From the NCBI GenBank assembly GCA_029778615.1, contig JAKOPZ010000117.1:1-64000 (forward strand): a stretch of 64,000 nucleotides of DNA, in the 5' to 3' direction. A program made the position numbers and the translations under genes. Positions 1 to 64,000 of this stretch are shown here, one piece after another. The notes beneath the pieces were generated by a model, which ran no database searches, was not told where the DNA came from, and saw only the letters and a program-made list of their open reading frames with translations. How positions within the stretch are numbered: position 1 is the stretch's first letter; each line of letters opens with the position of its first letter. Origin of the DNA: Chloroflexota bacterium (lineage in GTDB: Bacteria > Chloroflexota > Anaerolineae > UBA4142 > SHND01).

Positions 1-124
1 CGCGCGAATTTTCATTGATGCCCGCTTCGCGCACGAGAGCGTCAATCAGCGCGCGATGTCGTTCGGGCGGCATGGCGCGCGTTTGGTCGTAATACTCGAC
101 GGCGCGGTCAAAGACGATGCTCAT
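1..124 (-). CDS. SAM-dependent methyltransferase, N-terminal fragment
   Basis: The gene runs off the left edge; only the first 41 codons are present. It starts MSIVFDRAVEYYDQTRAMPP, a beginning often seen in class I (type 11) SAM-dependent methyltransferases, where this segment lies just before the SAM-binding Rossmann domain. The domain itself is outside the window, so substrate and true family cannot be judged. The ATG lies 6 bp from a heptamer repeat array that separates it from rsmD on the same strand. The methyltransferase assignment rests only on the N-terminal signature. Confidence 0.55.
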   Translation of the reverse strand, partial: MSIVFDRAVEYYDQTRAMPPERHRALIDALVREAGINENSR

Positions 125-129
125 GTATC

Positions 130-199
130 AGATAGCAGAACACAGAACACAGATAACAGACAAATTCTATTCTGCGTCCTCTAATCTGTGTTCTGTATT
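130..199. repeat. Heptamer tandem array, inverted halves (10 x 7 bp)
   Basis: Ten consecutive 7-bp units. Five read AGATAGC/AGAACAC-like (130-164) and five are their approximate reverse complement, such as CTGTGTT and CTGTATT (165-199), so the array can fold on itself. The TAG stop of rsmD lies inside at 167-169, and the last ten or so RsmD residues are encoded by array units. It resembles the short tandemly repeated repetitive (STRR) sequences of cyanobacteria; that comparison is an inference. Confidence 0.85.
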
Positions 200-739
200 C
201 TTTTCATAAAAACACAATAACGTACTTCCGTATTTCCGTTCATCTTCCAACACAAACGATTTTAATTCCAATTCCTCGTACTCGACGGGATGGATTTGCA
301 CCACGAGGATTCCTTCGTCAGACAACCACTGCGGGTGCGCGTCGAGAATTTTCATCGTCTCTTTCCACATTTCTTTGTACTGCGGCGGCGCAATGTAGAT
401 AATATCGAACGGGGTTGACGGTGGTTTCTTGAGATAACGATAGACGTTTGCGTAAAGAACGGTTGCGCGGGGCGCGAGTTTCGTCAACTTTAAATTTTCG
501 CGGATTATTTTCAACGCGCCGTCGTTCAATTCCACGAACGTCGCGTGTTTGGCGCCGCGCGACAATGCTTCGATGCCGACGCTGCCCGCGCCCGCGTACA
601 AATCCAACACGTTCGCATCAATGACGTCCGTGCCGAGAATGTTGAACAAATTCTCTTTGACGCGGTCCATGATGGGACGTGTGGAATCGGGCGGCGATTT
701 GAGTTGGCGACCTTTGGCAGTACCGGCGATGACGCGCAT
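167..739 (-). CDS. rsmD: 16S rRNA (guanine-966-N2)-methyltransferase RsmD
   Basis: Predicted to methylate G966 of 16S rRNA using S-adenosylmethionine during 30S assembly. The start at 739 gives the classic RsmD beginning MRVIAGTAKGRQLKSP; an in-frame ATG seven codons upstream lies outside the conserved part and next to repeat DNA. Motifs: RPIMDRVKENLFNIL near residue 25, and the SAM-binding VLDLYAGAGSVGIEALSRGA near 50. The catalytic (D/N)PPY motif of the family reads APPQ here (IIYIAPPQYKEMW), an unusual variant, though the rest of the motif is well kept. About 190 residues, normal for the family. The last ten or so residues and the stop codon are encoded by a heptamer repeat array, so the C-terminal tail is probably not functional. 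Confidence 0.9.
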   Translation of the reverse strand: MRVIAGTAKGRQLKSPPDSTRPIMDRVKENLFNILGTDVIDANVLDLYAGAGSVGIEALSRGAKHATFVELNDGALKIIRENLKLTKLAPRATVLYANVYRYLKKPPSTPFDIIYIAPPQYKEMWKETMKILDAHPQWLSDEGILVVQIHPVEYEELELKSFVLEDERKYGSTLLCFYEKNTEHRLEDAE

Positions 740-745
740 GGTCGG

Positions 746-815
746 GGTATCAGGTAGCAAGTAGCAGGTATCAAGTCACTCGTCCTACTACATGCTACCC
801 TTTACTTGCTACTTA
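746..815. repeat. Heptamer tandem array, inverted halves (10 x 7 bp)
   Basis: Ten units of 7 bp: GGTATCA, GGTAGCA, AGTAGCA, GGTATCA, AGTCACT (746-780), then five reverse-complement-like units such as CTACATG, CTACCCT, TTACTTG, CTACTTA (781-815). It has the same 5+5 architecture and 70-bp length as the array at 130-199 but a different unit. The valS TAA stop (802-804) and its last codons (SSK) lie inside the array. Confidence 0.87.
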
Positions 816-3477
816 GTGCATTCAATTGCTCTTCTAATTTGCCAATGCGTTCGCGCGTCGCGTTCAATCTCTCGCGTTCTTTATTCACCACTGCTTCAGG
901 TGCTTTGGTGGAAAAATCGCTGTCGAGTTTTGCTTGCGTGCGTTCGGCATCCGCGCGCGCTTTATCCAATTCCGTTGTGATGCGTTTCTTTTCTTTTTCC
1001 AAATCGAGCATGCCCGCGAGGGGGAGATAAATTTGGACGCCCGAATCGAGAATGCTCGAGTACGCATTTTCGGGTTTCGCGTCCAGCGTTGAATCAATTT
1101 GTAATTGCGCCGCATCCAAACGCGCGAGCGAGGCGAGAACAGCGCGCTGTGTTTCAAAGGACGCGGCATGTTCGCCTGCGGCAATGATGGCGGCGATGCG
1201 TTTCGCAGGTTCCACATTGAATTCCGAACGCGCGTTGCGAATTGCGCGCACCGAGTCCATGATGCGCGCGAACGCGGCTTCGGATTCCGCGTCCGTATGT
1301 TTGCCGCCTTCAGGAAATTTTGCCACAATCAACGCCTCACCCTTGTGCGGAAGATGCTGCCAAATCTCTTCGGTGACGAATGGCATCATCGGATGAAGCA
1401 GACGCAACGCGTGTTCCAACACATGCACCAACACCGCGCGCGTGTTGTGTTTCGCGCGTTCGTCATTTCCACTCAGCGTCACCTTTGACGCTTCGATATA
1501 CCAATCGCAGTATTCGTCCCACAAGAAATGATAAATGTCCTGCGCGGCTTCGTTGAAACGATATTCGCGGAACAATTCATTCACGCGATTCAACAAACCA
1601 TGCTCGCGCGAAATTATCCATCGGTCGGCGAGCGACAATTCGCTCGCGTCGGGTTTGTGCCACGTCGCGTATTGTTCGGGATTGTCACCCAAGTTGGAAT
1701 TCACAAAGCGCGCGGCATTCCAAATTTTGTTGCCAAAATTGCGCGCTTCGGCAATTTTTTCCAAATTGATGCGCACGTCATTTCCCGGCGACGCGCTGGT
1801 GATGATGAAAAAGCGAAACGCGTCGGCGGAATAATCGGCGATGACGTCGAGCGGATTATCGCCGGGGCGAAAATCGCTCTTGGACATTTTTGTTCCGTCG
1901 GTGTGACGCATGATGCCGTGTAGATACACCGTATCGAATGGAATTTCCTCCATCAATTCGAGACCCATCATAATCATCCGCGCGACCCAGAAAAACAAAA
2001 TGTCGTAACCCGTTTCGAGTACGGAGGTTGGATAAAAATATCTCAAATCTTCCGTGTCGTCGGGCCAACCGAGCGTGGAAAAGGGCCACAGTCCTGACGA
2101 GAACCATGTATCCAACACATCGGGGTCTTGTTCCAACGTTACGGCGTCGCCCAATTTCACGCGCGCTTGCGCGTATGCGTCCGCTTCATTGCGCGCACAA
2201 AACATGGAACCATCGGGCGCGTACCACACGGGAATGCGATGTCCCCACCACAATTGACGCGAGATGCACCAATCGCGAATGTTTTCCATCCACTGATAAT
2301 AAATTTTTTCAAAACGCTGCGGCACGATTTTGATTTTGCCCGTGCGGACTGCTTCGATGGATGGTTCCGCGAGCGGTTTCGTTTTCACAAACCATTGTGT
2401 TGAAATTAACGGCTCGATGACCGTGTGACAGCGTTGGCACGTGCCGAGCGAAATGGTGTAATCCTCGATTTTGTGAATCAAGCCGTCGCGTTCCAAATCC
2501 TCGATGAGTTGTTTGCGCGCGGCGTAACGGTCCATGCCCGCGTACTTGCCGCCGTTCTCGTTGATGGTCGCATCGAGATTCATAATGTTGATGAACGGCA
2601 AATTGTGTTTCATGCCGAGTTCGTAATCGGTGGGGTCGTGCGCGGGCGTCACTTTGACCGCGCCCGTGCCAAATTCGCGGTCAACGCTTTCATCCGCGAT
2701 GATGGGAATGCGGCGACCGAGCGGTGGGAGAATCGCGAATTGTCCAATGAGCGCGCTGTAGCGTTCGTCATCGGGATGCACCACCACTGCCGTATCGCCG
2801 AGCATCGTTTCGGGACGCGTCGTCGCCACTGTGAGATACGCGTCAGGTTCGCCATCAATCGGATAATTCACGTAATACAATTTTCCTTGCACGTCCTCAT
2901 GTTCCACTTCCAAATCGCTGATGGCGGATTCATCTTTGGGACACCAATTGACGAGACGCGGACCGCGATAGATGAGACCCTTTTCGTACATCCGAACGAA
3001 TGCTTCGCGCACCGCACGTGAAAGTTGTTCGTCCATCGTGAAACGTTCGCGCGTCCAATCCACCGACGCGCCGAGCCGCCGAATTTGGCGCGTGATGATG
3101 CCGCCGTATTCGGCTTTCCATTCCCACACGCGTTTTACAAATTCTTCGCGTCCGAGCTCGCGGCGCGAGGTGCCTTGCTTTTCGAGCGCGCGTTCTACCA
3201 CATTCTGCGTCGCAATCCCCGCGTGGTCGGTGCCGGGCAGCCACAGCGTCGGTTCGCCCATCATGCGATGCCAGCGAATGAGCAAATCTTCGAACGCCAC
3301 AAACATCGCGTGCCCGTGATGCAATTCGCCCGTCACGTTCGGCGGTGGAATCACAATCGTGAACGGTTTTTTGTCCCAATCAATCTTTGGTGTGAAATAG
3401 CCACGCGATTCCCACCAATCGTACAAGCGCTGTTCTGTTTCACGCGGGTCGTAGGATTTTGCCATTTCGTTGGACAT
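802..3477 (-). CDS. valS: Valyl-tRNA synthetase
   Basis: Class I aminoacyl-tRNA synthetase that charges tRNA-Val with valine in the cytoplasm. 891 residues, the usual ValS length. It carries the HIGH-type motif PPNVTGELHHGHAM near residue 46, the editing (CP1) domain including TTRPETMLGDTAVVVHP, the KMSKS motif in DGTKMSKSDFRPGDNP near 530, an anticodon-binding domain, and the C-terminal coiled-coil arm (LEKEKKRITTELDKARADAERT). The start at 3477 has an AGAGG ribosome-binding site; MAKSYDP four codons later is an alternative. Expression is predicted to be controlled by the T-box leader upstream. The last residues and the stop codon fall within a heptamer repeat array. Confidence 0.97.
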   Translation of the reverse strand: MSNEMAKSYDPRETEQRLYDWWESRGYFTPKIDWDKKPFTIVIPPPNVTGELHHGHAMFVAFEDLLIRWHRMMGEPTLWLPGTDHAGIATQNVVERALEKQGTSRRELGREEFVKRVWEWKAEYGGIITRQIRRLGASVDWTRERFTMDEQLSRAVREAFVRMYEKGLIYRGPRLVNWCPKDESAISDLEVEHEDVQGKLYYVNYPIDGEPDAYLTVATTRPETMLGDTAVVVHPDDERYSALIGQFAILPPLGRRIPIIADESVDREFGTGAVKVTPAHDPTDYELGMKHNLPFINIMNLDATINENGGKYAGMDRYAARKQLIEDLERDGLIHKIEDYTISLGTCQRCHTVIEPLISTQWFVKTKPLAEPSIEAVRTGKIKIVPQRFEKIYYQWMENIRDWCISRQLWWGHRIPVWYAPDGSMFCARNEADAYAQARVKLGDAVTLEQDPDVLDTWFSSGLWPFSTLGWPDDTEDLRYFYPTSVLETGYDILFFWVARMIMMGLELMEEIPFDTVYLHGIMRHTDGTKMSKSDFRPGDNPLDVIADYSADAFRFFIITSASPGNDVRINLEKIAEARNFGNKIWNAARFVNSNLGDNPEQYATWHKPDASELSLADRWIISREHGLLNRVNELFREYRFNEAAQDIYHFLWDEYCDWYIEASKVTLSGNDERAKHNTRAVLVHVLEHALRLLHPMMPFVTEEIWQHLPHKGEALIVAKFPEGGKHTDAESEAAFARIMDSVRAIRNARSEFNVEPAKRIAAIIAAGEHAASFETQRAVLASLARLDAAQLQIDSTLDAKPENAYSSILDSGVQIYLPLAGMLDLEKEKKRITTELDKARADAERTQAKLDSDFSTKAPEAVVNKERERLNATRERIGKLEEQLNALSSK

Positions 3478-3523
3478 GGTTCATTACCTCTGAAAAAATT
3501 TATGAGCGGCGATTTGCCGTGTT

Positions 3524-3572
3524 GATTCATGATTCCTGATTTGTTGGGCATTTTGAAAAATCATAACTCATG
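3524..3572. repeat. Degenerate heptamer array, left part
   Basis: Seven-base units GATTCAT, GATTCCT, GATTTGT followed by more degenerate inverted units up to ACTCATG. It directly abuts the 112-bp palindromic element at 3573-3684, whose other side carries a second heptamer run, which suggests nested repeats between the T-box terminator and valS. Confidence 0.6.
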
Positions 3573-3684
3573 TTACGCAGAATTGTCATTTCGAGCGGTC
3601 TTGCGAGAAATCTCGGTGGGAAAAACTGAGATTTCTCACAGAGTTTACCCCGAAGGATGGAGGGGTTCGAAATGACATGCGTAA
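3573..3684. repeat. 112-bp palindromic element, GTCATTTCGA family (copy 1)
   Basis: Bounded by TTACGCA (3573) and TGCGTAA (3684), with inner ends TGTCATTTCGA and TCGAAATGACA, and inside them GAGAAATCTC / GAGATTTCTC segments. Two further copies lie at 22134-22245 (opposite orientation, same length) and 35237-35350. No open frame inside. MITE-like or REP-like; no target duplication was established. Confidence 0.85.
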
Positions 3685-3688
3685 GGTG

Positions 3689-3723
3689 AAATCATAAATC
3701 TAAAATCGGAAATCAAAAATAAA
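3689..3723. repeat. Heptamer array (AAATCNN)5
   Basis: Five units AAATCAT, AAATCTA, AAATCGG, AAATCAA, AAATAAA. It runs into the A-tract that forms the U-tract of the valS T-box terminator when read on the minus strand, so repeat and terminator share bases. Confidence 0.65.
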
Positions 3724-4032
3724 AAATCCCCTCCACCTCAAGGGCGAAAGGGATTCGCGGTACCACCTTGTTTAGGTATCAGATGGTAAGTAGCAGGTAG
3801 CAGGGAAAAACCCTACTACTTGCTACTTACTACATGCTACCTTTCTCTCGCGCTGTATCGGGCTCACCCGCAATTCACTATTGAACACGCGTTACGCGCA
3901 TGGTTCGCGAATTGAACTCGGCGGCGACGTTCGGCATTGTGTTTGTGTGAATGGTTTTCAGCCGATGACCATTCGTTGCTGTCACAACGCAATGCCTACT
4001 CTTCCGCGTCAATGTCTCAAGTATTCAATTTC
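3721..4032 (-). promoter_or_regulatory. T-box leader of valS, GUC (valine) specifier
   Basis: Read on the minus strand, the leader contains the conserved T-box antiterminator sequence AAGGTGGTACCGCG (about 3756-3769), followed by a terminator whose AATCCC and GGGATT arms end in a U-tract (to 3721). Upstream, the stem I hallmarks AGTA and GAAC flank the pairing arms GGCATTG and CAATGCC. Directly after GAAC is GTC (3926-3928), a valine codon in the specifier position, which matches the downstream valS. Uncharged tRNA-Val should stabilise the antiterminator and switch valS on. A 69-bp heptamer hairpin is inserted between the stem region and the antiterminator. Confidence 0.93.
3774..3842. repeat. 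Heptamer hairpin inside the T-box leader
   Basis: Four units (GGTATCA, GATGGTA, AGTAGCA, GGTAGCA), a GGG-AAAAA-CCC turn, then four complementary units ending TGCTACC. The two roughly 32-bp arms are nearly complementary. The units are close relatives of those at 746-815 at the other end of valS. It lies six bases from the conserved T-box sequence on its 5' side in the transcript. Confidence 0.85.
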
Positions 4033-4038
4033 ACAAAC

Positions 4039-4066
4039 ATTATAGCCAATCGTCGCAATCGGTCAA
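4039..4066 (-). promoter_or_regulatory. valS promoter (-35 TTGACC, -10 TATAAT)
   Basis: On the minus strand TTGACC (4061-4066) and TATAAT (4039-4044) are 16 bp apart, close to the sigma-70 consensus, and about ten bases upstream of the T-box stem I. The -35 box overlaps the TGA stop codon of the HD-GYP gene on the same strand. Confidence 0.82.
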
Positions 4067-5406
4067 TCGTGAACGGGAATGAAACCGACCAAGACGGGCA
4101 GACTTTCGCGCGGAATGTCCGCGATGGGGACGCGGTTTTCTTCTTGCAGTAAATCCGCCACGCTCGATAAAAATACATCCACGATGCGCGGGTCCCACTG
4201 ACGCCCGCGTTCCTGCAGCAAAATGTTGGCTGCTTGTTTGGGCGTCATCGCGCGGCGGTAGGGACGGTCAGAGGTCATGGCGTCAAAGCCATCGGCGACG
4301 GCGATAATGCGCGCGCCCAGCGGAATTTCCATCCCTTTGAGTTTGTGCGGATAGCCCGCGCCATCCCACCGCTCGTGGTGATGCAGCACCATCGAGCGCC
4401 CGCGTCCAAAGTCGGGATACTTGGCAAGCAAATCGGCGCCCGCCTGACAATGCGACTGCATGAGCAAAGTTTCTTCGGGCGTCAACAAAGTTGGCTTGTT
4501 CAAAATGCAATCGGGAATTCCGAGCTTGCCAATATCATGCACGCGCGCCGCCGTGAGAATCAAGTCCGCTTCTGCGCCGCGCAGATTCATGCCCCGCAAT
4601 ATTTGGCGACAATATTCCGCGACGCGACGCGAATGTCCTCCGGTGTAATGGTCGCGCAAGTCCACTGCGTCTGCCATGCCTTCCAGCAGCAACTGCGTTG
4701 ACGCGCGCATTTCTTTCGCGTGCTTGAACGCAAAGTAAATCATCACGCACGGAATCGCCCCAAAGAGCAGCGAAAGCGGTGAAATCATCGCCGCCAGGGC
4801 TGCCACCAGTCCAACCGAGTACTGCACAATTTCTGCAAGCGCGGAAGCGCGCAGGGTTTCATTCAAAACAAAAACCGGCGACTCGCCGCTCATCGCAGAA
4901 ATTTCGAACGAGACGCTGAGCATGTCCAACAAAAACATGACGACCGCGCCAAGCAGCAAAGCGAGTGGAAATCCAAAAGGCAAATTCAGCGGCGTGCCTG
5001 CGACCGCTGAAGTAACAAAGCCAATAACCATCCAGCGCCCTGCTGCCGTTACCACATCGCTGTAACGGTTGCCCTTGCTCGCGCGCGCCAACCATTCGCT
5101 GATAAGAATCGCCGTGCCCGCGCATACAGTCGCCAGCGCGGGAGGCAAAAGTACGGCTATCAAAAACAGCGGAATGGTTGTGATGTACAACTTGATGTGA
5201 TAACGCAAGTGAAGCGGAAAACGCTCGGCGATGAGGACTGCTGTCACCAATCCACCGGCAAGCGTCAAGTGGCTTGGCAGAACTGCCGCGCGAGGGTCCA
5301 CTGCCGCTTGACTTGAGGCAAGCGAAAGCGCCAACGCGCCCAGAGCGATGGCGATGATTCCAAAAAGGGGTTGGGGAAAGATTCGGCGGAGAAGGGTTTT
5401 CGACAT
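4063..5406 (-). CDS. Membrane-anchored HD-GYP domain phosphodiesterase
   Basis: 447 residues. The first 200 or so hold several hydrophobic helices (membrane sensor-like region). The C-terminal part is a complete HD-GYP domain: HSRRVAEYCRQI, the metal-binding HDIGKLGIPD, HHHERWDGAGYP and ADGFDAMTSDRPYR. HD-GYP proteins hydrolyse the second messenger c-di-GMP; with the metal ligands and the GYP triad present, activity is likely. What the membrane part senses is unknown. It lies 28 bp downstream of a small exported protein gene on the same strand, so the two may be co-transcribed. Its stop codon overlaps the valS promoter. Confidence 0.92.
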   Translation of the reverse strand: MSKTLLRRIFPQPLFGIIAIALGALALSLASSQAAVDPRAAVLPSHLTLAGGLVTAVLIAERFPLHLRYHIKLYITTIPLFLIAVLLPPALATVCAGTAILISEWLARASKGNRYSDVVTAAGRWMVIGFVTSAVAGTPLNLPFGFPLALLLGAVVMFLLDMLSVSFEISAMSGESPVFVLNETLRASALAEIVQYSVGLVAALAAMISPLSLLFGAIPCVMIYFAFKHAKEMRASTQLLLEGMADAVDLRDHYTGGHSRRVAEYCRQILRGMNLRGAEADLILTAARVHDIGKLGIPDCILNKPTLLTPEETLLMQSHCQAGADLLAKYPDFGRGRSMVLHHHERWDGAGYPHKLKGMEIPLGARIIAVADGFDAMTSDRPYRRAMTPKQAANILLQERGRQWDPRIVDVFLSSVADLLQEENRVPIADIPRESLPVLVGFIPVHD

Positions 5407-5434
5407 GTCGCTGCGGCTCCGTGATGCCCGGCAT

Positions 5435-5941
5435 TCACCTGCTTGCAGTCAACGTCAAAATATCTTTGGCGGTGCCCACCGCATTCGACGACGTGCCACC
5501 TTCAATCACCATGAATCCCTCGATGGGCGCTTGTTTGTCGCCGGTGTTCACTTGAATATCAACGCGATACGCGCCGTCCACAGTTACGCCGGCAAGTCTG
5601 ACGCGTTCGTCAATCGCGACACCATCAGTCTGTGTTCCCGCGTTCAAACCGCCCACTTGGTCAGCGGATAGGTCAAGGACAACATACTCGACGGACTCGA
5701 TTTGGGTACGATTGGGAGCGCGCAGTCTATAGGTGACCTTTTTGATTTGGTCCGGTGTGGTCCCAATATCGAGCGTGACGGTTATTTTGGTCCCATCGGC
5801 AAGAACAATGATGGGGTCAACGCGACAGCCCGAAGGTCGCGCGAGAGCTGTCTGTGGTTGAATTACAAACACCACTAGCCAGACAAGCAAAACAGACCCG
5901 GCGAGTTTCGCCGCATGGCGGAAAATGGATTGCGTGTACAT
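5435..5941 (-). CDS. Exported hypothetical protein, probable partner of HD-GYP gene
   Basis: 168 residues. The N-terminus is a typical signal peptide: basic start, hydrophobic core LAGSVLLVWLVVFVI, cleavage near TALA. The mature part looks beta-rich (DGTKITVTLDIGTTPDQIKKV; GAYRVDIQVNT) and has one early cysteine (RPSGCRV). The family was not recognised. It precedes the HD-GYP gene by 28 bp on the same strand and could be an extracytoplasmic partner or sensor for it, but this is inferred from position only. No strong Shine-Dalgarno is visible at the chosen ATG. Confidence 0.65.
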   Translation of the reverse strand: MYTQSIFRHAAKLAGSVLLVWLVVFVIQPQTALARPSGCRVDPIIVLADGTKITVTLDIGTTPDQIKKVTYRLRAPNRTQIESVEYVVLDLSADQVGGLNAGTQTDGVAIDERVRLAGVTVDGAYRVDIQVNTGDKQAPIEGFMVIEGGTSSNAVGTAKDILTLTASR

Positions 5942-6377
5942 TGGTCATTTGCCCCGTTCTGTATGAACCTTGCACGCTTGGATACGGGTCTCACCGCGCC
6001 GGAGTGATGAACCGTGGTGCATTATGGTCGAACCGGTTGCAAGTAGAATTTCGTTTCCAGATGCCTTTTCAAACCAGATGTTTCAAATTAACTATGCCTT
6101 TGCCAAACGCTCGCTGACCTTGTGAGGGCAAAGCGAGAGCCGGTCCACACATCCAGCCAAAGAATATAAGAATCATTATAGAGAGCCAAGCATTAAGGTA
6201 CAAATTACGAGACGCGCAATATATTCTAGCCAGAGACCGCGTCGGGGGCAATGAGGAATTTTCCCTACGCCTACCCAGTCAGCAGGGGCGAAGCATTCGC
6301 CACGATACTTGCGTAATCGGCAGACAGCTTGGCGAATGCTTTGCCCTTACGTTCCTCGCATCGAATGCGAATCAGCG
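5942..6377. other. Intergenic region with palindrome, no gene
   Basis: 436 bp between the exported protein gene and the CoxE-like gene. A 60-codon frame (6069-6251, minus) has one hydrophobic stretch but no ribosome-binding site and was not accepted. The main structure is the GGGCGAAGCATT palindrome at 6286-6346. The promoter for the minus-strand exported protein/HD-GYP genes should lie near 5950-6000 but was not resolved. Confidence 0.6.
6286..6346. repeat. GGGCGAAGCATT palindrome (copy 1)
   Basis: GGGCGAAGCATTCGCC (6286-6301) and GGCGAATGCTTTGCCC (6331-6346) are inverted with a 29-bp loop. A related palindrome with the same arm sequence lies at 58988-59053. No coding content. Confidence 0.78.
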
Positions 6378-7778
6378 CTAGGCATAAATCTCAAACAATT
6401 TGTCTATCGCTTCCGCCAACTGCGCGAGATTCGAGACTTCGTGAACGGAATCGAACAGCGGCAAGTATTCGAGCATGTCGCTGTCGCCCGTGCCCCAGAT
6501 ACGCGGGCCTTCGTTGTTGAACCACAACATTTTCCGCGCGCGCTTTTTGATTTCCTGCACGCGGTCGAGACGCGGATTCAAATAGTTGTTGCGTCCGTCG
6601 CCGAGAATAATGACGGTGGTACGATGGTCAACCGCGTCGAGAAATTCTTGCGTGAAATGGTCGAGCGAGTAACCGAGATTCGTGTTGTAATAGCCCGGCG
6701 GATTTTCGGCGAGCACCATTTCGACGGCGACTTCGGGGCGATATTGTTGAAACGCCGCGCCAATGTCGGTAATGTCGTCAATGAAAATGAACGGACGCGC
6801 TTTGGCGATTTGGTCTTGGAGTTCGTACACCAACCGCAGCATAAATTCCGCCACGGGACGCACGGACGTGGAAACGTCGCAGATGATGACGAGTTTCGGT
6901 TTCTGGTGATGGACTTTGTGTTTGAGTTCGAGCGGCACACCGCCGTTGCGTAAATTGCTGCGAATGGTCTTTTTGGCGTCCAGTGTGCCGCGTTTGCCTT
7001 TTTTCATTCGCAGTGCGGCGCGCGAACGCAAACGCGCGGCGAGGCGGCGCACTTGATGCCGCAACTCTTGAATATCTGCTTCGGACAAATTTTGAAACTT
7101 GCGGTTCATCAAATCGGGACCTTCAAACGGTTCGCGCGGATTTTCTTCGGCTTGCTGACGCGCAATTTGCATCCCGACATAATTTTCAATTTGCTCCTGA
7201 AGAATACCTTGGTTCGCGCGAATGCGCGCTGCGAGTTCGCGCAGTGCCTCGTCGCTCATCCCCATCTCGCGCAGCCGCTCCAACAGTTCTTGCACCAATT
7301 CTTGAAATTCCTGGTCCATTCCCAGCTGGCGCATCATGCGCCGCGCGAGCCATTGCTTTTGATACTCTTGGCGCGAGAGGGGCACACCCGCGCGGCGTCC
7401 CATTTCATCCAACTCGTCTTGCGATGGATTATTGCCCTCCATGATATACTTGAGCAGCTGCTTGAGACGCTCGTTATCGCCGAGCAGCGCGCGCAGTGCG
7501 TCCTTGAGCATTTCGGCATCTTCGGGCGACATGTCTTCGCTGGGATTCAACAACGGCGGACCGCCGCTTCCGAAATAGTACGGAAACAATTTTTCAAATA
7601 CTTCGCGGTCCGGTTCCTCTTTGATGAGTGTGGTACTCAGCGCCGCTTTCCAAACTTCGCGTTCCTGAACGCCCATAACTCGCGTTGCCTGAAACGCGTC
7701 CGCGCTTTCAGCCAGCGACACGCGCACCCCGGCTGCGCGCAGTGCCGCGATGAATTCCACAATGCGTTGGTCCATCAT
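6378..7778 (-). CDS. CoxE-like VWA domain protein
   Basis: 466 residues from the ATG at 7778, which has a purine-rich GGGAAGAGATAGAGGG leader; an upstream in-frame start would run through the divergent cytochrome gene. The N-terminal half is helical and charged. The C-terminal part is a von Willebrand A fold with the MIDAS-like motif DVSTSVRP, then DITDIGAAF and VIILGDGRNNY. This is the CoxE/YehP-type architecture that works with MoxR-family AAA ATPases in assembling or inserting metals into enzyme complexes. A MoxR gene lies 2.3 kb away on the same strand (10076-11050), so they may act together. The client enzyme is not in the window. Confidence 0.85.
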   Translation of the reverse strand: MMDQRIVEFIAALRAAGVRVSLAESADAFQATRVMGVQEREVWKAALSTTLIKEEPDREVFEKLFPYYFGSGGPPLLNPSEDMSPEDAEMLKDALRALLGDNERLKQLLKYIMEGNNPSQDELDEMGRRAGVPLSRQEYQKQWLARRMMRQLGMDQEFQELVQELLERLREMGMSDEALRELAARIRANQGILQEQIENYVGMQIARQQAEENPREPFEGPDLMNRKFQNLSEADIQELRHQVRRLAARLRSRAALRMKKGKRGTLDAKKTIRSNLRNGGVPLELKHKVHHQKPKLVIICDVSTSVRPVAEFMLRLVYELQDQIAKARPFIFIDDITDIGAAFQQYRPEVAVEMVLAENPPGYYNTNLGYSLDHFTQEFLDAVDHRTTVIILGDGRNNYLNPRLDRVQEIKKRARKMLWFNNEGPRIWGTGDSDMLEYLPLFDSVHEVSNLAQLAEAIDKLFEIYA

Positions 7779-8496
7779 GCCCTCTATCTCTTCCCGTTCC
7801 AATCTGTTCCGCACAATAATCCTCGTCACCAAACTTGTCCCGCTCGCGTTGGTTGCGCTCGCGGCGTGCAGCACCTCACAAGAGCCGCCGACTGTACCGC
7901 CCACAACAACCATCTCACCAACACGCATTCAAATTATCGAAACGCCCGCACTCAGCCCGTCAACACTGCGCGCGACCGAACCCACAACTCCCGCGCCAAC
8001 ATTTTCTTCTGCAACGGCAACGCGCATCGCCACACGTGCGACAATCGCAACTATACCATCTGCCACGTCGAGCGCGACCCTGACCGCGCTTTGGACTGCA
8101 CCCGCCGCGACGCCTTTGCCATCACAAACGCCAACGGTCAAAATAATTTTCCCCGCAAATTTTCACGGCGACGCCGTGCGCGGCGCGGAATTATTCAAAA
8201 CAATGCAGTGTGCGAGGTGTCACATTCGCCCCGGTCGCGGACGCGCGATTGCGCCCGAACTTGGGCATTTTGCTGCCGACGCGCAAGAAATTATTCGACG
8301 CCCGGACTATCACGGACAGGCGACGACGGCGGCGCAATACATTTACGAATCCATCCTCAATCCCAACGCGTACGTCCTGCCGCCGTTTGGTGATTTGACG
8401 CCTGACAGTTCCAGCATCATGCCCAAAGATTTTTCGCAGCGGCTGAACGAGACCGAAATTGAAAATCTCGTCACCTATTTGCTCACACTGCATTAG
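7777..8496 (+). CDS. c-type cytochrome lipoprotein
   Basis: 239 residues. A lipoprotein signal with lipobox LAAC (Cys31) is followed by a long Thr/Pro/Ala-rich tether (about residues 33-120) and a C-terminal cytochrome c domain with one haem site CARCH and a probable axial Met in SIMPKDF. It is likely an electron carrier tethered to the outer face of the membrane. The start was placed at 7777; ATGs at 7750 and 7762 are possible. In all cases its 5' end overlaps the start of the divergent CoxE-like gene. The 3' end converges on the anti-sigma gene with an 8-bp gap. Confidence 0.87.
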   Translation: MPSISSRSNLFRTIILVTKLVPLALVALAACSTSQEPPTVPPTTTISPTRIQIIETPALSPSTLRATEPTTPAPTFSSATATRIATRATIATIPSATSSATLTALWTAPAATPLPSQTPTVKIIFPANFHGDAVRGAELFKTMQCARCHIRPGRGRAIAPELGHFAADAQEIIRRPDYHGQATTAAQYIYESILNPNAYVLPPFGDLTPDSSSIMPKDFSQRLNETEIENLVTYLLTLH

Positions 8497-8504
8497 AGCG
8501 CGCG

Positions 8505-9266
8505 TCAGTCCAATTTCCCCACAAAGACGCGCGGCGTCGTCGGCGCGAGACTCCCGCCGGTTGGCTCGATGGTGATGCCGATTTCTTGGTATTCGCCGAG
8601 CGGACGCGGCGCTTGAATCACCGCCACCGCGCGCCCATCGTAATCCGCGCGAAAGGTACCGCCATTTTCACGCCCCATGTTATCACGCAGCCACACTTGA
8701 TATACGTGTTCGTGGTCGAGCGGCGCGAGATTGTACAACCATAACAGCCCCGTCGAATTTTGCGCGGTAAGACACAAATAACCCTTGTCGTTCGCCGCCG
8801 CATCCTCGCTGCGAATAGGAACAAATTTCAAATTACGCGCGGCAAAGAGCTGCTGCACTTGCGCGGCTTGCGCGTTGCTCTTTTGCGACTGCCACGCAAA
8901 CGCGCCCACCGCGCCAAACAGAAACAACAAAAAGATTGCGAGCAGTCCAAACGCCCAACGCGGCATCGTCACACCGCGTTCCCAAAAGCGCGCGCGCTCG
9001 CTCCGCGCCGCGCGTCGTTTTTCGAACGACGCGTCGCGTCGCGCATCTGCTGCGGCGAGATTGAGCAAACGCGCGCCGACATGCGCAGGCACAATTTGGG
9101 GCGGAACGTGTTCGAGCAATTCAGCTGCGACAAATTGGTATTCGCTCCACAGCGCGCGGCATGACGGACAAACGTCCAGATGTTGTGCCACACGCGCGGA
9201 CTCGTCCTCCGTCAAACCGCCGACGGCGTACAAAGGAATCTGCTCTTGAACTTGCGAGTGCTGCAT
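8505..9266 (-). CDS. RskA-like anti-sigma factor with zinc-binding ASD
   Basis: 253 residues from the ATG at 9266 (MQHSQVQEQIPLYAVGGL). The N-terminal anti-sigma domain carries the zinc-binding HLDVCPSC (HxxxCxxC) motif. A single membrane helix WAFGLLAIFLLFLFGAVGAF follows near residue 120, and the outside part is an RskA C-terminal-like domain (VYQVWLRDN; GEYQEIGITIEP). It is predicted to hold the ECF sigma factor encoded just upstream at the membrane until regulated proteolysis. In-frame ATGs up to 9383 exist, but the added residues come from intergenic and repeat DNA, so they were rejected. Confidence 0.9.
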   Translation of the reverse strand: MQHSQVQEQIPLYAVGGLTEDESARVAQHLDVCPSCRALWSEYQFVAAELLEHVPPQIVPAHVGARLLNLAAADARRDASFEKRRAARSERARFWERGVTMPRWAFGLLAIFLLFLFGAVGAFAWQSQKSNAQAAQVQQLFAARNLKFVPIRSEDAAANDKGYLCLTAQNSTGLLWLYNLAPLDHEHVYQVWLRDNMGRENGGTFRADYDGRAVAVIQAPRPLGEYQEIGITIEPTGGSLAPTTPRVFVGKLD

Positions 9267-9376
9267 CTCTAAAGATACGTTCCTGCGAATGGCTTGGATG
9301 AATTCCGTACCACCGCATCGAAAACAGTCTAACGCCGAACGCAGCGCGACTGTTTCCGACACGCCAAGCGTCCAGG

Positions 9377-9472
9377 GCATCATTAACCAACTTGTCGTGA
9401 GCGCGTGTTGCTGTTGGGCCGCTTTCTAAACGAGTCCTCGCGCTTGACGCAAAAGAGCTTGTTTAATGATGC
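9377..9472. mobile_element. 96-bp MITE-like element, GCATCATTAA ends (copy 1)
   Basis: Begins GCATCATTAACCAACTTGT and ends AGCTTGTTTAATGATGC, giving imperfect terminal inverted repeats of about 17 bp. A second copy of exactly 96 bp with about 11 mismatches (roughly 88% identity by eye) lies at 54638-54733. It sits directly behind the ECF sigma factor stop codon. No coding capacity and no transposase in the window. Confidence 0.8.
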
Positions 9473-9473
9473 A

Positions 9474-10079
9474 TTAGGGCAAATGGGCATCGCCATCCTT
9501 TAGCATCGCGCGCAATTTTTTCAAGCCAAGCAAGATACGACTTTTGAGCGTGCCAAGTGGAATGTGTAGATGCGCGGCAATCTCTTCGTGCGTGTACCCT
9601 TGAAAATAACACAGTTCAATCGCGAGGCGTTGTTCGGGCGGAAGATGCCGCAGGAGCAGATGCAGTTCGCGCTGCGAATCTATCGGTTCGACGAGGGGGG
9701 CGAATTCTTCGGCGACGGACGCGTCGTCCAAAGACAATGCAGATTGAATGCGGCGGCGGCGGCGGCGCAATTGGTCAATCGCGCGATTGCGTGTAATGCT
9801 CAAGAGCCAGGTCCGAAAACGCGCATAATCGGCTTGGTATTGCTCGGCTTTGTTCCAGACGGTTAAAAAAATTTCCTGCGTCAGTTCTTCGGCGACGGCG
9901 GCATCGCGCAAAATATACTGCGCCAGCGAATATACCGCGCTGCCGTGACGTTCGTACAATTGCCGCAACGCGGCAGGGTCGCGCGCGAGCACCTGGACCA
10001 ACAGCTGCTCGTCCGAGACAACTGCCGCGTCAATCTCTGCAGAATGGGATTGCACGGGCGTTATTGTACATGAAATCAA
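9474..10079 (-). CDS. ECF RNA polymerase sigma factor
   Basis: 201 residues. Region 2 includes VYSLAQYILRDAAVAEELTQ and FRTWLLSITRNRAIDQLRRR. Region 4 has the helix-turn-helix QGYTHEEIAAHLHIPLGTLKSR. This is the SigK/ECF type paired with RskA-like anti-sigma factors, and that partner gene follows directly. The longest reading starts with TTG at 10079, overlapping the MoxR TGA by three bases, which suggests translational coupling; a GTG at 10055 is an alternative. It probably controls a cell-envelope or redox stress response; the regulon is unknown. Confidence 0.92.
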   Translation of the reverse strand: MISCTITPVQSHSAEIDAAVVSDEQLLVQVLARDPAALRQLYERHGSAVYSLAQYILRDAAVAEELTQEIFLTVWNKAEQYQADYARFRTWLLSITRNRAIDQLRRRRRRIQSALSLDDASVAEEFAPLVEPIDSQRELHLLLRHLPPEQRLAIELCYFQGYTHEEIAAHLHIPLGTLKSRILLGLKKLRAMLKDGDAHLP

Positions 10080-11050
10080 CGTCCGCGTCGCGGATTAAAG
10101 CGCGTCAAATTGCTGCGCGGTTCATCATCATCGTCGTCGCTCATGCCGCCTTTGAATTCACCCAAAACGCGTTTCGCGCGCTGTACGTCCTGTTCGTACT
10201 TGAGCAATATCGTCAGCGTATTGTCCAACACTTTTTCGTCAATGGATTTGGCGTTCAACATCACCAGCGCGCGCGCCCAGTCCAGCGTTTCGCTCACGCT
10301 CGGATATTTTTTCAATTCCAACCCGCGCAAGCGTTGGACGAGCTCCACTGCCTGTTTTGCCAACTGCGGCGAAAGGTCGGGCACTTTGAGGCGCACGATA
10401 CTCAACTCGGATTGAACGGTCGGATAATCAATGTGCAAGTATAGACAGCGGCGTTTCAACGCTTCCGAAAGTTCGCGCGTGTTGTTGGAGGTGAGCAAAA
10501 CGAGCGGCATGTGTTTCGCTTTGATGGTGCCGAGTTCGGGAACGGTGACTTGGAAATCGCTCAGCACTTCCAGGAGAAATGCTTCAAACTCGGCGTCGGC
10601 GCGGTCAATTTCGTCAATCAACAACAGTGTCGGATGGTCACTGTCAATCGCGCGCAAAAGCGGACGCGGCAAAAGGAAACGCTGGGAAAAGAAAACATCC
10701 TCTTCTTTTGCCACGCGGTCTGCCGCTTCGGCGAGCGAACGCGTATCGTTCAGCATCGTCGCGAGTTTATCGCGCAGCAGCTGTGTGTACAACATCTGCT
10801 TGGCATATTCCCATTCGTACAATGCTTTCGTTTCGTCCAGCCCTTCGTAACATTGCAAACGAATCAATTCGCGCTGCACCGCGCCCGACCACGCTTTCGC
10901 GAGTTCGGTTTTGCCAACGCCCGCAGGACCCTCGACGAGAACAGGTTTCTGTAATTTATCTGCCAGATAAACGACGGTTGAAATTTCTTCGGTCGCAATA
11001 TATTGCTGTGTGGCAAGCGCATCGCGCACTTGCTGAATGGAATCAAACAT
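10076..11050 (-). CDS. MoxR-family AAA ATPase (CoxD-like)
   Basis: 324 residues. Walker A GPAGVGKTELAK near residue 41, Walker B LLLIDEIDRAD near 145, sensor 1 LTSNNTRELSEALKRRC. MoxR ATPases work with VWA proteins as chaperones for metalloenzyme maturation; the CoxE-like VWA gene at 6378-7778 is a good candidate partner. An acidic stretch (DDDDDE) lies near the C-terminus. It heads an operon-like run MoxR, ECF sigma, anti-sigma with a three-base overlap at the first junction. Confidence 0.92.
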   Translation of the reverse strand: MFDSIQQVRDALATQQYIATEEISTVVYLADKLQKPVLVEGPAGVGKTELAKAWSGAVQRELIRLQCYEGLDETKALYEWEYAKQMLYTQLLRDKLATMLNDTRSLAEAADRVAKEEDVFFSQRFLLPRPLLRAIDSDHPTLLLIDEIDRADAEFEAFLLEVLSDFQVTVPELGTIKAKHMPLVLLTSNNTRELSEALKRRCLYLHIDYPTVQSELSIVRLKVPDLSPQLAKQAVELVQRLRGLELKKYPSVSETLDWARALVMLNAKSIDEKVLDNTLTILLKYEQDVQRAKRVLGEFKGGMSDDDDDEPRSNLTRFNPRRGR

Positions 11051-11293
11051 TCTGAAAGGAACGGACGCGGGTGACGCTCAAGGCGATACTCGTCGCGCGT
11101 ATCCGTTGTCGAAACAGTTTCAATTTTGGCAGCGTGGAAGGACATTGCTGCGTATGTATTACGAACAAAAGGCGTGGGTGAAATTGGCGCGGCACAAGTC
11201 CATTTTTGCCGCGCGCGGAGTGACCAAAATTTTACCTCATTTAGAAATGGCGTCAACGTGCCAAAGGGACACTTTCGCCGTGCGACGCAAATC

Positions 11294-12895
11294 TCAAGGG
11301 TTCCCCGCTTGCGCCACCGTGAGCGGCACGCTCGTTCGTTCGTCCAAATTCTCCCAATGATACAAACCCCATTCCGGCGGGTCTCCGCACCCCGAACACG
11401 GAAAACGCGTCACGACCACCGGCGTCGTAATGCCTCGCCCGATGCGCGCCGCCGCGTCGGCGTAGGTAATGAGATAGGCGCGGTCATACGGACGCAGAAT
11501 GTTTCGCACATAGTCCACCGCCCCATCATCCGCCAGAGAGACTAATTGATATTTTTGATGAGTCAGACGCAAGAGATAAATCAAATTGCTCGCGACGGCG
11601 CCGCCCCGCCCCGTGCGTACATTATTCAACGTGTGGTCGAGCAATATAGGCACACCGGCATCATTTTGTAGATAGGTCACAATATCCAACATGCCATTGT
11701 TGGTCTTGGATTGGGCGAGCGCATCGTCATAGTACTGCTGCAAGCCAATCAACGGCACAACACATACCACACCCAGCGCGAGTGCCCACGCGCCGCGCGC
11801 CCCATACACATAAATTTTTTCTGCTGCGCCCGCGCGTTCCCAAACATAAATCAAAAGCATGCCCCACGCGGCAAAGACCAATGGCAGCAGCGGTTCAAAA
11901 TAACGCGCGCTGTCCGGCAGCGCATAAAAACGATTAAAGGTGGCGAAAAAGAAAATCGCGCCGCCAATCCCCATGAGAGGCAATTTTTCGCCACGCCGCG
12001 CGAGCCACACCGCCGCGCCAAATGTGAGAATCCAAAACGCAAACGTTGCGAGCACGGCTGCCGCGTCACCCAACTGCTCGCTCATCACGCCACTACCCAC
12101 TTGCGCGACCGTCCACATAGTGAGCCGCAAATTTCCGAGAACCGTTTGGAGCGAAGGGGCACTTTCGAACGCGTACTGTTGTTGACGCGCCGCGTTCAAC
12201 GAACCACCCGGGGAAAGCAAATTATAGTACAGCACCGGGCTGTAGGCGAGAAATGCCGCGCCCACCGCCAAGTACGGGGCAAACGATTTGAACTGTGCGC
12301 GCGTTTTGGAATTCCACAAAAAATCAATTGCGAACGCGGGCGCGAGCGCAAGCGCGGAGGGATGGGTTTGGACTGCCAATCCGAACAACAGTCCGGCGAG
12401 GACAAGCCACCAATGCTTTGTGCCGCGCGTCCCGCGCACATAGGCATAGAGTGACAGCGTGGTAAAAAACGGCGTCGTACAGTTTGACCAGGCGACGTGA
12501 CTGTTGAACAAAATGTGGTACGAATTGACGGCGAGCAAAAGTGCGGCGATGAGCCCCACACGGGAATCGCCGCGCGCCAGCGTTTTGCCCAACGCGAACG
12601 CGGCAAGCACTGTCAACACGCCCATCCCGAATACAAACGCGCGCGGCAGTTCAGGACTATAGCCGAAGATTTTCAACAGCGCGGCGTTCGCATACGCAAA
12701 CAGCGGTCCGTCGTACGAGTCCACCGCGACGAGCGGGTAACGTCGCTCCTCCAACATCGTCATCGCCCACTGCACTTCTTTGTACTCATCCGTGAGCGGA
12801 GGAATTGCCATCCAATTCGGCAAACGGACCAAGATTGCCAAACCAAGAACAAAAACGAGCGCGAACCACTGGAACGGAATTTTCAACGACGACAC
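11294..12895 (-). CDS. GT39-like (ArnT/PMT-type) membrane glycosyltransferase
   Basis: 533 residues with about ten hydrophobic helices in the first 400. The acidic TDEYKE pair in the first outside loop is in the position of the catalytic D/E of GT-C enzymes such as ArnT and protein O-mannosyltransferases. These use polyprenyl-phosphate sugars to glycosylate lipids or proteins at the outer face of the membrane. The chosen start is GTG at 12895, with GGAG nine bases upstream. It lies downstream of the ABC exporter on the same strand. The substrate is unknown; two related-looking proteins lie at 26062 and 50697. Confidence 0.82.
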   Translation of the reverse strand: MSSLKIPFQWFALVFVLGLAILVRLPNWMAIPPLTDEYKEVQWAMTMLEERRYPLVAVDSYDGPLFAYANAALLKIFGYSPELPRAFVFGMGVLTVLAAFALGKTLARGDSRVGLIAALLLAVNSYHILFNSHVAWSNCTTPFFTTLSLYAYVRGTRGTKHWWLVLAGLLFGLAVQTHPSALALAPAFAIDFLWNSKTRAQFKSFAPYLAVGAAFLAYSPVLYYNLLSPGGSLNAARQQQYAFESAPSLQTVLGNLRLTMWTVAQVGSGVMSEQLGDAAAVLATFAFWILTFGAAVWLARRGEKLPLMGIGGAIFFFATFNRFYALPDSARYFEPLLPLVFAAWGMLLIYVWERAGAAEKIYVYGARGAWALALGVVCVVPLIGLQQYYDDALAQSKTNNGMLDIVTYLQNDAGVPILLDHTLNNVRTGRGGAVASNLIYLLRLTHQKYQLVSLADDGAVDYVRNILRPYDRAYLITYADAAARIGRGITTPVVVTRFPCSGCGDPPEWGLYHWENLDERTSVPLTVAQAGNP

Positions 12896-12977
12896 GCCGG
12901 GCTCCTCTTACAAGTTTATTCAAAAACGATGAGAGGCGGAAATTCGTTCCGTTCGCGGCAAGCGACGCGCCGGGTTT

Positions 12978-14957
12978 TCAAACGTTCGCGTCTTGGACGC
13001 GCAATTGTTCGCGAAACTGTGTGCGATACAAGCGCGCGTACAAACCATCTTGTTCCAACAACTCGGCGTGCGTGCCGCGTTCGACAATCCGTCCGCCGTC
13101 CACGACGAGAATCACATCCGCTGCGAGAATGGTCGAGAGGCGATGCGCGATGACGACGCTCGTACGGTTGTGCATCAGGGGTTTCAGCGCGTCTTGAATT
13201 AATGCTTCCGATTCGGAATCGAGTGAGGAAGTCGCTTCGTCGAGTACGAGGATGCGCGGATTTTTGAGAATGACGCGCGCAATCGCGACGCGCTGTTTTT
13301 CGCCGCCGCTCAAACGATAGCCGCGTTCGCCGACCACCGTGTCGTACCCTTTGGGCAATTTCGAAATAAAATCGTGAATGTTCGCCGCTCGCGCCGCCAC
13401 TTCCATTTCCGCCTGCGTCGCGTCTTGTTTTGCGTACAGCAAATTCGCGCGCACAGTATCGTGGAACAAATACGTTTCTTGCGTCACCATGCCAACATGA
13501 TGCGCGAGCGATTCTTGCGTCACGTCGCGCAAATCGTGCTCGTCAACCAAGATGCGTCCTTCGGTCGGGTCGTACAAACGCGGAATGAGATATGTAATGG
13601 TCGTTTTGCCCGCGCCGCTCGGACCGACGAGCGCGACGAGCTGCCCTGCGCGAATGTCGAGCGAAACATTTTCCAGCGCCCAGCGCCGCGTGGGCACAAT
13701 CCGCGCGCTGTGTTCCTCAGCGTCCTCAGCGTGGACATGTCCGTTCGCGCCGTTGCCGTTCGCGCCGTTGCCGTTCGCGTTGGGATGGAAATGCGGCTCG
13801 CCCATTAACTCGCGCATGTACGGATTTTGATTCTCGTGTTCGTCTTTGGCGAGATACGAAAAGGAAACATTTTCAAAACGCAGATTGCCTTGAATGTTTT
13901 TCAATTCCACCGCGTCGGGCTTGTCCTGAATTTCGACGGGAATGTTGAGCGTTTCAAACACGCGCTCGAACGAAACAAGCGACGTTGCCAAATCTACGCG
14001 CGAATTAATCAGCGCGGTAATCGGTCCGTACAATTGCGCAAGATACGCGGCGAACGCGATGATGGTGCCGACGGTGAACGCGCCTTGAAAGACCAACACG
14101 CCGCCGCCGAAATAAACCATCGCCGTGCCCATCGCCGCGACGAGTCCGAGAATGAGAAACAATACGCGCCCGACGATGGACTGACGCACGCCAATATCGG
14201 CGAGCTTTTCGGAATAGTCGCCGAATTTTTTCACTTCGTATTTTTGGCGCGCGAACAGTTTGGTGAGGAGCGCGCCGCTCACGTTCAACGTTTCCGACAA
14301 TTGCGAATCGAGTTCGGCGTTGAGTTGATATTGTTCCTTTACCAATTTGCGGAGTGTCAGACCGATGCGCCGCGCGGGCAAGAGAAACAAGGGAAAAATA
14401 ATCAGCGCGAGGGCGGTGAGACGCCAATCGAGCGCAATCATTACGCCGAGAATCAGCACCACATTCACCGCGTTGGTGATGATGCTGATGAACGTGCCCG
14501 TCACCGCGCGCTGCGCGCCGATGACATCATTGTCGAGCCGCGAAATCAATTCGCCCGTTTTGACGTTCGTGAAAAAACGGAGCGACATTTGCTGCATGTG
14601 CGCGTACAGCGCTTTGCGTAAATCGGCAATCACACTTTCGCCGACGCGCGACGAAAGATAGCGCTGCCCCATGCCAATGAGACCATCAAGCAGCGGAATC
14701 GCGACGAGTCCGAGCGAATAGTAAATCAACAGCTGTAAATTATTTTTGCCGAGCGCGTCGTCAATGATGCCGCGATACAAGAGCGGCGGAATCAGCCCAA
14801 TCAATGAAGAAACAAAAATCGCAAACAGCAGCAATGTCAACTGCAACGCGTACGGGCGCGCGAACTGCGCCACGCGTTTCAACAACGGAAGCGAGATATT
14901 TGTTTTGTCTTTTTCGTCGTACTGGATGTACCGCCACCAACCACCACCGCCGTGCAT
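12978..14957 (-). CDS. ABC transporter, fused permease and ATPase (exporter type)
   Basis: 659 residues from the ATG at 14957, preceded by a very good GGAGG site seven bases upstream. Six membrane helices (about 45-340) are followed by a nucleotide-binding domain with Walker A GPSGAGKTT, signature LSGGEKQRVAIAR, Walker B ILVLDEATSSLD and switch histidine IAHRLST. This is the MsbA/LmrA-like type, working as a homo- or heterodimer. Between the two domains is a low-complexity insert made of GNGAN repeats followed by His, Glu and Asp-rich residues, encoded by a 15-bp tandem repeat near 13741-13779. The substrate cannot be told. Confidence 0.93.
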   Translation of the reverse strand: MHGGGGWWRYIQYDEKDKTNISLPLLKRVAQFARPYALQLTLLLFAIFVSSLIGLIPPLLYRGIIDDALGKNNLQLLIYYSLGLVAIPLLDGLIGMGQRYLSSRVGESVIADLRKALYAHMQQMSLRFFTNVKTGELISRLDNDVIGAQRAVTGTFISIITNAVNVVLILGVMIALDWRLTALALIIFPLFLLPARRIGLTLRKLVKEQYQLNAELDSQLSETLNVSGALLTKLFARQKYEVKKFGDYSEKLADIGVRQSIVGRVLFLILGLVAAMGTAMVYFGGGVLVFQGAFTVGTIIAFAAYLAQLYGPITALINSRVDLATSLVSFERVFETLNIPVEIQDKPDAVELKNIQGNLRFENVSFSYLAKDEHENQNPYMRELMGEPHFHPNANGNGANGNGANGHVHAEDAEEHSARIVPTRRWALENVSLDIRAGQLVALVGPSGAGKTTITYLIPRLYDPTEGRILVDEHDLRDVTQESLAHHVGMVTQETYLFHDTVRANLLYAKQDATQAEMEVAARAANIHDFISKLPKGYDTVVGERGYRLSGGEKQRVAIARVILKNPRILVLDEATSSLDSESEALIQDALKPLMHNRTSVVIAHRLSTILAADVILVVDGGRIVERGTHAELLEQDGLYARLYRTQFREQLRVQDANV

Positions 14958-15052
14958 AGGACCTCCATTCAAAAATCGAGACGAGTGAACAAAGATTATA
15001 GCACTCGCATTCTGCTTGAACAATCGCCAAAAGGATAGTTTCGCACGGAAAT

Positions 15053-15085
15053 AAAAAATCGCCGCGCAGTTCGCGCGGCGATTTT
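15053..15085 (-). terminator. Intrinsic terminator of the LRR gene
   Basis: On the minus strand AATCGCCGCGC and GCGCGGCGATT form a strong stem with a five-base loop, followed by TTTTTT, 25 bp past the LRR gene stop codon. Confidence 0.85.
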
Positions 15086-15110
15086 CGTTCGTCTCAAGAG
15101 ATGTTTACAC

Positions 15111-17186
15111 CTACGGGCACACCTCCAACGGCACAGACAACGGCTTGCCGTCAAGATTTTGATATGCCTCGTATTTGCCCGGCGCGAACCAGGTCGCCGC
15201 TTGCGCATAATATTTTTCACACGGTCCGCCGCGCCCACCTGTCACCGGCACATGCGAAACATTCACGTAACTGATTCCGCTTTGAAGCGTCCCTTTGTTA
15301 TCGTGTAAAGAATCTCCAAAAAATTTTCCTCTTTTCTTGTCTGGAGCGTTTTCGCCATAGATGAGGAGCACTATCAAGTCCTTGTAGTTTTGCGGCTTGC
15401 CGCTCGAGTTCAAAAAAGTGAATGTAAACGTTGCGGTTTGGTTCCGTTTTGGGTTGCTCGGCGAAATGACAATGTTGGTAACGCAGACGCCCGAAGGAGC
15501 AGGACACTTTTTGTCAACGTTGTTGTCAACGGGATTCGGGTTGGGATTCGGATTGGGATTGGGATTCGGATTTGGGTTGGGTGGGTCAAGCTTGTCGCAC
15601 GCCTTCTGCGTCCACACAAAATAGAACGCGCCATGATTGACAGAACGCCGCGTCAAGCCGAATACTTGACCCCCCACCTTGTTCACTGCCGTATATGAAA
15701 TCGGCTGCCACGCCATTGCGATGTGAGGATATTTCCCACAGTTGACTTGTGCGCCCGACAAGAGTTCGCCCGCGATTCGCGTGGCATTCTGAACTCCCTT
15801 GGCAGCCAACCATCGTCCAAATGCTCGCGCCTCCAAGAGGGCTTGGCTCTTTATCTCCGCCATGATTTTCGCGCTCGCCGCGCCTTCGGTTACGACGAGT
15901 TCGACTCCCCACTCCAGAAACTTGGCCGGACTTGCCCAATTCACAAACTGTCGCGAAGCAAAATAAACATTTTCGGCTCCGCCATATTTGTCATAGATTT
16001 CTTGGCGAATGCGCTCGTACTCATTGTGAGTGATGGTTTGGATAAACTTGGGTGAGGGAACCAATTCGAGCGCGGCAGCAATGTCCCCACTGATTGCCCG
16101 CTGAAGTCGTTCGAGGTCAAATTTTGCGTCAAAGACATCAAAGCACTCGAAATCGAACCATTCGAACCACCTGGGCAGTGGACAAATATGGACTGTACCA
16201 AAGTCCCAGTTCCCAGAGAACCGATTGGTTTCAAGATTGTAAATGATTTTGGCGTGTGATTCGTACGGCACGCGGTAATCGCAGTCTTTGAATGGATTCA
16301 AATCTTTCCAACACTTGTGTTCGCCCCAAGAATGGCACGCGGTGATTGTTGCAACCACCGTAATTTCGCGCGCGTCTATGTTCAAGGTAGCCGAATCTAT
16401 AGAGTCACTTCCGCAATTTCCCGGTTTGGGCAGGCGGTCCAAAATCGTTGTCAGTGCGGATTGCATTTCGGCTTGCGCTTTGAGCTCGATTTCATTTTTG
16501 AGGAGCTTTTGGAGATTTGAGGGCAATAAGCCTGTAATGGAATTGCCGTCCAAATTGATCGCGCGCAGTTTGCTTAGCTTTCCGAACGCCGCAGGAATTT
16601 TGCCGGACAGTGAATTGCCGTCAAGATAAAGTCGCTCGAGTGCTGCAAGCTCTCCGAACGATTCGGGAATACCGCCATTCAGCCGATTGTCGGCGAGACT
16701 CAATAATTGCAATGCGGCGAGATTTCCCAGTTCGGCAGGAATTTGTCCGTCCAACTGATTGCTTTGCAAGGTCAAGCTGACCAGATTTTGCAGATTGCCT
16801 AATTCGCGCGGCAAACTTCCTCTCAAACTGTTCGATTCCAGCCGCAGCTCTCGCAGCGCGCCCAGTTGTCCCAAACTTGGCGGCAGCGTTCCACTCAACT
16901 GATTGTCTGCCAAATAGAGCGCGCGCACTCGCCCGGCCTCGCATTCCACGCCGAGCCAGTTGCACGGATGAGTGTTTGCCAACCAGCCAAAATTGTCTCT
17001 CCAATTCGCGCCTTGCGTATCATTGTACAAACTGACGAGCGCCTGACATTCGGCTTGCGGAATCTCATCAATCAAAGAACACGAAATCCCGGCGGCGCTC
17101 GCGGTCCCCGATTGTGCTAACAGCATGAGTGCCAAAGCCATCACGACGGAAGCGACAACGAGAATTTGCTTGGTATTTGTTTTCAT
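15111..17186 (-). CDS. Exported leucine-rich-repeat protein
   Basis: 691 residues from the ATG at 17186; ATGs at 17210 and 17216 are possible, but 17186 gives a clean signal peptide (KQILVVASVVMALALMLLAQ, cleavage near TASA). Residues 35-80 resemble the plant-type LRR N-cap (NDTQGANWRDNFGWL, CNWLGVECEAGRV), then about six LRRs of the LxxNxLxGxIPxxLGxL type. A long unassigned middle region follows, then a (Pro-Asn) spacer and a C-terminal beta-rich domain with several Cys. It is probably a surface protein for binding or adhesion. The spacer is encoded by hexamer repeats near 15534-15590. It lies 84 bp downstream of the propeller gene on the same strand. Confidence 0.85.
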   Translation of the reverse strand: MKTNTKQILVVASVVMALALMLLAQSGTASAAGISCSLIDEIPQAECQALVSLYNDTQGANWRDNFGWLANTHPCNWLGVECEAGRVRALYLADNQLSGTLPPSLGQLGALRELRLESNSLRGSLPRELGNLQNLVSLTLQSNQLDGQIPAELGNLAALQLLSLADNRLNGGIPESFGELAALERLYLDGNSLSGKIPAAFGKLSKLRAINLDGNSITGLLPSNLQKLLKNEIELKAQAEMQSALTTILDRLPKPGNCGSDSIDSATLNIDAREITVVATITACHSWGEHKCWKDLNPFKDCDYRVPYESHAKIIYNLETNRFSGNWDFGTVHICPLPRWFEWFDFECFDVFDAKFDLERLQRAISGDIAAALELVPSPKFIQTITHNEYERIRQEIYDKYGGAENVYFASRQFVNWASPAKFLEWGVELVVTEGAASAKIMAEIKSQALLEARAFGRWLAAKGVQNATRIAGELLSGAQVNCGKYPHIAMAWQPISYTAVNKVGGQVFGLTRRSVNHGAFYFVWTQKACDKLDPPNPNPNPNPNPNPNPNPVDNNVDKKCPAPSGVCVTNIVISPSNPKRNQTATFTFTFLNSSGKPQNYKDLIVLLIYGENAPDKKRGKFFGDSLHDNKGTLQSGISYVNVSHVPVTGGRGGPCEKYYAQAATWFAPGKYEAYQNLDGKPLSVPLEVCP

Positions 17187-17270
17187 GGTTGCACTCTTTT
17201 TTTGAGCCATGTTCAAAGCGCAACGACGCGATTGAACTGATTTCCATTGAGATTTGCGGTCAACAAACCT

Positions 17271-19049
17271 CTACCATCGCTTACGCATATATACCTGACG
17301 ATATCCATTCCCATCAGATGCAGCATCGGTCCAGAATAAAGCATACTGTCCGTCCGACGAAATAGATGTGCCGTACGCGTCAGGACCTGCATCCGAACCA
17401 TCCGCTGCAAGTGAGTATTTCGTCGTTGTGTTGGTCTGGAGGTCCCGCACGAAAGCATAGTTATCAATTAAATTGTCATAGGGCGGAGGTTGGTCGTGAT
17501 TGCCCGCGGTAAACGTCACATAACGCCCATTCCCGGATATCTGCCCAATAGATGCGCTTTCTTCAAAGGCATTGCCATCGGGGTCAAGCGAAATGCGCGT
17601 GGTCGTGCCTGTCTGACGGTCATGGAGAAAAACGTCGCGGGCTTCGTTGGTATCGTTGGCTACCAGATTTGAGGCATCCGAGCTAAAGACTACATAGCGC
17701 CCATCATCAGAGATGGAAGCATAGGGGGATGTATTGGAACGATCGTTCCCTTCCGTGCCATCGGTGGCAACCGAGACGCGCGTTGTCTCGCCCGTCTGCA
17801 TGTCGTGGACAAAAATATCGTCACATGTATCATAGTCAGGCACGCTGTCATAATCGCAGATGAGGTTCGTATCATCATCCACCAAATTTGTCGCGCCGGA
17901 TGAGAACACGACAAAGCGTCCGTTAGCCGAAATGAAAGGATATTGCGAGTCGCCCCAACGCGGTGCAGTTCCCTGTACACCTTCCGACGAGACCGAGACC
18001 AGTGTCGTTGTGCCGGTCTGCATGTCATGGACAAACACATCGCCATTTCCATTGCTATCGCCGCATCCCATGAGGTCGCCCCATGCGTGAAATGCCACAT
18101 AGCGCCCGTTTGCGGAGATGTAGGGTTGGTCGGAATAGAATCCCACCGTCTCTGTGCCATCACAATTGAGTGATACGCGGACGGTTGTGCCGGTCTGCAT
18201 GTCATGGACAAAAACATCTGCCGCTTGGTTCGTATCATCGGCTACAAGATTTGTAGCCACCGAAGCGAAAGCTACATAGCGTCCATCCGCCGAAATCGAA
18301 GGGCTGTATGAGGAGTCATTCGCTTGCGTGCCGTTTGAAGAAACGGACGCGCGCGTGGTTGTGCCCGTTTGCAGGTCACGGACAAAGATGTCGCGTTTCG
18401 CATTGGAATCTCCTGTGACCAGATTAAACGCATCCGATTCAAAGGCGACATAGCGTCCGTTCGCGGAAATTGCCGAGCCATCAGAGTCGCGATTTCCCAA
18501 CGTGCCATTTGACGAAACAGAGACGCGGATGGTGGTGCCACTTGTCTGGGTGGCAGTTGCAGTCGGCGTGCGCGTCGCCGTCATGGTTGGCGTGCGTGTG
18601 TTTGTCGCCCCCGCAACTTGTGTCGCCGTTCTGGTTGGTGTGTGTGTATTTGTCGCACCGACAACTTGTGTCGCCGTTTTGGTGGCAGTGGGCGATGCGT
18701 TCGCCGACCCAACACATTTCACCTTGACCACCGCCGCAGACTTTTTTGTGACGCGCAAATCGCATTGGTTTGCCAAAACCTTTTGCTTTTGTCCAACGTT
18801 CAAAATCACTTTCGCGAAAGGATTGCGTTCACTTGGCGCAGAGAGGTTCGTGGCAGCTTTGCAAACAACTTGCACGAGCGCGGGCGTCTCTTTTTTCACT
18901 TTGAGATTACAGGTGTTTGCTTTGATGGTCAGCGTTTGTCCTGCACTGAGCGTTGTCGTTCCATTCGGTGCCGCGTTGGCCGTAATAACGCTCAGCCCTG
19001 CGGCAAGGACAACGCAAAGAATCGGGACCAGCCATAAAAGACGTTTCAT
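17271..19049 (-). CDS. Exported TolB/PD40-type beta-propeller protein
   Basis: 592 residues from the ATG at 19049, behind GGGAGA. Signal peptide MKRLLWLVPILCVVLAAGL. Two short repeated segments follow (KANTCNLKVKKETPALVQV; NQCDLRVTKKSAAVVKV), then a Thr-rich linker with THTPTRTATQ-like repeats. The rest holds six or seven propeller blades, each with SISADGRYVAFAS-like and IFVHDMQTGTTTRVS-like strands. It is likely a surface or periplasmic binding protein. An operator-like tandem TGTATCGG site lies 270 bp upstream, so it may be under control of the small XRE regulators encoded next to it. Confidence 0.85.
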   Translation of the reverse strand: MKRLLWLVPILCVVLAAGLSVITANAAPNGTTTLSAGQTLTIKANTCNLKVKKETPALVQVVCKAATNLSAPSERNPFAKVILNVGQKQKVLANQCDLRVTKKSAAVVKVKCVGSANASPTATKTATQVVGATNTHTPTRTATQVAGATNTRTPTMTATRTPTATATQTSGTTIRVSVSSNGTLGNRDSDGSAISANGRYVAFESDAFNLVTGDSNAKRDIFVRDLQTGTTTRASVSSNGTQANDSSYSPSISADGRYVAFASVATNLVADDTNQAADVFVHDMQTGTTVRVSLNCDGTETVGFYSDQPYISANGRYVAFHAWGDLMGCGDSNGNGDVFVHDMQTGTTTLVSVSSEGVQGTAPRWGDSQYPFISANGRFVVFSSGATNLVDDDTNLICDYDSVPDYDTCDDIFVHDMQTGETTRVSVATDGTEGNDRSNTSPYASISDDGRYVVFSSDASNLVANDTNEARDVFLHDRQTGTTTRISLDPDGNAFEESASIGQISGNGRYVTFTAGNHDQPPPYDNLIDNYAFVRDLQTNTTTKYSLAADGSDAGPDAYGTSISSDGQYALFWTDAASDGNGYRQVYMRKRW

Positions 19050-19364
19050 GTTGCGGTCTCCCAAAAATAAACCGTAGTAGCGAATTCATTCGTTTTATGC
19101 GCTCGCCATTTTCATTCGTTGTGGGCGAGCCAACGGCGCATAGCAAACTCCCCTAAAAAGGTGCGGCAAAATTCCTTGCGGACAAGGTTCACCATTTGCC
19201 CTACACTCACCCAAATTTTCATTCGGCGGAGGTGTGCGAGATGCACATCCTCGGTTCCATTGCTGTACGAATGAGGCACATAGTACAGCATAAACACGCG
19301 CGGAAGTAAAGACCTTTGCCGATACAAAAACCGATACAAAATTTCAGCCCTCTCGACAAAAGGG
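19050..19364. other. Leader/promoter region of the propeller gene, no gene
   Basis: 315 bp between the first XRE gene and the propeller gene. It holds the tandem TGTATCGG operator-like site (19319-19338) and a perfect 8-bp inverted repeat TGCTGTAC / GTACAGCA (19261-19290). A possible minus-strand promoter (TTTACT near 19302, TACTAT near 19280) is weak. Confidence 0.5.
19319..19338 (-). promoter_or_regulatory. Operator-like direct repeat, site 1
   Basis: CCGATACA at 19319 and again at 19331, a 12-bp spacing. On the minus strand this is TGTATCGG twice. The same arrangement is found at 20096-20115 and, in a degenerate form, at 19682-19700. Confidence 0.65.
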
Positions 19365-19613
19365 CTATGGCAAAGAATGCCCATTTCGCCGCGCAAGCTG
19401 CACCAGACTTGAGCGCTCGCCGCGCGGCACCTCCAATTTTTCCAGCATCAAATCCGCCAGATGTTTCGAAGGGCGCAATTGGTCGGCTTCGATTTTGCGA
19501 ATCGTGATTTCGGCAACGCCGAGCTGTCGCGCCAATTGTTTTTGCGTTACATCGCAGACGCGGCGGCGCAGTTTTAGCCAAGCGCCAAAAGTGAGAGTGA
19601 TAGATTCAGACAT
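19365..19613 (-). CDS. Small XRE-type HTH regulator (first paralog)
   Basis: 82 residues from the ATG at 19613 (MSESITLTFGAWLKLRRR). Almost the whole protein is one XRE/Cro helix-turn-helix: LTFGAWLKLRR, DVTQKQLARQLGVAEITIRK, IEADQLRPSKHLADLM. This HTH type is usually the N-terminal domain of large NB-ARC/TPR regulators in this kind of bacterium; here it stands alone. A paralog lies 128 bp upstream (19742-19972), and both share the recognition-helix segment AEITIRKIEAD, so they may bind the same DNA. A degenerate operator-like direct repeat lies about 70-90 bp upstream of the start, which suggests autoregulation. Confidence 0.85.
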   Translation of the reverse strand: MSESITLTFGAWLKLRRRVCDVTQKQLARQLGVAEITIRKIEADQLRPSKHLADLMLEKLEVPRGERSSLVQLARRNGHSLP

Positions 19614-19681
19614 ACGCACTCGCTTTCTAAACAAGTTGTCGTCATTAAAGCAGAAACGGACGCGCAATAAAAGAGTTTGAG

Positions 19682-19700
19682 CGATACGAAAAACGATATA
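19682..19700 (-). promoter_or_regulatory. Operator-like direct repeat, site 2 (degenerate)
   Basis: CGATACG at 19682 and CGATATA at 19694, again with a 12-bp spacing and an A-rich spacer. It lies between the two XRE genes, upstream of the first paralog. Confidence 0.55.
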
Positions 19701-19741
19701 AACGCGCGCACGCGTCCGTTTCTCTTTTGTGCGGCTACGCG

Positions 19742-19972
19742 CTAATCGCGCCGCCGCGCCTGCCGCGCCAATTCCGACGCTTCCGCTGCTTCGACCTCCA
19801 GCGCGCGGGCGAGCAATTCCGCCAGTTCGCGCGAAGGGCGCAACGCGTCCGCCTCGATTTTGCGGATGGTAATTTCGGCGCAGTACGCGCGGCGCGCCAA
19901 TTCATTTTGGGTGAGGTCATTCGCGCGCCGCTGTGCTTTGAGCCAACGTCCAAAAGTGACAAACGAGTTCAT
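19742..19972 (-). CDS. Small XRE-type HTH regulator (second paralog)
   Basis: 76 residues, preceded by a strong AGGAGG site. A stand-alone XRE helix-turn-helix (FGRWLKAQRRANDLTQNELA, RRAYCAEITIRKIEADALRP) clearly related to the 82-residue protein encoded downstream. It is divergent from the large HExxH protein gene; the 285-bp space between them holds a 30-bp palindrome and a tandem TGTATCGG motif overlapping the other gene's promoter. It probably represses or activates both directions. Small XRE regulators are often partners of metallopeptidases (ImmA/IrrE-type pairs), and this arrangement is reminiscent of that. Confidence 0.86.
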   Translation of the reverse strand: MNSFVTFGRWLKAQRRANDLTQNELARRAYCAEITIRKIEADALRPSRELAELLARALEVEAAEASELARQARRRD

Positions 19973-20064
19973 GGTTTTCCTCCTGATAGGACTGCAAATT
20001 GGATGTTGCGCTCACCGTATCACGCGGGAGTTGTAAAAGTGGCGATATATCGGTTGTAAAAAAT

Positions 20065-20094
20065 CGCGCGGCGGAAAAATTTTTCCGTCGCGCG
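20065..20094. promoter_or_regulatory. 30-bp palindrome between divergent XRE and HExxH genes
   Basis: A palindrome centred on AAAAATTTTT with CGCGCG outer arms (65-70 and 89-94), one mismatch in 15 pairs. It lies directly beside the tandem TGTATCGG site. It could be an operator for a dimeric regulator, or a bidirectional hairpin. Confidence 0.6.
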
Positions 20095-20095
20095 T

Positions 20096-20117
20096 TGTAT
20101 CGGTTTTTGTATCGGTT
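20096..20117 (+). promoter_or_regulatory. Operator-like direct repeat, site 3
   Basis: TGTATCGGTT at 20096 and again at 20108, an exact 10-bp repeat with a 12-bp period; its last two bases are the first two of the proposed -35 box of the HExxH gene. A single related half-site, TATATCGGTT, lies at 20046. It matches site 1 at 19319-19338. Confidence 0.7.
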
Positions 20118-20142
20118 GCGTTGGCGCTTTTCGCCTTATACT
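20116..20142 (+). promoter_or_regulatory. Probable promoter of the HExxH protein gene
   Basis: TTGCGT (20116-20121) and TATACT (20137-20142), 15 bp apart, about 115 bp upstream of the ATG. The -35 box touches operator-like site 3, so a bound regulator would affect it directly. Confidence 0.5.
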
Positions 20143-20257
20143 CGTGTGAAAATAAAAAGGCGCGGCGAGCACAAGGGCTCTGTCCGCGCGCAGGGTTCTG
20201 TGCTACAGTGTGCGGCAATTCCGCGAGGAAAATTTTTCGGAGGGAGAAGGGAGTGCT

Positions 20258-22081
20258 ATGGCAGATTATAGCGATTACAAAAAACAGTTCGACGCCTTGA
20301 TGGATGTGTTAAAGCTCTTTGAAAAGAGATATGAACTCCCAGCGGATGGTCTCGGCTGGCCCCGCCAGAAGGAAATCTACAAGCTGGTACAGCGTTTGAA
20401 ATGGTTTGCCAAAGGACAATTCTTGTTTTTTTATTATGGCTTTACAGGTAAGCATACGGACTTGGGCTATCCCGTGCTGCATCAAGAAATCGCGCAAGGG
20501 ACTGACCAAATCCAATATCCCGCCGAGCATGTTCTCGCCACCATCCTGTACCAAATTGCGGCGGACATTGCCGTGATTCAGAATGCGGCGGAACAGCGGC
20601 TCTTGCATTACACAGTATATGGGCCAGGGCAAAAGCGTCATTCCATCAATTTACCCAAGGGAGCTTTAGACTCCGCAGAGAAAGCAGATGTCACGGATGA
20701 CGCGGCGCAAGATTTTTTTGTCTCGGCAGATTCGTTTGCCCAAGCGTGTCTTTGGCAAGCCAAGACAGTGGCGAACGAATTTCGGGAGGACAAATTTGTC
20801 TTGACGTATTTGACCAATTCGGTTCAGGCGCGCGTGGTGCCGTATGCAAATGTTGTGTTCATTGGAATTCCGTCGTCCGTCACGGCGAGTGGACGCAAGA
20901 ATTCTGCCATCGCGCACGAAGTCGGGCATTTCCGTTTTTGGCATTCGTTTCCGCAGACCGGCGATGCGTCGCCAAAATCAGGGGCGAACATGCCCGATTG
21001 GGTCAAGCAAGTGAACGCGCCGCGTCTTAATCTGCGCGAACTGTTTTATCCGTTTCAATATGCTCCCGAGCCAACAAGCGTGCCCACGCCGCCGTGGGCA
21101 GAGGAAATTTTTGCCGATGTGTATGGTGTCTTGTTTGGAGGACCCGAGTATATCCGCAGCGCAATGGAACTTGCGCTGGAACATTCGACCAGAGGGTTTG
21201 CGGATTTTAACTACAGCGACCCGCACCCCACGCCATTGATTCGTCCCGTGCTTATGATTAAGGCACTCGGCGAATTGACCAAAGGAACTGTGCCACTTTT
21301 GGCGCGCGACGCGGGGGAGGTACAAAAGCAAGCCATTGCGCTGTTCAATGAATGGAAACGGAAATTGCGCGACCACAAAATTCTGTTCAGCGAGACTCCC
21401 GACAAGGATGATGACGACGCGACGGACTTGGAACTCAAATTCAGGGACGGAGCACTGGCGACCCTTGTCGGCAATACCATCGCGTGGCATACGCGGGAAT
21501 TGAATTTGAGTACGGTGAGTGGAAAGGATTTGAGCAAACTGACGGATGAGCAACTCAAGGAATTGAGTAAAGAGGACAAGCGGAGAAAATTTCACGCAGA
21601 GGAATTAGTGGCGCAAGCGGTCCAAGCACTACGCTTTGTGTTTCGAGATGCGCCGCCAGCCAAGACGCTTTGGGGATGGTCAGATAACGTTGAGCAAGCA
21701 GTGCAAGAAATGAGCGAGTGGTTTGGCAATGCCAAAGAATACGCGCAAGCGGTGAACGAGTTTCTTGAGCGCTGGAACTCTTGGCGGCTGGTGCTGCCCA
21801 AGCTCATTGAGAGTGGTCATTTGTCGAATCCCTTTTTGGTGCATGCGCCCGCGCAACCAGAGAATCCCGATTCATTACCGCAAGATTGGAAGGAGTGGGC
21901 AATCCAGCAAAAGAATTATTTCGAGTCCGACACGTTTGACAAGACACCGCTGCCCGAAATGTACGCGGGCGATTTCGATACGGTGATGAATCCAACCACG
22001 CGCCCATCGAACACCTGGCTCCCCGTCTTTGGCGCAGGCGGCTGGACGACAGAAGGACCGTGTGCCATGCCACCCAAGTAG
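20258..22081 (+). CDS. Putative gluzincin-type zinc metallopeptidase, unknown family
   Basis: 607 residues from the ATG at 20258, behind GGAGGGAGAAGGGAG. No signal peptide or membrane helix was seen, so it is probably cytoplasmic. AIAHEVGHFRFWH gives an HExxH site (His220, Glu221, His224), and 58 residues later EEIFADVYG gives an ExxxD motif (Glu283, Asp287), the third-ligand pattern of gluzincins. The rest was not recognised; DPHPTPLIRP near residue 325 looks like a conserved substrate-side segment. It is divergent from two small XRE regulators with shared operator-like sites. ImmA/IrrE peptidases that cut XRE repressors are much shorter (about 200 residues), so this would be a different type. 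Confidence 0.7.
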   Translation: MADYSDYKKQFDALMDVLKLFEKRYELPADGLGWPRQKEIYKLVQRLKWFAKGQFLFFYYGFTGKHTDLGYPVLHQEIAQGTDQIQYPAEHVLATILYQIAADIAVIQNAAEQRLLHYTVYGPGQKRHSINLPKGALDSAEKADVTDDAAQDFFVSADSFAQACLWQAKTVANEFREDKFVLTYLTNSVQARVVPYANVVFIGIPSSVTASGRKNSAIAHEVGHFRFWHSFPQTGDASPKSGANMPDWVKQVNAPRLNLRELFYPFQYAPEPTSVPTPPWAEEIFADVYGVLFGGPEYIRSAMELALEHSTRGFADFNYSDPHPTPLIRPVLMIKALGELTKGTVPLLARDAGEVQKQAIALFNEWKRKLRDHKILFSETPDKDDDDATDLELKFRDGALATLVGNTIAWHTRELNLSTVSGKDLSKLTDEQLKELSKEDKRRKFHAEELVAQAVQALRFVFRDAPPAKTLWGWSDNVEQAVQEMSEWFGNAKEYAQAVNEFLERWNSWRLVLPKLIESGHLSNPFLVHAPAQPENPDSLPQDWKEWAIQQKNYFESDTFDKTPLPEMYAGDFDTVMNPTTRPSNTWLPVFGAGGWTTEGPCAMPPK

Positions 22082-22133
22082 TGTAATGGTATCAGATCAA
22101 TGGATTGTTAGATCTCATTTTTAGTAACTGATG

Positions 22134-22245
22134 TTACGCATGTCATTTCGAACCCCTCAATCCTTCGGGGTAAACTCTGTGAGAAATCTCGGTTTTCCAC
22201 TGAGATTTCTCGCAAGAACGGCTCGAAATGACAGCTACGGCGTAA
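22134..22245. repeat. 112-bp palindromic element, GTCATTTCGA family (copy 2)
   Basis: TTACGCA-TGTCATTTCGA at the left and TCGAAATGACA...GCGTAA at the right; same length as the copy at 3573 but inverted. Its right end supplies the last three codons and the TAG stop (22235-22237) of the minus-strand membrane protein gene. Confidence 0.85.
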
Positions 22246-22825
22246 GCTGAGTTAGTAACACCGCGCCAATAAAAAAACACAAGAGTCCCAAAGGACCCGT
22301 CGGCGGAACATGAATTGCAAAAATCAGTGTGAACGCTAGAAAGGCAACTGCGAGGCGCGGCGCGTTTCTTTGCCCAAGCGCGAGAGTGGCCCAAGTGACA
22401 CTGATGATCCACCCCAACATTGCCAAACGTCCAATGACAAGGGCAATGGGCGAAAAATGAAATTCGTTCACCAGCAAAGCGATGGTCTGCCGTTGTTCGG
22501 GGGGCAAGCCGCGCGCAAACTCGATGGCAAGCCCGCGGCCAATCCCCGTGAGCGAATCGAGCGCGCTGAAAAAAATGACAAAGAGCCAAACACCCGCGCG
22601 ACTGGCTTGAACGGCAAACCCCGACATGCCGTCGGTCAGCAACAGTACCGCCAGCGCGACGAGACCTGCTAACGGCAGTTGTAATCCATGCACCACGAGC
22701 CACACTTGGACTTGGGCGCGATCTCAGCATAAAGATTCGAGCCATTCACCTGTCAAGATCAACAACAAGGTGCGCTTGTCTTGTTGTGAGAGGAGCAAGC
22801 CGACAGAGGACAAAGTATTTCGCAT
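22235..22825 (-). pseudogene. Small membrane protein gene interrupted by in-frame TGA
   Basis: An ATG at 22825 with a near-perfect AAGGAGG site begins a frame encoding MRNTLSSVGLLLSQQDKRTL. After 33 codons (ending GEWLESLC) it meets TGA at 22724-22726. The same frame then stays open for another 162 codons to a TAG at 22235, encoding four hydrophobic helices (LAGLVALAVLLLT; VWLFVIFFSAL; LAMLGWIISVTWATLAL; LAVAFLAFTLIFAIHVP). The downstream part alone has only a GTG at 22705 without a clear ribosome-binding site. Most likely a nonsense mutation or a sequencing error; readthrough cannot be excluded. It follows the SARP regulator gene by 50 bp on the same strand. The family was not recognised. 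Confidence 0.65.
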
Positions 22826-22875
22826 GCGAACCTCCTTTTGAACTGTGTTTCGGAATTGAGTGCTTGATGCGACTT

Positions 22876-25800
22876 TCAAGGTGGCGTCTCAATGCGTTTT
22901 TGCAAATTTAATCTATTATCACAGTTGCTTGCAATTCTAGTCCTTAGCACGTCAAGATAAGGGTTTGCTGTTCCCTTAGCTAACGTAAATCCTTCCGACC
23001 AAGCCGAACATGCCTCTTCTGACCGTCCAAGCTTGTGGAGTATATCTCCCTTATCCAAAAGGGCAGCAGCTATAGTTCGTGTGTCGCCCAAGGCATAGTA
23101 AATACCCAAGCAACGTTCAATTTCTGAAAGGGCGTTATCATTTTCTCCAAGAATAGCAGCGAGGTCACTAAGAAGAAAATGGATGTGTGCCTGTATTTTT
23201 CTATCTCCTATTTTCCGCAAAGACTGGAGACTCTTTTCTGCATAGTCTCTCGCCAAATTGTATTTGGCTTGAGATTTGAATAAGAATGCCATGCCATAAT
23301 AGGTTGCTGCCAGCTCCCCAACATCGTTCGTTTGCTCTGAAAGGGACAACGCTCTTTTTGAATATTCGTCCGCTGCACCAAAGTTACTACGACGACCTTC
23401 ATTCATTGCCAACCATCGAAGAGTTATAATCAATGGACGTCCAACAGGCAAAGTCTCTTGAATCTGTAATGCGCGTATATATGGCTCAATGGCTGCATCA
23501 AAATCATTCAGCAGGGATTTTATTCTCCCCTGCATATACAACGTCTCTGCCACTCCCGCGCGGTCTCCGATTCGTTCGCGTATTTCTTGACTCTCCTCCA
23601 AGAATTTTTGCGCCGCGTCATATTCCGAACGTTCTACCGAAACGCGTCCGAGCAAAAACAACGCGTTCGCAATATTGTATTCATCATTCACTTCGCGGCT
23701 TGTCTGCAAGCCGTGTTGTAAATGTTCTTCCGCTTCCGCGTAATCGCCTTGGTCAATGCACGCTTTGCCCCAATTCAGTGACGCGTTGATGTAAGGGTCT
23801 TGCTCTTCCAATTCGCGCGCGCCGCGCATCACGTACGGATAATTTTTTCGCGCATCGGTGAAACGTCCGCGCGCAAACCACGCGTCGGTCAACACATCGC
23901 CATAATCAATCACCGCTTGCCACATTTCTTGCGCATGTGCGATTTCAATGCCCACATTCAAATTGTCCCACTCGTCTTCGAGCGCGAGATAATTTTTTCG
24001 ATTTGTCGTGGCGAACGAGAGATAGTATTCGCAGAGACGGGCGTAGGATTTCTGATTTTTGATTTCTGATTTTTGATTTTCCCCGTCACCCGTCACCCGT
24101 TCCCGTAACCGTTCTTGAGAGAAATCGGCGAGCAGTGGATGCTGGCGATAACGCGTGTGACTCTCCAACGAGACGAGCGACAACGCGACGAGCGCATCGA
24201 GAATGTCGCGCGCCGAGAGGGTGTCAACCTCCACCACATACGCCAACGCATCCGCCGTGAACGAACGCGCGTCGAACACGCCGACATGTGCGAGTACAAT
24301 TTTTTGCGCCTCATTCAGCGCGTCCCAACTCAATGCGAACGTTGCGCGCACGGCGCGGTCCGCCAATTGCAATTCATCCAAACGCCGCATCTGGGCGCGC
24401 AAGCGTTCCACCATTTCGCGCAACGTCCACGTGGGGCGCGAGACGAGACGATGCGCGGTAATGTCGAGCGCGAGCGGCAAGTTTCCGAGCAAGGTGCAAA
24501 TTTCATTCGCAAATGTTTCCTGCCCCGCGACACGCGCATTGCCCAAAATGCGTGTGAGCAAATCCGCGCTTTCTTCCGCGTGCAGCACCGGCATTTCAAT
24601 CACGAACGCGTCGAGCGCGGCGGCAATGTCGGCGCTGCGCGTGGTAAAAATCGTGCGCGTCTGCGCGCCGTTCAAGAGCAAGGGACGCGCGTCTGCCGCA
24701 TCCGTCACATCATCCAAAATCACCAACACGCGTTTGTCGTGCATCAAACTGCGGAACGACGCGGCGCGCGCGTTCAAATCGGGCAACCCGCTAAAATCGC
24801 AACCGTATGCGCGTTCCCAACTCGCGAGAATCGCCAATGGTTCACTCTCGCGCAAATTGCCCCACAACACGCCGTCGGGAAATTGTTCGCGCAGACGATA
24901 CGCCGCGTGAATTGCCAGCGATGTTTTGCCGATGCCGCCCATGCCGACAAGACAGAGACCGGAGACTGGAGACTGGAGACTAGAGACTGGAGACTGGTCA
25001 CGGATGACGGATGCCTGGTTGCTGGCGACTGTTGACTGTTGACTGGCGACGAATTTCAATATTTCAAATTGTTCGACGCGTCCGACAAAGCGCGGCAAAT
25101 CGGCGGGCACCTGGAAGGGGGGGGGGATTTTTTCTGCTGCGCTCAAAAACGCCGCGCCCTTGTTTCCCTGTTTCCCTGTGTCCAAATCACCCAAAGTTTC
25201 ATTCCGCTTGATTTTTTCAAACAGCGCGGCGAGTTCCGCATCGGGCGCAACATCCGCGCGCGTTTTCAAAATGTTTTGATAATGCCGCAGCGCTTGACTG
25301 CGTTTGCCCTGCCGCGCCAACGCGAGCATCAATTGTTTGTGCGCGCCATCATCATATTCGTCGAGCGCCACGAGTTTTCGCAAACACTCGATGGCGAAAT
25401 CAAAACGCGCCGCGTCCAGTTCAATGTGCGCGAGCCGTTCCAATGCGCGGCGATATTTGTTTTGCAATTCCTCGCGCAAGACCAAATGCCACTCGCGCTC
25501 ACCCGAAAAATCTTGGCGGCGCCGCGTGTGATAGTCCTGCATAAAATCGCCGTGATACAACGCGACGGCTTGCTGCAGCGCGGCGCGTTCCGCGTCGAGA
25601 TTTTCCGCCCGCCGCGCCGTTTCCGCATGCGCACAGCACAATTCAAATTCGCGCACGTCGAAATGCGACGCGCCCTCAAAATTGAATCTGTATTCTTCTT
25701 GCTCAAACACAACCCATTCGCGCGCGCCCAACACGCGGCGCACATCGTTCAAGCGCGCCTTGAAACGCGCGTTGAGCTGCGCGCCCGACACATCCCCCCA

Positions 25801-25983
25801 CAGCGCCGCGCCGATTTCTTGCTTTGATTTGCCGCGCCAAACGCCCGCGCGCGGGGTCGTATGCGTCAGCAGATAGAGCAACAATTCTCGCGCGTCGAGG
25901 TATTTGAACTTGGGCGCGGGTTTGGCGTCGAGGGTCAAATGAAACGCGCCAAGCGCGGAAATCGAGAGCGTTGAGGATTTCAT
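22876..25983 (-). CDS. SARP/BTAD-NB-ARC-TPR transcriptional regulator
   Basis: 1035 residues. It starts with an OmpR-type winged-helix DNA-binding region (about 1-105), then a bacterial transcriptional activation domain (105-260), and an NB-ARC ATPase with Walker A GMGGIGKTS and Walker B VLVILDDVTDA (290-560). A region with many TPRs covers about 690-1020 (LNWGKACIDQGDYAEAEEHL and similar). Such STAND regulators sense a ligand through the TPRs and activate nearby genes; the downstream membrane protein gene is a candidate target. Two stretches are encoded by heptamer DNA repeats: one directly before the Walker A (SQQSTVASNQ, QSPVSSLQSPVSG) and one before the TPRs (NQKSEIKNQKS). Both keep the frame open, so the linkers tolerate repeat growth. 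Confidence 0.92.
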   Translation of the reverse strand: MKSSTLSISALGAFHLTLDAKPAPKFKYLDARELLLYLLTHTTPRAGVWRGKSKQEIGAALWGDVSGAQLNARFKARLNDVRRVLGAREWVVFEQEEYRFNFEGASHFDVREFELCCAHAETARRAENLDAERAALQQAVALYHGDFMQDYHTRRRQDFSGEREWHLVLREELQNKYRRALERLAHIELDAARFDFAIECLRKLVALDEYDDGAHKQLMLALARQGKRSQALRHYQNILKTRADVAPDAELAALFEKIKRNETLGDLDTGKQGNKGAAFLSAAEKIPPPFQVPADLPRFVGRVEQFEILKFVASQQSTVASNQASVIRDQSPVSSLQSPVSGLCLVGMGGIGKTSLAIHAAYRLREQFPDGVLWGNLRESEPLAILASWERAYGCDFSGLPDLNARAASFRSLMHDKRVLVILDDVTDAADARPLLLNGAQTRTIFTTRSADIAAALDAFVIEMPVLHAEESADLLTRILGNARVAGQETFANEICTLLGNLPLALDITAHRLVSRPTWTLREMVERLRAQMRRLDELQLADRAVRATFALSWDALNEAQKIVLAHVGVFDARSFTADALAYVVEVDTLSARDILDALVALSLVSLESHTRYRQHPLLADFSQERLRERVTGDGENQKSEIKNQKSYARLCEYYLSFATTNRKNYLALEDEWDNLNVGIEIAHAQEMWQAVIDYGDVLTDAWFARGRFTDARKNYPYVMRGARELEEQDPYINASLNWGKACIDQGDYAEAEEHLQHGLQTSREVNDEYNIANALFLLGRVSVERSEYDAAQKFLEESQEIRERIGDRAGVAETLYMQGRIKSLLNDFDAAIEPYIRALQIQETLPVGRPLIITLRWLAMNEGRRSNFGAADEYSKRALSLSEQTNDVGELAATYYGMAFLFKSQAKYNLARDYAEKSLQSLRKIGDRKIQAHIHFLLSDLAAILGENDNALSEIERCLGIYYALGDTRTIAAALLDKGDILHKLGRSEEACSAWSEGFTLAKGTANPYLDVLRTRIASNCDNRLNLQKRIETPP
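24046..24108. repeat. Coding heptamer array (9 x 7 bp)
   Basis: GGATTTC, TGATTTT, TGATTTC, TGATTTT, TGATTTT, then CCCGTCA-like units. It lies inside the SARP/NB-ARC gene and encodes NQKSEIKNQKS and neighbouring residues. Confidence 0.8.
24953..25050. repeat. Coding heptamer array (14 x 7 bp)
   Basis: Fourteen units, TGGAGAC and TGTTGAC types, without interruption. It lies inside the SARP/NB-ARC gene just before the P-loop. The 7-bp period, being coprime to three, gives a 7-residue protein repeat, seen as QSPVSSL-QSPVSGL. Confidence 0.88.
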
Positions 25984-26061
25984 TGCGCGAAATTATATCG
26001 GTTTTGGGCGCGCGTGAATAGGGGGATTGCGCGCGCGCCGCAATTCTGCTTTAATCCAAAC

Positions 26062-27819
26062 ATGTCCGAACTTTTCCGCCGCGCGCTTTTGCCTTCGCTC
26101 GAAATGCTCTTGTTCCTGCTCGTGTTTTACATGTCGCTCTTTTTCATGCCCGACATGCTCAACAGCGACGGCGATTTGGGGCGCCACCTCACCGTCGGCA
26201 ATTACATTCTGGACACGCGCACCATTCCGACACAAGATGTTTTTTCGCATACACGCTACGGTGAACCGCTCGTCTTGCACGAATGGCTGAGCGAAGTGGT
26301 GTACGCGTTCGCGTATCGCGCGGCGGGTTTGAACGGCGTCGCGTGGCTCACCGCGCTGCTGCTCGCGATGATTTATTTCGTGCTCGCCATCGGATTGCGC
26401 GCGTTGGGCGTGAGCGCGCCGCTCGCGTTTCTCGCCGCGTTCGCCGCGTACTGGACGGGCATGATTCATCAACTCCCGCGTCCGCATCTTTTTACACTGT
26501 TGTGTTTTACGATTTTTATTTTGTGCATTGAAATGTATCGGCGGCGCGCATCGTACGGAACGAACGCCGTTTCGTCCCCGCCTTCGTTCCCATCCGGCGG
26601 CGCGGAACGTTACGGCGATGCGGAACGTTACCGCGACATGGAACGTTACCGCGACATGGAACGTTACCGCGACACGGAACGTTACCGCGACACGGAACGT
26701 TACAGCGAACGTTCCCTACCGACATCGTACGGAACGAACGCCGTTTCGTCCCCGCCCCGCGATGCGGAACGTTACGGCGATGCGGAACGTTACGGCGATG
26801 CGGAACGTTACGGCGAACGTTCCCTACGAATTTCGCGGTTGTTGCCTCTTGGGTTTCTCTTCCCCATTACCGTCCTTTGGGCAAATTTCAACGGCGCGTT
26901 TGTGTTGGGATTTTTTGTTTTGGGCTTGTACATCGTCGGCGCGCTATTGGAACGCGAACTGCGGGACGTGTTAATGTTCATCGGCGCGCTTGGCGTCGTT
27001 TTCGTCGCGTCGCTTGTCAATCCGTTCGGCATCGGTTTGGTGCAGCACGTTTTCGGATTCATGGGCAATCGTTTTTTGGTGGACAATACGGTGGAATATC
27101 TTTCGCCGAATTTTCACAACATCAGCGCCTGGCTCTTTGGCGCGTGGATTGTGTTTGCAATTCTGTTATTTGGGCGATTCACAACGCGCGTGCGCTGGAC
27201 GGCTCTCCTTTTGCTCGGCGCGTGGACCGCGTTCGGTCTGTATTCCGCGCGCAACATTGCCAATTATGCGGTGGTCGCCGCCATTGTAACGGCGCCGGTT
27301 GCGGAAATGTGGGTCGTGAACGCGTCCGCGTTTGTGCGTACACGACTGGAAAATCTGGATCGCGTCGCGCCGCGCGGCGCGGGTTGGGGGTGGGGCGTCG
27401 CGCTTGTCGCGCTGCTCATTTTTCTGCAAGCGCAAGGAATCCATCTTGACGCGCGCGACGAGGGGAATCAATTCACGAATCGCGCGTTTCCCGTGAGCGC
27501 GGTGGATTATTTGGAAAAAAATCCGCCGCCGGGCAATGTATTCAATGAATACACGTGGGGCGGTTATTTGGAATATCGTTTGTTTCCAAAACAACGCGTG
27601 TTCATTGACGGCGATAATGATTTTTTCGGCGAAGCGTTGGTGCGCGAATATTTGCAGGTGGTGAATGCGCGCGAAGGTTGGGAAAACATTTTGGAAAAAT
27701 ATAAAGTGCGCTGGGTGCTCGTGCCGCCCGAACGCGCGCTCGTCCAAGCTTTGGCGCGTTCGGAACATTGGCATCAGGTTTACGCGGACGCGTACGCGAG
27801 TGTGTGGGTAAAAGAATAA
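26062..27819 (+). CDS. Multi-pass membrane protein, GT-C-like, with expanded tandem repeats
   Basis: 585 residues from the ATG at 26062 (MSELFRRALLPSLEMLLFLL). About ten hydrophobic helices, with an early outside loop LNSDGDLGRHLTVGNYIL and a soluble C-terminal part (VFIDGDNDFFGEALVREYLQ). The overall plan resembles GT-C glycosyltransferases, but no diagnostic motif was found, so the role is unknown. Between the helices near residues 155 and 255 lies a repeat-encoded insert: two copies of SYGTNAVSSPP and nine hexapeptides of the type ERYRD(M/T) or ERYGDA. The insert is likely a recent expansion in a loop facing the cytoplasm. Divergent from the SARP regulator. Confidence 0.72.
   Translation: MSELFRRALLPSLEMLLFLLVFYMSLFFMPDMLNSDGDLGRHLTVGNYILDTRTIPTQDVFSHTRYGEPLVLHEWLSEVVYAFAYRAAGLNGVAWLTALLLAMIYFVLAIGLRALGVSAPLAFLAAFAAYWTGMIHQLPRPHLFTLLCFTIFILCIEMYRRRASYGTNAVSSPPSFPSGGAERYGDAERYRDMERYRDMERYRDTERYRDTERYSERSLPTSYGTNAVSSPPRDAERYGDAERYGDAERYGERSLRISRLLPLGFLFPITVLWANFNGAFVLGFFVLGLYIVGALLERELRDVLMFIGALGVVFVASLVNPFGIGLVQHVFGFMGNRFLVDNTVEYLSPNFHNISAWLFGAWIVFAILLFGRFTTRVRWTALLLLGAWTAFGLYSARNIANYAVVAAIVTAPVAEMWVVNASAFVRTRLENLDRVAPRGAGWGWGVALVALLIFLQAQGIHLDARDEGNQFTNRAFPVSAVDYLEKNPPPGNVFNEYTWGGYLEYRLFPKQRVFIDGDNDFFGEALVREYLQVVNAREGWENILEKYKVRWVLVPPERALVQALARSEHWHQVYADAYASVWVKE
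26551..26817. repeat. In-frame 18-bp tandem repeats with duplicated 32-bp flank
   Basis: Six 18-bp units at 26602-26709 and three at 26764-26817, each containing GGAACGTTAC. A 32-bp segment starting TCGTACGGAACGAACG is present at 26551 and again at 26725. All units are whole codons, so the membrane protein frame is kept. Confidence 0.9.
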
Positions 27820-27885
27820 ATACATTTTGCGAATTCTGTAGTAGAATGATTTTGTTAAGAAAATTTAACACGTGAGTGTGGCGCA

Positions 27886-28869
27886 TTGTCCTATTTATTT
27901 TTTCTGTTTGTCGCGTTGATGTTGGTGTATGCGTTTGTCATTGGCTTTAACAATTCGGGAACGTTGGTCGCCGCGCCCATTTCGACGCGTTCGCTCACCC
28001 CGCGCACTGCAATTGCGCTCGCCGTCATTTTTGAATTCATTGGTCCGTTCCTCTTTGGTTCCGCCATTGCCGCGACCATCGGACGCGATTTTATTGACGC
28101 CACCGCGATTGATTTGAACGTGCTGCTGGCGATGGTGGTTTCGCAAATTGTTTGGAATTTTGCCACGTGGTATTTGGGTTTTCCATCCAGTGCCACGCAC
28201 GCGTTGGTGGGCGGCTTGAGCGGCGCGGCGTTCGCGGCGGCGGGCTGGAACGTTTTTCTCGTCGGCGGCTTGTTACGCATTGTGCTCGGCTTGCTGCTCG
28301 CGCCGGTGCTCGGTTTCGTCGGTGGCTACGCGGGGATGAAACTGTTGTTGTGGCTCGTGCGCAACGCGACGCCGCGCGTGAACGTGGTGTTTCAAAACGG
28401 ACATTATTTCACCACTGCCGCGCTGGCGATGAGTCACGGTACCAACAACGGTCAGCAAAGCATGGGCGTCATTACACTCGGTCTCGTACTGTTGGGCATC
28501 CAGTCCACATTCCAAGTGCCGACGTGGGTGATTGCGCTCGTGGCGGCGGCGTTGGCAATCGGCGTCGCAACCGGCGGTTATCGCATCATTCGCAAACTCG
28601 GCGGACAAATTTATCGCCTGCGCCCCATTCACGGGTTCAGTTCACAAGGTTCCTCTGCCCTCATCATTATTGTCACCGCGCTCCTCGGCTCGCCCGTTTC
28701 GACGACTCAGGTCATCAGCACTTCGATTATGGGTGTTGGCGCGGCGGAACGACTGCGCGGCGTGCGTTGGGGTGTGGCGGGAAATATCATGACCGCGTGG
28801 CTCGTGACGATTCCGGTGGTTTTTATTTTTTCGGCGCTGTTGTATCTGGTGCTCGCGCGCGTATTTTGA
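27886..28869 (+). CDS. pit: PiT-family inorganic phosphate transporter
   Basis: 327 residues with eight to ten membrane helices. Family signatures: GFNNSGT near residue 21, SHGTNNGQQSMG near 185, SPVSTTQVIST near 270. It moves phosphate (often as metal phosphate) into the cell using the proton or sodium gradient. The best start is TTG at 27886; no strong ribosome-binding site was seen. The DUF47 gene begins 4 bp after its stop codon, the usual pairing for PiT carriers. Confidence 0.93.
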   Translation: MSYLFFLFVALMLVYAFVIGFNNSGTLVAAPISTRSLTPRTAIALAVIFEFIGPFLFGSAIAATIGRDFIDATAIDLNVLLAMVVSQIVWNFATWYLGFPSSATHALVGGLSGAAFAAAGWNVFLVGGLLRIVLGLLLAPVLGFVGGYAGMKLLLWLVRNATPRVNVVFQNGHYFTTAALAMSHGTNNGQQSMGVITLGLVLLGIQSTFQVPTWVIALVAAALAIGVATGGYRIIRKLGGQIYRLRPIHGFSSQGSSALIIIVTALLGSPVSTTQVISTSIMGVGAAERLRGVRWGVAGNIMTAWLVTIPVVFIFSALLYLVLARVF

Positions 28870-28872
28870 ACT

Positions 28873-29499
28873 ATGCGACTCTCGAATCCTTTTCGCTCCC
28901 GTCCCAACAATTTCTTGCAGCATCTCGCCGCGCAAGCGGACAAAACGCGCGAGGGCTTGGAAATGCTCGAAACGTTTTTCCAATCACATGACGCTAACGA
29001 CGCGCGGCGCGTGGAACAAATCGAAAAAGAGGCGGACGAGCTGCGTCGTATTTTGATTGACGACCTCAATCGCGCGTTCGTCACGCCGATTGACCGCGAA
29101 GATTTGTTTGCGCTGTCGCGCACCATTGACGATGTGTTGGATTATGCGTACACCACCGTAGACGAAATCCAGCTGTTTAGTTTGGCGCCCACCGACCTGA
29201 TGCGCAAGATGGTGGCAATTTTGCGCGAAGCGGCGGAGGAACTGCATCTCGGCGTACTGCAACTGCGCGACCGTCCGCAGCTCGCGCTCACGCACGCAAC
29301 GCGCGCGAAAAAATTAGAGAACCGCGCGGAAGGGTTGTACCGCGAAGCGCTCGCAGAATTGTTTCAACAGCCGAAAACGCTCGACGACATTATGCTGATG
29401 CTCAAGCGCCGCGAAGTGTACCGCCATTTGTCGAACGCGGCGGACCGCGGCGACGAAGCCGCCAATATCATTTCCGATATCGTGGTCAAGATGACGTAA
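28873..29499 (+). CDS. DUF47 (PhoU-like) phosphate transport accessory protein
   Basis: 208 residues, all-helical, PhoU-like. Recognised by MRLSNPFRSRPNNFLQHLAA, IEKEADELRRILIDDLNRAF and the acidic RREVYRHLSNAADRGDEAAN near the C-terminus. DUF47 proteins are thought to bind metals and control the PiT carrier encoded directly upstream; the pair is very probably one transcript. Confidence 0.92.
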   Translation: MRLSNPFRSRPNNFLQHLAAQADKTREGLEMLETFFQSHDANDARRVEQIEKEADELRRILIDDLNRAFVTPIDREDLFALSRTIDDVLDYAYTTVDEIQLFSLAPTDLMRKMVAILREAAEELHLGVLQLRDRPQLALTHATRAKKLENRAEGLYREALAELFQQPKTLDDIMLMLKRREVYRHLSNAADRGDEAANIISDIVVKMT

Positions 29500-29501
29500 A
29501 C

Positions 29502-29942
29502 ATGGAATGGCAGCGCGACGAATACACCATCAGCACGGACCGCGCGCGGTTGGATATGGAACTCGTGGTGAGTTATTTGCAGAACGAGGCGTACTGGGCA
29601 AAAGGGCGCGCGCGTGAGGTGATTCTGCGTTCCATTGAGCATTCGGAAAATTTCGGAGTTTATCGTTCGGTTCCCAAAGGCGGAAGCGTTCAAGTGGGCT
29701 TGGCGCGCGTCGTCACCGATTACGCGACTTTTGCCTATGTGTGTGATGTGTTTATTGTGCCAACAGAACGCGGCAAGGGTTTGGGGAAATGGTTGATAGA
29801 GTGCATGTTGGCGCATCCGGGGCTGCAAGGATTACGCTGGTGGTATTTGCGGACGCGTGACGCGCACGGCTTGTACAAACAATTCGGTTTTCGCGCGCTC
29901 CAAGAGCCGGAACGCAGCATGGAACGTCCGGGGAATTTGTAA
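29502..29942 (+). CDS. GNAT-family N-acetyltransferase
   Basis: 146 residues. The acetyl-CoA-binding core reads VCDVFIVPTERGKGLGKWLI (motif A: RGKGLG), and the end holds YKQFGFRALQEPERSMER, typical of small GNAT enzymes of the YjhQ/ElaA type. The acceptor substrate is unknown. It starts two bases after the DUF47 stop codon, so it is likely the last gene of the pit operon, and it is followed by a strong terminator. Confidence 0.9.
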   Translation: MEWQRDEYTISTDRARLDMELVVSYLQNEAYWAKGRAREVILRSIEHSENFGVYRSVPKGGSVQVGLARVVTDYATFAYVCDVFIVPTERGKGLGKWLIECMLAHPGLQGLRWWYLRTRDAHGLYKQFGFRALQEPERSMERPGNL

Positions 29943-29976
29943 TCCAAACGAATCGGCATCGCACGCGGTGGAAATG

Positions 29977-30020
29977 AAAAACGGAAGGGTTTGCATCAAG
30001 CGACCCTTCCGTTTTTTTTT
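29977..30020. terminator. Bidirectional terminator between GNAT and C25 peptidase genes
   Basis: ACGGAAGGGT (29981-29990) and ACCCTTCCGT (30003-30012) form a stem, with a T-run to 30020 on the plus strand and an A-run to 29977 that serves the minus strand. It lies between converging genes; the C25 stop codon touches it. Confidence 0.88.
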
Positions 30021-33000
30021 ATTGCACGCTAAACATCCACCATGCGCTCGGACGACAGCCGTATTCATTGCACGCTTTGATGCGCCAATAGTACGTGTGT
30101 CCGGATTCCAGTCTCGCCGTGCGAAAGAACGTTTCGGATTGAAGCGCGCTGTAGATGCGCGGACCATTTTTGGCGTCCGCGCGCACAATCACGCGGAAAT
30201 CGGTGGTACACGAATCTCCGCTCCATGTCAGACGGACTCGCTTTTTCGAAATTTCTTTGTCCTTGGGTGGTGTGAGCAGCAAAGCTTTGTCCGGCTTGTC
30301 CACACACAACGACGGCGCAGGTGTAAAGGTTGCCGTGAGCGTTGGTGTATTCGTCGGTGCGTCCATCGGCGTCTCGGAGGGCAATCCGGTTGGAGTACTC
30401 GTTGCCGTGTCGGATGGCAAATCGGTCGGAGTACTCGTTGCCGTGTCGGGTGGCAATGGAGTTGGTGTGCTCGTAAGCGTGTCGGTTGGCACTTGAATGA
30501 ACGGCGGCGTATTGGTCGCCGTGAACGTTGGCGTGTTCGAAGGCAGTGCCGTTGCCGTAAACGTTGGTGTGTTGGTTGGCGATGCGGTCGGAATCAACGT
30601 CGGCGTATTGCTCGGCGTCAGCGTTGGCGTGTTGGTTGGTGTCAAGGTCGGCGTGTGAGTTGGCGATGCTGTCGCGGTCAACGTCGGCGTACTCGAAGGC
30701 GTCACCGTCGGCGTATTGGTTGGCGTCGGCGATGGTGTAAATGTGCTCGTCGGCGTCGCGGTATTTGTTGGTGTATCGGTTGGCGTCCACGTCTTGAGCG
30801 GGTCCCACGTGCTCGTCGGCAGCGGTGTGTTGGACGGGGTGAATGTTGGCGTGTTGGTCGGCGTGTTCGTCGGTGATGGTGTAATGGTGTTGGTCGCTGT
30901 AGCAGTCGGCGTATCGGTCGGCGTGTTGGTCGCCGTCGCAGTCGCCGTTGCTGTCGCGGTCGGTGATGGTGTTATGGTGTTGGTTGCTGTCGCCGTTGGC
31001 GTATAGGTTGGCGTGTTGGTTGCCGTCGCAGTCGGCGTATTGGTTGGTGTGTTGGTGGACGTTGATGTTCGCGTCGGTGTCGAGGTGCGGCTCGGCGTGA
31101 ATGTTTGTGTCGGCGATGGAGTAATGGTCGGCGTGTTGGTTGCCGGTGGCTGCAATGCGTCGGGCAAATTCAAAAGCGTGCCGGGGTCACCCAACAAGTT
31201 GAATGTATCGAGCAAGTCCTTGTGCCCGCCGCCCGTTTGGGTATACAAATAAACTTTGCTCGCGACGGTAGCGAGCCCCACGCGCACTTTGCCGCTTTGC
31301 GTAATCGCTTCAAAAAATCCGCGGTCCAAATAATCATGTCCGCTCGCGACGCCCAAACCGGTTGGCGCAAAATCACCAATCGCGCCGCCCCCCGCTTGCC
31401 GCACCATCGCTTCACCGATGCTTGTTGATGCGCCAGCATGAAAGTATCCATCAAAACAAGTCATGGGCATCATGAACGGATAGCGCGGTTCGCCCGATGT
31501 GGGAATTAATGATGCGGCATCGGCAGACCTGAGAAAATTATTTGCGTAAGCGGTGACCGCGCCGTGTCCGACATAATTGACAATGAGTCGCCCGTCTTTG
31601 ATTCCATCCAAAACTGCGGTCCGCGCGGTGCCCGCATTGCTGTAGGTGGTGTACGGATAGGAACACCAGGGATAGCTCGCGGTATTTGTGCAAGGATTAT
31701 AGTAGATGCGTTCGAGATTGTTCGTCAGCGGAGCCGGCACATAGTACGGGTCACCCGCAACTTCTTCTGAAAAGCCAAAGAAATCACCCGCCGGGTCCAT
31801 CGTTCCATTCGACTCGTAGGTGTTATCGCTGATGAACATGACCTTTCTGCGCCATCCACCTGTCGTGGTGACGTTTTCATAATCAAGCAGTTTGGCGACC
31901 ATATTGTCCACGTCGGTTGCCGAAAGCGCGGGCAAGCGTCCAATCGCCATGCTCGGCAAATCACTGCCCGCGTCGAGCGTAACGAGACGGTGGTCACTGG
32001 CTGTCATCCCAATCCAGGGGTCAACGAGTTTCATATAAATGGGAATATAGGTTGGCTCGTTGTTGCCATTGTCAAAATTTCCATTGCCAACTAGCAGCAC
32101 ATACGAAGGCGCGGGCGATTGCCAATTGGCGTACGCATATTCCAGAAAATTGCGAATCGCCTCGGCGCTCTTCATTCCATAATTGAACTCGTCATAAATG
32201 TCTTCTACATCAATCATTTTGACGCGTCCCATCACGGCGCGTTGGGCGACCAACGGCTGCAAATTATTTTTCCATGCCCCATAGGTGATGATGATATAGT
32301 CCGCGCCATTGGAGGGGTCTGCCAAATTCGAGGGCGCATCTTGCACAACACTCATGGGTGTTTTGAACTGCGATGTGGCTAAGGCAACATATTCGTGCGA
32401 ACTATTGATTTGGTCACTAAAGATGCCGTCAAATGTTCCGCCATTTGCGGACGCACTGATATTCAATTTTGCAACATTCGTGGGGTCGGTAATGTCGTAT
32501 GCGACGAGATTGGAATTGGTGAATCCCTGAATCCGATACTGCCACGTTCCCGCATCGGAATATTTGAAGCGGAGCATGTCGCTTGATGCGATGAATTGAG
32601 CGGGGTAGTCGAGCTCCAAATAGTTGAGGAAAACCAAAATCCCAGTGCTGGGATAGGGTCGGTCTTGGATGCGAAACGTGTTTGTGCCACTGACAAGATT
32701 GTTAACGTTTGTAGATTCCAAGAGACTTGTACCTGAGAGCCAATCCTGCTGATTCACCTGCGTACCATTCGAGTATAATGTTGATTGTAAGTTGTAATAA
32801 GGATTTGCCTCAGCACCCGATTGAATGAATACACGCAATACGCCATTCATCGTTTCTGGAGCAAGATCAGTTAAGCTAGTTGTGACATCTGTATAACCAG
32901 TCGCGGTAAGATTTACAAACTTCCAGACCCAATGATCTGCGTCTTCAATGAACGGGGCATACGTAATATAGCCAGCGTTCTGTTCAATATGAAGAGTTTT

Positions 33001-34113
33001 GGTATAGCTGGATGGAGTTGTTCCTCCACTAATGTTCTGTATTGACATCCGTTTTCCATTGCTACCACCATAGGTCAACCAATATACGTTATAAGGAATT
33101 GTGTAGTCACTCGGTGCTTGTCCAAAGAACAAAAGATATTCTCCGTTCTCGCACTTCTTATTTCCATTTTCGACTATTTCAATTCCAACTTCGTTTCCTT
33201 GATACGCGAGCTTGAGCGTATCTAAATTCACACTGTTGGCATCGAACCCCTTGGCGATTAGGTCATCGCATGTTAGCTTATAGATTCCGTCTGCATTCAC
33301 CGAAATTTTAAAGGAGTTCACCGCACCCGCCGCGCGTTCGGTAGGTGAAATATTCGTCGTCCGACGTTGCGGCGTTCGCCATGCGCGACCCGAATCGTAA
33401 TTCGCCAACGATTGCTTTAGAATCGCTTCAAAGCCCCCTTCATTCACCACACTTCCGACCAGTTCTTGTTGCGCATTTGCGCCCAAACCGAAACTAATTT
33501 CCAGACGCATCTTTTTGTGGACGGTCAATTCGCGCGTCGCGGCATTGTATTGAAATGGATTCAACTGGACGCGAATATAACGCTGACTGCGCCACTGCGC
33601 GGGGGCAGTAGTTGAAACCCGTTCGGACGGATAAAGCGTGGCAGAAGCATAAGCAGCCGAGTCAGGAACATAGTCCAATCCCACAAATTGTGGAAGCTCT
33701 TCAGGAGAATTTTGAACAACGCGGGTTCGAGGGGAAGGCAGAACGGGATAGACAAGGGTTTCCTTGATAGCGTAGTCTTGCGTGATGTTTGCCTGGATCC
33801 GTGCGCGCTGCGGAATAGCGAGCAGTACGCCAAAGATAGGCAGCTGCGGTTTGCCAACTACATCTGTTTTGCCCGCACCTTGTGCCTCAAGTTCAAGAAA
33901 GGTCGCACCGTTAAATATGCGTTGACTCTTGTTCAAGGAAGGAGTGGTTAATTCCAAAACAATATGCTGTTCGGTAGATTCGACAACCTGTACTTGTCCA
34001 GAACTGCCATTCGGGGCGGCTTGTAACTGGATAGGCGTGCCAATACAAATGATGCACAAGGGAATCATCAAGAGAAAAATAATGCCGAGAACTTTCACTT
34101 CCGTTCCTTTCAT
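30019..34113 (-). CDS. Exported C25-family (gingipain-type) cysteine peptidase
   Basis: 1364 residues with a signal peptide ([20 protein letters not shown]). An N-terminal propeptide-like beta region (to about 270) is followed by binding domains and a caspase-fold C25 peptidase region (about 600-1000). The catalytic dyad is visible as His in NYVGHGA and Cys in [11 protein letters not shown]. After it come about 275 residues of Thr-Pro-rich repeats, then a fibronectin III-like domain ([30 protein letters not shown]). C25 enzymes cut after basic residues or mature surface proteins. The Thr-Pro stalk probably spans the cell wall. It lies 166 bp downstream of the PqqD-Tat-Cys gene on the same strand. 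Confidence 0.9.
30315..31145. repeat. Thr-Pro stalk-encoding low-complexity repeats
   Basis: Degenerate GTTGGCGTG/TTGGTCGGC-like units encode [14 protein letters not shown] and similar across about 275 codons of the C25 peptidase, between peptidase and C-terminal domain. The similar but shorter linker in the propeller gene at 17271-19049 suggests a common stalk design. Confidence 0.85.
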
Positions 34114-34174
34114 GGCGCTGTGCTGCTTTAAAGCTTGTCAAAATCGAAAAAGCCGCAACCTTATTACAAACTGC

Positions 34175-34220
34175 AACTCGACAGCAAGACCGCTCATATT
34201 GCAGCGACTCCTGTCGAGTT
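34175..34220. promoter_or_regulatory. 10-bp inverted repeat upstream of the C25 gene
   Basis: AACTCGACAG (34175-34184) and CTGTCGAGTT (34211-34220) are perfect inverted repeats with a 26-bp loop, between the PqqD-Tat-Cys gene and the C25 gene. No T-run follows on the minus strand, so it is more likely a regulatory or leader hairpin than a terminator. Confidence 0.5.
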
Positions 34221-34279
34221 AAGTATTACTGAAAATACCACAAGCTGTCTATAGAGCTTTTGCAATGAACCAGAAGTAC

Positions 34280-34771
34280 TTATGATGGCGGTTCACATAA
34301 ACTCGAAGCGTTACAGACGCAACCATCTTGGGATCCAACACACTGACCAAGTGTACAAGCCCCACCGCACGAAAGTGCCGCCATCGCGGGACTCGGCGCT
34401 GCCAACGCAATCACCACCGGTATCGCCACAGCCGCGCCGACGATTCCTGCTTTGACCAAAAAGTCGCGGCGGGTCATGTGATTGTATTGCGCGGGAACGA
34501 TGACGCTTTCTTGGAGCAAATGTTTCTTGTTTAGTTGTTCCAAAGCATACCACACCACACGCACGTCAACCATAGTACCTAATTCGCGCGACATTTTCTT
34601 GGCAATGTCCGAAACGCTCGTTTTCCCATCCGCAAATTTCCAAACCAGCGCGGCGGTGGGATTCAAACAGCTCGCCTGGTCGCGTTCAAGGTCATAAATC
34701 AAGATTTCGTCTTTTAATGGCTCGACAATCATTCGCTCGTGGCGGGCACTTGGGAAAATCAAAGCAGACAT
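34280..34771 (-). CDS. PqqD/RRE domain fused to Tat signal and six-Cys cyclotide-like tail
   Basis: 163 residues from the ATG at 34771, behind GGGGGAGGAC. Residues 1-90 are a PqqD-type domain (DEILIYDLERDQASCLNPTA; LVWKFADGKTSVSDIAKKM; ALEQLNKKHLL), the RiPP recognition fold. Next comes a twin-arginine signal, TRRDFLVKAG followed by GAAVAIPVVIALAAP and cleavage near AMA. The last 30 or so residues hold six cysteines spaced C-x3-C-x4-C-x6-C-x1-C-x5-C, the spacing of cyclotide or knottin cystine knots. The PqqD domain should stay in the cytoplasm and the Cys tail be exported. No radical-SAM, YcaO or disulfide enzyme gene is nearby. A C25 peptidase gene follows 166 bp downstream. The function is unknown. 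Confidence 0.82.
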   Translation of the reverse strand: MSALIFPSARHERMIVEPLKDEILIYDLERDQASCLNPTAALVWKFADGKTSVSDIAKKMSRELGTMVDVRVVWYALEQLNKKHLLQESVIVPAQYNHMTRRDFLVKAGIVGAAVAIPVVIALAAPSPAMAALSCGGACTLGQCVGSQDGCVCNASSLCEPPS

Positions 34772-35154
34772 GAGTCCTCCCCCAAAAAAATGTTTTCTCC
34801 TCAAAACGGTTGTCACCGCGCGAGAGTTCCGGACAAACTATCAGGCAGCGCCAAAGCTGCCGACAAGTTTGCAAATACAATCCAGCATTACGGATTATGC
34901 GCCAGACTTTGCATTTGTCAATACATCTTTGGTGCCAAGACCGATACAAATAAAGTCTGGCGGGACTAGACCCCAAAACACGAGCTCGGAAATTCCTTTG
35001 CCGCGCCCGTTGCGCACACACGCCAAACCCCGCCCGTATCATATAGAACAAGGGTAAAGATTCATATTAAGAGCCGGGTCGGCGCAGACAACCGTTTTCA
35101 GCAGAGTTGAAGATGTATCCCGATACACCCCTGTCGAATGAAAATGGGGATGCT

Positions 35155-35198
35155 GTAGGGCAAATGGCGATGAACTGCATCGCAGAAATTTGCCGTAC
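35155..35198. repeat. Short palindrome, GTAGGGCAAAT type
   Basis: GTAGGGCAAAT and ATTTGCCGTAC at the ends with an inner GCGATG / CATCGC pair. It is only loosely similar to the GGGCGAAGCATT palindromes, so its family membership is uncertain. Confidence 0.5.
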
Positions 35199-35236
35199 AT
35201 TTTCAAGAGAGTAATGCAAAAGGACTCACTCTACCT

Positions 35237-35350
35237 AATGTGCAACACTTTTGTCATTTCGAGCGGAGCGAGAAATCTCGCAAGGCGCGAATGAGATTTC
35301 TCGCAAAGACGGCTCGAAATGACATTTGTCCCGCGAAAGAGTTGCACATT
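35237..35350. repeat. 114-bp palindromic element, GTCATTTCGA family (copy 3)
   Basis: Perfect 10-bp outer inverted repeats AATGTGCAAC / GTTGCACATT enclose TGTCATTTCGAGC ... GCTCGAAATGACA and GAGAAATCTC segments. The core is shared with copies at 3573 and 22134, while the outer ends differ from them. Confidence 0.85.
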
Positions 35351-35412
35351 GAGTACTCTTTATACGCCGTGCGAGCCGAGTTGCATGTATTCCAATTCGC
35401 CTAAAACAGTCT

Positions 35413-35544
35413 TGACACAGTACATCACAATTTCACTTTTTGGGCGCGGATTTTCGCGGATGAACGCGGATTTCTAAATTGGTTTTTGCTTTTTCCGCGT
35501 TTAGCCGCGTTCATCCGCGTCCAAATCTGTGATGTACTGTGTCA
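35413..35544. mobile_element. 132-bp MITE-like palindrome with 17-bp perfect ends
   Basis: TGACACAGTACATCACA (35413-35429) is the exact reverse complement of 35528-35544. Inside are CGCGGATGAACGCGG and CCGCGTTCATCCGCG, so most of the element is self-complementary. It is non-coding. A related but shorter inverted repeat with CGCGAAT arms lies at 42973-43053. Confidence 0.83.
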
Positions 35545-35769
35545 CCACGTTCGGGCGAATAGAATTCGCCGCAACCCATATGCGAAACGTGCCTACGCAC
35601 GTTCAGGTTTTGGTCTGTGCAGACAGACTTGGCGCTCTCGTTGCGGCGATTTCTAATCGCGGACGAATCGCAATGCGTTGCGAACATTCTTCGCCGCCAA
35701 GTCAATTGCACCCCAAAAAGATTTTTGGTTGACACGACTATTAAGCGGGGATACAATCCGCCGCGCGCT

Positions 35770-36468
35770 GTGAACAAACGCACTTTGTATCTCGTCGCCA
35801 CACCCATCGGGAACGCCGCCGATTTGACCCTGCGCGCGCGTCGCGTTTTGCGCGAATGTGACGCGGTGATTTGCGAAGAGCGCCGCGCCGGTTCCACACT
35901 CCTCGCGCGCTTGGGAATCGAAAAACCGTTATACGAATTGAATGAACACACCCGCGCGGCAGAAATTGATTTTTTTGTCGAGCGGCTCGGCGCGGGCGAT
36001 GCGCTGGCATTGATTTCCGACCACGGCACGCCGCTGGTGGAGGACCCGGGCGCAGAGTTGGTGCAGCGCGCGCTCGCGGAAAAAATAAAACTGGTGCCCA
36101 TTCCCGGCGCGTCCGCGATTCTTGCCGCGCTCGTCGCCAGCGGCATTCCCGCACCGCGTTTTCGATTTTTGGGACGCCTCCCGCAAAAACGCGCGGAACG
36201 CGCGCGCGCGTTGGACGATTTGGGAGAAACGCGCGAAACAATGATTCTCCTTGACGCGCCGTATCGTCTCGACGCGCTGCTCGATGCTCTGCGCGACGCG
36301 TTTGGACACGCGCGCCGCGCGGCGGTGGCGTGCAATTTGACCCTGCCCGATGAAAAAATTGTGCGCGGGACTTTGTCCGAACTCGTGCGCGCGTTCAACG
36401 CCAATCCATTCAAAGGCGAATTTGTTGTCATCATACAAGGAATTGGAAAACCAGATAAAAAGAAATGA
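35770..36468 (+). CDS. rsmI: RsmI-like 16S rRNA (cytidine-1402-2'-O)-methyltransferase
   Basis: 232 residues from GTG at 35770 (the frame extends upstream without conserved sequence). Tetrapyrrole methylase fold: TLYLVATPIGNAADLTLRA at the start, SDHGTPLVEDPGAELVQ near residue 95, PIPGASAILAALVASGIP near 115, FRFLGRLPQKRAERARAL near 138. It should 2'-O-methylate C1402 in the ribosomal P site using SAM. The segment EERRAGSTLL replaces the usual EDTR-type motif, so it belongs to a divergent subgroup. It overlaps or closely abuts the next gene. Confidence 0.85.
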   Translation: MNKRTLYLVATPIGNAADLTLRARRVLRECDAVICEERRAGSTLLARLGIEKPLYELNEHTRAAEIDFFVERLGAGDALALISDHGTPLVEDPGAELVQRALAEKIKLVPIPGASAILAALVASGIPAPRFRFLGRLPQKRAERARALDDLGETRETMILLDAPYRLDALLDALRDAFGHARRAAVACNLTLPDEKIVRGTLSELVRAFNANPFKGEFVVIIQGIGKPDKKK

Positions 36469-36530
36469 GCAGCAACGGAACGCGGTTCCGCTGCCATCCA
36501 TTTCAAAACCACTCAACGCGGAGTCTCTTT

Positions 36531-37514
36531 TTGAAAGCTATCATTCTTTTAGCGGGCTTGGGCACGCGCCTGCGTCCCCACACCTACAGCCGCCCGAAAC
36601 CACTCGTGAACGTCGCGGGCAAACCCGTTCTCGGTCATATTCTGGACAGCATGTCTGACTTGGAATTTGACGAAATTATTTTCATCGTCGGCTATCTCGG
36701 CGACCAAATCGCCAAGTACGTTCAGGAAAAATATCCGCACTTGAACGCGCGCTTTGTCGTGCAAGAAGAAATGCGCGGGCAGGCACATGCGATTCATCTT
36801 GCCAAACCGCACATTGACCAGGATGTGTTGATTATTTTCGGCGACACGATTTGGGAAACGGATTGGACGCGTTTGCAGCGTGTCCAATCGGATGGTCTGA
36901 TTTATTGTCACGAGGTCCCCGACCCGCGCCGCTTTGGTGTGGTGACATTGGAAAATGGATTTGTCACGCGCTTTGTCGAAAAACCGCAAGAACCCATTTC
37001 CAATCTCGCCGTCGTCGGCGTCTATTATTTCAAAGCGTGGCAGAAATTAATGCAGGCGATTGACGACATTCTCGAACTCAACATCCAGACCAAAGGCGAA
37101 TTCTATCTCGCCGACGCGATGCAGCGCATGATTGAACAGGGCGCGAAATTAGAAGCCGAAAAAATTTTGGTGTGGGAAGATTGCGGCACGCGTGAAGCGA
37201 TTCTGCACACCAATCGCTATCTGCTCGGCAAGAACGGCAAAGCTGTCGGCGAAACGGAAGCGTCGCATATTATTCCGCCCGTGCACATTGCCAGCGGTGC
37301 CCAAGTGCGGCGCTCTATCGTCGGACCCAATGTTTCCATTTCCGAAGGCGCGGTGATTGAAGATTCCATTTTGCGCGATTGCATTATCAGCGAAGACGCG
37401 CAGGTTTCGAGCGCAATGTTGGAATGGTCATTGATTGGTTCGCAAGCACGCGTCAAAGGCGGCTTTGAAAAATTAAACGTCGGCGATTCGAGCGAAATTG
37501 ATTTTGCGGAATAA
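36531..37514 (+). CDS. Sugar-phosphate nucleotidyltransferase with left-handed beta-helix tail
   Basis: 327 residues from TTG at 36531, with GGAG six bases upstream. The start KAIILLAGLGTRLRPHTYSRPKPL is the NTP-transferase signature (GxGxRLxPxTxxxPK). Metal-binding Asp in IIFGDTIWE; sugar-binding EDCGTREAIL. The C-terminal hexapeptide-repeat region (HIASGAQVRRSIVGPNVSIS) looks like a beta-helix, as in glucose-1-phosphate thymidylyl- or UDP-GlcNAc-pyrophosphorylase-type enzymes. It makes an activated sugar for envelope glycans; the exact sugar cannot be fixed. The TAA stop overlaps a short heptamer array before the next gene. Confidence 0.87.
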   Translation: MKAIILLAGLGTRLRPHTYSRPKPLVNVAGKPVLGHILDSMSDLEFDEIIFIVGYLGDQIAKYVQEKYPHLNARFVVQEEMRGQAHAIHLAKPHIDQDVLIIFGDTIWETDWTRLQRVQSDGLIYCHEVPDPRRFGVVTLENGFVTRFVEKPQEPISNLAVVGVYYFKAWQKLMQAIDDILELNIQTKGEFYLADAMQRMIEQGAKLEAEKILVWEDCGTREAILHTNRYLLGKNGKAVGETEASHIIPPVHIASGAQVRRSIVGPNVSISEGAVIEDSILRDCIISEDAQVSSAMLEWSLIGSQARVKGGFEKLNVGDSSEIDFAE

Positions 37515-37540
37515 TCTCCAATCTCCAATCTCTCATCTCC
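37513..37540. repeat. Short heptamer array (4 x 7 bp)
   Basis: AATCTCC, AATCTCC, AATCTCT, CATCTCC. Its first two bases are part of the TAA stop of the nucleotidyltransferase gene, and its end is 2 bp before the aminotransferase ATG, so it fills the whole intergenic space. Confidence 0.75.
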
Positions 37541-37542
37541 AT

Positions 37543-38706
37543 ATGCCCAAAAATCGTCTTTCCCACAAAGTAACGTCTATCCCGCCCTCCGGCATTCGCC
37601 GCTTTTTTGACATTGCCGCGACGATGAAAGATGTCATCTCGCTCGGCATCGGCGAACCCGATTTCGTCACACCGCCGCATATTTCCCAAGCCGGCATTGA
37701 TTCCATTTTGCACGGCGAAACGCATTACACCTCCAACAGCGGCACCCTCGAACTCCGCACCGCGCTCGCGGACAAATTGTTCGAGTTGTACGGCGTGCGT
37801 TACAACCCCGAGAACGAAGTGCTCATCACCGTCGGCGTTTCCGAAGCGCTCCAATGCGCGATGCTCGCGACGCTCGACCCCGGCGATGAGGTGTTGGTTG
37901 TCGAACCCTGTTTCGTCGCGTACAAACCGAGCGTGGTCATGGCAGGCGGAACGCCGGTGGTCGTTCCGACGTTCGTCGAAAATGATTTCGAGGTGACGGC
38001 ACAAGAAATCGAAAAATATATCACGCCGCGCACGAAAATGATTTTCATCGGCTATCCCAACAATCCTACCGGCGCGGTGATGACGAAAAAACGTTTGCTC
38101 GAGATTGCGGCGCTCGCGGAAAAATATGATTTGCTCGTCATGTCCGATGAAATCTATGACCGCCTCGTGTACGGCATTGAACACACCAACTTTGCTTCCC
38201 TGCCCAACATGCGCGAGCGCACGATTCTGCTCGGCGGTTTTTCCAAAAGCTATGCCATGACCGGATGGCGTGTGGGCTATGTTTGCGCCAACGAGGAAAT
38301 TCTCGCGGCGATTCGCAAAGTGCACCAGTACGTCATCATGTCCGCGCCGACAATGGCACAGCACGCCGCGCTGCAAGCGCTCCGGCACGGCGAACAAGAT
38401 GTGCGCGATATGGTGAACGAATACGATTTGCGCCGCCAAACGATTCTCGCGGGCTTGAACAGCATCGGGCTGCCGACGTTTGAGCCGCGCGGCGCGTTTT
38501 ACGTTTTCCCCGACATCCGTCCGACGGGCTTGACGAGCAATGAGTTTTCGGAAAAACTGTTGATGCAAGAACATGTCGCGGCGGTGCCCGGCGATGCGTT
38601 CGGCGAAAGCGGCGCGGGCTTTGTGCGCATGTCGTACTGCAATTCGATGGAGAATTTGGAAGAAGCGTTGGAACGCATTGAACGGTTGGTGAAAAGGCAA
38701 AGGTAA
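37543..38706 (+). CDS. Class I/II PLP-dependent aminotransferase
   Basis: 387 residues from the ATG at 37543. Fold-type I aminotransferase: ISLGIGEPDFVTPPHI at the start, GYPNNPTGAVM near 172, VMSDEIYDRLVY near 200, and the PLP lysine in GGFSKSYAMTGWRVGY near 235. It is closest in appearance to the aspartate / aromatic aminotransferase group (PatA/AraT-like). The amino acid used cannot be fixed. It starts 28 bp after the nucleotidyltransferase gene, and the ribosome-binding region consists of repeat DNA. Confidence 0.92.
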   Translation: MPKNRLSHKVTSIPPSGIRRFFDIAATMKDVISLGIGEPDFVTPPHISQAGIDSILHGETHYTSNSGTLELRTALADKLFELYGVRYNPENEVLITVGVSEALQCAMLATLDPGDEVLVVEPCFVAYKPSVVMAGGTPVVVPTFVENDFEVTAQEIEKYITPRTKMIFIGYPNNPTGAVMTKKRLLEIAALAEKYDLLVMSDEIYDRLVYGIEHTNFASLPNMRERTILLGGFSKSYAMTGWRVGYVCANEEILAAIRKVHQYVIMSAPTMAQHAALQALRHGEQDVRDMVNEYDLRRQTILAGLNSIGLPTFEPRGAFYVFPDIRPTGLTSNEFSEKLLMQEHVAAVPGDAFGESGAGFVRMSYCNSMENLEEALERIERLVKRQR

Positions 38707-38709
38707 ATC

Positions 38710-38994
38710 ATGTTCATTGACGATTTTATCTGGTTACCTACGATTATTGATAAAATAGAAACGAAACATAACTTGACGCCGGAAAAAGTCGAAGAAATTT
38801 TTTTCAATCACCCCAAGTTCAGAAAAGTCGAAGACGGAATACGGAAAGGCGAGGATGTCTTTTCCGCAACTGGACAAACTGATGCGGGCAAATATCTTGT
38901 GGTTTTCTTTATTCGCAAAAAAAATAAGGTTGCGCTAATAATGAGTGCAAGGTCGATGGACAAGAACGAATGGAGACGACATGGCAAGAAATAG
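38710..38994 (+). CDS. BrnT-like toxin of a type II toxin-antitoxin pair
   Basis: 94 residues. Pattern typical of BrnT/DUF4258-type RNases: FIWLPTIIDKIETKHNLTPE, KVEEIFFNHPKF, a GEDVFSATGQTDAGKYLVVF core, and IMSARSMDKNEWRRH at the end. The next gene overlaps by 14 bp and encodes a CopG-type antitoxin, the usual BrnT order (toxin first). It probably cleaves RNA and is held inactive by its partner, which also represses the operon. Confidence 0.83.
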   Translation: MFIDDFIWLPTIIDKIETKHNLTPEKVEEIFFNHPKFRKVEDGIRKGEDVFSATGQTDAGKYLVVFFIRKKNKVALIMSARSMDKNEWRRHGKK

Positions 38995-39262
38995 AACAAG
39001 CATTTCCAAAGCAAGCTCAATTGAAGAAATCGGTGAGTTTTGGGATACCCATAGTCTCGCCGACTATTGGGACCAGACCAAAGAGGTTGAATTCATCGTC
39101 CGTGCAAAACGGCGTCATCGAATTACTGTTGACCCTGAGGTGTATTCCCAGATTGAAGAACAGGCACACATCAATGGTGTGCTGCCCGAAACGCTCGTAA
39201 ATCTTTGGCTCGCAGAAAAATTACAACGCGCAAAGCGATTGCAGCGCGCAAAGGCGGCATAA
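38981..39262 (+). CDS. CopG-family antitoxin
   Basis: 93 residues from the ATG at 38981, inside the end of the toxin gene. It starts with the family signature SSIEEIGEFWDTHSLADYWD, then a ribbon-helix-helix-type region (HRITVDPEVYSQIEEQAHIN, LPETLVNLWLAEKL) that binds DNA. The N-terminal part should bind and block the BrnT-like toxin. Confidence 0.87.
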   Translation: MARNRTSISKASSIEEIGEFWDTHSLADYWDQTKEVEFIVRAKRRHRITVDPEVYSQIEEQAHINGVLPETLVNLWLAEKLQRAKRLQRAKAA

Positions 39263-39264
39263 CT

Positions 39265-40020
39265 ATGAATCCACCCCTCGGACTCCAACTGTACACCCTG
39301 CGCGAAAAACTCGCGGAAGATTTTGAAGGCACCGTTCGTCGCGTCGCCGCCATCGGTTATGCGGGCGTCGAAACGGCGGGCATGTACGGACAATCGCCTC
39401 AAGACGCGGCGAATTTGTTTCACGCGCTCGGGCTGCAAATTTCGAGTATGCACATGCCGCTGCCGCTGCTCGAAAATATCACGCTCGCCATTGACACCGC
39501 GAAGACGCTCGATGTGAAACGCGTCGTGTGCGCGTGGATGCCGCCCGAAAAATTCGCGACGATGGATGCCCTTCGCGCGACCTGCGATGAATTGAACACC
39601 GCGAACGAGATTGTGCGCGGCAACGCGTTGGAACTGCACTATCACAATCACTGGCAAGAATGCGCGCGCATCGGCGACAAGTTTGTGTACCAGCACATGC
39701 TCGATTTGCTCCAACCCACAGTCGGTTTTGAAATTGACGTGTATTGGGCAAAAACGGCGGGCGTTGACCCTGCCGCGATGATTCGAGAAATCGGCAGCCG
39801 CGCGCCGCTGTTGCACATCAAAGATGGTCCCGCGACCATGGACGCGGACATGACCGCCGTGGGCGAAGGCGTTGTGGATATGAGCGCCATTTCAGGCGCA
39901 AGTCAGAATACGGCGGACTGGTGGATTGTGGAATTGGACCGCTGCGCGACCGATATGTTCCAAGCAGTTGAAAAAAGTTACTTTTATCTCACACAGCGAG
40001 GATTCGCGCATGGAAAATAA
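39265..40020 (+). CDS. Sugar phosphate isomerase/epimerase (xylose isomerase-like TIM barrel)
   Basis: 251 residues from the ATG at 39265. AP endonuclease 2 / xylose isomerase-like barrel: LGLQLYTLREKLAEDFEGTV, IGYAGVETAGMYGQ, YHNHWQEC (metal ligands), VGFEIDVYWAKTAG, LLHIKDGPAT and the late VELDRCATDMFQA. Often found next to Gfo/Idh/MocA oxidoreductases acting on sugars or inositols; one follows here with an 11-bp overlap, so the pair is probably one catabolic unit. Confidence 0.9.
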   Translation: MNPPLGLQLYTLREKLAEDFEGTVRRVAAIGYAGVETAGMYGQSPQDAANLFHALGLQISSMHMPLPLLENITLAIDTAKTLDVKRVVCAWMPPEKFATMDALRATCDELNTANEIVRGNALELHYHNHWQECARIGDKFVYQHMLDLLQPTVGFEIDVYWAKTAGVDPAAMIREIGSRAPLLHIKDGPATMDADMTAVGEGVVDMSAISGASQNTADWWIVELDRCATDMFQAVEKSYFYLTQRGFAHGK

Positions 40021-41083
40021 AACGGGGGTCGGAATTATCGGCTGTGGCAACATCAGCGAAATCTATTGCAAAAATCTGAAAACGTTTGAACATTTGCATC
40101 TCGTCGCGTGCGCGGATTTGGAAATGCCGCGCGCGGTCACACGCGCCGCACAGTTCGAGATTCAAGCATTGAGCGTCGCGGAATTGCTCGCGCGCGACGA
40201 CATTCAGATTGTCGTCAACCTCACCATCCCCGACGCGCACGCGGAGGTGAGCCGCGCGATTCTCAAAGCGGGGAAACATCCCTATTCCGAAAAACCTCTC
40301 GCCACGAAAAAAAAGGATGCGAAAAAAATTCTGAAATCGGCAAAAAAGCGCGGGCTGCATGTGGGCGGCGCGCCCGACACCTTTCTCGGCGGCGCGTGGC
40401 AAACCATTCGCAAACTGCTCGACGACGGCGCGATTGGCGAACCCGTCGCCGCGACCGCGTTCATGCTCGGACACGGTCCCGAAAAATGGCATCCCAATCC
40501 CGATTTCTTTTATCAACCCGGCGCGGGTCCCTTGTTCGATATGGCGCCGTATTATCTCACCGCGCTCATCAACTTGCTCGGTCCGGTGAAACGCGTTTCT
40601 TGCCTCGCGCGCGCATCGTTTCCCGAACGCATCGCCAAGGACGGACACGCGATTCCGGTGAACACGCCAACGCACGTCGCGGGGAATTTGGAATTTGCAA
40701 ACGGCGCGCTCGCCACGCTGATTACTTCGTTCGACGTGTGGCATTCGCAGCTGCCGCGCATTGAAATTTATGGCAGCACCGGCTCGCTGGTCGCGCCCGA
40801 CCCGAATTGGTTCGGCGGAAAAATTTTGGTGCGCGGCGAGAACGACGCGGATTGGCGCGAGATTCCGGTAGAGCTGCCGTTTACAGAAAATTTGCGCGGG
40901 CTCGGCGTGGCGGACATGGCGCGCGGCATTCGCACCCAAGCACCGTACTGCTGCACCGGCGAACTCACCTATCACGTCGTTGACATTATGACCGCGCTGC
41001 TCAAGTCGGCGGAAAAACACAAGGCGCTCGCCGTGAAAAGCACGTGCCCGCGTCCGCCGCTGTTGGACACAAACGGGCTTTAG
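40010..41083 (+). CDS. Gfo/Idh/MocA-family NAD(P)-dependent oxidoreductase
   Basis: 357 residues from the ATG at 40010, overlapping the isomerase gene. Rossmann start GVGIIGCGNISEIYCKNL, then the family EKP motif in KHPYSEKPLATKKKDAKKI with the catalytic-type Lys, and a C-terminal alpha/beta substrate domain. It oxidises or reduces a sugar or cyclitol hydroxyl at C1-C3; the substrate is unknown. Together with the upstream isomerase it suggests a small sugar-acid or inositol route. Confidence 0.92.
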   Translation: MENKTGVGIIGCGNISEIYCKNLKTFEHLHLVACADLEMPRAVTRAAQFEIQALSVAELLARDDIQIVVNLTIPDAHAEVSRAILKAGKHPYSEKPLATKKKDAKKILKSAKKRGLHVGGAPDTFLGGAWQTIRKLLDDGAIGEPVAATAFMLGHGPEKWHPNPDFFYQPGAGPLFDMAPYYLTALINLLGPVKRVSCLARASFPERIAKDGHAIPVNTPTHVAGNLEFANGALATLITSFDVWHSQLPRIEIYGSTGSLVAPDPNWFGGKILVRGENDADWREIPVELPFTENLRGLGVADMARGIRTQAPYCCTGELTYHVVDIMTALLKSAEKHKALAVKSTCPRPPLLDTNGL

Positions 41084-41090
41084 CGCATCA

Positions 41091-41501
41091 TCAACCTAAC
41101 GCATCCCAGCCCGCTTCTTCGACCGCCGAAAAAATATCTGTCGCCGAAATAATTCCGATAAACGTCCCGTCCCCATCGGCAACGGGCATGTGGTGAATAT
41201 TCAAATCGTGCATCTTTTTGGAACATTCTTGCAGCGTCCAAGTGGGCAGCGCGGTGTGGACGGGCGAGGTCATGATTTCAGCCACCGTCGTATGCGCGGG
41301 GTCACGTTCCAGCGCCACAATCTTGTCCCGAATATCTGTCGTCGTCACAATGCCGTGAGCGACGACATTATTTTCGCTGTAATCCACCACCAAACTGTGA
41401 ATGTTCCGCCGCCGCATCAACGTCATCGCGTGCGCCACACTCGTCGTCGCATCAATCACAATCACCGGTTTGCTCATCCAATCGCGCACAATGTAACCCA
41501 T
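41091..41501 (-). CDS. Two-CBS-domain protein
   Basis: 136 residues made of two CBS domains (VRDWMSKPVIVIDATTSVAH ... DIRDKIV; EIMTSPVHTALPTWTLQEC ... ISATDIFSAVEEAG). CBS pairs bind adenine nucleotides and act as energy or ligand sensors; stand-alone forms control partner enzymes. It is transcribed towards the oxidoreductase gene and divergent from the dihydropyrimidinase gene, sharing a 90-bp intergenic region. Confidence 0.92.
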   Translation of the reverse strand: MGYIVRDWMSKPVIVIDATTSVAHAMTLMRRRNIHSLVVDYSENNVVAHGIVTTTDIRDKIVALERDPAHTTVAEIMTSPVHTALPTWTLQECSKKMHDLNIHHMPVADGDGTFIGIISATDIFSAVEEAGWDALG

Positions 41502-41590
41502 ATTGCTCCGCTCCTTGAAAAAATTGAAACTTGCTATTCATAACGCAGTGCGTCATAAATTATGATACCACACTTGTACGCGCTTTAACA

Positions 41591-42973
41591 ATGAATCCCG
41601 AACCTTTTGACACACTCATCCGCAACGGACAAATCGTCGCCAATGGCGCTCTCACGCGCGCGGACATTGGTATTCGCGGCGAAAAAATTGTGGCGGTCAT
41701 GCCCAACGACCCGGCACGAACGACGAACGCACCCCATCCCTTGCCGCCCGCCTCCCGCGTCATTGATGCTTCCAACCGCTACATCTTTCCCGGCATGATT
41801 GACGCACACGTGCACCCCATTTATCTCGATGACAAATACGATACCTCCGTCAGCGCGGCGTTCGGCGGCGTGACGACAATGATTCATTACGCGTACGTCA
41901 AACCGGGACAGTCTCTCGTCCCCACACTCGAATCGTTTCGCGACGACGGCTTGATTAACTCACTCTTGGATTTTGGAATGCACGCGGGACTCTTTGATGT
42001 CGAGCATCAAATTCAAGACGTGCCCGCCGCGTTCCCGTTGGGCGTCACTTCATTCAAAGTGTTCATGACCTATGCGAAATTGAAATGGATGACGGACGAT
42101 TATTGGCTCACCGCGCTCATGGATGTCGTCGGACAAAAGCGCGGACTCGTTCACGTTCACTGCGAAAACGGACTGGTTACCGATTATTTAGAAGACAAGT
42201 TCCATCGCGCCGACCTCGACTCGAAAAAAATGTTTACCGCGATGCGTCCCGCGCTGTTGGAAGCCGAAGCCACGAACCGCGCCATCGCCATCGCGCATGT
42301 CATGGACTGCGCGGTGTATATCGTCCACAACAGCGCGGCAGAAAATTTGGAACCGCTGCGCCGCGCAAAACAAAACGGTTGGCGCGTCAGCGCCGAAACT
42401 TGTCCGCAATATCTCGCGCTCACCGACGAAACGACGCAGACGCTCGGTTCGCTCGCGAAAATCGGACCACCGCTGCGCACCGCGCGCGACAATGACGCGA
42501 TGTGGCAAGGACTGCGCGAAGGAACGCTTACGACGATTGGCAGTGACCACGCGCCGAAAGAAAAGACCGCCAACTTTTTTGAATCCCAGTACGGCGCGCC
42601 GCACATCGAAACGATGCTGCCCGTTTGCTACGACCTCGCGGTGAATGACGGCAAATTACCACTCACGCAATTGATCGCGGCACTGAGCGAAACGCCCGCA
42701 AAAATTTTTGGACTGTATCCGCAAAAAGGCGCGCTCCAAGTCGGTTCGGATGCCGACCTCGTGATGTTTGACCCAAACAAAACGTGGACGATTTCCAACA
42801 CGAATCAGCATTCCAAAGCGGGATTCACCTTGTATGAAGGTCGCACCGTCACCGGCGCGGTGGAACTTACAATGCAACGCGGGCGCGTCATTGTCGAAAA
42901 CAGCGTACTGCGCGGCGAACGAGGCAACGCGCAATTTCTCAAGACGAATACCGCGCATTTGTATGACAATTGA
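41591..42973 (+). CDS. Dihydropyrimidinase / hydantoinase
   Basis: 460 residues from the ATG at 41591. Amidohydrolase fold with metal-binding HVHP (MIDAHVHPIYL), the carboxylated Lys in TSFKVFMTYAKLKW, His in LVHVHCENG and VYIVHNSAAE, and Asp in GSDHAPKEK. It opens the ring of dihydropyrimidines or 5-substituted hydantoins to N-carbamoyl amino acids. The next gene, an N-carbamoylase-type hydrolase, would complete the pathway. The substrate could also be another cyclic amide. Confidence 0.9.
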   Translation: MNPEPFDTLIRNGQIVANGALTRADIGIRGEKIVAVMPNDPARTTNAPHPLPPASRVIDASNRYIFPGMIDAHVHPIYLDDKYDTSVSAAFGGVTTMIHYAYVKPGQSLVPTLESFRDDGLINSLLDFGMHAGLFDVEHQIQDVPAAFPLGVTSFKVFMTYAKLKWMTDDYWLTALMDVVGQKRGLVHVHCENGLVTDYLEDKFHRADLDSKKMFTAMRPALLEAEATNRAIAIAHVMDCAVYIVHNSAAENLEPLRRAKQNGWRVSAETCPQYLALTDETTQTLGSLAKIGPPLRTARDNDAMWQGLREGTLTTIGSDHAPKEKTANFFESQYGAPHIETMLPVCYDLAVNDGKLPLTQLIAALSETPAKIFGLYPQKGALQVGSDADLVMFDPNKTWTISNTNQHSKAGFTLYEGRTVTGAVELTMQRGRVIVENSVLRGERGNAQFLKTNTAHLYDN

Positions 42974-43053
42974 AACGCGAATCTACGCGAATCGCAGTAA
43001 CGTGCGATGCAGTTCATCGCCTCATTCGTTAAAACTCGCGTGAATTCGCGTTT
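42973..43053. repeat. 81-bp imperfect palindrome, CGCGAAT arms
   Basis: AAACGCGAATCTACGCGA (42973-42990) pairs with TCGCGTGAATTCGCGTTT (43036-43053), 16 of 18 positions. It fills the space between dihydropyrimidinase and carbamoylase genes and covers the first codons of the longest frame of the latter. It resembles the inner part of the 132-bp element at 35413. Confidence 0.75.
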
Positions 43054-44380
43054 TTATCAGTTGGCTGAAACAACCACCGAACTCTTGAACCAAATAGACG
43101 CCAACCGCCTCGCGCAGCACATCGAGCAATTGTCCGAAATCGGACGCACGGCGCAGGGCGGCGTGACGCGACTCGCTTTTACGCGCGAGGATATGGCGGG
43201 GCGAAATCTGTTGCGCGCGTGGATGCAGGACGCGGGTTTGGAAATTCAACGCGACGCGGTAGGGAACCTCATCGGCACACTCCGCGGGCGCGATGCGAAC
43301 GCGCCCATTCTCGCGTGCGGTTCGCACATTGATTCCGTCGTCAACGCGGGCAAATATGATGGCATTGTCGGCATGGTCGCGGCGGTGGAATGCGCGCGCG
43401 TTCTGCACGCGAACGGCGGCTTGCGCTGCACGCTCGACGTCATCAATTTTGTCATGGAAGAATCCTCGCGTTTTGGCGCGGGCTATGGGTTTGGCAGTCG
43501 CGTGATGGCGGGCTTGCCGATTTCCAAAAATGAATTGTTTGCGCGCGACCGCTCCAAAGTGCTGCAAGCGCGCGCGATTCAAGAATTAAAAGGTTGGGAG
43601 ACGGAAAGCAAAATCGCGACCGAACGCACCGCGCTGCGCGAGACGCAAAAAGATATTGACGCGTCGCGTTACGATTGGTCGCGCGTGCGCGCGTTTCTCG
43701 AAGTGCATATCGAGCAAGGACCGGTGCTGGGACGCGCGCACAAAGAAATTGGCATCGTCACCGCCGTCGCCGCGCCGACGCGTTGGCAGCTCGTTCTCAC
43801 CGGCGAACAAAATCACTCCGGCACAACGCCGATGAATATGCGGCACGACGCGCTCGCGTGCGCTGCCGAAATCATTCTCGGCGTGGAACGCACCGCGAAC
43901 GAATTCGCACAACGTCACGTCATCGCCACCGTCGGCGTGATTCAGAACGAACCGAATGTGATGAACGTGATTCCCGGACGCGTCGAGTTGCGCGTGGACA
44001 TTCGCAGCGCGGAGGCGGACGCGAAACGCGAATGTGTGGAAAGCATTCGCGCGCTGCTGCGCGCCATTGCCGCGCGGCGCGGCATCGGAATTGAAAATCA
44101 CACCCTTGCCGATGAGCAGCCGGTAGCATTTTCCGAAAGAATTGTCGGCGTGCTCGAACGCGTTTGCGCTCGGCAAAATATTGACGCGCTAAAAATGCCG
44201 AGCGGCGCGGGACACGATGCCGCGCACATTGCGCGCGTGGCGCCGAGCGGCATGATTTTTATTCCCAGCCGCGGCGGCATCAGTCACGACCCGCGCGAAT
44301 TTTCAACGACCAAAGAAATTGCGCGCGGCGCCCAAGTTTTGTTGGGCGCGCTTTTGGAATTAGACAATCAATCCGTTTGA
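43007..44380 (+). CDS. M20-family N-carbamoyl-L-amino-acid / allantoate amidohydrolase
   Basis: Up to 457 residues. Peptidase M20-type metal site: LACGSHIDSVVNAGKYDGIV, then VMEESSRFGAGYGFGSRVM, and EVHIEQGPVL and GEQNHSGTTPM in the dimerisation domain. It removes the carbamoyl group from N-carbamoyl-beta-alanine or N-carbamoyl amino acids, the step after hydantoinase. The start is uncertain: the ATG at 43007 lies inside a palindromic repeat with no clear ribosome-binding site; a TTG at 43061, just past it, fits the usual family length better. Confidence 0.88.
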   Translation: MQFIASFVKTRVNSRFYQLAETTTELLNQIDANRLAQHIEQLSEIGRTAQGGVTRLAFTREDMAGRNLLRAWMQDAGLEIQRDAVGNLIGTLRGRDANAPILACGSHIDSVVNAGKYDGIVGMVAAVECARVLHANGGLRCTLDVINFVMEESSRFGAGYGFGSRVMAGLPISKNELFARDRSKVLQARAIQELKGWETESKIATERTALRETQKDIDASRYDWSRVRAFLEVHIEQGPVLGRAHKEIGIVTAVAAPTRWQLVLTGEQNHSGTTPMNMRHDALACAAEIILGVERTANEFAQRHVIATVGVIQNEPNVMNVIPGRVELRVDIRSAEADAKRECVESIRALLRAIAARRGIGIENHTLADEQPVAFSERIVGVLERVCARQNIDALKMPSGAGHDAAHIARVAPSGMIFIPSRGGISHDPREFSTTKEIARGAQVLLGALLELDNQSV

Positions 44381-44398
44381 ATAAAATCGTTCTGCCTT

Positions 44399-44489
44399 GT
44401 GCATTGTCCATTCTGCATTCTGCATCGTGCATTGTGCATTGACCATTGTCCATTGTCCATTGTGCATCGTGCATTGACCATGGTGCATT
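44399..44489. repeat. Perfect-period heptamer array (13 x 7 bp)
   Basis: Thirteen units, GTGCATT, GTCCATT, CTGCATT, GACCATT types, with no insertion or deletion across 91 bp. It starts 18 bp after the carbamoylase stop codon and ends 18 bp before the ornithine cyclodeaminase-like ATG, leaving room for a GGAG site in front of that gene. Confidence 0.92.
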
Positions 44490-44507
44490 CTTGTTCCCGG
44501 AGTCCTC

Positions 44508-45506
44508 ATGCGTATTCTCACCCGCACAGACGTACAACAAGCGATTTCAATGAGAGATGCGATTCAAGTGATGCAAGACGCGTTCGCGCAATTGTCGAAC
44601 GGCGAAACAAACGTGCCGCTGCGTCTCAACCTTCCGCTTGAGGCGCACAACGGCATTGCGTTGTTTATGCCGGCGTATCTGAAAAAGAGCGACGCGCTGG
44701 CGGTCAAAATTGTCGGCGTGCATTACGACAATCCGGCACGCGGACTGCCGCTCATTCACGCCGTCGTCGTCGCGCTCGACGCCGCAACGGGACGCGCGCT
44801 CGCGCTGCTCGAAGGCAGTTCGCTCACCGCGCTTCGCACAGCGGCGGGCGCGGGCGCGGCAACCGCTTTGCTGGCGCGTGCCGACGCGCGCGTTGGCGTG
44901 GTGTTTGGCGCGGGCGTACAAGGTCGCACCGCGCTGCAAGCGATTTCCGCCGCGCGCAATTTGGAGACCATTTATCTCTTTAGCCGAACGTTGGACAAGG
45001 CACACGCGTTGGCGAATGAATTGCGCGGACGCGACAACGTGCCGAACGATGTGCGCGTGTTAGACAATTCGCCCGAAAACATTTCGAGCGCCGTCCAACA
45101 AGCGGACATCATTTACTGTGCGACCACCTCGGCGACTCCGTTGTTCAACGGCGCGGACGTAAAGGCGGGAACGCACGTCAACGCGGTGGGCACTTTTACA
45201 CACGACCGCCGCGAAGTGGATTCGCAGTTTATCAAACGCTGCAACAAAATTGTGGTAGATGCGTACAGCGGCGCGTTGGCAGAGGCGGGCGACCTGCTGA
45301 TTCCGATGGAAGAAGGAGTCATTTCCGAAGCGAGCATTTACGGCGAACTGGGCGAAATCAGCGGCGGCAAAAAAGACGGACGCACGCGCGCGGACGAAAT
45401 CACCTTTTTCAAATCGGTCGGCAACGCGGTGCAGGATGCTGCCATCGCCCAAGCAATTTTGCAGCGCGCGCAAGAATTAAATCTCGGCACGCAAATTGAT
45501 TTATGA
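44508..45506 (+). CDS. Ornithine cyclodeaminase / mu-crystallin family protein
   Basis: 332 residues. Starts [40 protein letters not shown] near 105; NAD-binding [18 protein letters not shown] near 128; [14 protein letters not shown] near 262. Members deaminate ornithine to proline or reduce cyclic ketimines and imino acids. After hydantoinase and carbamoylase, it may act on the released amino acid; the substrate is not fixed. GGAG lies upstream of the ATG. Confidence 0.9.
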
Positions 45507-45526
45507 TTTCGGCGTTATGATTTTGT

Positions 45527-46480
45527 TTGGCGGCAAGCATCGCGAGGACAACGGAAATCATCAATCAACCATCCCCAATCAAAATTCCCGTGCGCGGCTA
45601 TGCGTTTATTCTCGGCGCGGCGTCCATGTGGGGCACCATCGGGATTTTCTTTTCCATTCTGCATTTCACGTACGGAATGTCCGCGTTGACGATTGGTTTT
45701 TTGCGCGCGGGGTTTGCGGCGCTCGGTCTGGTGCTCGGGCTCGCGTTGTGGAAACGCGACGCGCTCAACTTGAATCGCGAACTCGTTTTGATTTACGCCT
45801 TGTTCGGATTGTTCGGCGTCGCGTTTTTTTATGTCTTGAATACAGAAGCCGTCATTCTCACGAACGTCGCCACCGCATCGGTCTTGTTGTACACCGCGCC
45901 CGTGTTTGTAACGCTGTTCGCATGGCGTTTGTGGCAAGAGCCGCTCACGCCGCGCAAAATTTCTGCGGTGCTTGCCGCCTTTATCGGCTGCGCGCTCGTC
46001 GCCCGCGCGTATGACGCGAACGCGCTGCAACTAAACGGCGTCGGGGTGGTGATTGCGGCGTCGGCAGGATTCGCCTACGCGCTGTTTACCATTTTTTCAA
46101 AATATCTCGCCACACGCGCGTCGCCGTGGACGACGGTCACCTACTCGCTCGTGTTTGGTACATTGTTCTTGCTGCCCTTGCAATTTTTTCAAATTCCGGG
46201 GATGGGCGAAGCGGGATACACGGCACTGCGCGAACCGCGCGCGTGGTTGGCACTGTTGGGATTGTGCATGGGACCCACGCTCGGTTCGTACGCGTTGTTC
46301 AATTTGGGATTGCGCTCAACACCGGCGAGCGTGGCAAGCGTCATTGCCACCATCGAGCCGGTGGTCGCGGGGATTGCGGGTTTTGTGGTTTTTCAGCAAA
46401 CGCTCGAGCCGCTGCAAATTTTGGGCGCGGGGATCATCATCGCGGCGGCGATGTGGTTAACGACGGCGCGTCAAGTTTGA
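45527..46480 (+). CDS. EamA/DMT-family transporter
   Basis: 317 residues with ten membrane helices in two EamA halves (GYAFILGAASMWGTIGIFFS; GVVIAASAGFAYALFTIFSK). Exports metabolites, often amino acids or purines. Start: TTG at 45527 is the longest reading; GTG at 45590 would directly precede the first helix. It follows the amino-acid gene cluster and may export a product of it. The end overlaps by 10 bp with the converging DUF5656-like gene. Confidence 0.88.
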   Translation: MAASIARTTEIINQPSPIKIPVRGYAFILGAASMWGTIGIFFSILHFTYGMSALTIGFLRAGFAALGLVLGLALWKRDALNLNRELVLIYALFGLFGVAFFYVLNTEAVILTNVATASVLLYTAPVFVTLFAWRLWQEPLTPRKISAVLAAFIGCALVARAYDANALQLNGVGVVIAASAGFAYALFTIFSKYLATRASPWTTVTYSLVFGTLFLLPLQFFQIPGMGEAGYTALREPRAWLALLGLCMGPTLGSYALFNLGLRSTPASVASVIATIEPVVAGIAGFVVFQQTLEPLQILGAGIIIAAAMWLTTARQV

Positions 46481-47310
46481 CGCAGCAAAAGAAAAATGAC
46501 GAACGCCGCGACGATGGCAAATTCGACGGCGAGCCGCCAATTCAGTTTGCTCAGCAGATACTGCTGCGCGAATCCGGTGAGGACATAAAACAGCAGCAGC
46601 AAGGTGACCGCGCCGATCAACGCGTTGACGTTCCAATAGTTCAACGCCCAAATCGCTTCGCCGAGTCCGAGCCCTACCGTTGCGGCATAGAGCCAGGTGC
46701 GCCGCACATCCGATTCGCTCACCCGAATCAATTCGAGCGCGAGCAGCGCGGCAACGATTCCAATCAACGGCGCGGATTGAATACTGCGCAGCTTGAGTGA
46801 ATAAATGCCTTGATAGAGTGCGAGCGCGGCGAGATAGACGGCGAGATTGAGACCGAGCCGCGCAAAGCCATACGCGGGGTCTTGCAAATCTACGGTAAGA
46901 TATTCGCCGAGCACAACGAGCGCGAGCAAAATTCCGGCGCCCACAATCGTGACAAATGAAAGCGGCAGGGCGTCGCGCAGCAGCGGCAGAGTCAACGCGG
47001 TGCCGCCGACGACAACACAAGGCAGAATCCACAAAATCGCCGTATAAGGCGTTTCCGAAAGATGCACGCGCGGATGCGCGCGCATGATGGATTCCACTCC
47101 GGCGGCGGTCATTACGCTCAACAGAATCGCAAAAAGCCACGGACCCGCCAAGATAAACGAAGCGTCGGTGCCGAGAAAATTGAATTCGATTTTGCGTTCG
47201 GGCAAAACGAGCAGCAGCGATAGCGTCAAACCCAACGTGTCCATTCCCACCAAGAGCGAAAGTTGTTCGAGCGGCAAGCGGCGGGTGAGACGATTTTCAG
47301 ACGAAAGCAT
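46471..47310 (-). CDS. DUF5656-like multi-pass membrane protein
   Basis: 279 residues from the ATG at 47310 (MLSSENRLTRRLPLEQLSLL). Eight or so hydrophobic helices; LRDALPLSFVTIVGAGILLALVV and EAIWALNYWN are typical blocks. The family (DUF5656) is known from Chloroflexota genomes without a known function; the assignment is from memory of the pattern. It converges on the EamA gene and is divergent from the prepilin peptidase gene, 34 bp apart. Confidence 0.75.
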   Translation of the reverse strand: MLSSENRLTRRLPLEQLSLLVGMDTLGLTLSLLLVLPERKIEFNFLGTDASFILAGPWLFAILLSVMTAAGVESIMRAHPRVHLSETPYTAILWILPCVVVGGTALTLPLLRDALPLSFVTIVGAGILLALVVLGEYLTVDLQDPAYGFARLGLNLAVYLAALALYQGIYSLKLRSIQSAPLIGIVAALLALELIRVSESDVRRTWLYAATVGLGLGEAIWALNYWNVNALIGAVTLLLLFYVLTGFAQQYLLSKLNWRLAVEFAIVAAFVIFLLLRQT

Positions 47311-47344
47311 GTTTTGATAGTACACAGAAAACGAAAAAGTAAAA

Positions 47345-48163
47345 ATGCTTCCCATCCTTTTCGCCCTTGTCGGCGTCCTCGCGGGCATCGTCGTCAATCG
47401 CGCGGCGGACAATTTGCCGCCGCCGCCGCGCCGTTCGTTACAGGAAACGCCGCGCTGTCCGTACTGTGACGCGCCGCGCACGCGCACGGAACAATTCGGC
47501 ATCTTGAGTTTCGCCCTGCGCCGCGACCGCTGCCATCAATGCGGCGCGCCGCTCCGTTTGCGCGCGCCACGGGTTGAAATTACATGCGCGCTCGCGTTCG
47601 CGTTGCTCGCGTCGCGTTTCGCGTTCGATGCGTACTTGGTCGCGGTCTGTTTTTTTACGGCAGTTTTGCTTTTGATTGTCGTCATAGACATCGAACACAA
47701 GCTGATTTTGAATGTCGTTTCGATTCCGTGCACCTTGCTCGCGCTGCTGGTCGCGCCGATTATTTTGGGCGGCACGGGAACGAATTTTGAAACCATTCGT
47801 TGGAACTTGATTTTGTTCGCGCTGTTGGGCGCGGCGGTCGGCTATGCCATCACCTATGCGATTTATCTTTTGGGCATTATTTTTTTGCGCGTCGTCAATC
47901 GCGGACGTACGCACAAAATTACGACGGTCGCGTTCGGCTTGGGCGATGTGAAATTGGCGGGACTGTTGGGCGCGCTGGTCGGTTTTCCCCAAATCATTTA
48001 CGTTTTGATTTATGCCATTCTGTTGGGCGGCGTTGGCGCACTCGTCGCCATCTTGCTTCAACTCTTGCGTAAACGCGGCTTGGCGCTCGGCATGGCAATT
48101 CCGTACGGTCCTTATTTGGCGCTCGCCGCGTGGGCGTTTATCATCTTGCGCCCGCCGATGTAA
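47345..48163 (+). CDS. Type IV prepilin peptidase / N-methyltransferase (A24)
   Basis: 272 residues. Zinc-type Cys pairs CPYC and CHQC near residue 40 and 60; the two catalytic aspartates in VIDIEHKLILN and FGLGDVKLAGLLG; eight membrane helices. It cleaves the leader of type IV pilin-like proteins and methylates the new N-terminus. No pilin genes are in the window, so it serves a system elsewhere in the genome. Confidence 0.92.
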   Translation: MLPILFALVGVLAGIVVNRAADNLPPPPRRSLQETPRCPYCDAPRTRTEQFGILSFALRRDRCHQCGAPLRLRAPRVEITCALAFALLASRFAFDAYLVAVCFFTAVLLLIVVIDIEHKLILNVVSIPCTLLALLVAPIILGGTGTNFETIRWNLILFALLGAAVGYAITYAIYLLGIIFLRVVNRGRTHKITTVAFGLGDVKLAGLLGALVGFPQIIYVLIYAILLGGVGALVAILLQLLRKRGLALGMAIPYGPYLALAAWAFIILRPPM

Positions 48164-48298
48164 GCGATGGTGCGCGCGCAACACTAACCACTGCTTCACT
48201 TTGCAGAACACGCGCCGCCTTGGCGCGCGCGTTCTGTGCTAAAATATCCGCCGAATGGATGTTCTAGAAACATCCTGCGCGGCGCGGACAAAACCGAA

Positions 48299-48847
48299 AT
48301 GGCTATTGCTACCGAATCGTCACAAACGAAAACGTTTTGTGTGAATCATCCCGAAACGGAAACGCTGCTACGGTGCAACAAATGCGGCAAACCTGTGTGC
48401 ATGAAATGTGTCCAGCGCACACCTGTCGGCTATCGCTGTAACGAATGTTTGGGTTTACAGCGCGCGGGCTATTACAACGCGAGCGCATTCGATTACATCC
48501 TCGCGTTCGTCATCGCGCTTTTTCTGGGCGGCATTGGCGCGGTGGTCATGTCGTTCCTCAATCTCGGATTCTTTTCTATCATCATCGCAATTTTTGTCGG
48601 ACCCATTGCGGGCGGCATCGTTTCCGAAGCCATTCGCCGCATCATTTCCAAACGACGCGGGCGTTATCTCGCGCTGGTGACATGCGTGGCGTTGGTGCTC
48701 GGCGCGCTCGCGGCATTTTTGGTGCCCGCGCTGCCGTTTTTACTGGCGGGGCGTCCCGAAATCTTGGCGCGTTTCGCCCTCAACATCGGCTTTTGGATTT
48801 TTCTCGCCGTCGCCGTCAGCACTGTGTATGCGCGCTTGAGAGTGTAA
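48299..48847 (+). CDS. B-box-type zinc-finger membrane protein
   Basis: 182 residues from the ATG at 48299. An N-terminal B-box-like zinc finger (CVNHPETETLLRCNKCGKP, CMKCV, RTPVGYRCNEC) is followed by three or four membrane helices. The family is common in this type of bacterium and has no known function; often annotated as rhomboid-associated or B-box zinc finger protein. It lies 135 bp after the prepilin peptidase; the gap contains an imperfect hairpin at 48203-48239. Confidence 0.83.
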   Translation: MAIATESSQTKTFCVNHPETETLLRCNKCGKPVCMKCVQRTPVGYRCNECLGLQRAGYYNASAFDYILAFVIALFLGGIGAVVMSFLNLGFFSIIIAIFVGPIAGGIVSEAIRRIISKRRGRYLALVTCVALVLGALAAFLVPALPFLLAGRPEILARFALNIGFWIFLAVAVSTVYARLRV

Positions 48848-48931
48848 CCGACGAACGACGGAGGACGAACGGCGCAAGAATTCGCGTTTGCGTTCACCCT
48901 TCGTCGTTGGTCATTCGTCTTGGTCAATCTT

Positions 48932-50683
48932 ATGCTTGCCGAAATCACCATCACGAATCTCGCCATCATTGATGAACTCCAGTTGAAATTCGCGCCGGGG
49001 TTCAATGTGCTCACGGGTGAAACGGGCGCGGGCAAATCCATCATTCTCGACGCGCTCGGACTGCTGCTCGGCGGACGCGCACAAAACGAATTGATGCGTG
49101 CGGGCGCCGAAGAAACGCGCGTCGAGGGCATTTTTATTTTGAACCCCATCGCGCGCGAATTGCTTGCGGCAGCGCTGGACGAAAACGGCATTGCGCTCGA
49201 AGACGATACCTTGATTCTCGCACGCGAACTGCATCGCGGCGGACGCGCGACCGCGCGCGTGAATGGACGCGCGGTAACGGGAACAGTACTTCAGCAAATC
49301 GGCGACAAGCTGGTGGACATTCACGGCCAAAGCGAACATCTTTCGTTACTGCGCCCGAAAGAGCACATTGATTTGTTGGACCGCTATGGCAATTTGTGGG
49401 AACAGCGCGCCGAAGTGGCAAAGCGCGTGCGCCAACTCCGCAAGGTGCGGCAAGAGCTGCGCGATTTGCAAAAAGACGCGCGCGAAACGGCGCGCAAAAT
49501 TGACCGCCTCGAATTTGTATTACAAGAAATCAACGATGCGAAACTCAAGGTCGGCGAAGATACAGAATTGAAAACCGAACGCGATTTACTCGCGCACGCG
49601 GAAACGCGTGCGACGCTCGCGGACGACGCGTATCACGCGTTGTACGGTGGTGGGGAAGACGAAAAGGGCGCGCTCGATTTGTTGAATCAGGCGCTGCAAG
49701 CCGTGCGCGGTCTGGAAAAATACGACGCCGAAATCCAAGTCACGTTGGAGCAGGCGGAAAGCGCGGGCGCGCTGATGGACGACCTTGCGCGCACGCTGCG
49801 CGCGTATCGGGACAGCATCGAGTTCAATCCCAAACGTTTGGAACAAATCGAAGAACGCCTCGACCTCATTTTTCGTCTGAAGCGCAAATACGGCGACACG
49901 ATTGAACAGGTGCTCGAGTTTGGCAAAACATCCCAGCAAGAATTGGACGCCATCACGCATTCGGAAGAACGCATCAACGAACTGCGCGAACAAGAAGAAC
50001 GTCTCTTGCGCGAAGCCGGCGCGCTCGCGGAAAAATTATCGCAGGCGCGCGGCGCGGCGGCGGAAACGTTGTCTCGCGCCATCGAGAGCGAATTGCAGGA
50101 CTTGGGAATGCCCAAATCAAAATTCGGCGTCGCGTGCAATCACGTTCAAGACGCGCACGGCTTGTACGTGGGCGACGAACGGTTCGCGTTTGAATCAAGC
50201 GGGATTGATAAAGTGGAATTTTTGGTTTCGCCGAATCCGGGCGAGCCGTTGAAACCGCTCGCGAAAATCGCGTCCGGCGGTGAAACCTCGCGCATGATGC
50301 TCGCGCTCAAAGCGGTCTTGGGCGCGGCAGACCGCACGCCCACTTTGATTTTTGATGAAATTGACCAGGGCATCGGCGGACGCATCGGCGGCGTGGTGGG
50401 GAAAAAATTGTGGGGCTTGACCGTCGCGCTGAACGGTTCGGGACACAACGCGCATCAGGTCCTTTGCATCACGCACCTGCCGCAAATCGCCTCATACGGC
50501 GACGCGCATTTTCACATTCGCAAAACGATTGTGGACGACCGCACGGTGACGCAAGCGCACGTTTTACGAGACCAAGAACGGATTCAAGAACTCGCGGGAA
50601 TGCTTGGCGCGGAAACGGAAATCAATCGCGCCAGCGCACGCGAGATGTTGGACCAAGTCGCGCAAGAAAAACAATCCGCGTAA
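48932..50683 (+). CDS. recN: DNA repair protein RecN
   Basis: 583 residues from the ATG at 48932. SMC-like ATPase: MLAEITITNLAIIDELQLKF at the start, Walker A GETGAGKSI near 32, coiled coil 155-370 (RQLRKVRQELRDLQKDARET), signature IASGGETSRMMLALK and Walker B LIFDEIDQGIGG near 475. It works in recombinational repair of double-strand breaks. Normal length. No SOS-type operator was recognised upstream. Confidence 0.96.
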   Translation: MLAEITITNLAIIDELQLKFAPGFNVLTGETGAGKSIILDALGLLLGGRAQNELMRAGAEETRVEGIFILNPIARELLAAALDENGIALEDDTLILARELHRGGRATARVNGRAVTGTVLQQIGDKLVDIHGQSEHLSLLRPKEHIDLLDRYGNLWEQRAEVAKRVRQLRKVRQELRDLQKDARETARKIDRLEFVLQEINDAKLKVGEDTELKTERDLLAHAETRATLADDAYHALYGGGEDEKGALDLLNQALQAVRGLEKYDAEIQVTLEQAESAGALMDDLARTLRAYRDSIEFNPKRLEQIEERLDLIFRLKRKYGDTIEQVLEFGKTSQQELDAITHSEERINELREQEERLLREAGALAEKLSQARGAAAETLSRAIESELQDLGMPKSKFGVACNHVQDAHGLYVGDERFAFESSGIDKVEFLVSPNPGEPLKPLAKIASGGETSRMMLALKAVLGAADRTPTLIFDEIDQGIGGRIGGVVGKKLWGLTVALNGSGHNAHQVLCITHLPQIASYGDAHFHIRKTIVDDRTVTQAHVLRDQERIQELAGMLGAETEINRASAREMLDQVAQEKQSA

Positions 50684-50696
50684 AACCTTCACTGCC

Positions 50697-52556
50697 CTAC
50701 TCGTTTCGCAATGCAATGGATTTGAGGAACAAAGGAACCTTGTCACTTGAATTCCGAACCTCTACCAACATAACCTCTGGTTCGTCCTGTACACTCCACC
50801 GCAGCACGCGGTCGCCTTGCTCTGCTTTTTTCTCGCGCCCTTGCGCCAAAATTTTTCCATTCACCTTGATTTCAAATTGCGCCTGACTTGACGCGCTGAG
50901 CGAAATTTCCAACGCGCGCGCGGACGTCCCCGTCAATTTCAATTTTGCCGCCACCGTTTCATTTGGTTCGACGCGCAGTTGCGGCACGCCCCGGTTCGCA
51001 ACACCACGACGCGCGCGATAAATAATTTCAGCGGGAATGTCTCCGCCCGAAAAATAAAGGGTTGCCGGCGATTCGGCTTGAATGAATGAAAATTCGTCGC
51101 GCGGGGTGTACTCTAAATCGGCGCGCTGCCACGCGGCATCGGGAATTCTTTGCAGATTTTTTTCCGCATAGCGCGCACTCTCTGCATCAAAATATTCGCC
51201 CAACGAAACGTACCACATGCGCCGCCCCTCCGCCACCGTGCCGCGCAATGTTTCCACACCGGCGGGCGGTGTGCTGAACGCCAACATATTCGGCGCATAG
51301 TACGTCAACGTATTCCATACCCACGTTCCCTTTTCGCCAACCAACACATCCCCCGGCTCTGCATGTGTGACAATGTATGTCGTGAGCGCGCGCCAATCGT
51401 TGCTTTTCGCGCGGCGATACAATGCGCTCAACGGCGGAACCATCCACAACGCCAAGATACAGAGCCCCGCCAGCGCGCTTGCCCATTGCACGCGTGGCGC
51501 TGCGCGTTGTGCGAACCGATGCGCGAATATGTGCGCGAGATGCGTTGCCCCATACGCCATCCACAACAGCAGCATCGGCTGTAGAAAAATCAAATAGCGC
51601 GGCACCACGCCATGACGCGGTTGTAACAACGCGAGCAGCGCGAGCGGTGCGATACACCAGATGGTGCTAACGAAAAAGGAACGCGGATGGGTGCGCGCCA
51701 ACACGAGCCAACCGAACACGGCGAGGAGACTGCCGACGAGCGTGCGCCAAAATTCTCCCGCGCTCAAACCAAATTCGCGCACGAGCAGTGCGAGAAAATC
51801 GAGCGACAGTTGAAACGGCGGCGAGGGCACAAATTCGCCCGGCACCACGACGTCGGCTTGCGGGACAGCGTAACGCAGAACGCCCGGCAGCAGCGGCAGG
51901 GCGGACGCGCCAATCAACAACCAGCCGTTCGCGACATACCAAAACCAACGCGGCACAAGCACGCGGCGCGCGCGCAAACACGCAGCCGCCAAAATTCCGA
52001 ACGCGCTGAAGCCTTCCAGCACCAACGGGAACACGCCGAACAAGTGATTGTAGAGCCCGAGCACACCGCCAAGCCAAAACCCGACGAGCCATCCCGCGCG
52101 CGGCAAAGCCAAGAGGCGCAAAAAACAATACAGCGAGACCAGCGCGTACAAACACAATGGCGCATACATGCGCGCTTCTTGCGCGTACCAAATCTGATAC
52201 GGCGCGACTGCCATCAACAACATTGCCGTCAACGCGGTCGCGCGGTTGGTCAATCGCCGCGCGAGGACGTACGTCATCGGAACGGCGAGACTACTCGTCA
52301 ATGCCGAAGGCAGGCGCACCCAAAATTCGTCGGTCCCCAAACTCTGAATCAGGTGAACGAGCGCGAAATGCAAAATAAAGTCCGGCGGCGCGAGAAAATT
52401 TTTCCACAGCCGCGCCCAGTCCCACGCCGACCACGCCGCTTGCGCGATTTCATCGCCCCACAAACTCTTGTTGCCGAGCTGGTACATGCGGAGCGCGAAC
52501 GCGAGCCATAACACCGGAACCCAGACGCGCGCGCGCGCCCAAAAAGTGTTTTGCAT
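50697..52556 (-). CDS. GT39-like (ArnT/PMT-type) membrane glycosyltransferase
   Basis: 619 residues with about twelve helices. The acidic pair in SLWGDEIAQAAWSAWDWARL near residue 35 matches the catalytic loop of GT-C enzymes; VPMTYVLARRLTNR and WYAQEARMYA are typical family blocks. The C-terminal 200 residues form a soluble outside domain. It glycosylates lipids or proteins at the cell surface using a polyprenyl sugar. It follows the exported glycoside hydrolase gene on the same strand, so the two may serve one polysaccharide. Confidence 0.88.
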   Translation of the reverse strand: MQNTFWARARVWVPVLWLAFALRMYQLGNKSLWGDEIAQAAWSAWDWARLWKNFLAPPDFILHFALVHLIQSLGTDEFWVRLPSALTSSLAVPMTYVLARRLTNRATALTAMLLMAVAPYQIWYAQEARMYAPLCLYALVSLYCFLRLLALPRAGWLVGFWLGGVLGLYNHLFGVFPLVLEGFSAFGILAAACLRARRVLVPRWFWYVANGWLLIGASALPLLPGVLRYAVPQADVVVPGEFVPSPPFQLSLDFLALLVREFGLSAGEFWRTLVGSLLAVFGWLVLARTHPRSFFVSTIWCIAPLALLALLQPRHGVVPRYLIFLQPMLLLWMAYGATHLAHIFAHRFAQRAAPRVQWASALAGLCILALWMVPPLSALYRRAKSNDWRALTTYIVTHAEPGDVLVGEKGTWVWNTLTYYAPNMLAFSTPPAGVETLRGTVAEGRRMWYVSLGEYFDAESARYAEKNLQRIPDAAWQRADLEYTPRDEFSFIQAESPATLYFSGGDIPAEIIYRARRGVANRGVPQLRVEPNETVAAKLKLTGTSARALEISLSASSQAQFEIKVNGKILAQGREKKAEQGDRVLRWSVQDEPEVMLVEVRNSSDKVPLFLKSIALRNE

Positions 52557-52602
52557 TGCGCGTTATTATATTCGCAGAAACCGATTTAACGGGGAAAATG
52601 AA

Positions 52603-52634
52603 AACGCCGAAAAGCAATTTCACTTTTCGGCGTT
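52603..52634 (-). terminator. Intrinsic terminator of the glycoside hydrolase gene
   Basis: AACGCCGAAAAG and CTTTTCGGCGTT (12-bp perfect stem, 8-base loop), followed on the minus strand by TTTTCATTTT. 28 bp past the gene end. Confidence 0.85.
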
Positions 52635-52661
52635 GGCTCATCAAGCACGCTTGAGAAAGGT

Positions 52662-54470
52662 TCATTTCATCTGGATTTGCAGAACCGTCAACGAATGCGC
52701 GGGAAATTTGAAACTCTTGACCGTGCCCTTGGCAATTTTTTTACGAGGCACCGTGACAGACTGCGGCGTAATCGCGTTCGGTGCAGCGATGGTGTTCATG
52801 CCCAAAAAGCCGCCGGCATTTTTCCCGAGTTGGCTCCCATTCACGCTCTTGATTTTCGCGCCGGGCAAACTGATTTTGGATTTAACGCCTCTGGTATGGT
52901 GATTAAACACCACCAGCCACGCTTGTTTGCCTTTCCCGAAAGCGTACATAGACAGCGCGGGGCGGTTGACAGCAGTTTGCGGATTGTTGATTATGCTCGC
53001 CGTCAAAACATTTTTGCCCTGCACCGGCTTGAGCATCGAGAGAACGTGCCATGACGGCATGTAGACAGTTGATTCGGGGTCGAGCGGATTCGCCATCCGC
53101 GTCAGCGTCAACTGCGGTATAAACATGCCGAGCAGAATAGTATAGGACGCGCCTTTGAGTCTGCCTTGCGCGGTCTGCACCGGCTGAATCAAGTCCAAAT
53201 ACAATTCGCCTGTCGCGAGACCGGTATACAAAGACTGCCGAATCGTATACATCTGCTCTTGGGTGAATCTCAGATTGGCGGCATACGAGGCATTAAACTC
53301 ATCCACCACAATCGGCACATTCTTTTTCTTGGGCGCCCACTTTAAAAGTTCTTGACGAATTTGCGACGGAAACGCGGTGACCCCGTTCTTGCTTACGCGC
53401 ATGTTGATTTGTTCTTGATAGTAAGAATACTTTTGTCCGGCGGCTTCGGTGCTCACCTCCGAGCGCAGCACAAAGTATTGGTGGACCAGAACAAAATCTA
53501 CGAACTTGCCGACTTTTTTCAAAACGACTTGGTCCCACTCTTTGTCACCGCACGCGGCGGCGGCAGCTTCGCTTGACAAGTCGAGGTCGGACACGTCTCC
53601 GCTAAATTGCGGGTCGGATTCAAACAGCTCGATTGTCCTTTTGCAGAGGTACGTGTTGGGCTGCAAGTGAACACCGATTTTGGCGGCGGGGTTGACGGCT
53701 TTGATTGCTTTTGCCCACGTCTTGGCGCGCGCGGCGTACTCTTCCTGCGGCAGCGAAATGCGATGGCGTCCTGCCTTGTCCGTGCAGTTGATGCCTTTGG
53801 TCCAGTAGGCGCATCCCGCATACGGCTCCAAACCGAGCGCAACATTTTTGATGGGCGCGTTGATGCTTTTCAAGTACGCAATCCAGCTTACAGCTTGGTC
53901 ATACGTGGACAGCTGACAATTCACATTCCCGGAGGACGGCGGCAAATTCACATCCGCCTGTTCACACATATTTGTAATGTTCACCGAAAGAATCGGTTCT
54001 GAGCCAAGGTCTTGATTCAAAGAAATAAATTCCGTCGAATCCATCCAATTGGGAAACACGCGCGGCAGGGCGTTAAAGGGGTCATAGGACGCTGCCCAGT
54101 TATCCATATCGGTAGAATAGTAAAGGTTTCCCGGAGCCAACTCTAAAAGTTTTGCTTTGCCTTCCGGCGTGCGATAAAAATACATCGGCTCCGGACGGTC
54201 GTGCCCCGAATTGCCCACCCACAACCCGAACACGTTCGCGGGAATTTTGCCAATCTTTTTCTTGGGATTGATCGTAATCCGCGCGACCTGCGCGTCCGGT
54301 TCTTGTGCGCGCGCCAGTTGTTTCGCCGTCGGCGCGACACCATTTGCCAGCGCAGGCGTCGTGGAGAAACTCGCGGTGGTCAACAAGAGCAGCACCACCA
54401 TTACCAAAACGGGCAGCGCGATTTTGAGAGCAACGCGTCGCGGCGATTGATGTTTGAGAAAATCTTTCAT
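52662..54470 (-). CDS. Exported clan GH-A-like glycoside hydrolase
   Basis: 602 residues with a signal peptide (LKIALPVLVMVVLLLLTTAS). The mature part has a TIM-barrel plan and a C-terminal beta-sandwich (GVKSKISLPGAKIKSV; FPAHSLTVLQIQMK), as in arabinofuranosidase (GH51), GH39 or GH79 enzymes. NVALGLEPYAGCAY is in the position of the acid/base Glu, although the usual Asn before it is Leu, and VPIVVDEFNASYA fits the nucleophile Glu. The sugar is unknown. It probably trims plant or bacterial polysaccharide outside the cell. Confidence 0.75.
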   Translation of the reverse strand: MKDFLKHQSPRRVALKIALPVLVMVVLLLLTTASFSTTPALANGVAPTAKQLARAQEPDAQVARITINPKKKIGKIPANVFGLWVGNSGHDRPEPMYFYRTPEGKAKLLELAPGNLYYSTDMDNWAASYDPFNALPRVFPNWMDSTEFISLNQDLGSEPILSVNITNMCEQADVNLPPSSGNVNCQLSTYDQAVSWIAYLKSINAPIKNVALGLEPYAGCAYWTKGINCTDKAGRHRISLPQEEYAARAKTWAKAIKAVNPAAKIGVHLQPNTYLCKRTIELFESDPQFSGDVSDLDLSSEAAAAACGDKEWDQVVLKKVGKFVDFVLVHQYFVLRSEVSTEAAGQKYSYYQEQINMRVSKNGVTAFPSQIRQELLKWAPKKKNVPIVVDEFNASYAANLRFTQEQMYTIRQSLYTGLATGELYLDLIQPVQTAQGRLKGASYTILLGMFIPQLTLTRMANPLDPESTVYMPSWHVLSMLKPVQGKNVLTASIINNPQTAVNRPALSMYAFGKGKQAWLVVFNHHTRGVKSKISLPGAKIKSVNGSQLGKNAGGFLGMNTIAAPNAITPQSVTVPRKKIAKGTVKSFKFPAHSLTVLQIQMK

Positions 54471-54637
54471 TCCCCCCTCCTTTCAACTTCCAAACCAGAG
54501 ACTTGAATAAGTTGGTATGATATATGGATTGTGGGGCGTGTCAACCTTGAACACGGTTCCGCACGCGCCGCTGCGCCCAAAACAGAACAAGTCCTAGCCA
54601 TTCTATTCTTTTTGAGTATAATGCGTCGCGCACTTGT

Positions 54638-54733
54638 GCATCATTAACCAACTTGTTGTGACTGTGTGTTGCTGTTAGACCGCTTTCTTGCCGAGTCCTT
54701 GCGCTTGACGCAAAAGAGCTTGTTTAATGCTGC
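54638..54733. mobile_element. 96-bp MITE-like element, GCATCATTAA ends (copy 2)
   Basis: Same length and orientation as the copy at 9377-9472, with about 11 differences. It ends in TTAATGCTGC instead of TTAATGATGC, so its right terminal repeat has one mismatch more. It lies in the gyrA leader region. Confidence 0.8.
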
Positions 54734-54759
54734 ACGAGTTTATCACGTTCATACTGCTT

Positions 54760-54794
54760 TGCTGCGCGACAAACCTTCGTTTTGTCGCGCAGCA
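54760..54794 (+). promoter_or_regulatory. Perfect hairpin in the gyrA leader
   Basis: TGCTGCGCGACAAA (54760-54773) and TTTGTCGCGCAGCA (54781-54794) with a 7-base loop, 21 bp upstream of the gyrA ATG. There is no T-run, so it is not a terminator; it could be a translational or supercoiling-linked control element. Confidence 0.6.
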
Positions 54795-54815
54795 CATCTC
54801 ATATTTCATCCGCTT

Positions 54816-57620
54816 ATGGAAATCGGCATTGTAAAAGCAACAGATATTCGCGACGAAATGCAGACTGCCTATCTCGATTACGCGATGAGCGTCATCACGG
54901 CGCGCGCGCTGCCCGATGTGCGCGATGGGCTGAAACCGGTACAGCGCCGCATCTTGTATCAAATGGGCGAAATGGGTCTGCGCCATAATGTCGCCACGCG
55001 CAAATGCGCGCGCATCGTCGGCGATGTGTTGGGACGTTTTCATCCGCACGGCGACCAATCCGTGTACGACGCGCTCGTCCGCATGGCGCAAGATTTTACG
55101 ATGCGCTACCCATTGGTGGATGGGCAAGGGAATTTTGGTTCAATTGACGGCGACCCGCCGGCGGCAATGCGGTACACCGAAGCGCGTCTCACCGAACTCG
55201 CCGAAGAATTGCTCGCCGATATTGATATGGATACGGTCGATTTTTATCCGAACTTTGACGACACGCTCAAACAGCCGAGCGTACTCCCGGGCAAAGTGCC
55301 GAATCTCTTAATCAACGGCGGCAACGGCATCGCGGTCGGCATGGCGACGCTCATTCCCCCGCACAACCTTTCCGAAATTTGCGACGCCATCAATTATTTA
55401 ATTGACCACTGGAATAAAGTGGACGACATCGAACCCGACGACTTGATGCAATTTGTCAAAGGTCCCGATTTTCCGACGGGCGGCATCATTCTCGGCACCG
55501 ACGGCATCAAAGAAGCATACGCCACCGGACGCGGACGAATCGTCGTGCGCGGCAAGATTCACACCGAACCCATCAGCGGCGGACGCACGCGCATTGTCGT
55601 CACCGAAATTCCGTATCAGGTCAATAAATCTTCGCTCATCGAACGCATTGCAGAGCTCGTGCGCGACAAAAAGATTGAAGAAATCGGCGACTTGCGCGAT
55701 GAATCCGACCGTCAAGGCATGAGCATGTTGATTGAACTCAAACGCGGCGTGGATGCGACACCCGTCGTCAACGCGTTGTTGAAATACACCGCGCTGCAGA
55801 CCGCGTTCAGCGTCAACATGCTCGCCATTGTGGACGGCGAACCGCGCGTCATGTCGCTCAAACGCGCGCTGCAACTTTTTGTGCAACATCGGCAAACGGT
55901 CATTACGCGCCGCACCGAGTTTGAACTCGAACGCGCAAAATTGCGCGCGCACATTCTCGAAGGTCTGAAAATCGCGCTCGACAATTTGGATGAAGTGATT
56001 CGCACCATTCGTCAATCGCAAGACGCCGACCAGGCGCGCGAACGTTTGATGAAGCGTTTCAAACTTTCCGAATTGCAAGCGACCGCGATTCTCGACATGC
56101 AGTTGCGCCGCCTCGCCGCGTTGGAACGCAAGAAAATCGAGGACGAACTCGCGGAAATTCGCAAGCGCATCAAATACTTGGAAGAGTTGCTGCGCTCGCC
56201 GAAAAAAATTCTCGGCGTCATTCAAGAAGAATGCTCGGACTTGAAAGAACGCTTTGGCGATTCGCGCCGCACATTCATTGCCCAAACGTCCGAAACGGAA
56301 TTCAAAGCCGGAGCCGAAGTCGCGGGCGCGGAAGAAGGCATCGCGCTCGTCACCCTTTCGCGCGACGGCGTTCTCCGCAAAGCGCCCACGTCACAATATC
56401 GCCGCACGCGCAGCGACGCGGTGAACGGCGTCAGCGAACGCAGCGACGACCCCACCATTTCTCTGCTCACCGCCAACACGACCGACAATCTCATTCTCTT
56501 TACCAATCGCGGGCGCGCGCTGCCGATGCGGATGACCAACGTTCCCGATGTCGCGCGCAATCCGAGCGGCGTTTCGCTTGCGAATCAACTCGAAAGCGGC
56601 GAAAAATTCATCAACGTTCTCGCCTTTAACGGCGACCTCGCAAATCGTTTTGTCACACTCGCCACCGCGCAAGGCAAAATCAAGCGCACCACTCTCGAAG
56701 AATTGTCCAACATTCAAGCCGGCGGCACGCGCGTCATCAATCTGGAAGAAGGACAAGAACTTGGATGGGCGTACTTGACACAAGGGGGGGGTGAATTTCT
56801 CATCACCACCGCACAGGGTCAAGCATTGCGTTTTGAAGAGGACACCGTTCCCGTACAAGGGCGCGCATCCGCAGGCGTGTGGGCAATCAAGCTCGCCGAA
56901 AACGACAAAGTGATTTCGCTCGACGTGGTGCAACCCGACGGGTGGCTCGTCGTTGCCAGCGCGCGCGGCTTTGCCAAACGCGTCGCGCTCAAAGAATTTC
57001 CCACCAAAGGACGCTACACGGGCGGCGTCACCGTATTCGCGCCCGACAACAAGACCGGCGAACTCGCCGCCGCGCGCAGTGCCGCCATTGACGAAGATGT
57101 CATGTTTATCGCGTCAAGCGGCTTGAACGTACGCGTCCGCGCCGAGAACATCGCAAAAAGTTCGCGCAGCGGCAAAGCAAAATCGTTCGTCACCTTAAAA
57201 GACAGCGATGCGATTGCGCGTCTCACATCCTTGATGGGACAAGCCGAAGCCGCGCCGGAGGACAGGAAAGAAAGCAAACCCGAAAAACTTTCGGCGAGCA
57301 GCAATGGACACGCATCGGAAAACGGGAGTGCGAAAGAGAAAAAAGCAGAGGCGAAAGCGGCGACACGGAAACAGGTAGAGAAAGAAACGCCTAAAAAAGC
57401 GCGCGCAGAAAAACCTACGAAAGAAAAATCATCTCCAAAAAAATCCGCGCCTGCGAAATCATCCAAAGCGGAATCGAAAAAAGAAAAACCGGCGCGAAAC
57501 GTAGCGAACGCTCGCCGCAGCGTTCCCCCTCGCCGCAGCGTTCCAGACGACGATGACGATGCACAAATGGAATTGCCCATCGCATCATTCAAGCCATTGC
57601 CAAAGAAAGTGAAAAAGTAA
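54816..57620 (+). CDS. gyrA: DNA gyrase subunit A (type IIA topoisomerase), long basic tail
   Basis: 934 residues from the ATG at 54816 ([20 protein letters not shown]); an upstream reading would run through repeats. Breakage-reunion domain with the active-site Tyr in [11 protein letters not shown], then the coiled coil and a C-terminal beta-propeller. The GyrA box (QRRGGKG-like) that gives true negative supercoiling is not seen; the position reads [15 protein letters not shown]. The last 130 or so residues are a Lys/Ala/Ser/Pro-rich tail like histone H1 ([20 protein letters not shown]), ending in acidic residues. It could be gyrase or topo IV-like; no gyrB or parE gene is in the window. The stop codon is part of a heptamer array. 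Confidence 0.92.
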
Positions 57621-57660
57621 TCAGTGGTCAGTTATCCGTAATCAGAGAACAGGTAGTCAG
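57619..57660. repeat. Heptamer array (6 x 7 bp) at the gyrA stop
   Basis: AATCAGT, GGTCAGT, TATCCGT, AATCAGA, GAACAGG, TAGTCAG. Its first bases belong to the gyrA TAA. A partial inverted counterpart (GACTGCCTGTT) follows near 57677. Confidence 0.82.
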
Positions 57661-57721
57661 TAAAATTTTCATACTCGACTGCCTGTTTTCATGTCCACTC
57701 ATTTTCGCTTATACTCACGCG

Positions 57722-57777
57722 CAATCACCCAATCACCCAATCACCTAATCGTTTCAATCATTCAATCACCTAATCTC
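57722..57777. repeat. Octamer array upstream of upp
   Basis: CAATCACC three times, then TAATCGTT, TCAATCAT and a further CAATCACC-like unit, period 8 bp. It ends about 24 bp before the upp ATG, leaving the AAAGGAG site free. Confidence 0.78.
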
Positions 57778-57800
57778 CGAACCCAAAAGGAGTCTCACCC

Positions 57801-58448
57801 ATGAACAACCGCGTTCACGTCAGCAATCACCCGCTGATTCGGCACAAAATTACCAAAATGCGCGATATTCACACCGAGCCGAAAAAATTCCGCGAACTCA
57901 TTCGCGAAGTCGCTATCCTACTCGCGTACGAAACGACCGCTGATTTACAGATTGAACCAAGTCTTGTCACGACCCCATTGCAAGAAACAACCGGCTATCG
58001 CTTGAAAGAAAAAATCGGGCTCGTTCCCATTTTGCGCGCGGGACTCGGCATGGTCGAAGGATTTTGGGAAATGATGCCGCCTGCCGAAGTGTGGCACATT
58101 GGATTTTATCGCGACGAGCGCACCTTGAAACCCGTCGCGTACTATAACCGTCTCCCCGTTTCGCCCACCGTCGAAGTGTGTGTGGTGCTCGACCCCATGC
58201 TTGCCACCGGTGGCTCTGCCGTCGAGTGCATCACGCTTTTGAAAAAGTGGGGCGCGAAAAAAATAAAATTCGTCGGCATGATTGGCGCGCCCGAAGGTAT
58301 TGCCAAACTCGGCAGCGAACATCCCGACGTGGACATTTATCTCGGCGCGATTGACGAACGCCTCACCACCGAAGAAGACGCCTTCCCTGCGGGCTATATC
58401 ATGCCGGGCTTGGGCGACGCGGGGGACAGACAGTTTGGAACAGGTTAG
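57801..58448 (+). CDS. upp: Uracil phosphoribosyltransferase
   Basis: 215 residues, with AAAGGAG upstream. PRPP-binding loop [13 protein letters not shown] near 130 and the C-terminal uracil site [14 protein letters not shown]. It salvages uracil to UMP. The normal family length is about 209. The TAG stop (58446-58448) overlaps a heptamer array. Next to the dCMP deaminase gene, it forms a small pyrimidine cluster. Confidence 0.96.
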
Positions 58449-58523
58449 TCAACAGAAAATAGTCGAGAGTCAACAATCGCTGACGGCGACTTGTACTGTT
58501 GACTCTCGACTTTTGACTCTCGA
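58447..58523. repeat. Heptamer array with inverted halves (11 x 7 bp)
   Basis: AGTCAAC, AGAAAAT, AGTCGAG, AGTCAAC, AATCGCT ... then ACTTGTA, CTGTTGA, CTCTCGA, CTTTTGA, CTCTCGA. Left and right halves are complementary and can form a hairpin. It begins in the upp stop codon and ends 3 bp before the next ATG. Confidence 0.88.
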
Positions 58524-58526
58524 CAC

Positions 58527-58988
58527 ATGCGACCCACCTGGGACGAGTATTTCATGAATATCACGCTCGACGTATCCACGCGTTCGACGTGCCTGCGCGC
58601 GCAAGTGGGCGCAATCATTGTCAAGGACAAACGCATTCTGACGACAGGTTACAACGGCGCGCCGAAAGGTCTGCCGCATTGTTTGGACGAAGGATGCGAA
58701 ATTGTGGACGGGCATTGTGTGCGAACTCTGCACGCCGAACAGAACGCGATTCTCCAAGCCGCGTTGTACGGCGTTTCACTCGAAGGCGGCACAATTTACA
58801 CCACGCATCAACCGTGCCACACGTGCGCGAAAATGATAATCAACGCGGGACTCGTGCGCGTCGTTTATGCAGGAAACTATCCCGACAAACTCGCGATGAA
58901 GTATCTACGTCTCGCGGGAGTCCAGATTGACCATATGGATTTGGGCGATAGAACGCCCGCACCGCCGCCATCCATCGTCGGTCAGTAA
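58527..58988 (+). CDS. dCMP deaminase (ComEB-type)
   Basis: 153 residues. Zinc site TLHAEQNAIL (HAE) and QPCHTCAKM (PCxxC), typical start MRPTWDEYFMNITLDVSTRS. It converts dCMP to dUMP for thymidylate synthesis. It lies directly after the repeat array behind upp. The TAA stop touches the palindrome in front of the kinase gene. Confidence 0.94.
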   Translation: MRPTWDEYFMNITLDVSTRSTCLRAQVGAIIVKDKRILTTGYNGAPKGLPHCLDEGCEIVDGHCVRTLHAEQNAILQAALYGVSLEGGTIYTTHQPCHTCAKMIINAGLVRVVYAGNYPDKLAMKYLRLAGVQIDHMDLGDRTPAPPPSIVGQ

Positions 58989-59053
58989 GGGCGAAGCATT
59001 TTCATTCACAGAGCTGACGTGTTGCGCGGTTGTTGGAGAAAATGCTTTGCCCT
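58988..59053. repeat. GGGCGAAGCATT palindrome (copy 2)
   Basis: AGGGCGAAGCATTTTC at the left and GAAAATGCTTTGCCCT at the right; same arm family as 6286-6346. It fills the gap between the dCMP deaminase stop and the kinase ATG, so it also forms that gene's ribosome-binding region (GGAGAAAATG). Confidence 0.82.
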
Positions 59054-59055
59054 AT

Positions 59056-59853
59056 ATGGAAATGTCCCTCGTCTTGCTCAAACTCGGCGGCTCTGCCATC
59101 ACCGATAAAACGCGCGCGGCGACGCCGAGACCCGATGTGATTCGGCAAGCCGCGCGCGCGATTTTCTCCGCGCGCGGAAAAAATCCAGATTTGCAAATTC
59201 TGCTCGGACATGGCAGCGGCTCGTTCGGGCATTTCACTGCGAAAAAATTTGGCTTTGGTGAAAGAGATAACTGGCGCGCGTACGCCGAAACGGGCGCGTC
59301 CGCACAACGTTTGAATCGTCTCGTCACCGATATTTTTTTACAAGAAGACGTTCCCGTCGTTTCCATCCAGCCCTCCGCGTCCGCGCGCACCCGCGACGGC
59401 GAAATCTATGCGCTCGACGTAACAAACATCCAAAACGCGCTCGAGCACAATCTCATTCCGCTCATTTACGGCGATGTCGCGTTCGACGACACACGCGGCA
59501 TGGCGATTGCTTCCACCGACGCGCTCTTTGCGTTTCTCGCACCGATTCTCAAGCCGACGCGCATTATTTACACGACAGCAGTGAACGGCATCTACACCGC
59601 CGACCCCAACACAAATCCTGACGCACAATTGATTCGAGAAATCACGCCGCAAACGTTCGAGCAAATTCGCGCGCACGTCGGCAAAGCACATGGGGTTGAT
59701 GTGACAGGGGGGATGTTGGACAAGTTGGCGCGGAGTGTAAAGTTGGTGAAACGTTTTCCGTCACTTGATATTTTTGTTATTGCAGCACAATTGGATGCCA
59801 TCGTAAATTCGCTCCAAACAGAATCGAACGACGGCACATACATTCACTCCTAA
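59056..59853 (+). CDS. Isopentenyl phosphate kinase
   Basis: 265 residues from the ATG at 59056; the second ATG at 59062 is equally possible. Amino acid kinase fold with VLLKLGGSAITDKTRAATPR, GHGSGSFGHFTAKKFG (the His that binds isopentenyl phosphate), LIYGDVAFDDTRGMAIASTD and VDVTGGMLDKLARSV. It phosphorylates isopentenyl phosphate to isopentenyl diphosphate, as in archaea and some Chloroflexota with an alternative mevalonate route. The upstream in-frame extension is repeat DNA and was rejected. Confidence 0.9.
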   Translation: MEMSLVLLKLGGSAITDKTRAATPRPDVIRQAARAIFSARGKNPDLQILLGHGSGSFGHFTAKKFGFGERDNWRAYAETGASAQRLNRLVTDIFLQEDVPVVSIQPSASARTRDGEIYALDVTNIQNALEHNLIPLIYGDVAFDDTRGMAIASTDALFAFLAPILKPTRIIYTTAVNGIYTADPNTNPDAQLIREITPQTFEQIRAHVGKAHGVDVTGGMLDKLARSVKLVKRFPSLDIFVIAAQLDAIVNSLQTESNDGTYIHS

Positions 59854-60087
59854 ATCCCACAAATCCTTTCACGAAATATCCAAAAACATCAGTTCTATTG
59901 CGCGGCGCGCGCGGCTATGTTAGAATCCGCGCACATGTGAATAACATAGACGCGCGAAATTTTTGAGAATGCGGCACAGCCCACTTGTGCCGCGTTCTCG
60001 CGCGCGGAGACCATCACTTGCGTAAATCGCGCAAAATGCCAAACCCACTTGGCGTCTTTGCGCCTTTGCGTGATTCCATAGGACGCC

Positions 60088-61026
60088 ATGGAACTTGATG
60101 TCATTTACAACAACGATTGTCGCGCGATGGAAGAACTCGACGACAATTCGGTACAACTGGTTGTCACTTCACCGCCGTACAACGTCGGCAAAAAGTACAA
60201 CTATTACGAGGACCGCGAACCGCTCGACAATTACCTCGCGTTCTTGAAAATCGTTTGGCAGGAATGTCAGCGCGTGCTCGTCCCCGGCGGACGGCTCGCC
60301 ATCAACATCGCCAATACCGGACGCAATCCGTACATTCCCCTTCACGCATTCATTATTCAACAGTGCATTGACTTGGGTTTTCTCATGCGCGGCGAAATTC
60401 TCTGGGACAAATCCGCGACGGCGGGCGTCTCGACCGCGTGGGGCAGTTTCGCGCGCGCGTCGAATCCGACTTTGCGCGACACGCACGAATACATCATGGT
60501 CTTTTCCAAAGACACCATGCGCCTCGAACCCGAATGGACGCGCGGAGACCACACCGGCATCACGAATCAAGAATTTGTGGATTGGACGCGCAGTATTTGG
60601 CACAAAAACGGCACCGCGAAAAAAGCTATCCGCGACACGGCGCGCAGCATCTGGCACTTTGGCACGCAGAGCAAAAAGGTGCAGCAAAAGACCAAAGGCA
60701 TTGCGCACCCCGCACCCTTTCCACTCGATTTGCCTTTGCGTTTGATTCTGTTGTACAGCAACGTGGACGATGTTGTGCTCGACCCGTTTATGGGCAGCGG
60801 CTCCACCGCCATCGCCGCGCGGCTGACACAGCGGCATTACATCGGCTATGAAATTTCACCCGACTATATTGAAATCGCGAACGAGCGCATCAACCTCTAT
60901 ACTTCGCCCCAGCCGTACATTCCGGACCTGGAGCCGCGCGCGGCGCCAAAAGACAAAGCAAAACGCAAACGCGGACGCCCGCGCAAAAGTGAATCCTCTG
61001 TCGAATCAAAACCGGCGGGAGCATGA
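60088..61026 (+). CDS. DNA methyltransferase (N4-cytosine/N6-adenine, beta class) with AT-hook
   Basis: 312 residues from the ATG at 60088, AGGA upstream. Motif IV TSPPYNVGKKYNYYED near 28 comes before motif I/X VLDPFMGSGSTAIAARL near 230, the order of beta-class enzymes. SPPY fits either N4-cytosine or N6-adenine methylation. The C-terminal tail KRKRGRPRKSE contains an AT-hook (GRP core). No restriction enzyme gene lies next to it, so it looks like an orphan. A terminator overlaps its stop codon. Confidence 0.9.
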   Translation: MELDVIYNNDCRAMEELDDNSVQLVVTSPPYNVGKKYNYYEDREPLDNYLAFLKIVWQECQRVLVPGGRLAINIANTGRNPYIPLHAFIIQQCIDLGFLMRGEILWDKSATAGVSTAWGSFARASNPTLRDTHEYIMVFSKDTMRLEPEWTRGDHTGITNQEFVDWTRSIWHKNGTAKKAIRDTARSIWHFGTQSKKVQQKTKGIAHPAPFPLDLPLRLILLYSNVDDVVLDPFMGSGSTAIAARLTQRHYIGYEISPDYIEIANERINLYTSPQPYIPDLEPRAAPKDKAKRKRGRPRKSESSVESKPAGA

Positions 61027-61046
61027 TGCTCCCGCCGCTTTTTTTT
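61013..61046 (+). terminator. Intrinsic terminator of the DNA methyltransferase gene
   Basis: CGGCGGGAGC and GCTCCCGCCG, 10-bp perfect stem with a 5-base loop, followed by a run of eight T. The stop codon lies in the loop. Confidence 0.93.
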
Positions 61047-61133
61047 GCAGCTGGCAAGGCGCGCCGCGCAATTTGAAAAAACGCGCGGATTGATTATAAT
61101 TTCAATCGTTCATCAAAAGAGGAGATTTACTGA

Positions 61134-61601
61134 ATGATAGACAACACAGACGCCAAAATACTGGATATTGTTCAGCAGGACGCCCATTTGTCCAACGCCG
61201 CGCTTGCCGACCGCGTGGGTTTGACCAAAACCGCCGTCTTTGAGCGCGTCCGGAAAATGGAGCAGGCCGGAATTATTCAAGGGTATGCCGCGCGCCTCGA
61301 CCCCAAACGCGTGGAAAAAGGACTCGTCGCGTTTATCTTCGTTCGCACCGAAGAACCCTTTGCCAGTCAGCAAACGGGCAAGGCGTTGACGCGTATTCCC
61401 GAAGTAATGGAAGTGCACAACATGGCGGGCGAAGATTGTTATCTGGTCAAAGTACGCGTGGAAAATACGGACGCGCTCGGCAGATTACTGCGCGAAAAAT
61501 TTTCCAAAATCAAAGCGATTCGTTCCACGCGCACAAATATCGCGTTAGACACGTTAAAGGAAACCGGTTATCTGCCCCTCGATTCTCTACGGAAGCGTTA
61601 A
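61134..61601 (+). CDS. Lrp/AsnC-family transcriptional regulator
   Basis: 155 residues, with GAGGAG upstream. N-terminal HTH (TDAKILDIVQQDAHLSNAAL; VGLTKTAVFERVRKMEQAGI) and a C-terminal ligand-binding RAM domain (EVMEVHNMAGEDCYLVKVRV). These regulators sense amino acids. It starts one gene unit with the EamA exporter 1 bp downstream, which it likely controls, a common pairing for amino acid export. Confidence 0.95.
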   Translation: MIDNTDAKILDIVQQDAHLSNAALADRVGLTKTAVFERVRKMEQAGIIQGYAARLDPKRVEKGLVAFIFVRTEEPFASQQTGKALTRIPEVMEVHNMAGEDCYLVKVRVENTDALGRLLREKFSKIKAIRSTRTNIALDTLKETGYLPLDSLRKR

Positions 61602-61602
61602 C

Positions 61603-62595
61603 ATGAGCAGCAAGCACGCGTCGCCGCGCGGGCTGGTGATTGCGGCGTTCGCCGCAATTTATTTGATTTGGGGCTCCACGTATCTCGGCATCGGACTCGC
61701 CGTTCAGTCCATGCCTCCGCATATCATGGCAGCAATTCGTTTCACCATTTCGGGCATTGCGCTGTACGGGGTCATGCGTTTACGCGGCAATGCCGCGCCC
61801 AAACTCGTGCATTGGCGCTCTGCTGCCATCATTGGCATTTTCCTTTTGGGGCTGGGGAACGGCAGTGTTTCGTGGGCAGAGACGATGGTGCCGACCGGAC
61901 TTGCCGCGCTGCTCGTCGCGATTGTGCCACTATGGATGGTGTTGTTGGAATGGCTGCGCCCGCACGGCATCAAACCGCGCGCAAGTGTTTTTGTCGGCAT
62001 CGCGCTCGGCTTGCTCGGAATGTTATTGCTAATCGGTCCTTCCGCGCTCGGGCTCGACCGCCCATTGAACCCGCTTGGCATCGCGATTTTGATTTCAGCA
62101 ACGTTGTGCTGGGCAATCGGGTCCATTTATTCGCGGCACACGCCGCTGCCCGAATCGCCCCTGCTGCTGACGGGAATGGAAATGTTGATGGGCGGCGCGT
62201 TTTTGTTTGGTATGTCGTTTGTGTTGGGCGAATGGCAAGGTTTTGAATTCGCGCATGTCACAACCGTCTCGTGGCTCGCGCTCGCCTATTTGATTTTGAT
62301 TGGCGCGTTTCTGGGTTTTTCCGCGTATGTGTTTTTGCTACAGGTCAGCACGCCTGCCAAAGTTTCCACTTATGCGTACGTGAATCCGGTTGTTGCCGTT
62401 GTCCTTGGCTGGGCGGTGAACGGCGAATCCATCACCCCGATTACGTTAATCGCTTCGGCAATTATTATTGCGGGCGTCGCCATCATCACCTATTTCAACA
62501 CGCGCCCCCAACGGGAACGCCAAGCATTTACACCGCCCCAAACGGAACAGCCGCCGCACCTGATGTTGGATGAATCGAAAGCGGCGCGGCATTAA
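61603..62595 (+). CDS. EamA-family exporter (YedA/RhaT type)
   Basis: 330 residues with ten membrane helices (FAAIYLIWGSTYLGIGLAVQ is the typical first helix; FLLQVSTPAKVSTYAYVNPV near 250). The C-terminal tail after helix ten is short and polar. It probably exports amino acids or related metabolites; the Lrp-type regulator gene directly upstream supports that. Confidence 0.93.
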   Translation: MSSKHASPRGLVIAAFAAIYLIWGSTYLGIGLAVQSMPPHIMAAIRFTISGIALYGVMRLRGNAAPKLVHWRSAAIIGIFLLGLGNGSVSWAETMVPTGLAALLVAIVPLWMVLLEWLRPHGIKPRASVFVGIALGLLGMLLLIGPSALGLDRPLNPLGIAILISATLCWAIGSIYSRHTPLPESPLLLTGMEMLMGGAFLFGMSFVLGEWQGFEFAHVTTVSWLALAYLILIGAFLGFSAYVFLLQVSTPAKVSTYAYVNPVVAVVLGWAVNGESITPITLIASAIIIAGVAIITYFNTRPQRERQAFTPPQTEQPPHLMLDESKAARH

Positions 62596-62810
62596 ATGAT
62601 AAAATCTTGACGCGAACTCTGCCATTCGAGATTTTTTCTATTCGTTGTATCGTCCCCCCGTTTTGCACGTATAGACTCGAGACGGTAAGATTCTCGCAAA
62701 CCGGGTTTGAGGTGAGTCCATTGAGAAACATTCCTTCACGCAGACCGCCCGACGATTCGGGCAGAGGCAGTGCCCTCGACAAATTTTTGCCGCCAAAGGA
62801 GCGATTTCCT

Positions 62811-63914
62811 ATGCGTTTGCCGCGTTCTCTCTTTACGCTTTTGATTGTGTTGGTGATTCTGGCGATTATGGGTTTTGTAGCGACGCGCTTTTTCTACTTT
62901 CTCGCGCGCGTCGAACAAAATCAGGTCGGCGTCCAATTTCGCAACGGACAAATTGTGAACGTCGTGGGTCCGGGCTTGTACACTGACGCGGGGTTGTATG
63001 TGGATTTGAAAACGGTGAACCAGAGCGCCATCCAGTTCTCGGTACAAGATGACGAAATTATCACCAGCGACAAGCAGCGCGTGGGTGTCATCGTCAACGG
63101 CGATATTTTTCGTCCCACCATCGCGCAGGCGGACTTGATTCGCAACAACTGGGCGTCGTATTCCGAAATCTATCTTTCGGATGCGGCTGCCAAAGCGCGC
63201 GTCGAAGCGTTGGCGCGGCAGGCGATGAAAGTGTGCGTGGGACAACGCACGTTTGAAAACAATGTCATCGGTTCCGCGCGCGATGAACTGCGGAATTGCA
63301 TTGACGACGAACTTTCGCGGCTATCGCAAAATTACGCGCTGCAAATCAACAACGTCACCGTGCCGAACATTATCTTGAGCGCCGAAGTGCAAGCTCTGCT
63401 CGACCAAATTACCAAGAGTCGTTTGGAAACGGAAAAGGCGGACCAGGACAAACTGCGCGCCGAAGCGCAAGCGCTCGCGGAACAGGCAAAGCAGCGCGGT
63501 GAAGTCGCGGTCGCGCAAGCGCGCATTCAAGAAGAAGCGAAACAGCAAACCGTTTTGGCGCAGTTGGAAAAGGACAAGCTCGCCGCGCAGCAAGCCGTGA
63601 TTGAAACACAAAAAGCGAATGACTTGCTCGCCGCACAAAAAGATTTGGAAATCAACAAAGCCAAAGCCACCGCCGCCGCCGAAAAAGCCAAAGCGGACCT
63701 CGCGCAAAGTTTGGCGCTCGCGCAGATGTACGCGCAATTCCCGTCCTATCTGCAATTGCAAATCGCGACGGCGAATGCAAGCGCGCTCAAAGCGACAGAC
63801 AAAATTATTTTCACGCCCGAAGGCACAACGCCGACGATTGTGTTACCGGGTCCGGGCGTCGTTCCGACAGTAAACACCAATCCGCCCGCATCCAATACGA
63901 ACACCTCGCCGTAA
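62811..63914 (+). CDS. SPFH/prohibitin-family membrane protein
   Basis: 367 residues from the ATG at 62811, AAAGGAG upstream; a longer frame from 62607 has no conserved sequence. One N-terminal membrane helix (FTLLIVLVILAIMGFVATRF), an SPFH domain (VEQNQVGVQFRNGQIVNVVG to about 200), then an Ala/Glu/Lys/Gln-rich coiled coil (about 200-310). Pro/Thr/Asn-rich tail. It likely forms ring-like scaffolds at the membrane and may associate with an AAA protease such as FtsH. No NfeD gene is adjacent. Confidence 0.9.
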   Translation: MRLPRSLFTLLIVLVILAIMGFVATRFFYFLARVEQNQVGVQFRNGQIVNVVGPGLYTDAGLYVDLKTVNQSAIQFSVQDDEIITSDKQRVGVIVNGDIFRPTIAQADLIRNNWASYSEIYLSDAAAKARVEALARQAMKVCVGQRTFENNVIGSARDELRNCIDDELSRLSQNYALQINNVTVPNIILSAEVQALLDQITKSRLETEKADQDKLRAEAQALAEQAKQRGEVAVAQARIQEEAKQQTVLAQLEKDKLAAQQAVIETQKANDLLAAQKDLEINKAKATAAAEKAKADLAQSLALAQMYAQFPSYLQLQIATANASALKATDKIIFTPEGTTPTIVLPGPGVVPTVNTNPPASNTNTSP

Positions 63915-63915
63915 G

Positions 63916-63956
63916 ACAAGACCTCGCAGGTTTTGGAAACCTGCGAGGTCTTGTCT
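63916..63956 (+). terminator. 19-bp perfect hairpin after the SPFH gene
   Basis: GACAAGACCTCGCAGGTTT and its exact reverse complement with a 3-base loop (TGG), directly after the SPFH TAA. Only a short T-rich stretch (TCTTTG) follows, so it may be a terminator or a member of a dispersed palindromic family with ACCTCGCAGGT arms. Confidence 0.75.
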
Positions 63957-64000
63957 TTGCCGCGCGTGCGCCAACAAATCCTATGCGAACTGCTTGTCCG

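Follow-up and report, generated by a model that had tools for sequence, protein, structure and literature searches.

The DNA analysed here, a stretch of 64,000 nucleotides referred to below as the window, carries on its minus strand a small gene that encodes a putative exported precursor and, directly behind it, the gene of a large extracellular-type peptidase of family C25. The 163-codon gene called at 34280–34771 in the initial annotation is real and lies on the minus strand; a GGAGG sequence at 34776–34780 stands four bases before its ATG, and the same interval read on the plus strand is riddled with stops. The features of the locus are as follows.

34894..34921, minus strand: promoter-like TTGACA-16-CATAAT 5' of the precursor gene, 11/12 consensus matches; a consensus match only
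34280..34771, minus strand: PqqD-Tat-Cys precursor CDS (P0001), 163 aa, ATG at 34771
34514..34732, minus strand: RRE/PqqD-fold domain, about residues 14–86 (PF05402, AlphaFold2 and Foldseek)
34379..34480, minus strand: twin-arginine signal MTRRDFL, hydrophobic stretch and APSPAMA, about residues 98–131 (TIGR01409)
34283..34378, minus strand: predicted mature mini-protein, residues 132–163, 32 aa, six Cys (3-4-6-1-5), from the sequence
34150..34179, minus strand: terminator-like hairpin between the precursor gene and the C25 gene, 1 found against 1.4 expected in shuffled sequence
30019..34113, minus strand: C25 peptidase (gingipain/PorU-type) with propeptide, catalytic domain and Thr/Pro-rich linker (PF01364, PF08126)

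Promoter-like sites in the precursor region number three against 1.1 expected, and the hairpin carries no statistical weight because its count is not above the shuffled expectation. Two further features of the window stand apart from these genes. A MITE-like element of 132 bp at 35413–35544 has perfect 17-bp terminal inverted repeats, an internal perfect 15-bp inverted repeat, and three near-full copies (95–100%) plus fragments in the genome; at 26014–27819 a membrane-protein ORF holds in-frame ERYRDxERY-type repeats in mid-protein, apparently a tandem repeat expansion. PADLOC gave no match to known defence systems, a phage origin was rejected for want of any relative in viral_contigs, and a plasmid origin likewise, the plasmid search having returned a single weak match to the PqqD part only.

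The encoded protein had been read as a PqqD-like domain followed by a Tat signal and a six-Cys tail, and each of these parts was borne out. The PF05402 (PqqD) match passes its cut-off (E=5e-6, 27.2 bits against 23.4). RREs are defined by the order of three strands followed by three helices (PMC12710340), and the AlphaFold2 model of the full precursor (22 family members, mean pLDDT 86) shows this order, with strands at 14–18, 23–27 and 32–36, helices at 38–46, 53–64 and 70–82, and block pLDDT values of 92–97. The best PDB matches found by Foldseek, with modest E-values, are the lasso-peptide RRE TbiB1, PqqD and a second lasso B1 protein, TbiB1 (TM by target 0.75) being the solved RRE nearest to the precursor leader; an RRE-type fold is supported for the N-terminal domain as modelled. 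Residues 120–124, in the hydrophobic stretch of the Tat signal, were modelled as a low-confidence strand. The signal itself passes TIGR01409 (19.0 bits against a cut-off of 16.7), and the protein has the twin-arginine motif, the hydrophobic stretch and the AxA site of a Tat substrate; this last site looks cleavable, with cleavage predicted after residue 131, between AMA and A.

The gene is apparently a member of a bacterial family without earlier description: in the literature searched, which was incomplete and covered few subscription journals, we found no description of an RRE-Tat-disulfide mini-protein fusion. The window genome holds three paralogues besides the precursor, four precursors in total, of which one (C61) has a C-C-CC-C-C tail, another (C265) a collagen-like Gly-X-Y tail with no Cys, and the third (C5) a different Cys tail and a position adjoining an HprK-like kinase gene and an NTP_transf_5 gene. 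In the window genome, the paralogue at L003 1384–1929 (minus strand) ends in a Cys-free tail of collagen-like GAT repeats. PqqD-Tat proteins were found in all five of the same-genus genomes searched. A leader profile comprising PqqD plus Tat with the tail left out (A2) gave strong whole-leader matches in 8 of 400 Chloroflexota genomes, and the family is common in part of the Acidobacteriota, with strong matches in 24 of 297 genomes; the wide scan was made with alignment A3. From the fetched loci we assembled 66 non-redundant members whose leader reaches the signal region. In the alignments, positions P7, R10, E22, D27, L36, G49, R101, R102 and P126 of the leader are kept, the last three invariantly in both A2 and A5, and an AxA-like site was detected automatically in 65 of the 66 homologues, in some of them placed too far upstream. 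A tandem PqqD-Tat copy at L081 6898–7366 runs over two reading frames and is probably a pseudogene or a sequencing error.

What follows the leader is a different matter. Outside the Cys residues, tail identity at about 90% leader identity is 30–62% for three of the pairs compared, with 93% for a fourth, near-identical pair; it falls to about 40% at 70–80% leader identity and to about 28% for distant pairs. Across the 66 Chloroflexota and Acidobacteriota homologues a conserved leader is on these alignments joined to a hypervariable tail. Cys makes up 17.4% of the homologous tails as against 1.3% of the leaders. In the homologue tails the spacing of the cysteines is not kept, with 53 distinct spacings among 58 tails, yet the Cys number, from 2 to 18, is even in 58 of 58 short tails (under 150 residues and with at least two Cys), tails that share kinship and hence are not independent but in which the Cys count shifts many times and the parity never. 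By this measure the Cys pattern of the tails is non-chance, and the even parity fits fully disulfide-bonded secreted mini-proteins.

The window tail, ALSCGGACTLGQCVGSQDGCVCNASSLCEPPS, has exactly the spacing C-x3-C-x4-C-x6-C-x1-C-x5-C that had been noted, and in this, as well as in a weak profile and structure similarity, it is like plant cyclotides and knottins. Modelled alone from its single sequence it reached a mean pLDDT of 82.6 and drew Foldseek matches mostly to knottins of the kalata B8, MCoTI and EETI-II type, a likeness that is only suggestive because the E-values are 3–10 and Z is about 2. The specific relationship to cyclotides that the initial annotation had raised is not supported. 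The tail scores 11.9 bits on Pfam Cyclotide (PF03784) and fails the cut-off of 25, the leader is a bacterial RRE-Tat leader, and the spacing is unstable even within the genus, where other members have 3-5-3-1-4, 3-9-3-1-6 and 6-5-6-1-4; since same-genus homologues are spaced otherwise, the cyclotide spacing, one pattern among 53, most likely arose by convergence. We therefore rejected cyclotide homology, and on the comparison of spacings the window's arrangement is a variant within a disulfide-rich family and no mark of cyclotide ancestry. A general ICK spacing fits 18 of the 58 tails against 7.6 in shuffles, and the tail of one member (L105) passes the Pfam Omega-toxin family of ICK toxins (23.3 against a cut-off of 22).

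Seven of the 66 tails have no Cys and are collagen-like, Gly-rich or Thr/Pro-rich, or are almost absent (L122, ending in EAYD, and L030, ending in AYSW). Cys-rich cargo is thus the rule and not a necessity, the leader may carry other cargoes, and the tail is no universal substrate of a single chemistry, so that a kinase may act on the leader. In two loci (L068 7424–8557 and L069 6690–7796) a PqqD-Tat leader is joined to a large glycine-rich domain, which in L068 matches ALK_LTK_GRD at 8.7e-19.

The observation that no modifying enzyme is adjacent to the gene holds for the window and not for the genome, where an HprK-like kinase is encoded elsewhere and adjoins a paralogue. With a kinase profile built from the neighbours of PqqD-Tat genes, and with thresholds chosen after the hits had been seen, strong HprK-like matches (E<1e-50) occur in exactly the same 8 of 400 Chloroflexota genomes as the strong PqqD-Tat matches (Fisher 7e-17), and a kinase is present in 24 of 24 Acidobacteriota genomes with strong PqqD-Tat matches among the 297 scanned. 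A lenient Acidobacteriota table (25/1/2/269; Fisher 6e-33) counts G466, with weak matches, as having both and G490 as having the precursor only; in G490 the PqqD-Tat gene lies at a contig end, adjoining an NTP_transf_5 gene, and the HprK-like matches without PqqD-Tat, in G530 and G659, lie beside unrelated genes. All six window-genus genomes and G008 have the kinase; among six genomes of the same order that lack PqqD-Tat (G006, G007, G009–G012), five are kinase-free and G009 gives a weak match. In the genomes scanned the family thus occurs almost only together with an HprK-like kinase. The kinase is usually single in the window genus; it adjoins one of the four precursors in G000, and in G003 a second kinase adjoins a member with a Thr/Pro tail. 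No PqqD-Tat gene was found at the kinase locus examined in G001, G002, G003, G004 and G005, and there are up to about six precursors per kinase. Being mostly encoded away from the precursors in the window genus, the kinase must work in trans there, if it acts on them.

The kinases beside several members align as one family with a P-loop and an invariant Lys, His and Asp, residues compatible with the His-Lys-Asp-Asp motif of the lasso-peptide tailoring kinases. By analogy with these, we think that the RRE-fold leader is probably what the kinase recognises, and that phosphorylation of the precursor probably takes place in the cytosol. The 66 members show no single conserved phospho-acceptor; a C-terminal Ser acceptor, as for the lasso kinases, was rejected, the C-termini varying among members, and a Ser or Thr within the first four mature residues in 60 of 66 is a lead only, such residues being common there. 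NTP_transf_5 was also rejected as a specific partner, for every one of the 21 genomes tested has it, the negatives among them. One gene of L071 (1990–3687) joins an NTP_transf_5 domain to a signal peptidase I (S26) domain; its region also encodes an HprK-like kinase and a PqqD-type protein with almost no tail. The kinase evidence also bears on an arrangement without cleavage, in which the Tat helix would anchor the cytosolic RRE and dock the HprK-like kinase, the tail serving as a disulfide cap or sensor. The kinase co-occurs with the leader and not with any one type of tail, one leader is common to collagen-like, Gly-rich and Thr/Pro cargoes, and of the nearly tail-less members one adjoins the kinase (L122) and one lies about 6 kb from it (L030/L071), all of which suits an anchor; a small residue at -1/-3, however, is kept in nearly all members exactly at the boundary of leader and tail, as in signal peptidase substrates, and the neighbour in L071 is the signal peptidase fusion just mentioned, and we consider an uncleaved anchor unlikely.

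The peptidase gene, the next downstream of the precursor gene on the common strand at a distance of 166 bp, is a C25 gene (PF01364 1.6e-74, PF08126 1.6e-17) in which the GHG and TCFD motifs are present. The proposed look for conserved neighbours bore fruit for C25, which turns up again beyond the window's lineage and also outside its phylum, and gave nothing for radical SAM enzymes, whose CxxxCxxC motif did not appear in the 267 neighbours called. Among the 42 strong C25 genes in PqqD-Tat genomes, 12 have a PqqD-Tat gene no more than 5 kb away, where 0.17 would be expected; some of these adjacencies are syntenic copies in the window genus and not all are independent, those in G008, G447, G671, G711 and G527 being separate loci. 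Both phyla have an instance of the order HprK, PqqD-Tat, C25, in Chloroflexota G008 (L064) and Acidobacteriota G527 (L138), and in G671 (L139) the order is C25, PqqD-Tat, NTP_transf_5, X, HprK, C25. On this recurrence the neighbouring C25 peptidase is likely a functional partner of the precursor, and since C25 is absent from 5 of the 21 PqqD-Tat genomes searched it is frequent without being obligate. In two Acidobacteriota genomes a similar large protein follows the PqqD-Tat/C25 pair (L081 13192–15705 and L135 1–2274), by eye a polysaccharide chain-length regulator, which hints at a link to surface polysaccharide.

The same adjacency could mean that the tail is secreted to inhibit, activate or stabilise the C25 peptidase encoded beside it, as a pair of protease and knottin inhibitor, with the RRE only delaying export. 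Lys and Arg are scarce or missing in many of the tails encoded next to C25, and the knottins that the tail model resembles include the squash trypsin inhibitors EETI-II and MCoTI. This explanation nevertheless leaves the kinase unexplained, most members lie away from C25 genes, the five genomes just counted have none, and the number and spacing of the Cys are too variable for a single inhibitory loop; it seems to us improbable.

The reading that we prefer, and to which we would give about an even chance as a whole, is that of a precursor handled through its RRE, phosphorylated by the kinase, exported through the Tat pathway, cleaved at AxA and released as a disulfide-bonded tail with which the C25 peptidase has some role. 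The N-terminal RRE-fold domain would stay in the cytosol as a shared handle for the HprK-like kinase, which, encoded elsewhere in the genome, would recognise several precursors and phosphorylate them before export. Tat exports proteins after translation, and post-translational export of the precursor would leave time for phosphorylation. Signal peptidase would then cut at AxA and free a tail of roughly 20–100 residues, in most members a mini-protein with all its Cys paired as disulfides outside the cell, and the co-encoded extracellular C25 peptidase may act on or with the released tail, in maturation, in ligation, or as the tail's target. That the tail Cys instead bind a metal or an Fe-S cluster loaded in the cytosol is very improbable, for although Tat commonly exports cofactor-loaded proteins and the signal region is weakly like that of a Rieske subunit (0.018), with a further likeness to the arsenite oxidase small subunit, the Rieske match is confined to the signal region, and Cys numbers from 2 to 18, always even and in 53 spacings, speak for disulfides rather than a fixed cluster.

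The proposed phosphorylation and export of the precursor have their nearest known parallel in lasso-peptide tailoring. There the precursor peptide receives a phosphate from HPr-kinase homologues before it folds, and PsmN attaches hexoses to that phosphate (PMC9266682; PMC8498205). The family shares with that system (RRE B1 with PadeK, ThcoK or PsmK, and PsmN) an RRE fold nearest to the lasso B1 protein TbiB1, an HPr-kinase-type kinase with invariant H, K and D, and NTP_transf_5 often beside the kinase. It differs in that the neighbours examined included no recognised lasso cyclase or B2 protease, RRE and putative substrate form one protein, export is by Tat, and the tail is of a disulfide type, with no lariat and no conserved C-terminal Ser. 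A second parallel is the HPr-rel-A cassette (TIGR04352 HprK_rel_A, TIGR04353 PqqD_rel_X), an HprK-related kinase and a PqqD-like gene often with NTP_transf_5; here too an HprK-like kinase is present with a PqqD-type gene, and in Chloroflexota Tat-less PqqD genes also adjoin HprK-like genes (L033, L035, L039, L041 and L042). In the present family, however, the PqqD protein bears a Tat signal and a variable tail, and the scores fall under the curated cut-offs (about 45–58 bits against 200 for the kinases on TIGR04352, and 23.5 against 35 for the PqqD protein of L077 on TIGR04353). With the same incomplete literature coverage, no paper was found on the combination of HprK, PqqD and nucleotidyltransferase. 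The Cys-Xaa-Xaa-Xaa repeat radical SAM target TIGR04117 likewise has a Tat-like signal and then a Cys-rich tail, but the precursor scores 25 bits against a cut-off of 50, and radical SAM modification was rejected as no CxxxCxxC was found in 267 neighbours, called by a simple script that possibly missed some genes. Judged by its sequences, the family resembles the module of lasso RRE and HPr-kinase tailoring yet misses the curated cut-offs of the named cassettes.

The initial annotation had suggested a protein that carries its own recognition domain in cis and exports a folded or modified mini-protein, an interpretation that is partly supported. A bolder step, which we offer tentatively and think somewhat unlikely, is that these proteins form a new class of ribosomal peptides, in which cis-RRE precursors would undergo HprK-like phosphorylation, Tat export and maturation outside the cell by a C25 peptidase or transpeptidase to give hypervariable bacterial mini-proteins of knottin-like type. 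Plant cyclic knottins are matured by clan-CD peptidases (asparaginyl endopeptidases), a parallel by analogy only. The family would supply a natural and diverse collection of disulfide mini-proteins secreted by bacteria, and because their leader can be recognised, a search could start from the leader and need not rely on the tail. The fusion in cis also hints at the substrate of the poorly understood HprK-related kinase/PqqD cassettes, a question that is directly testable.
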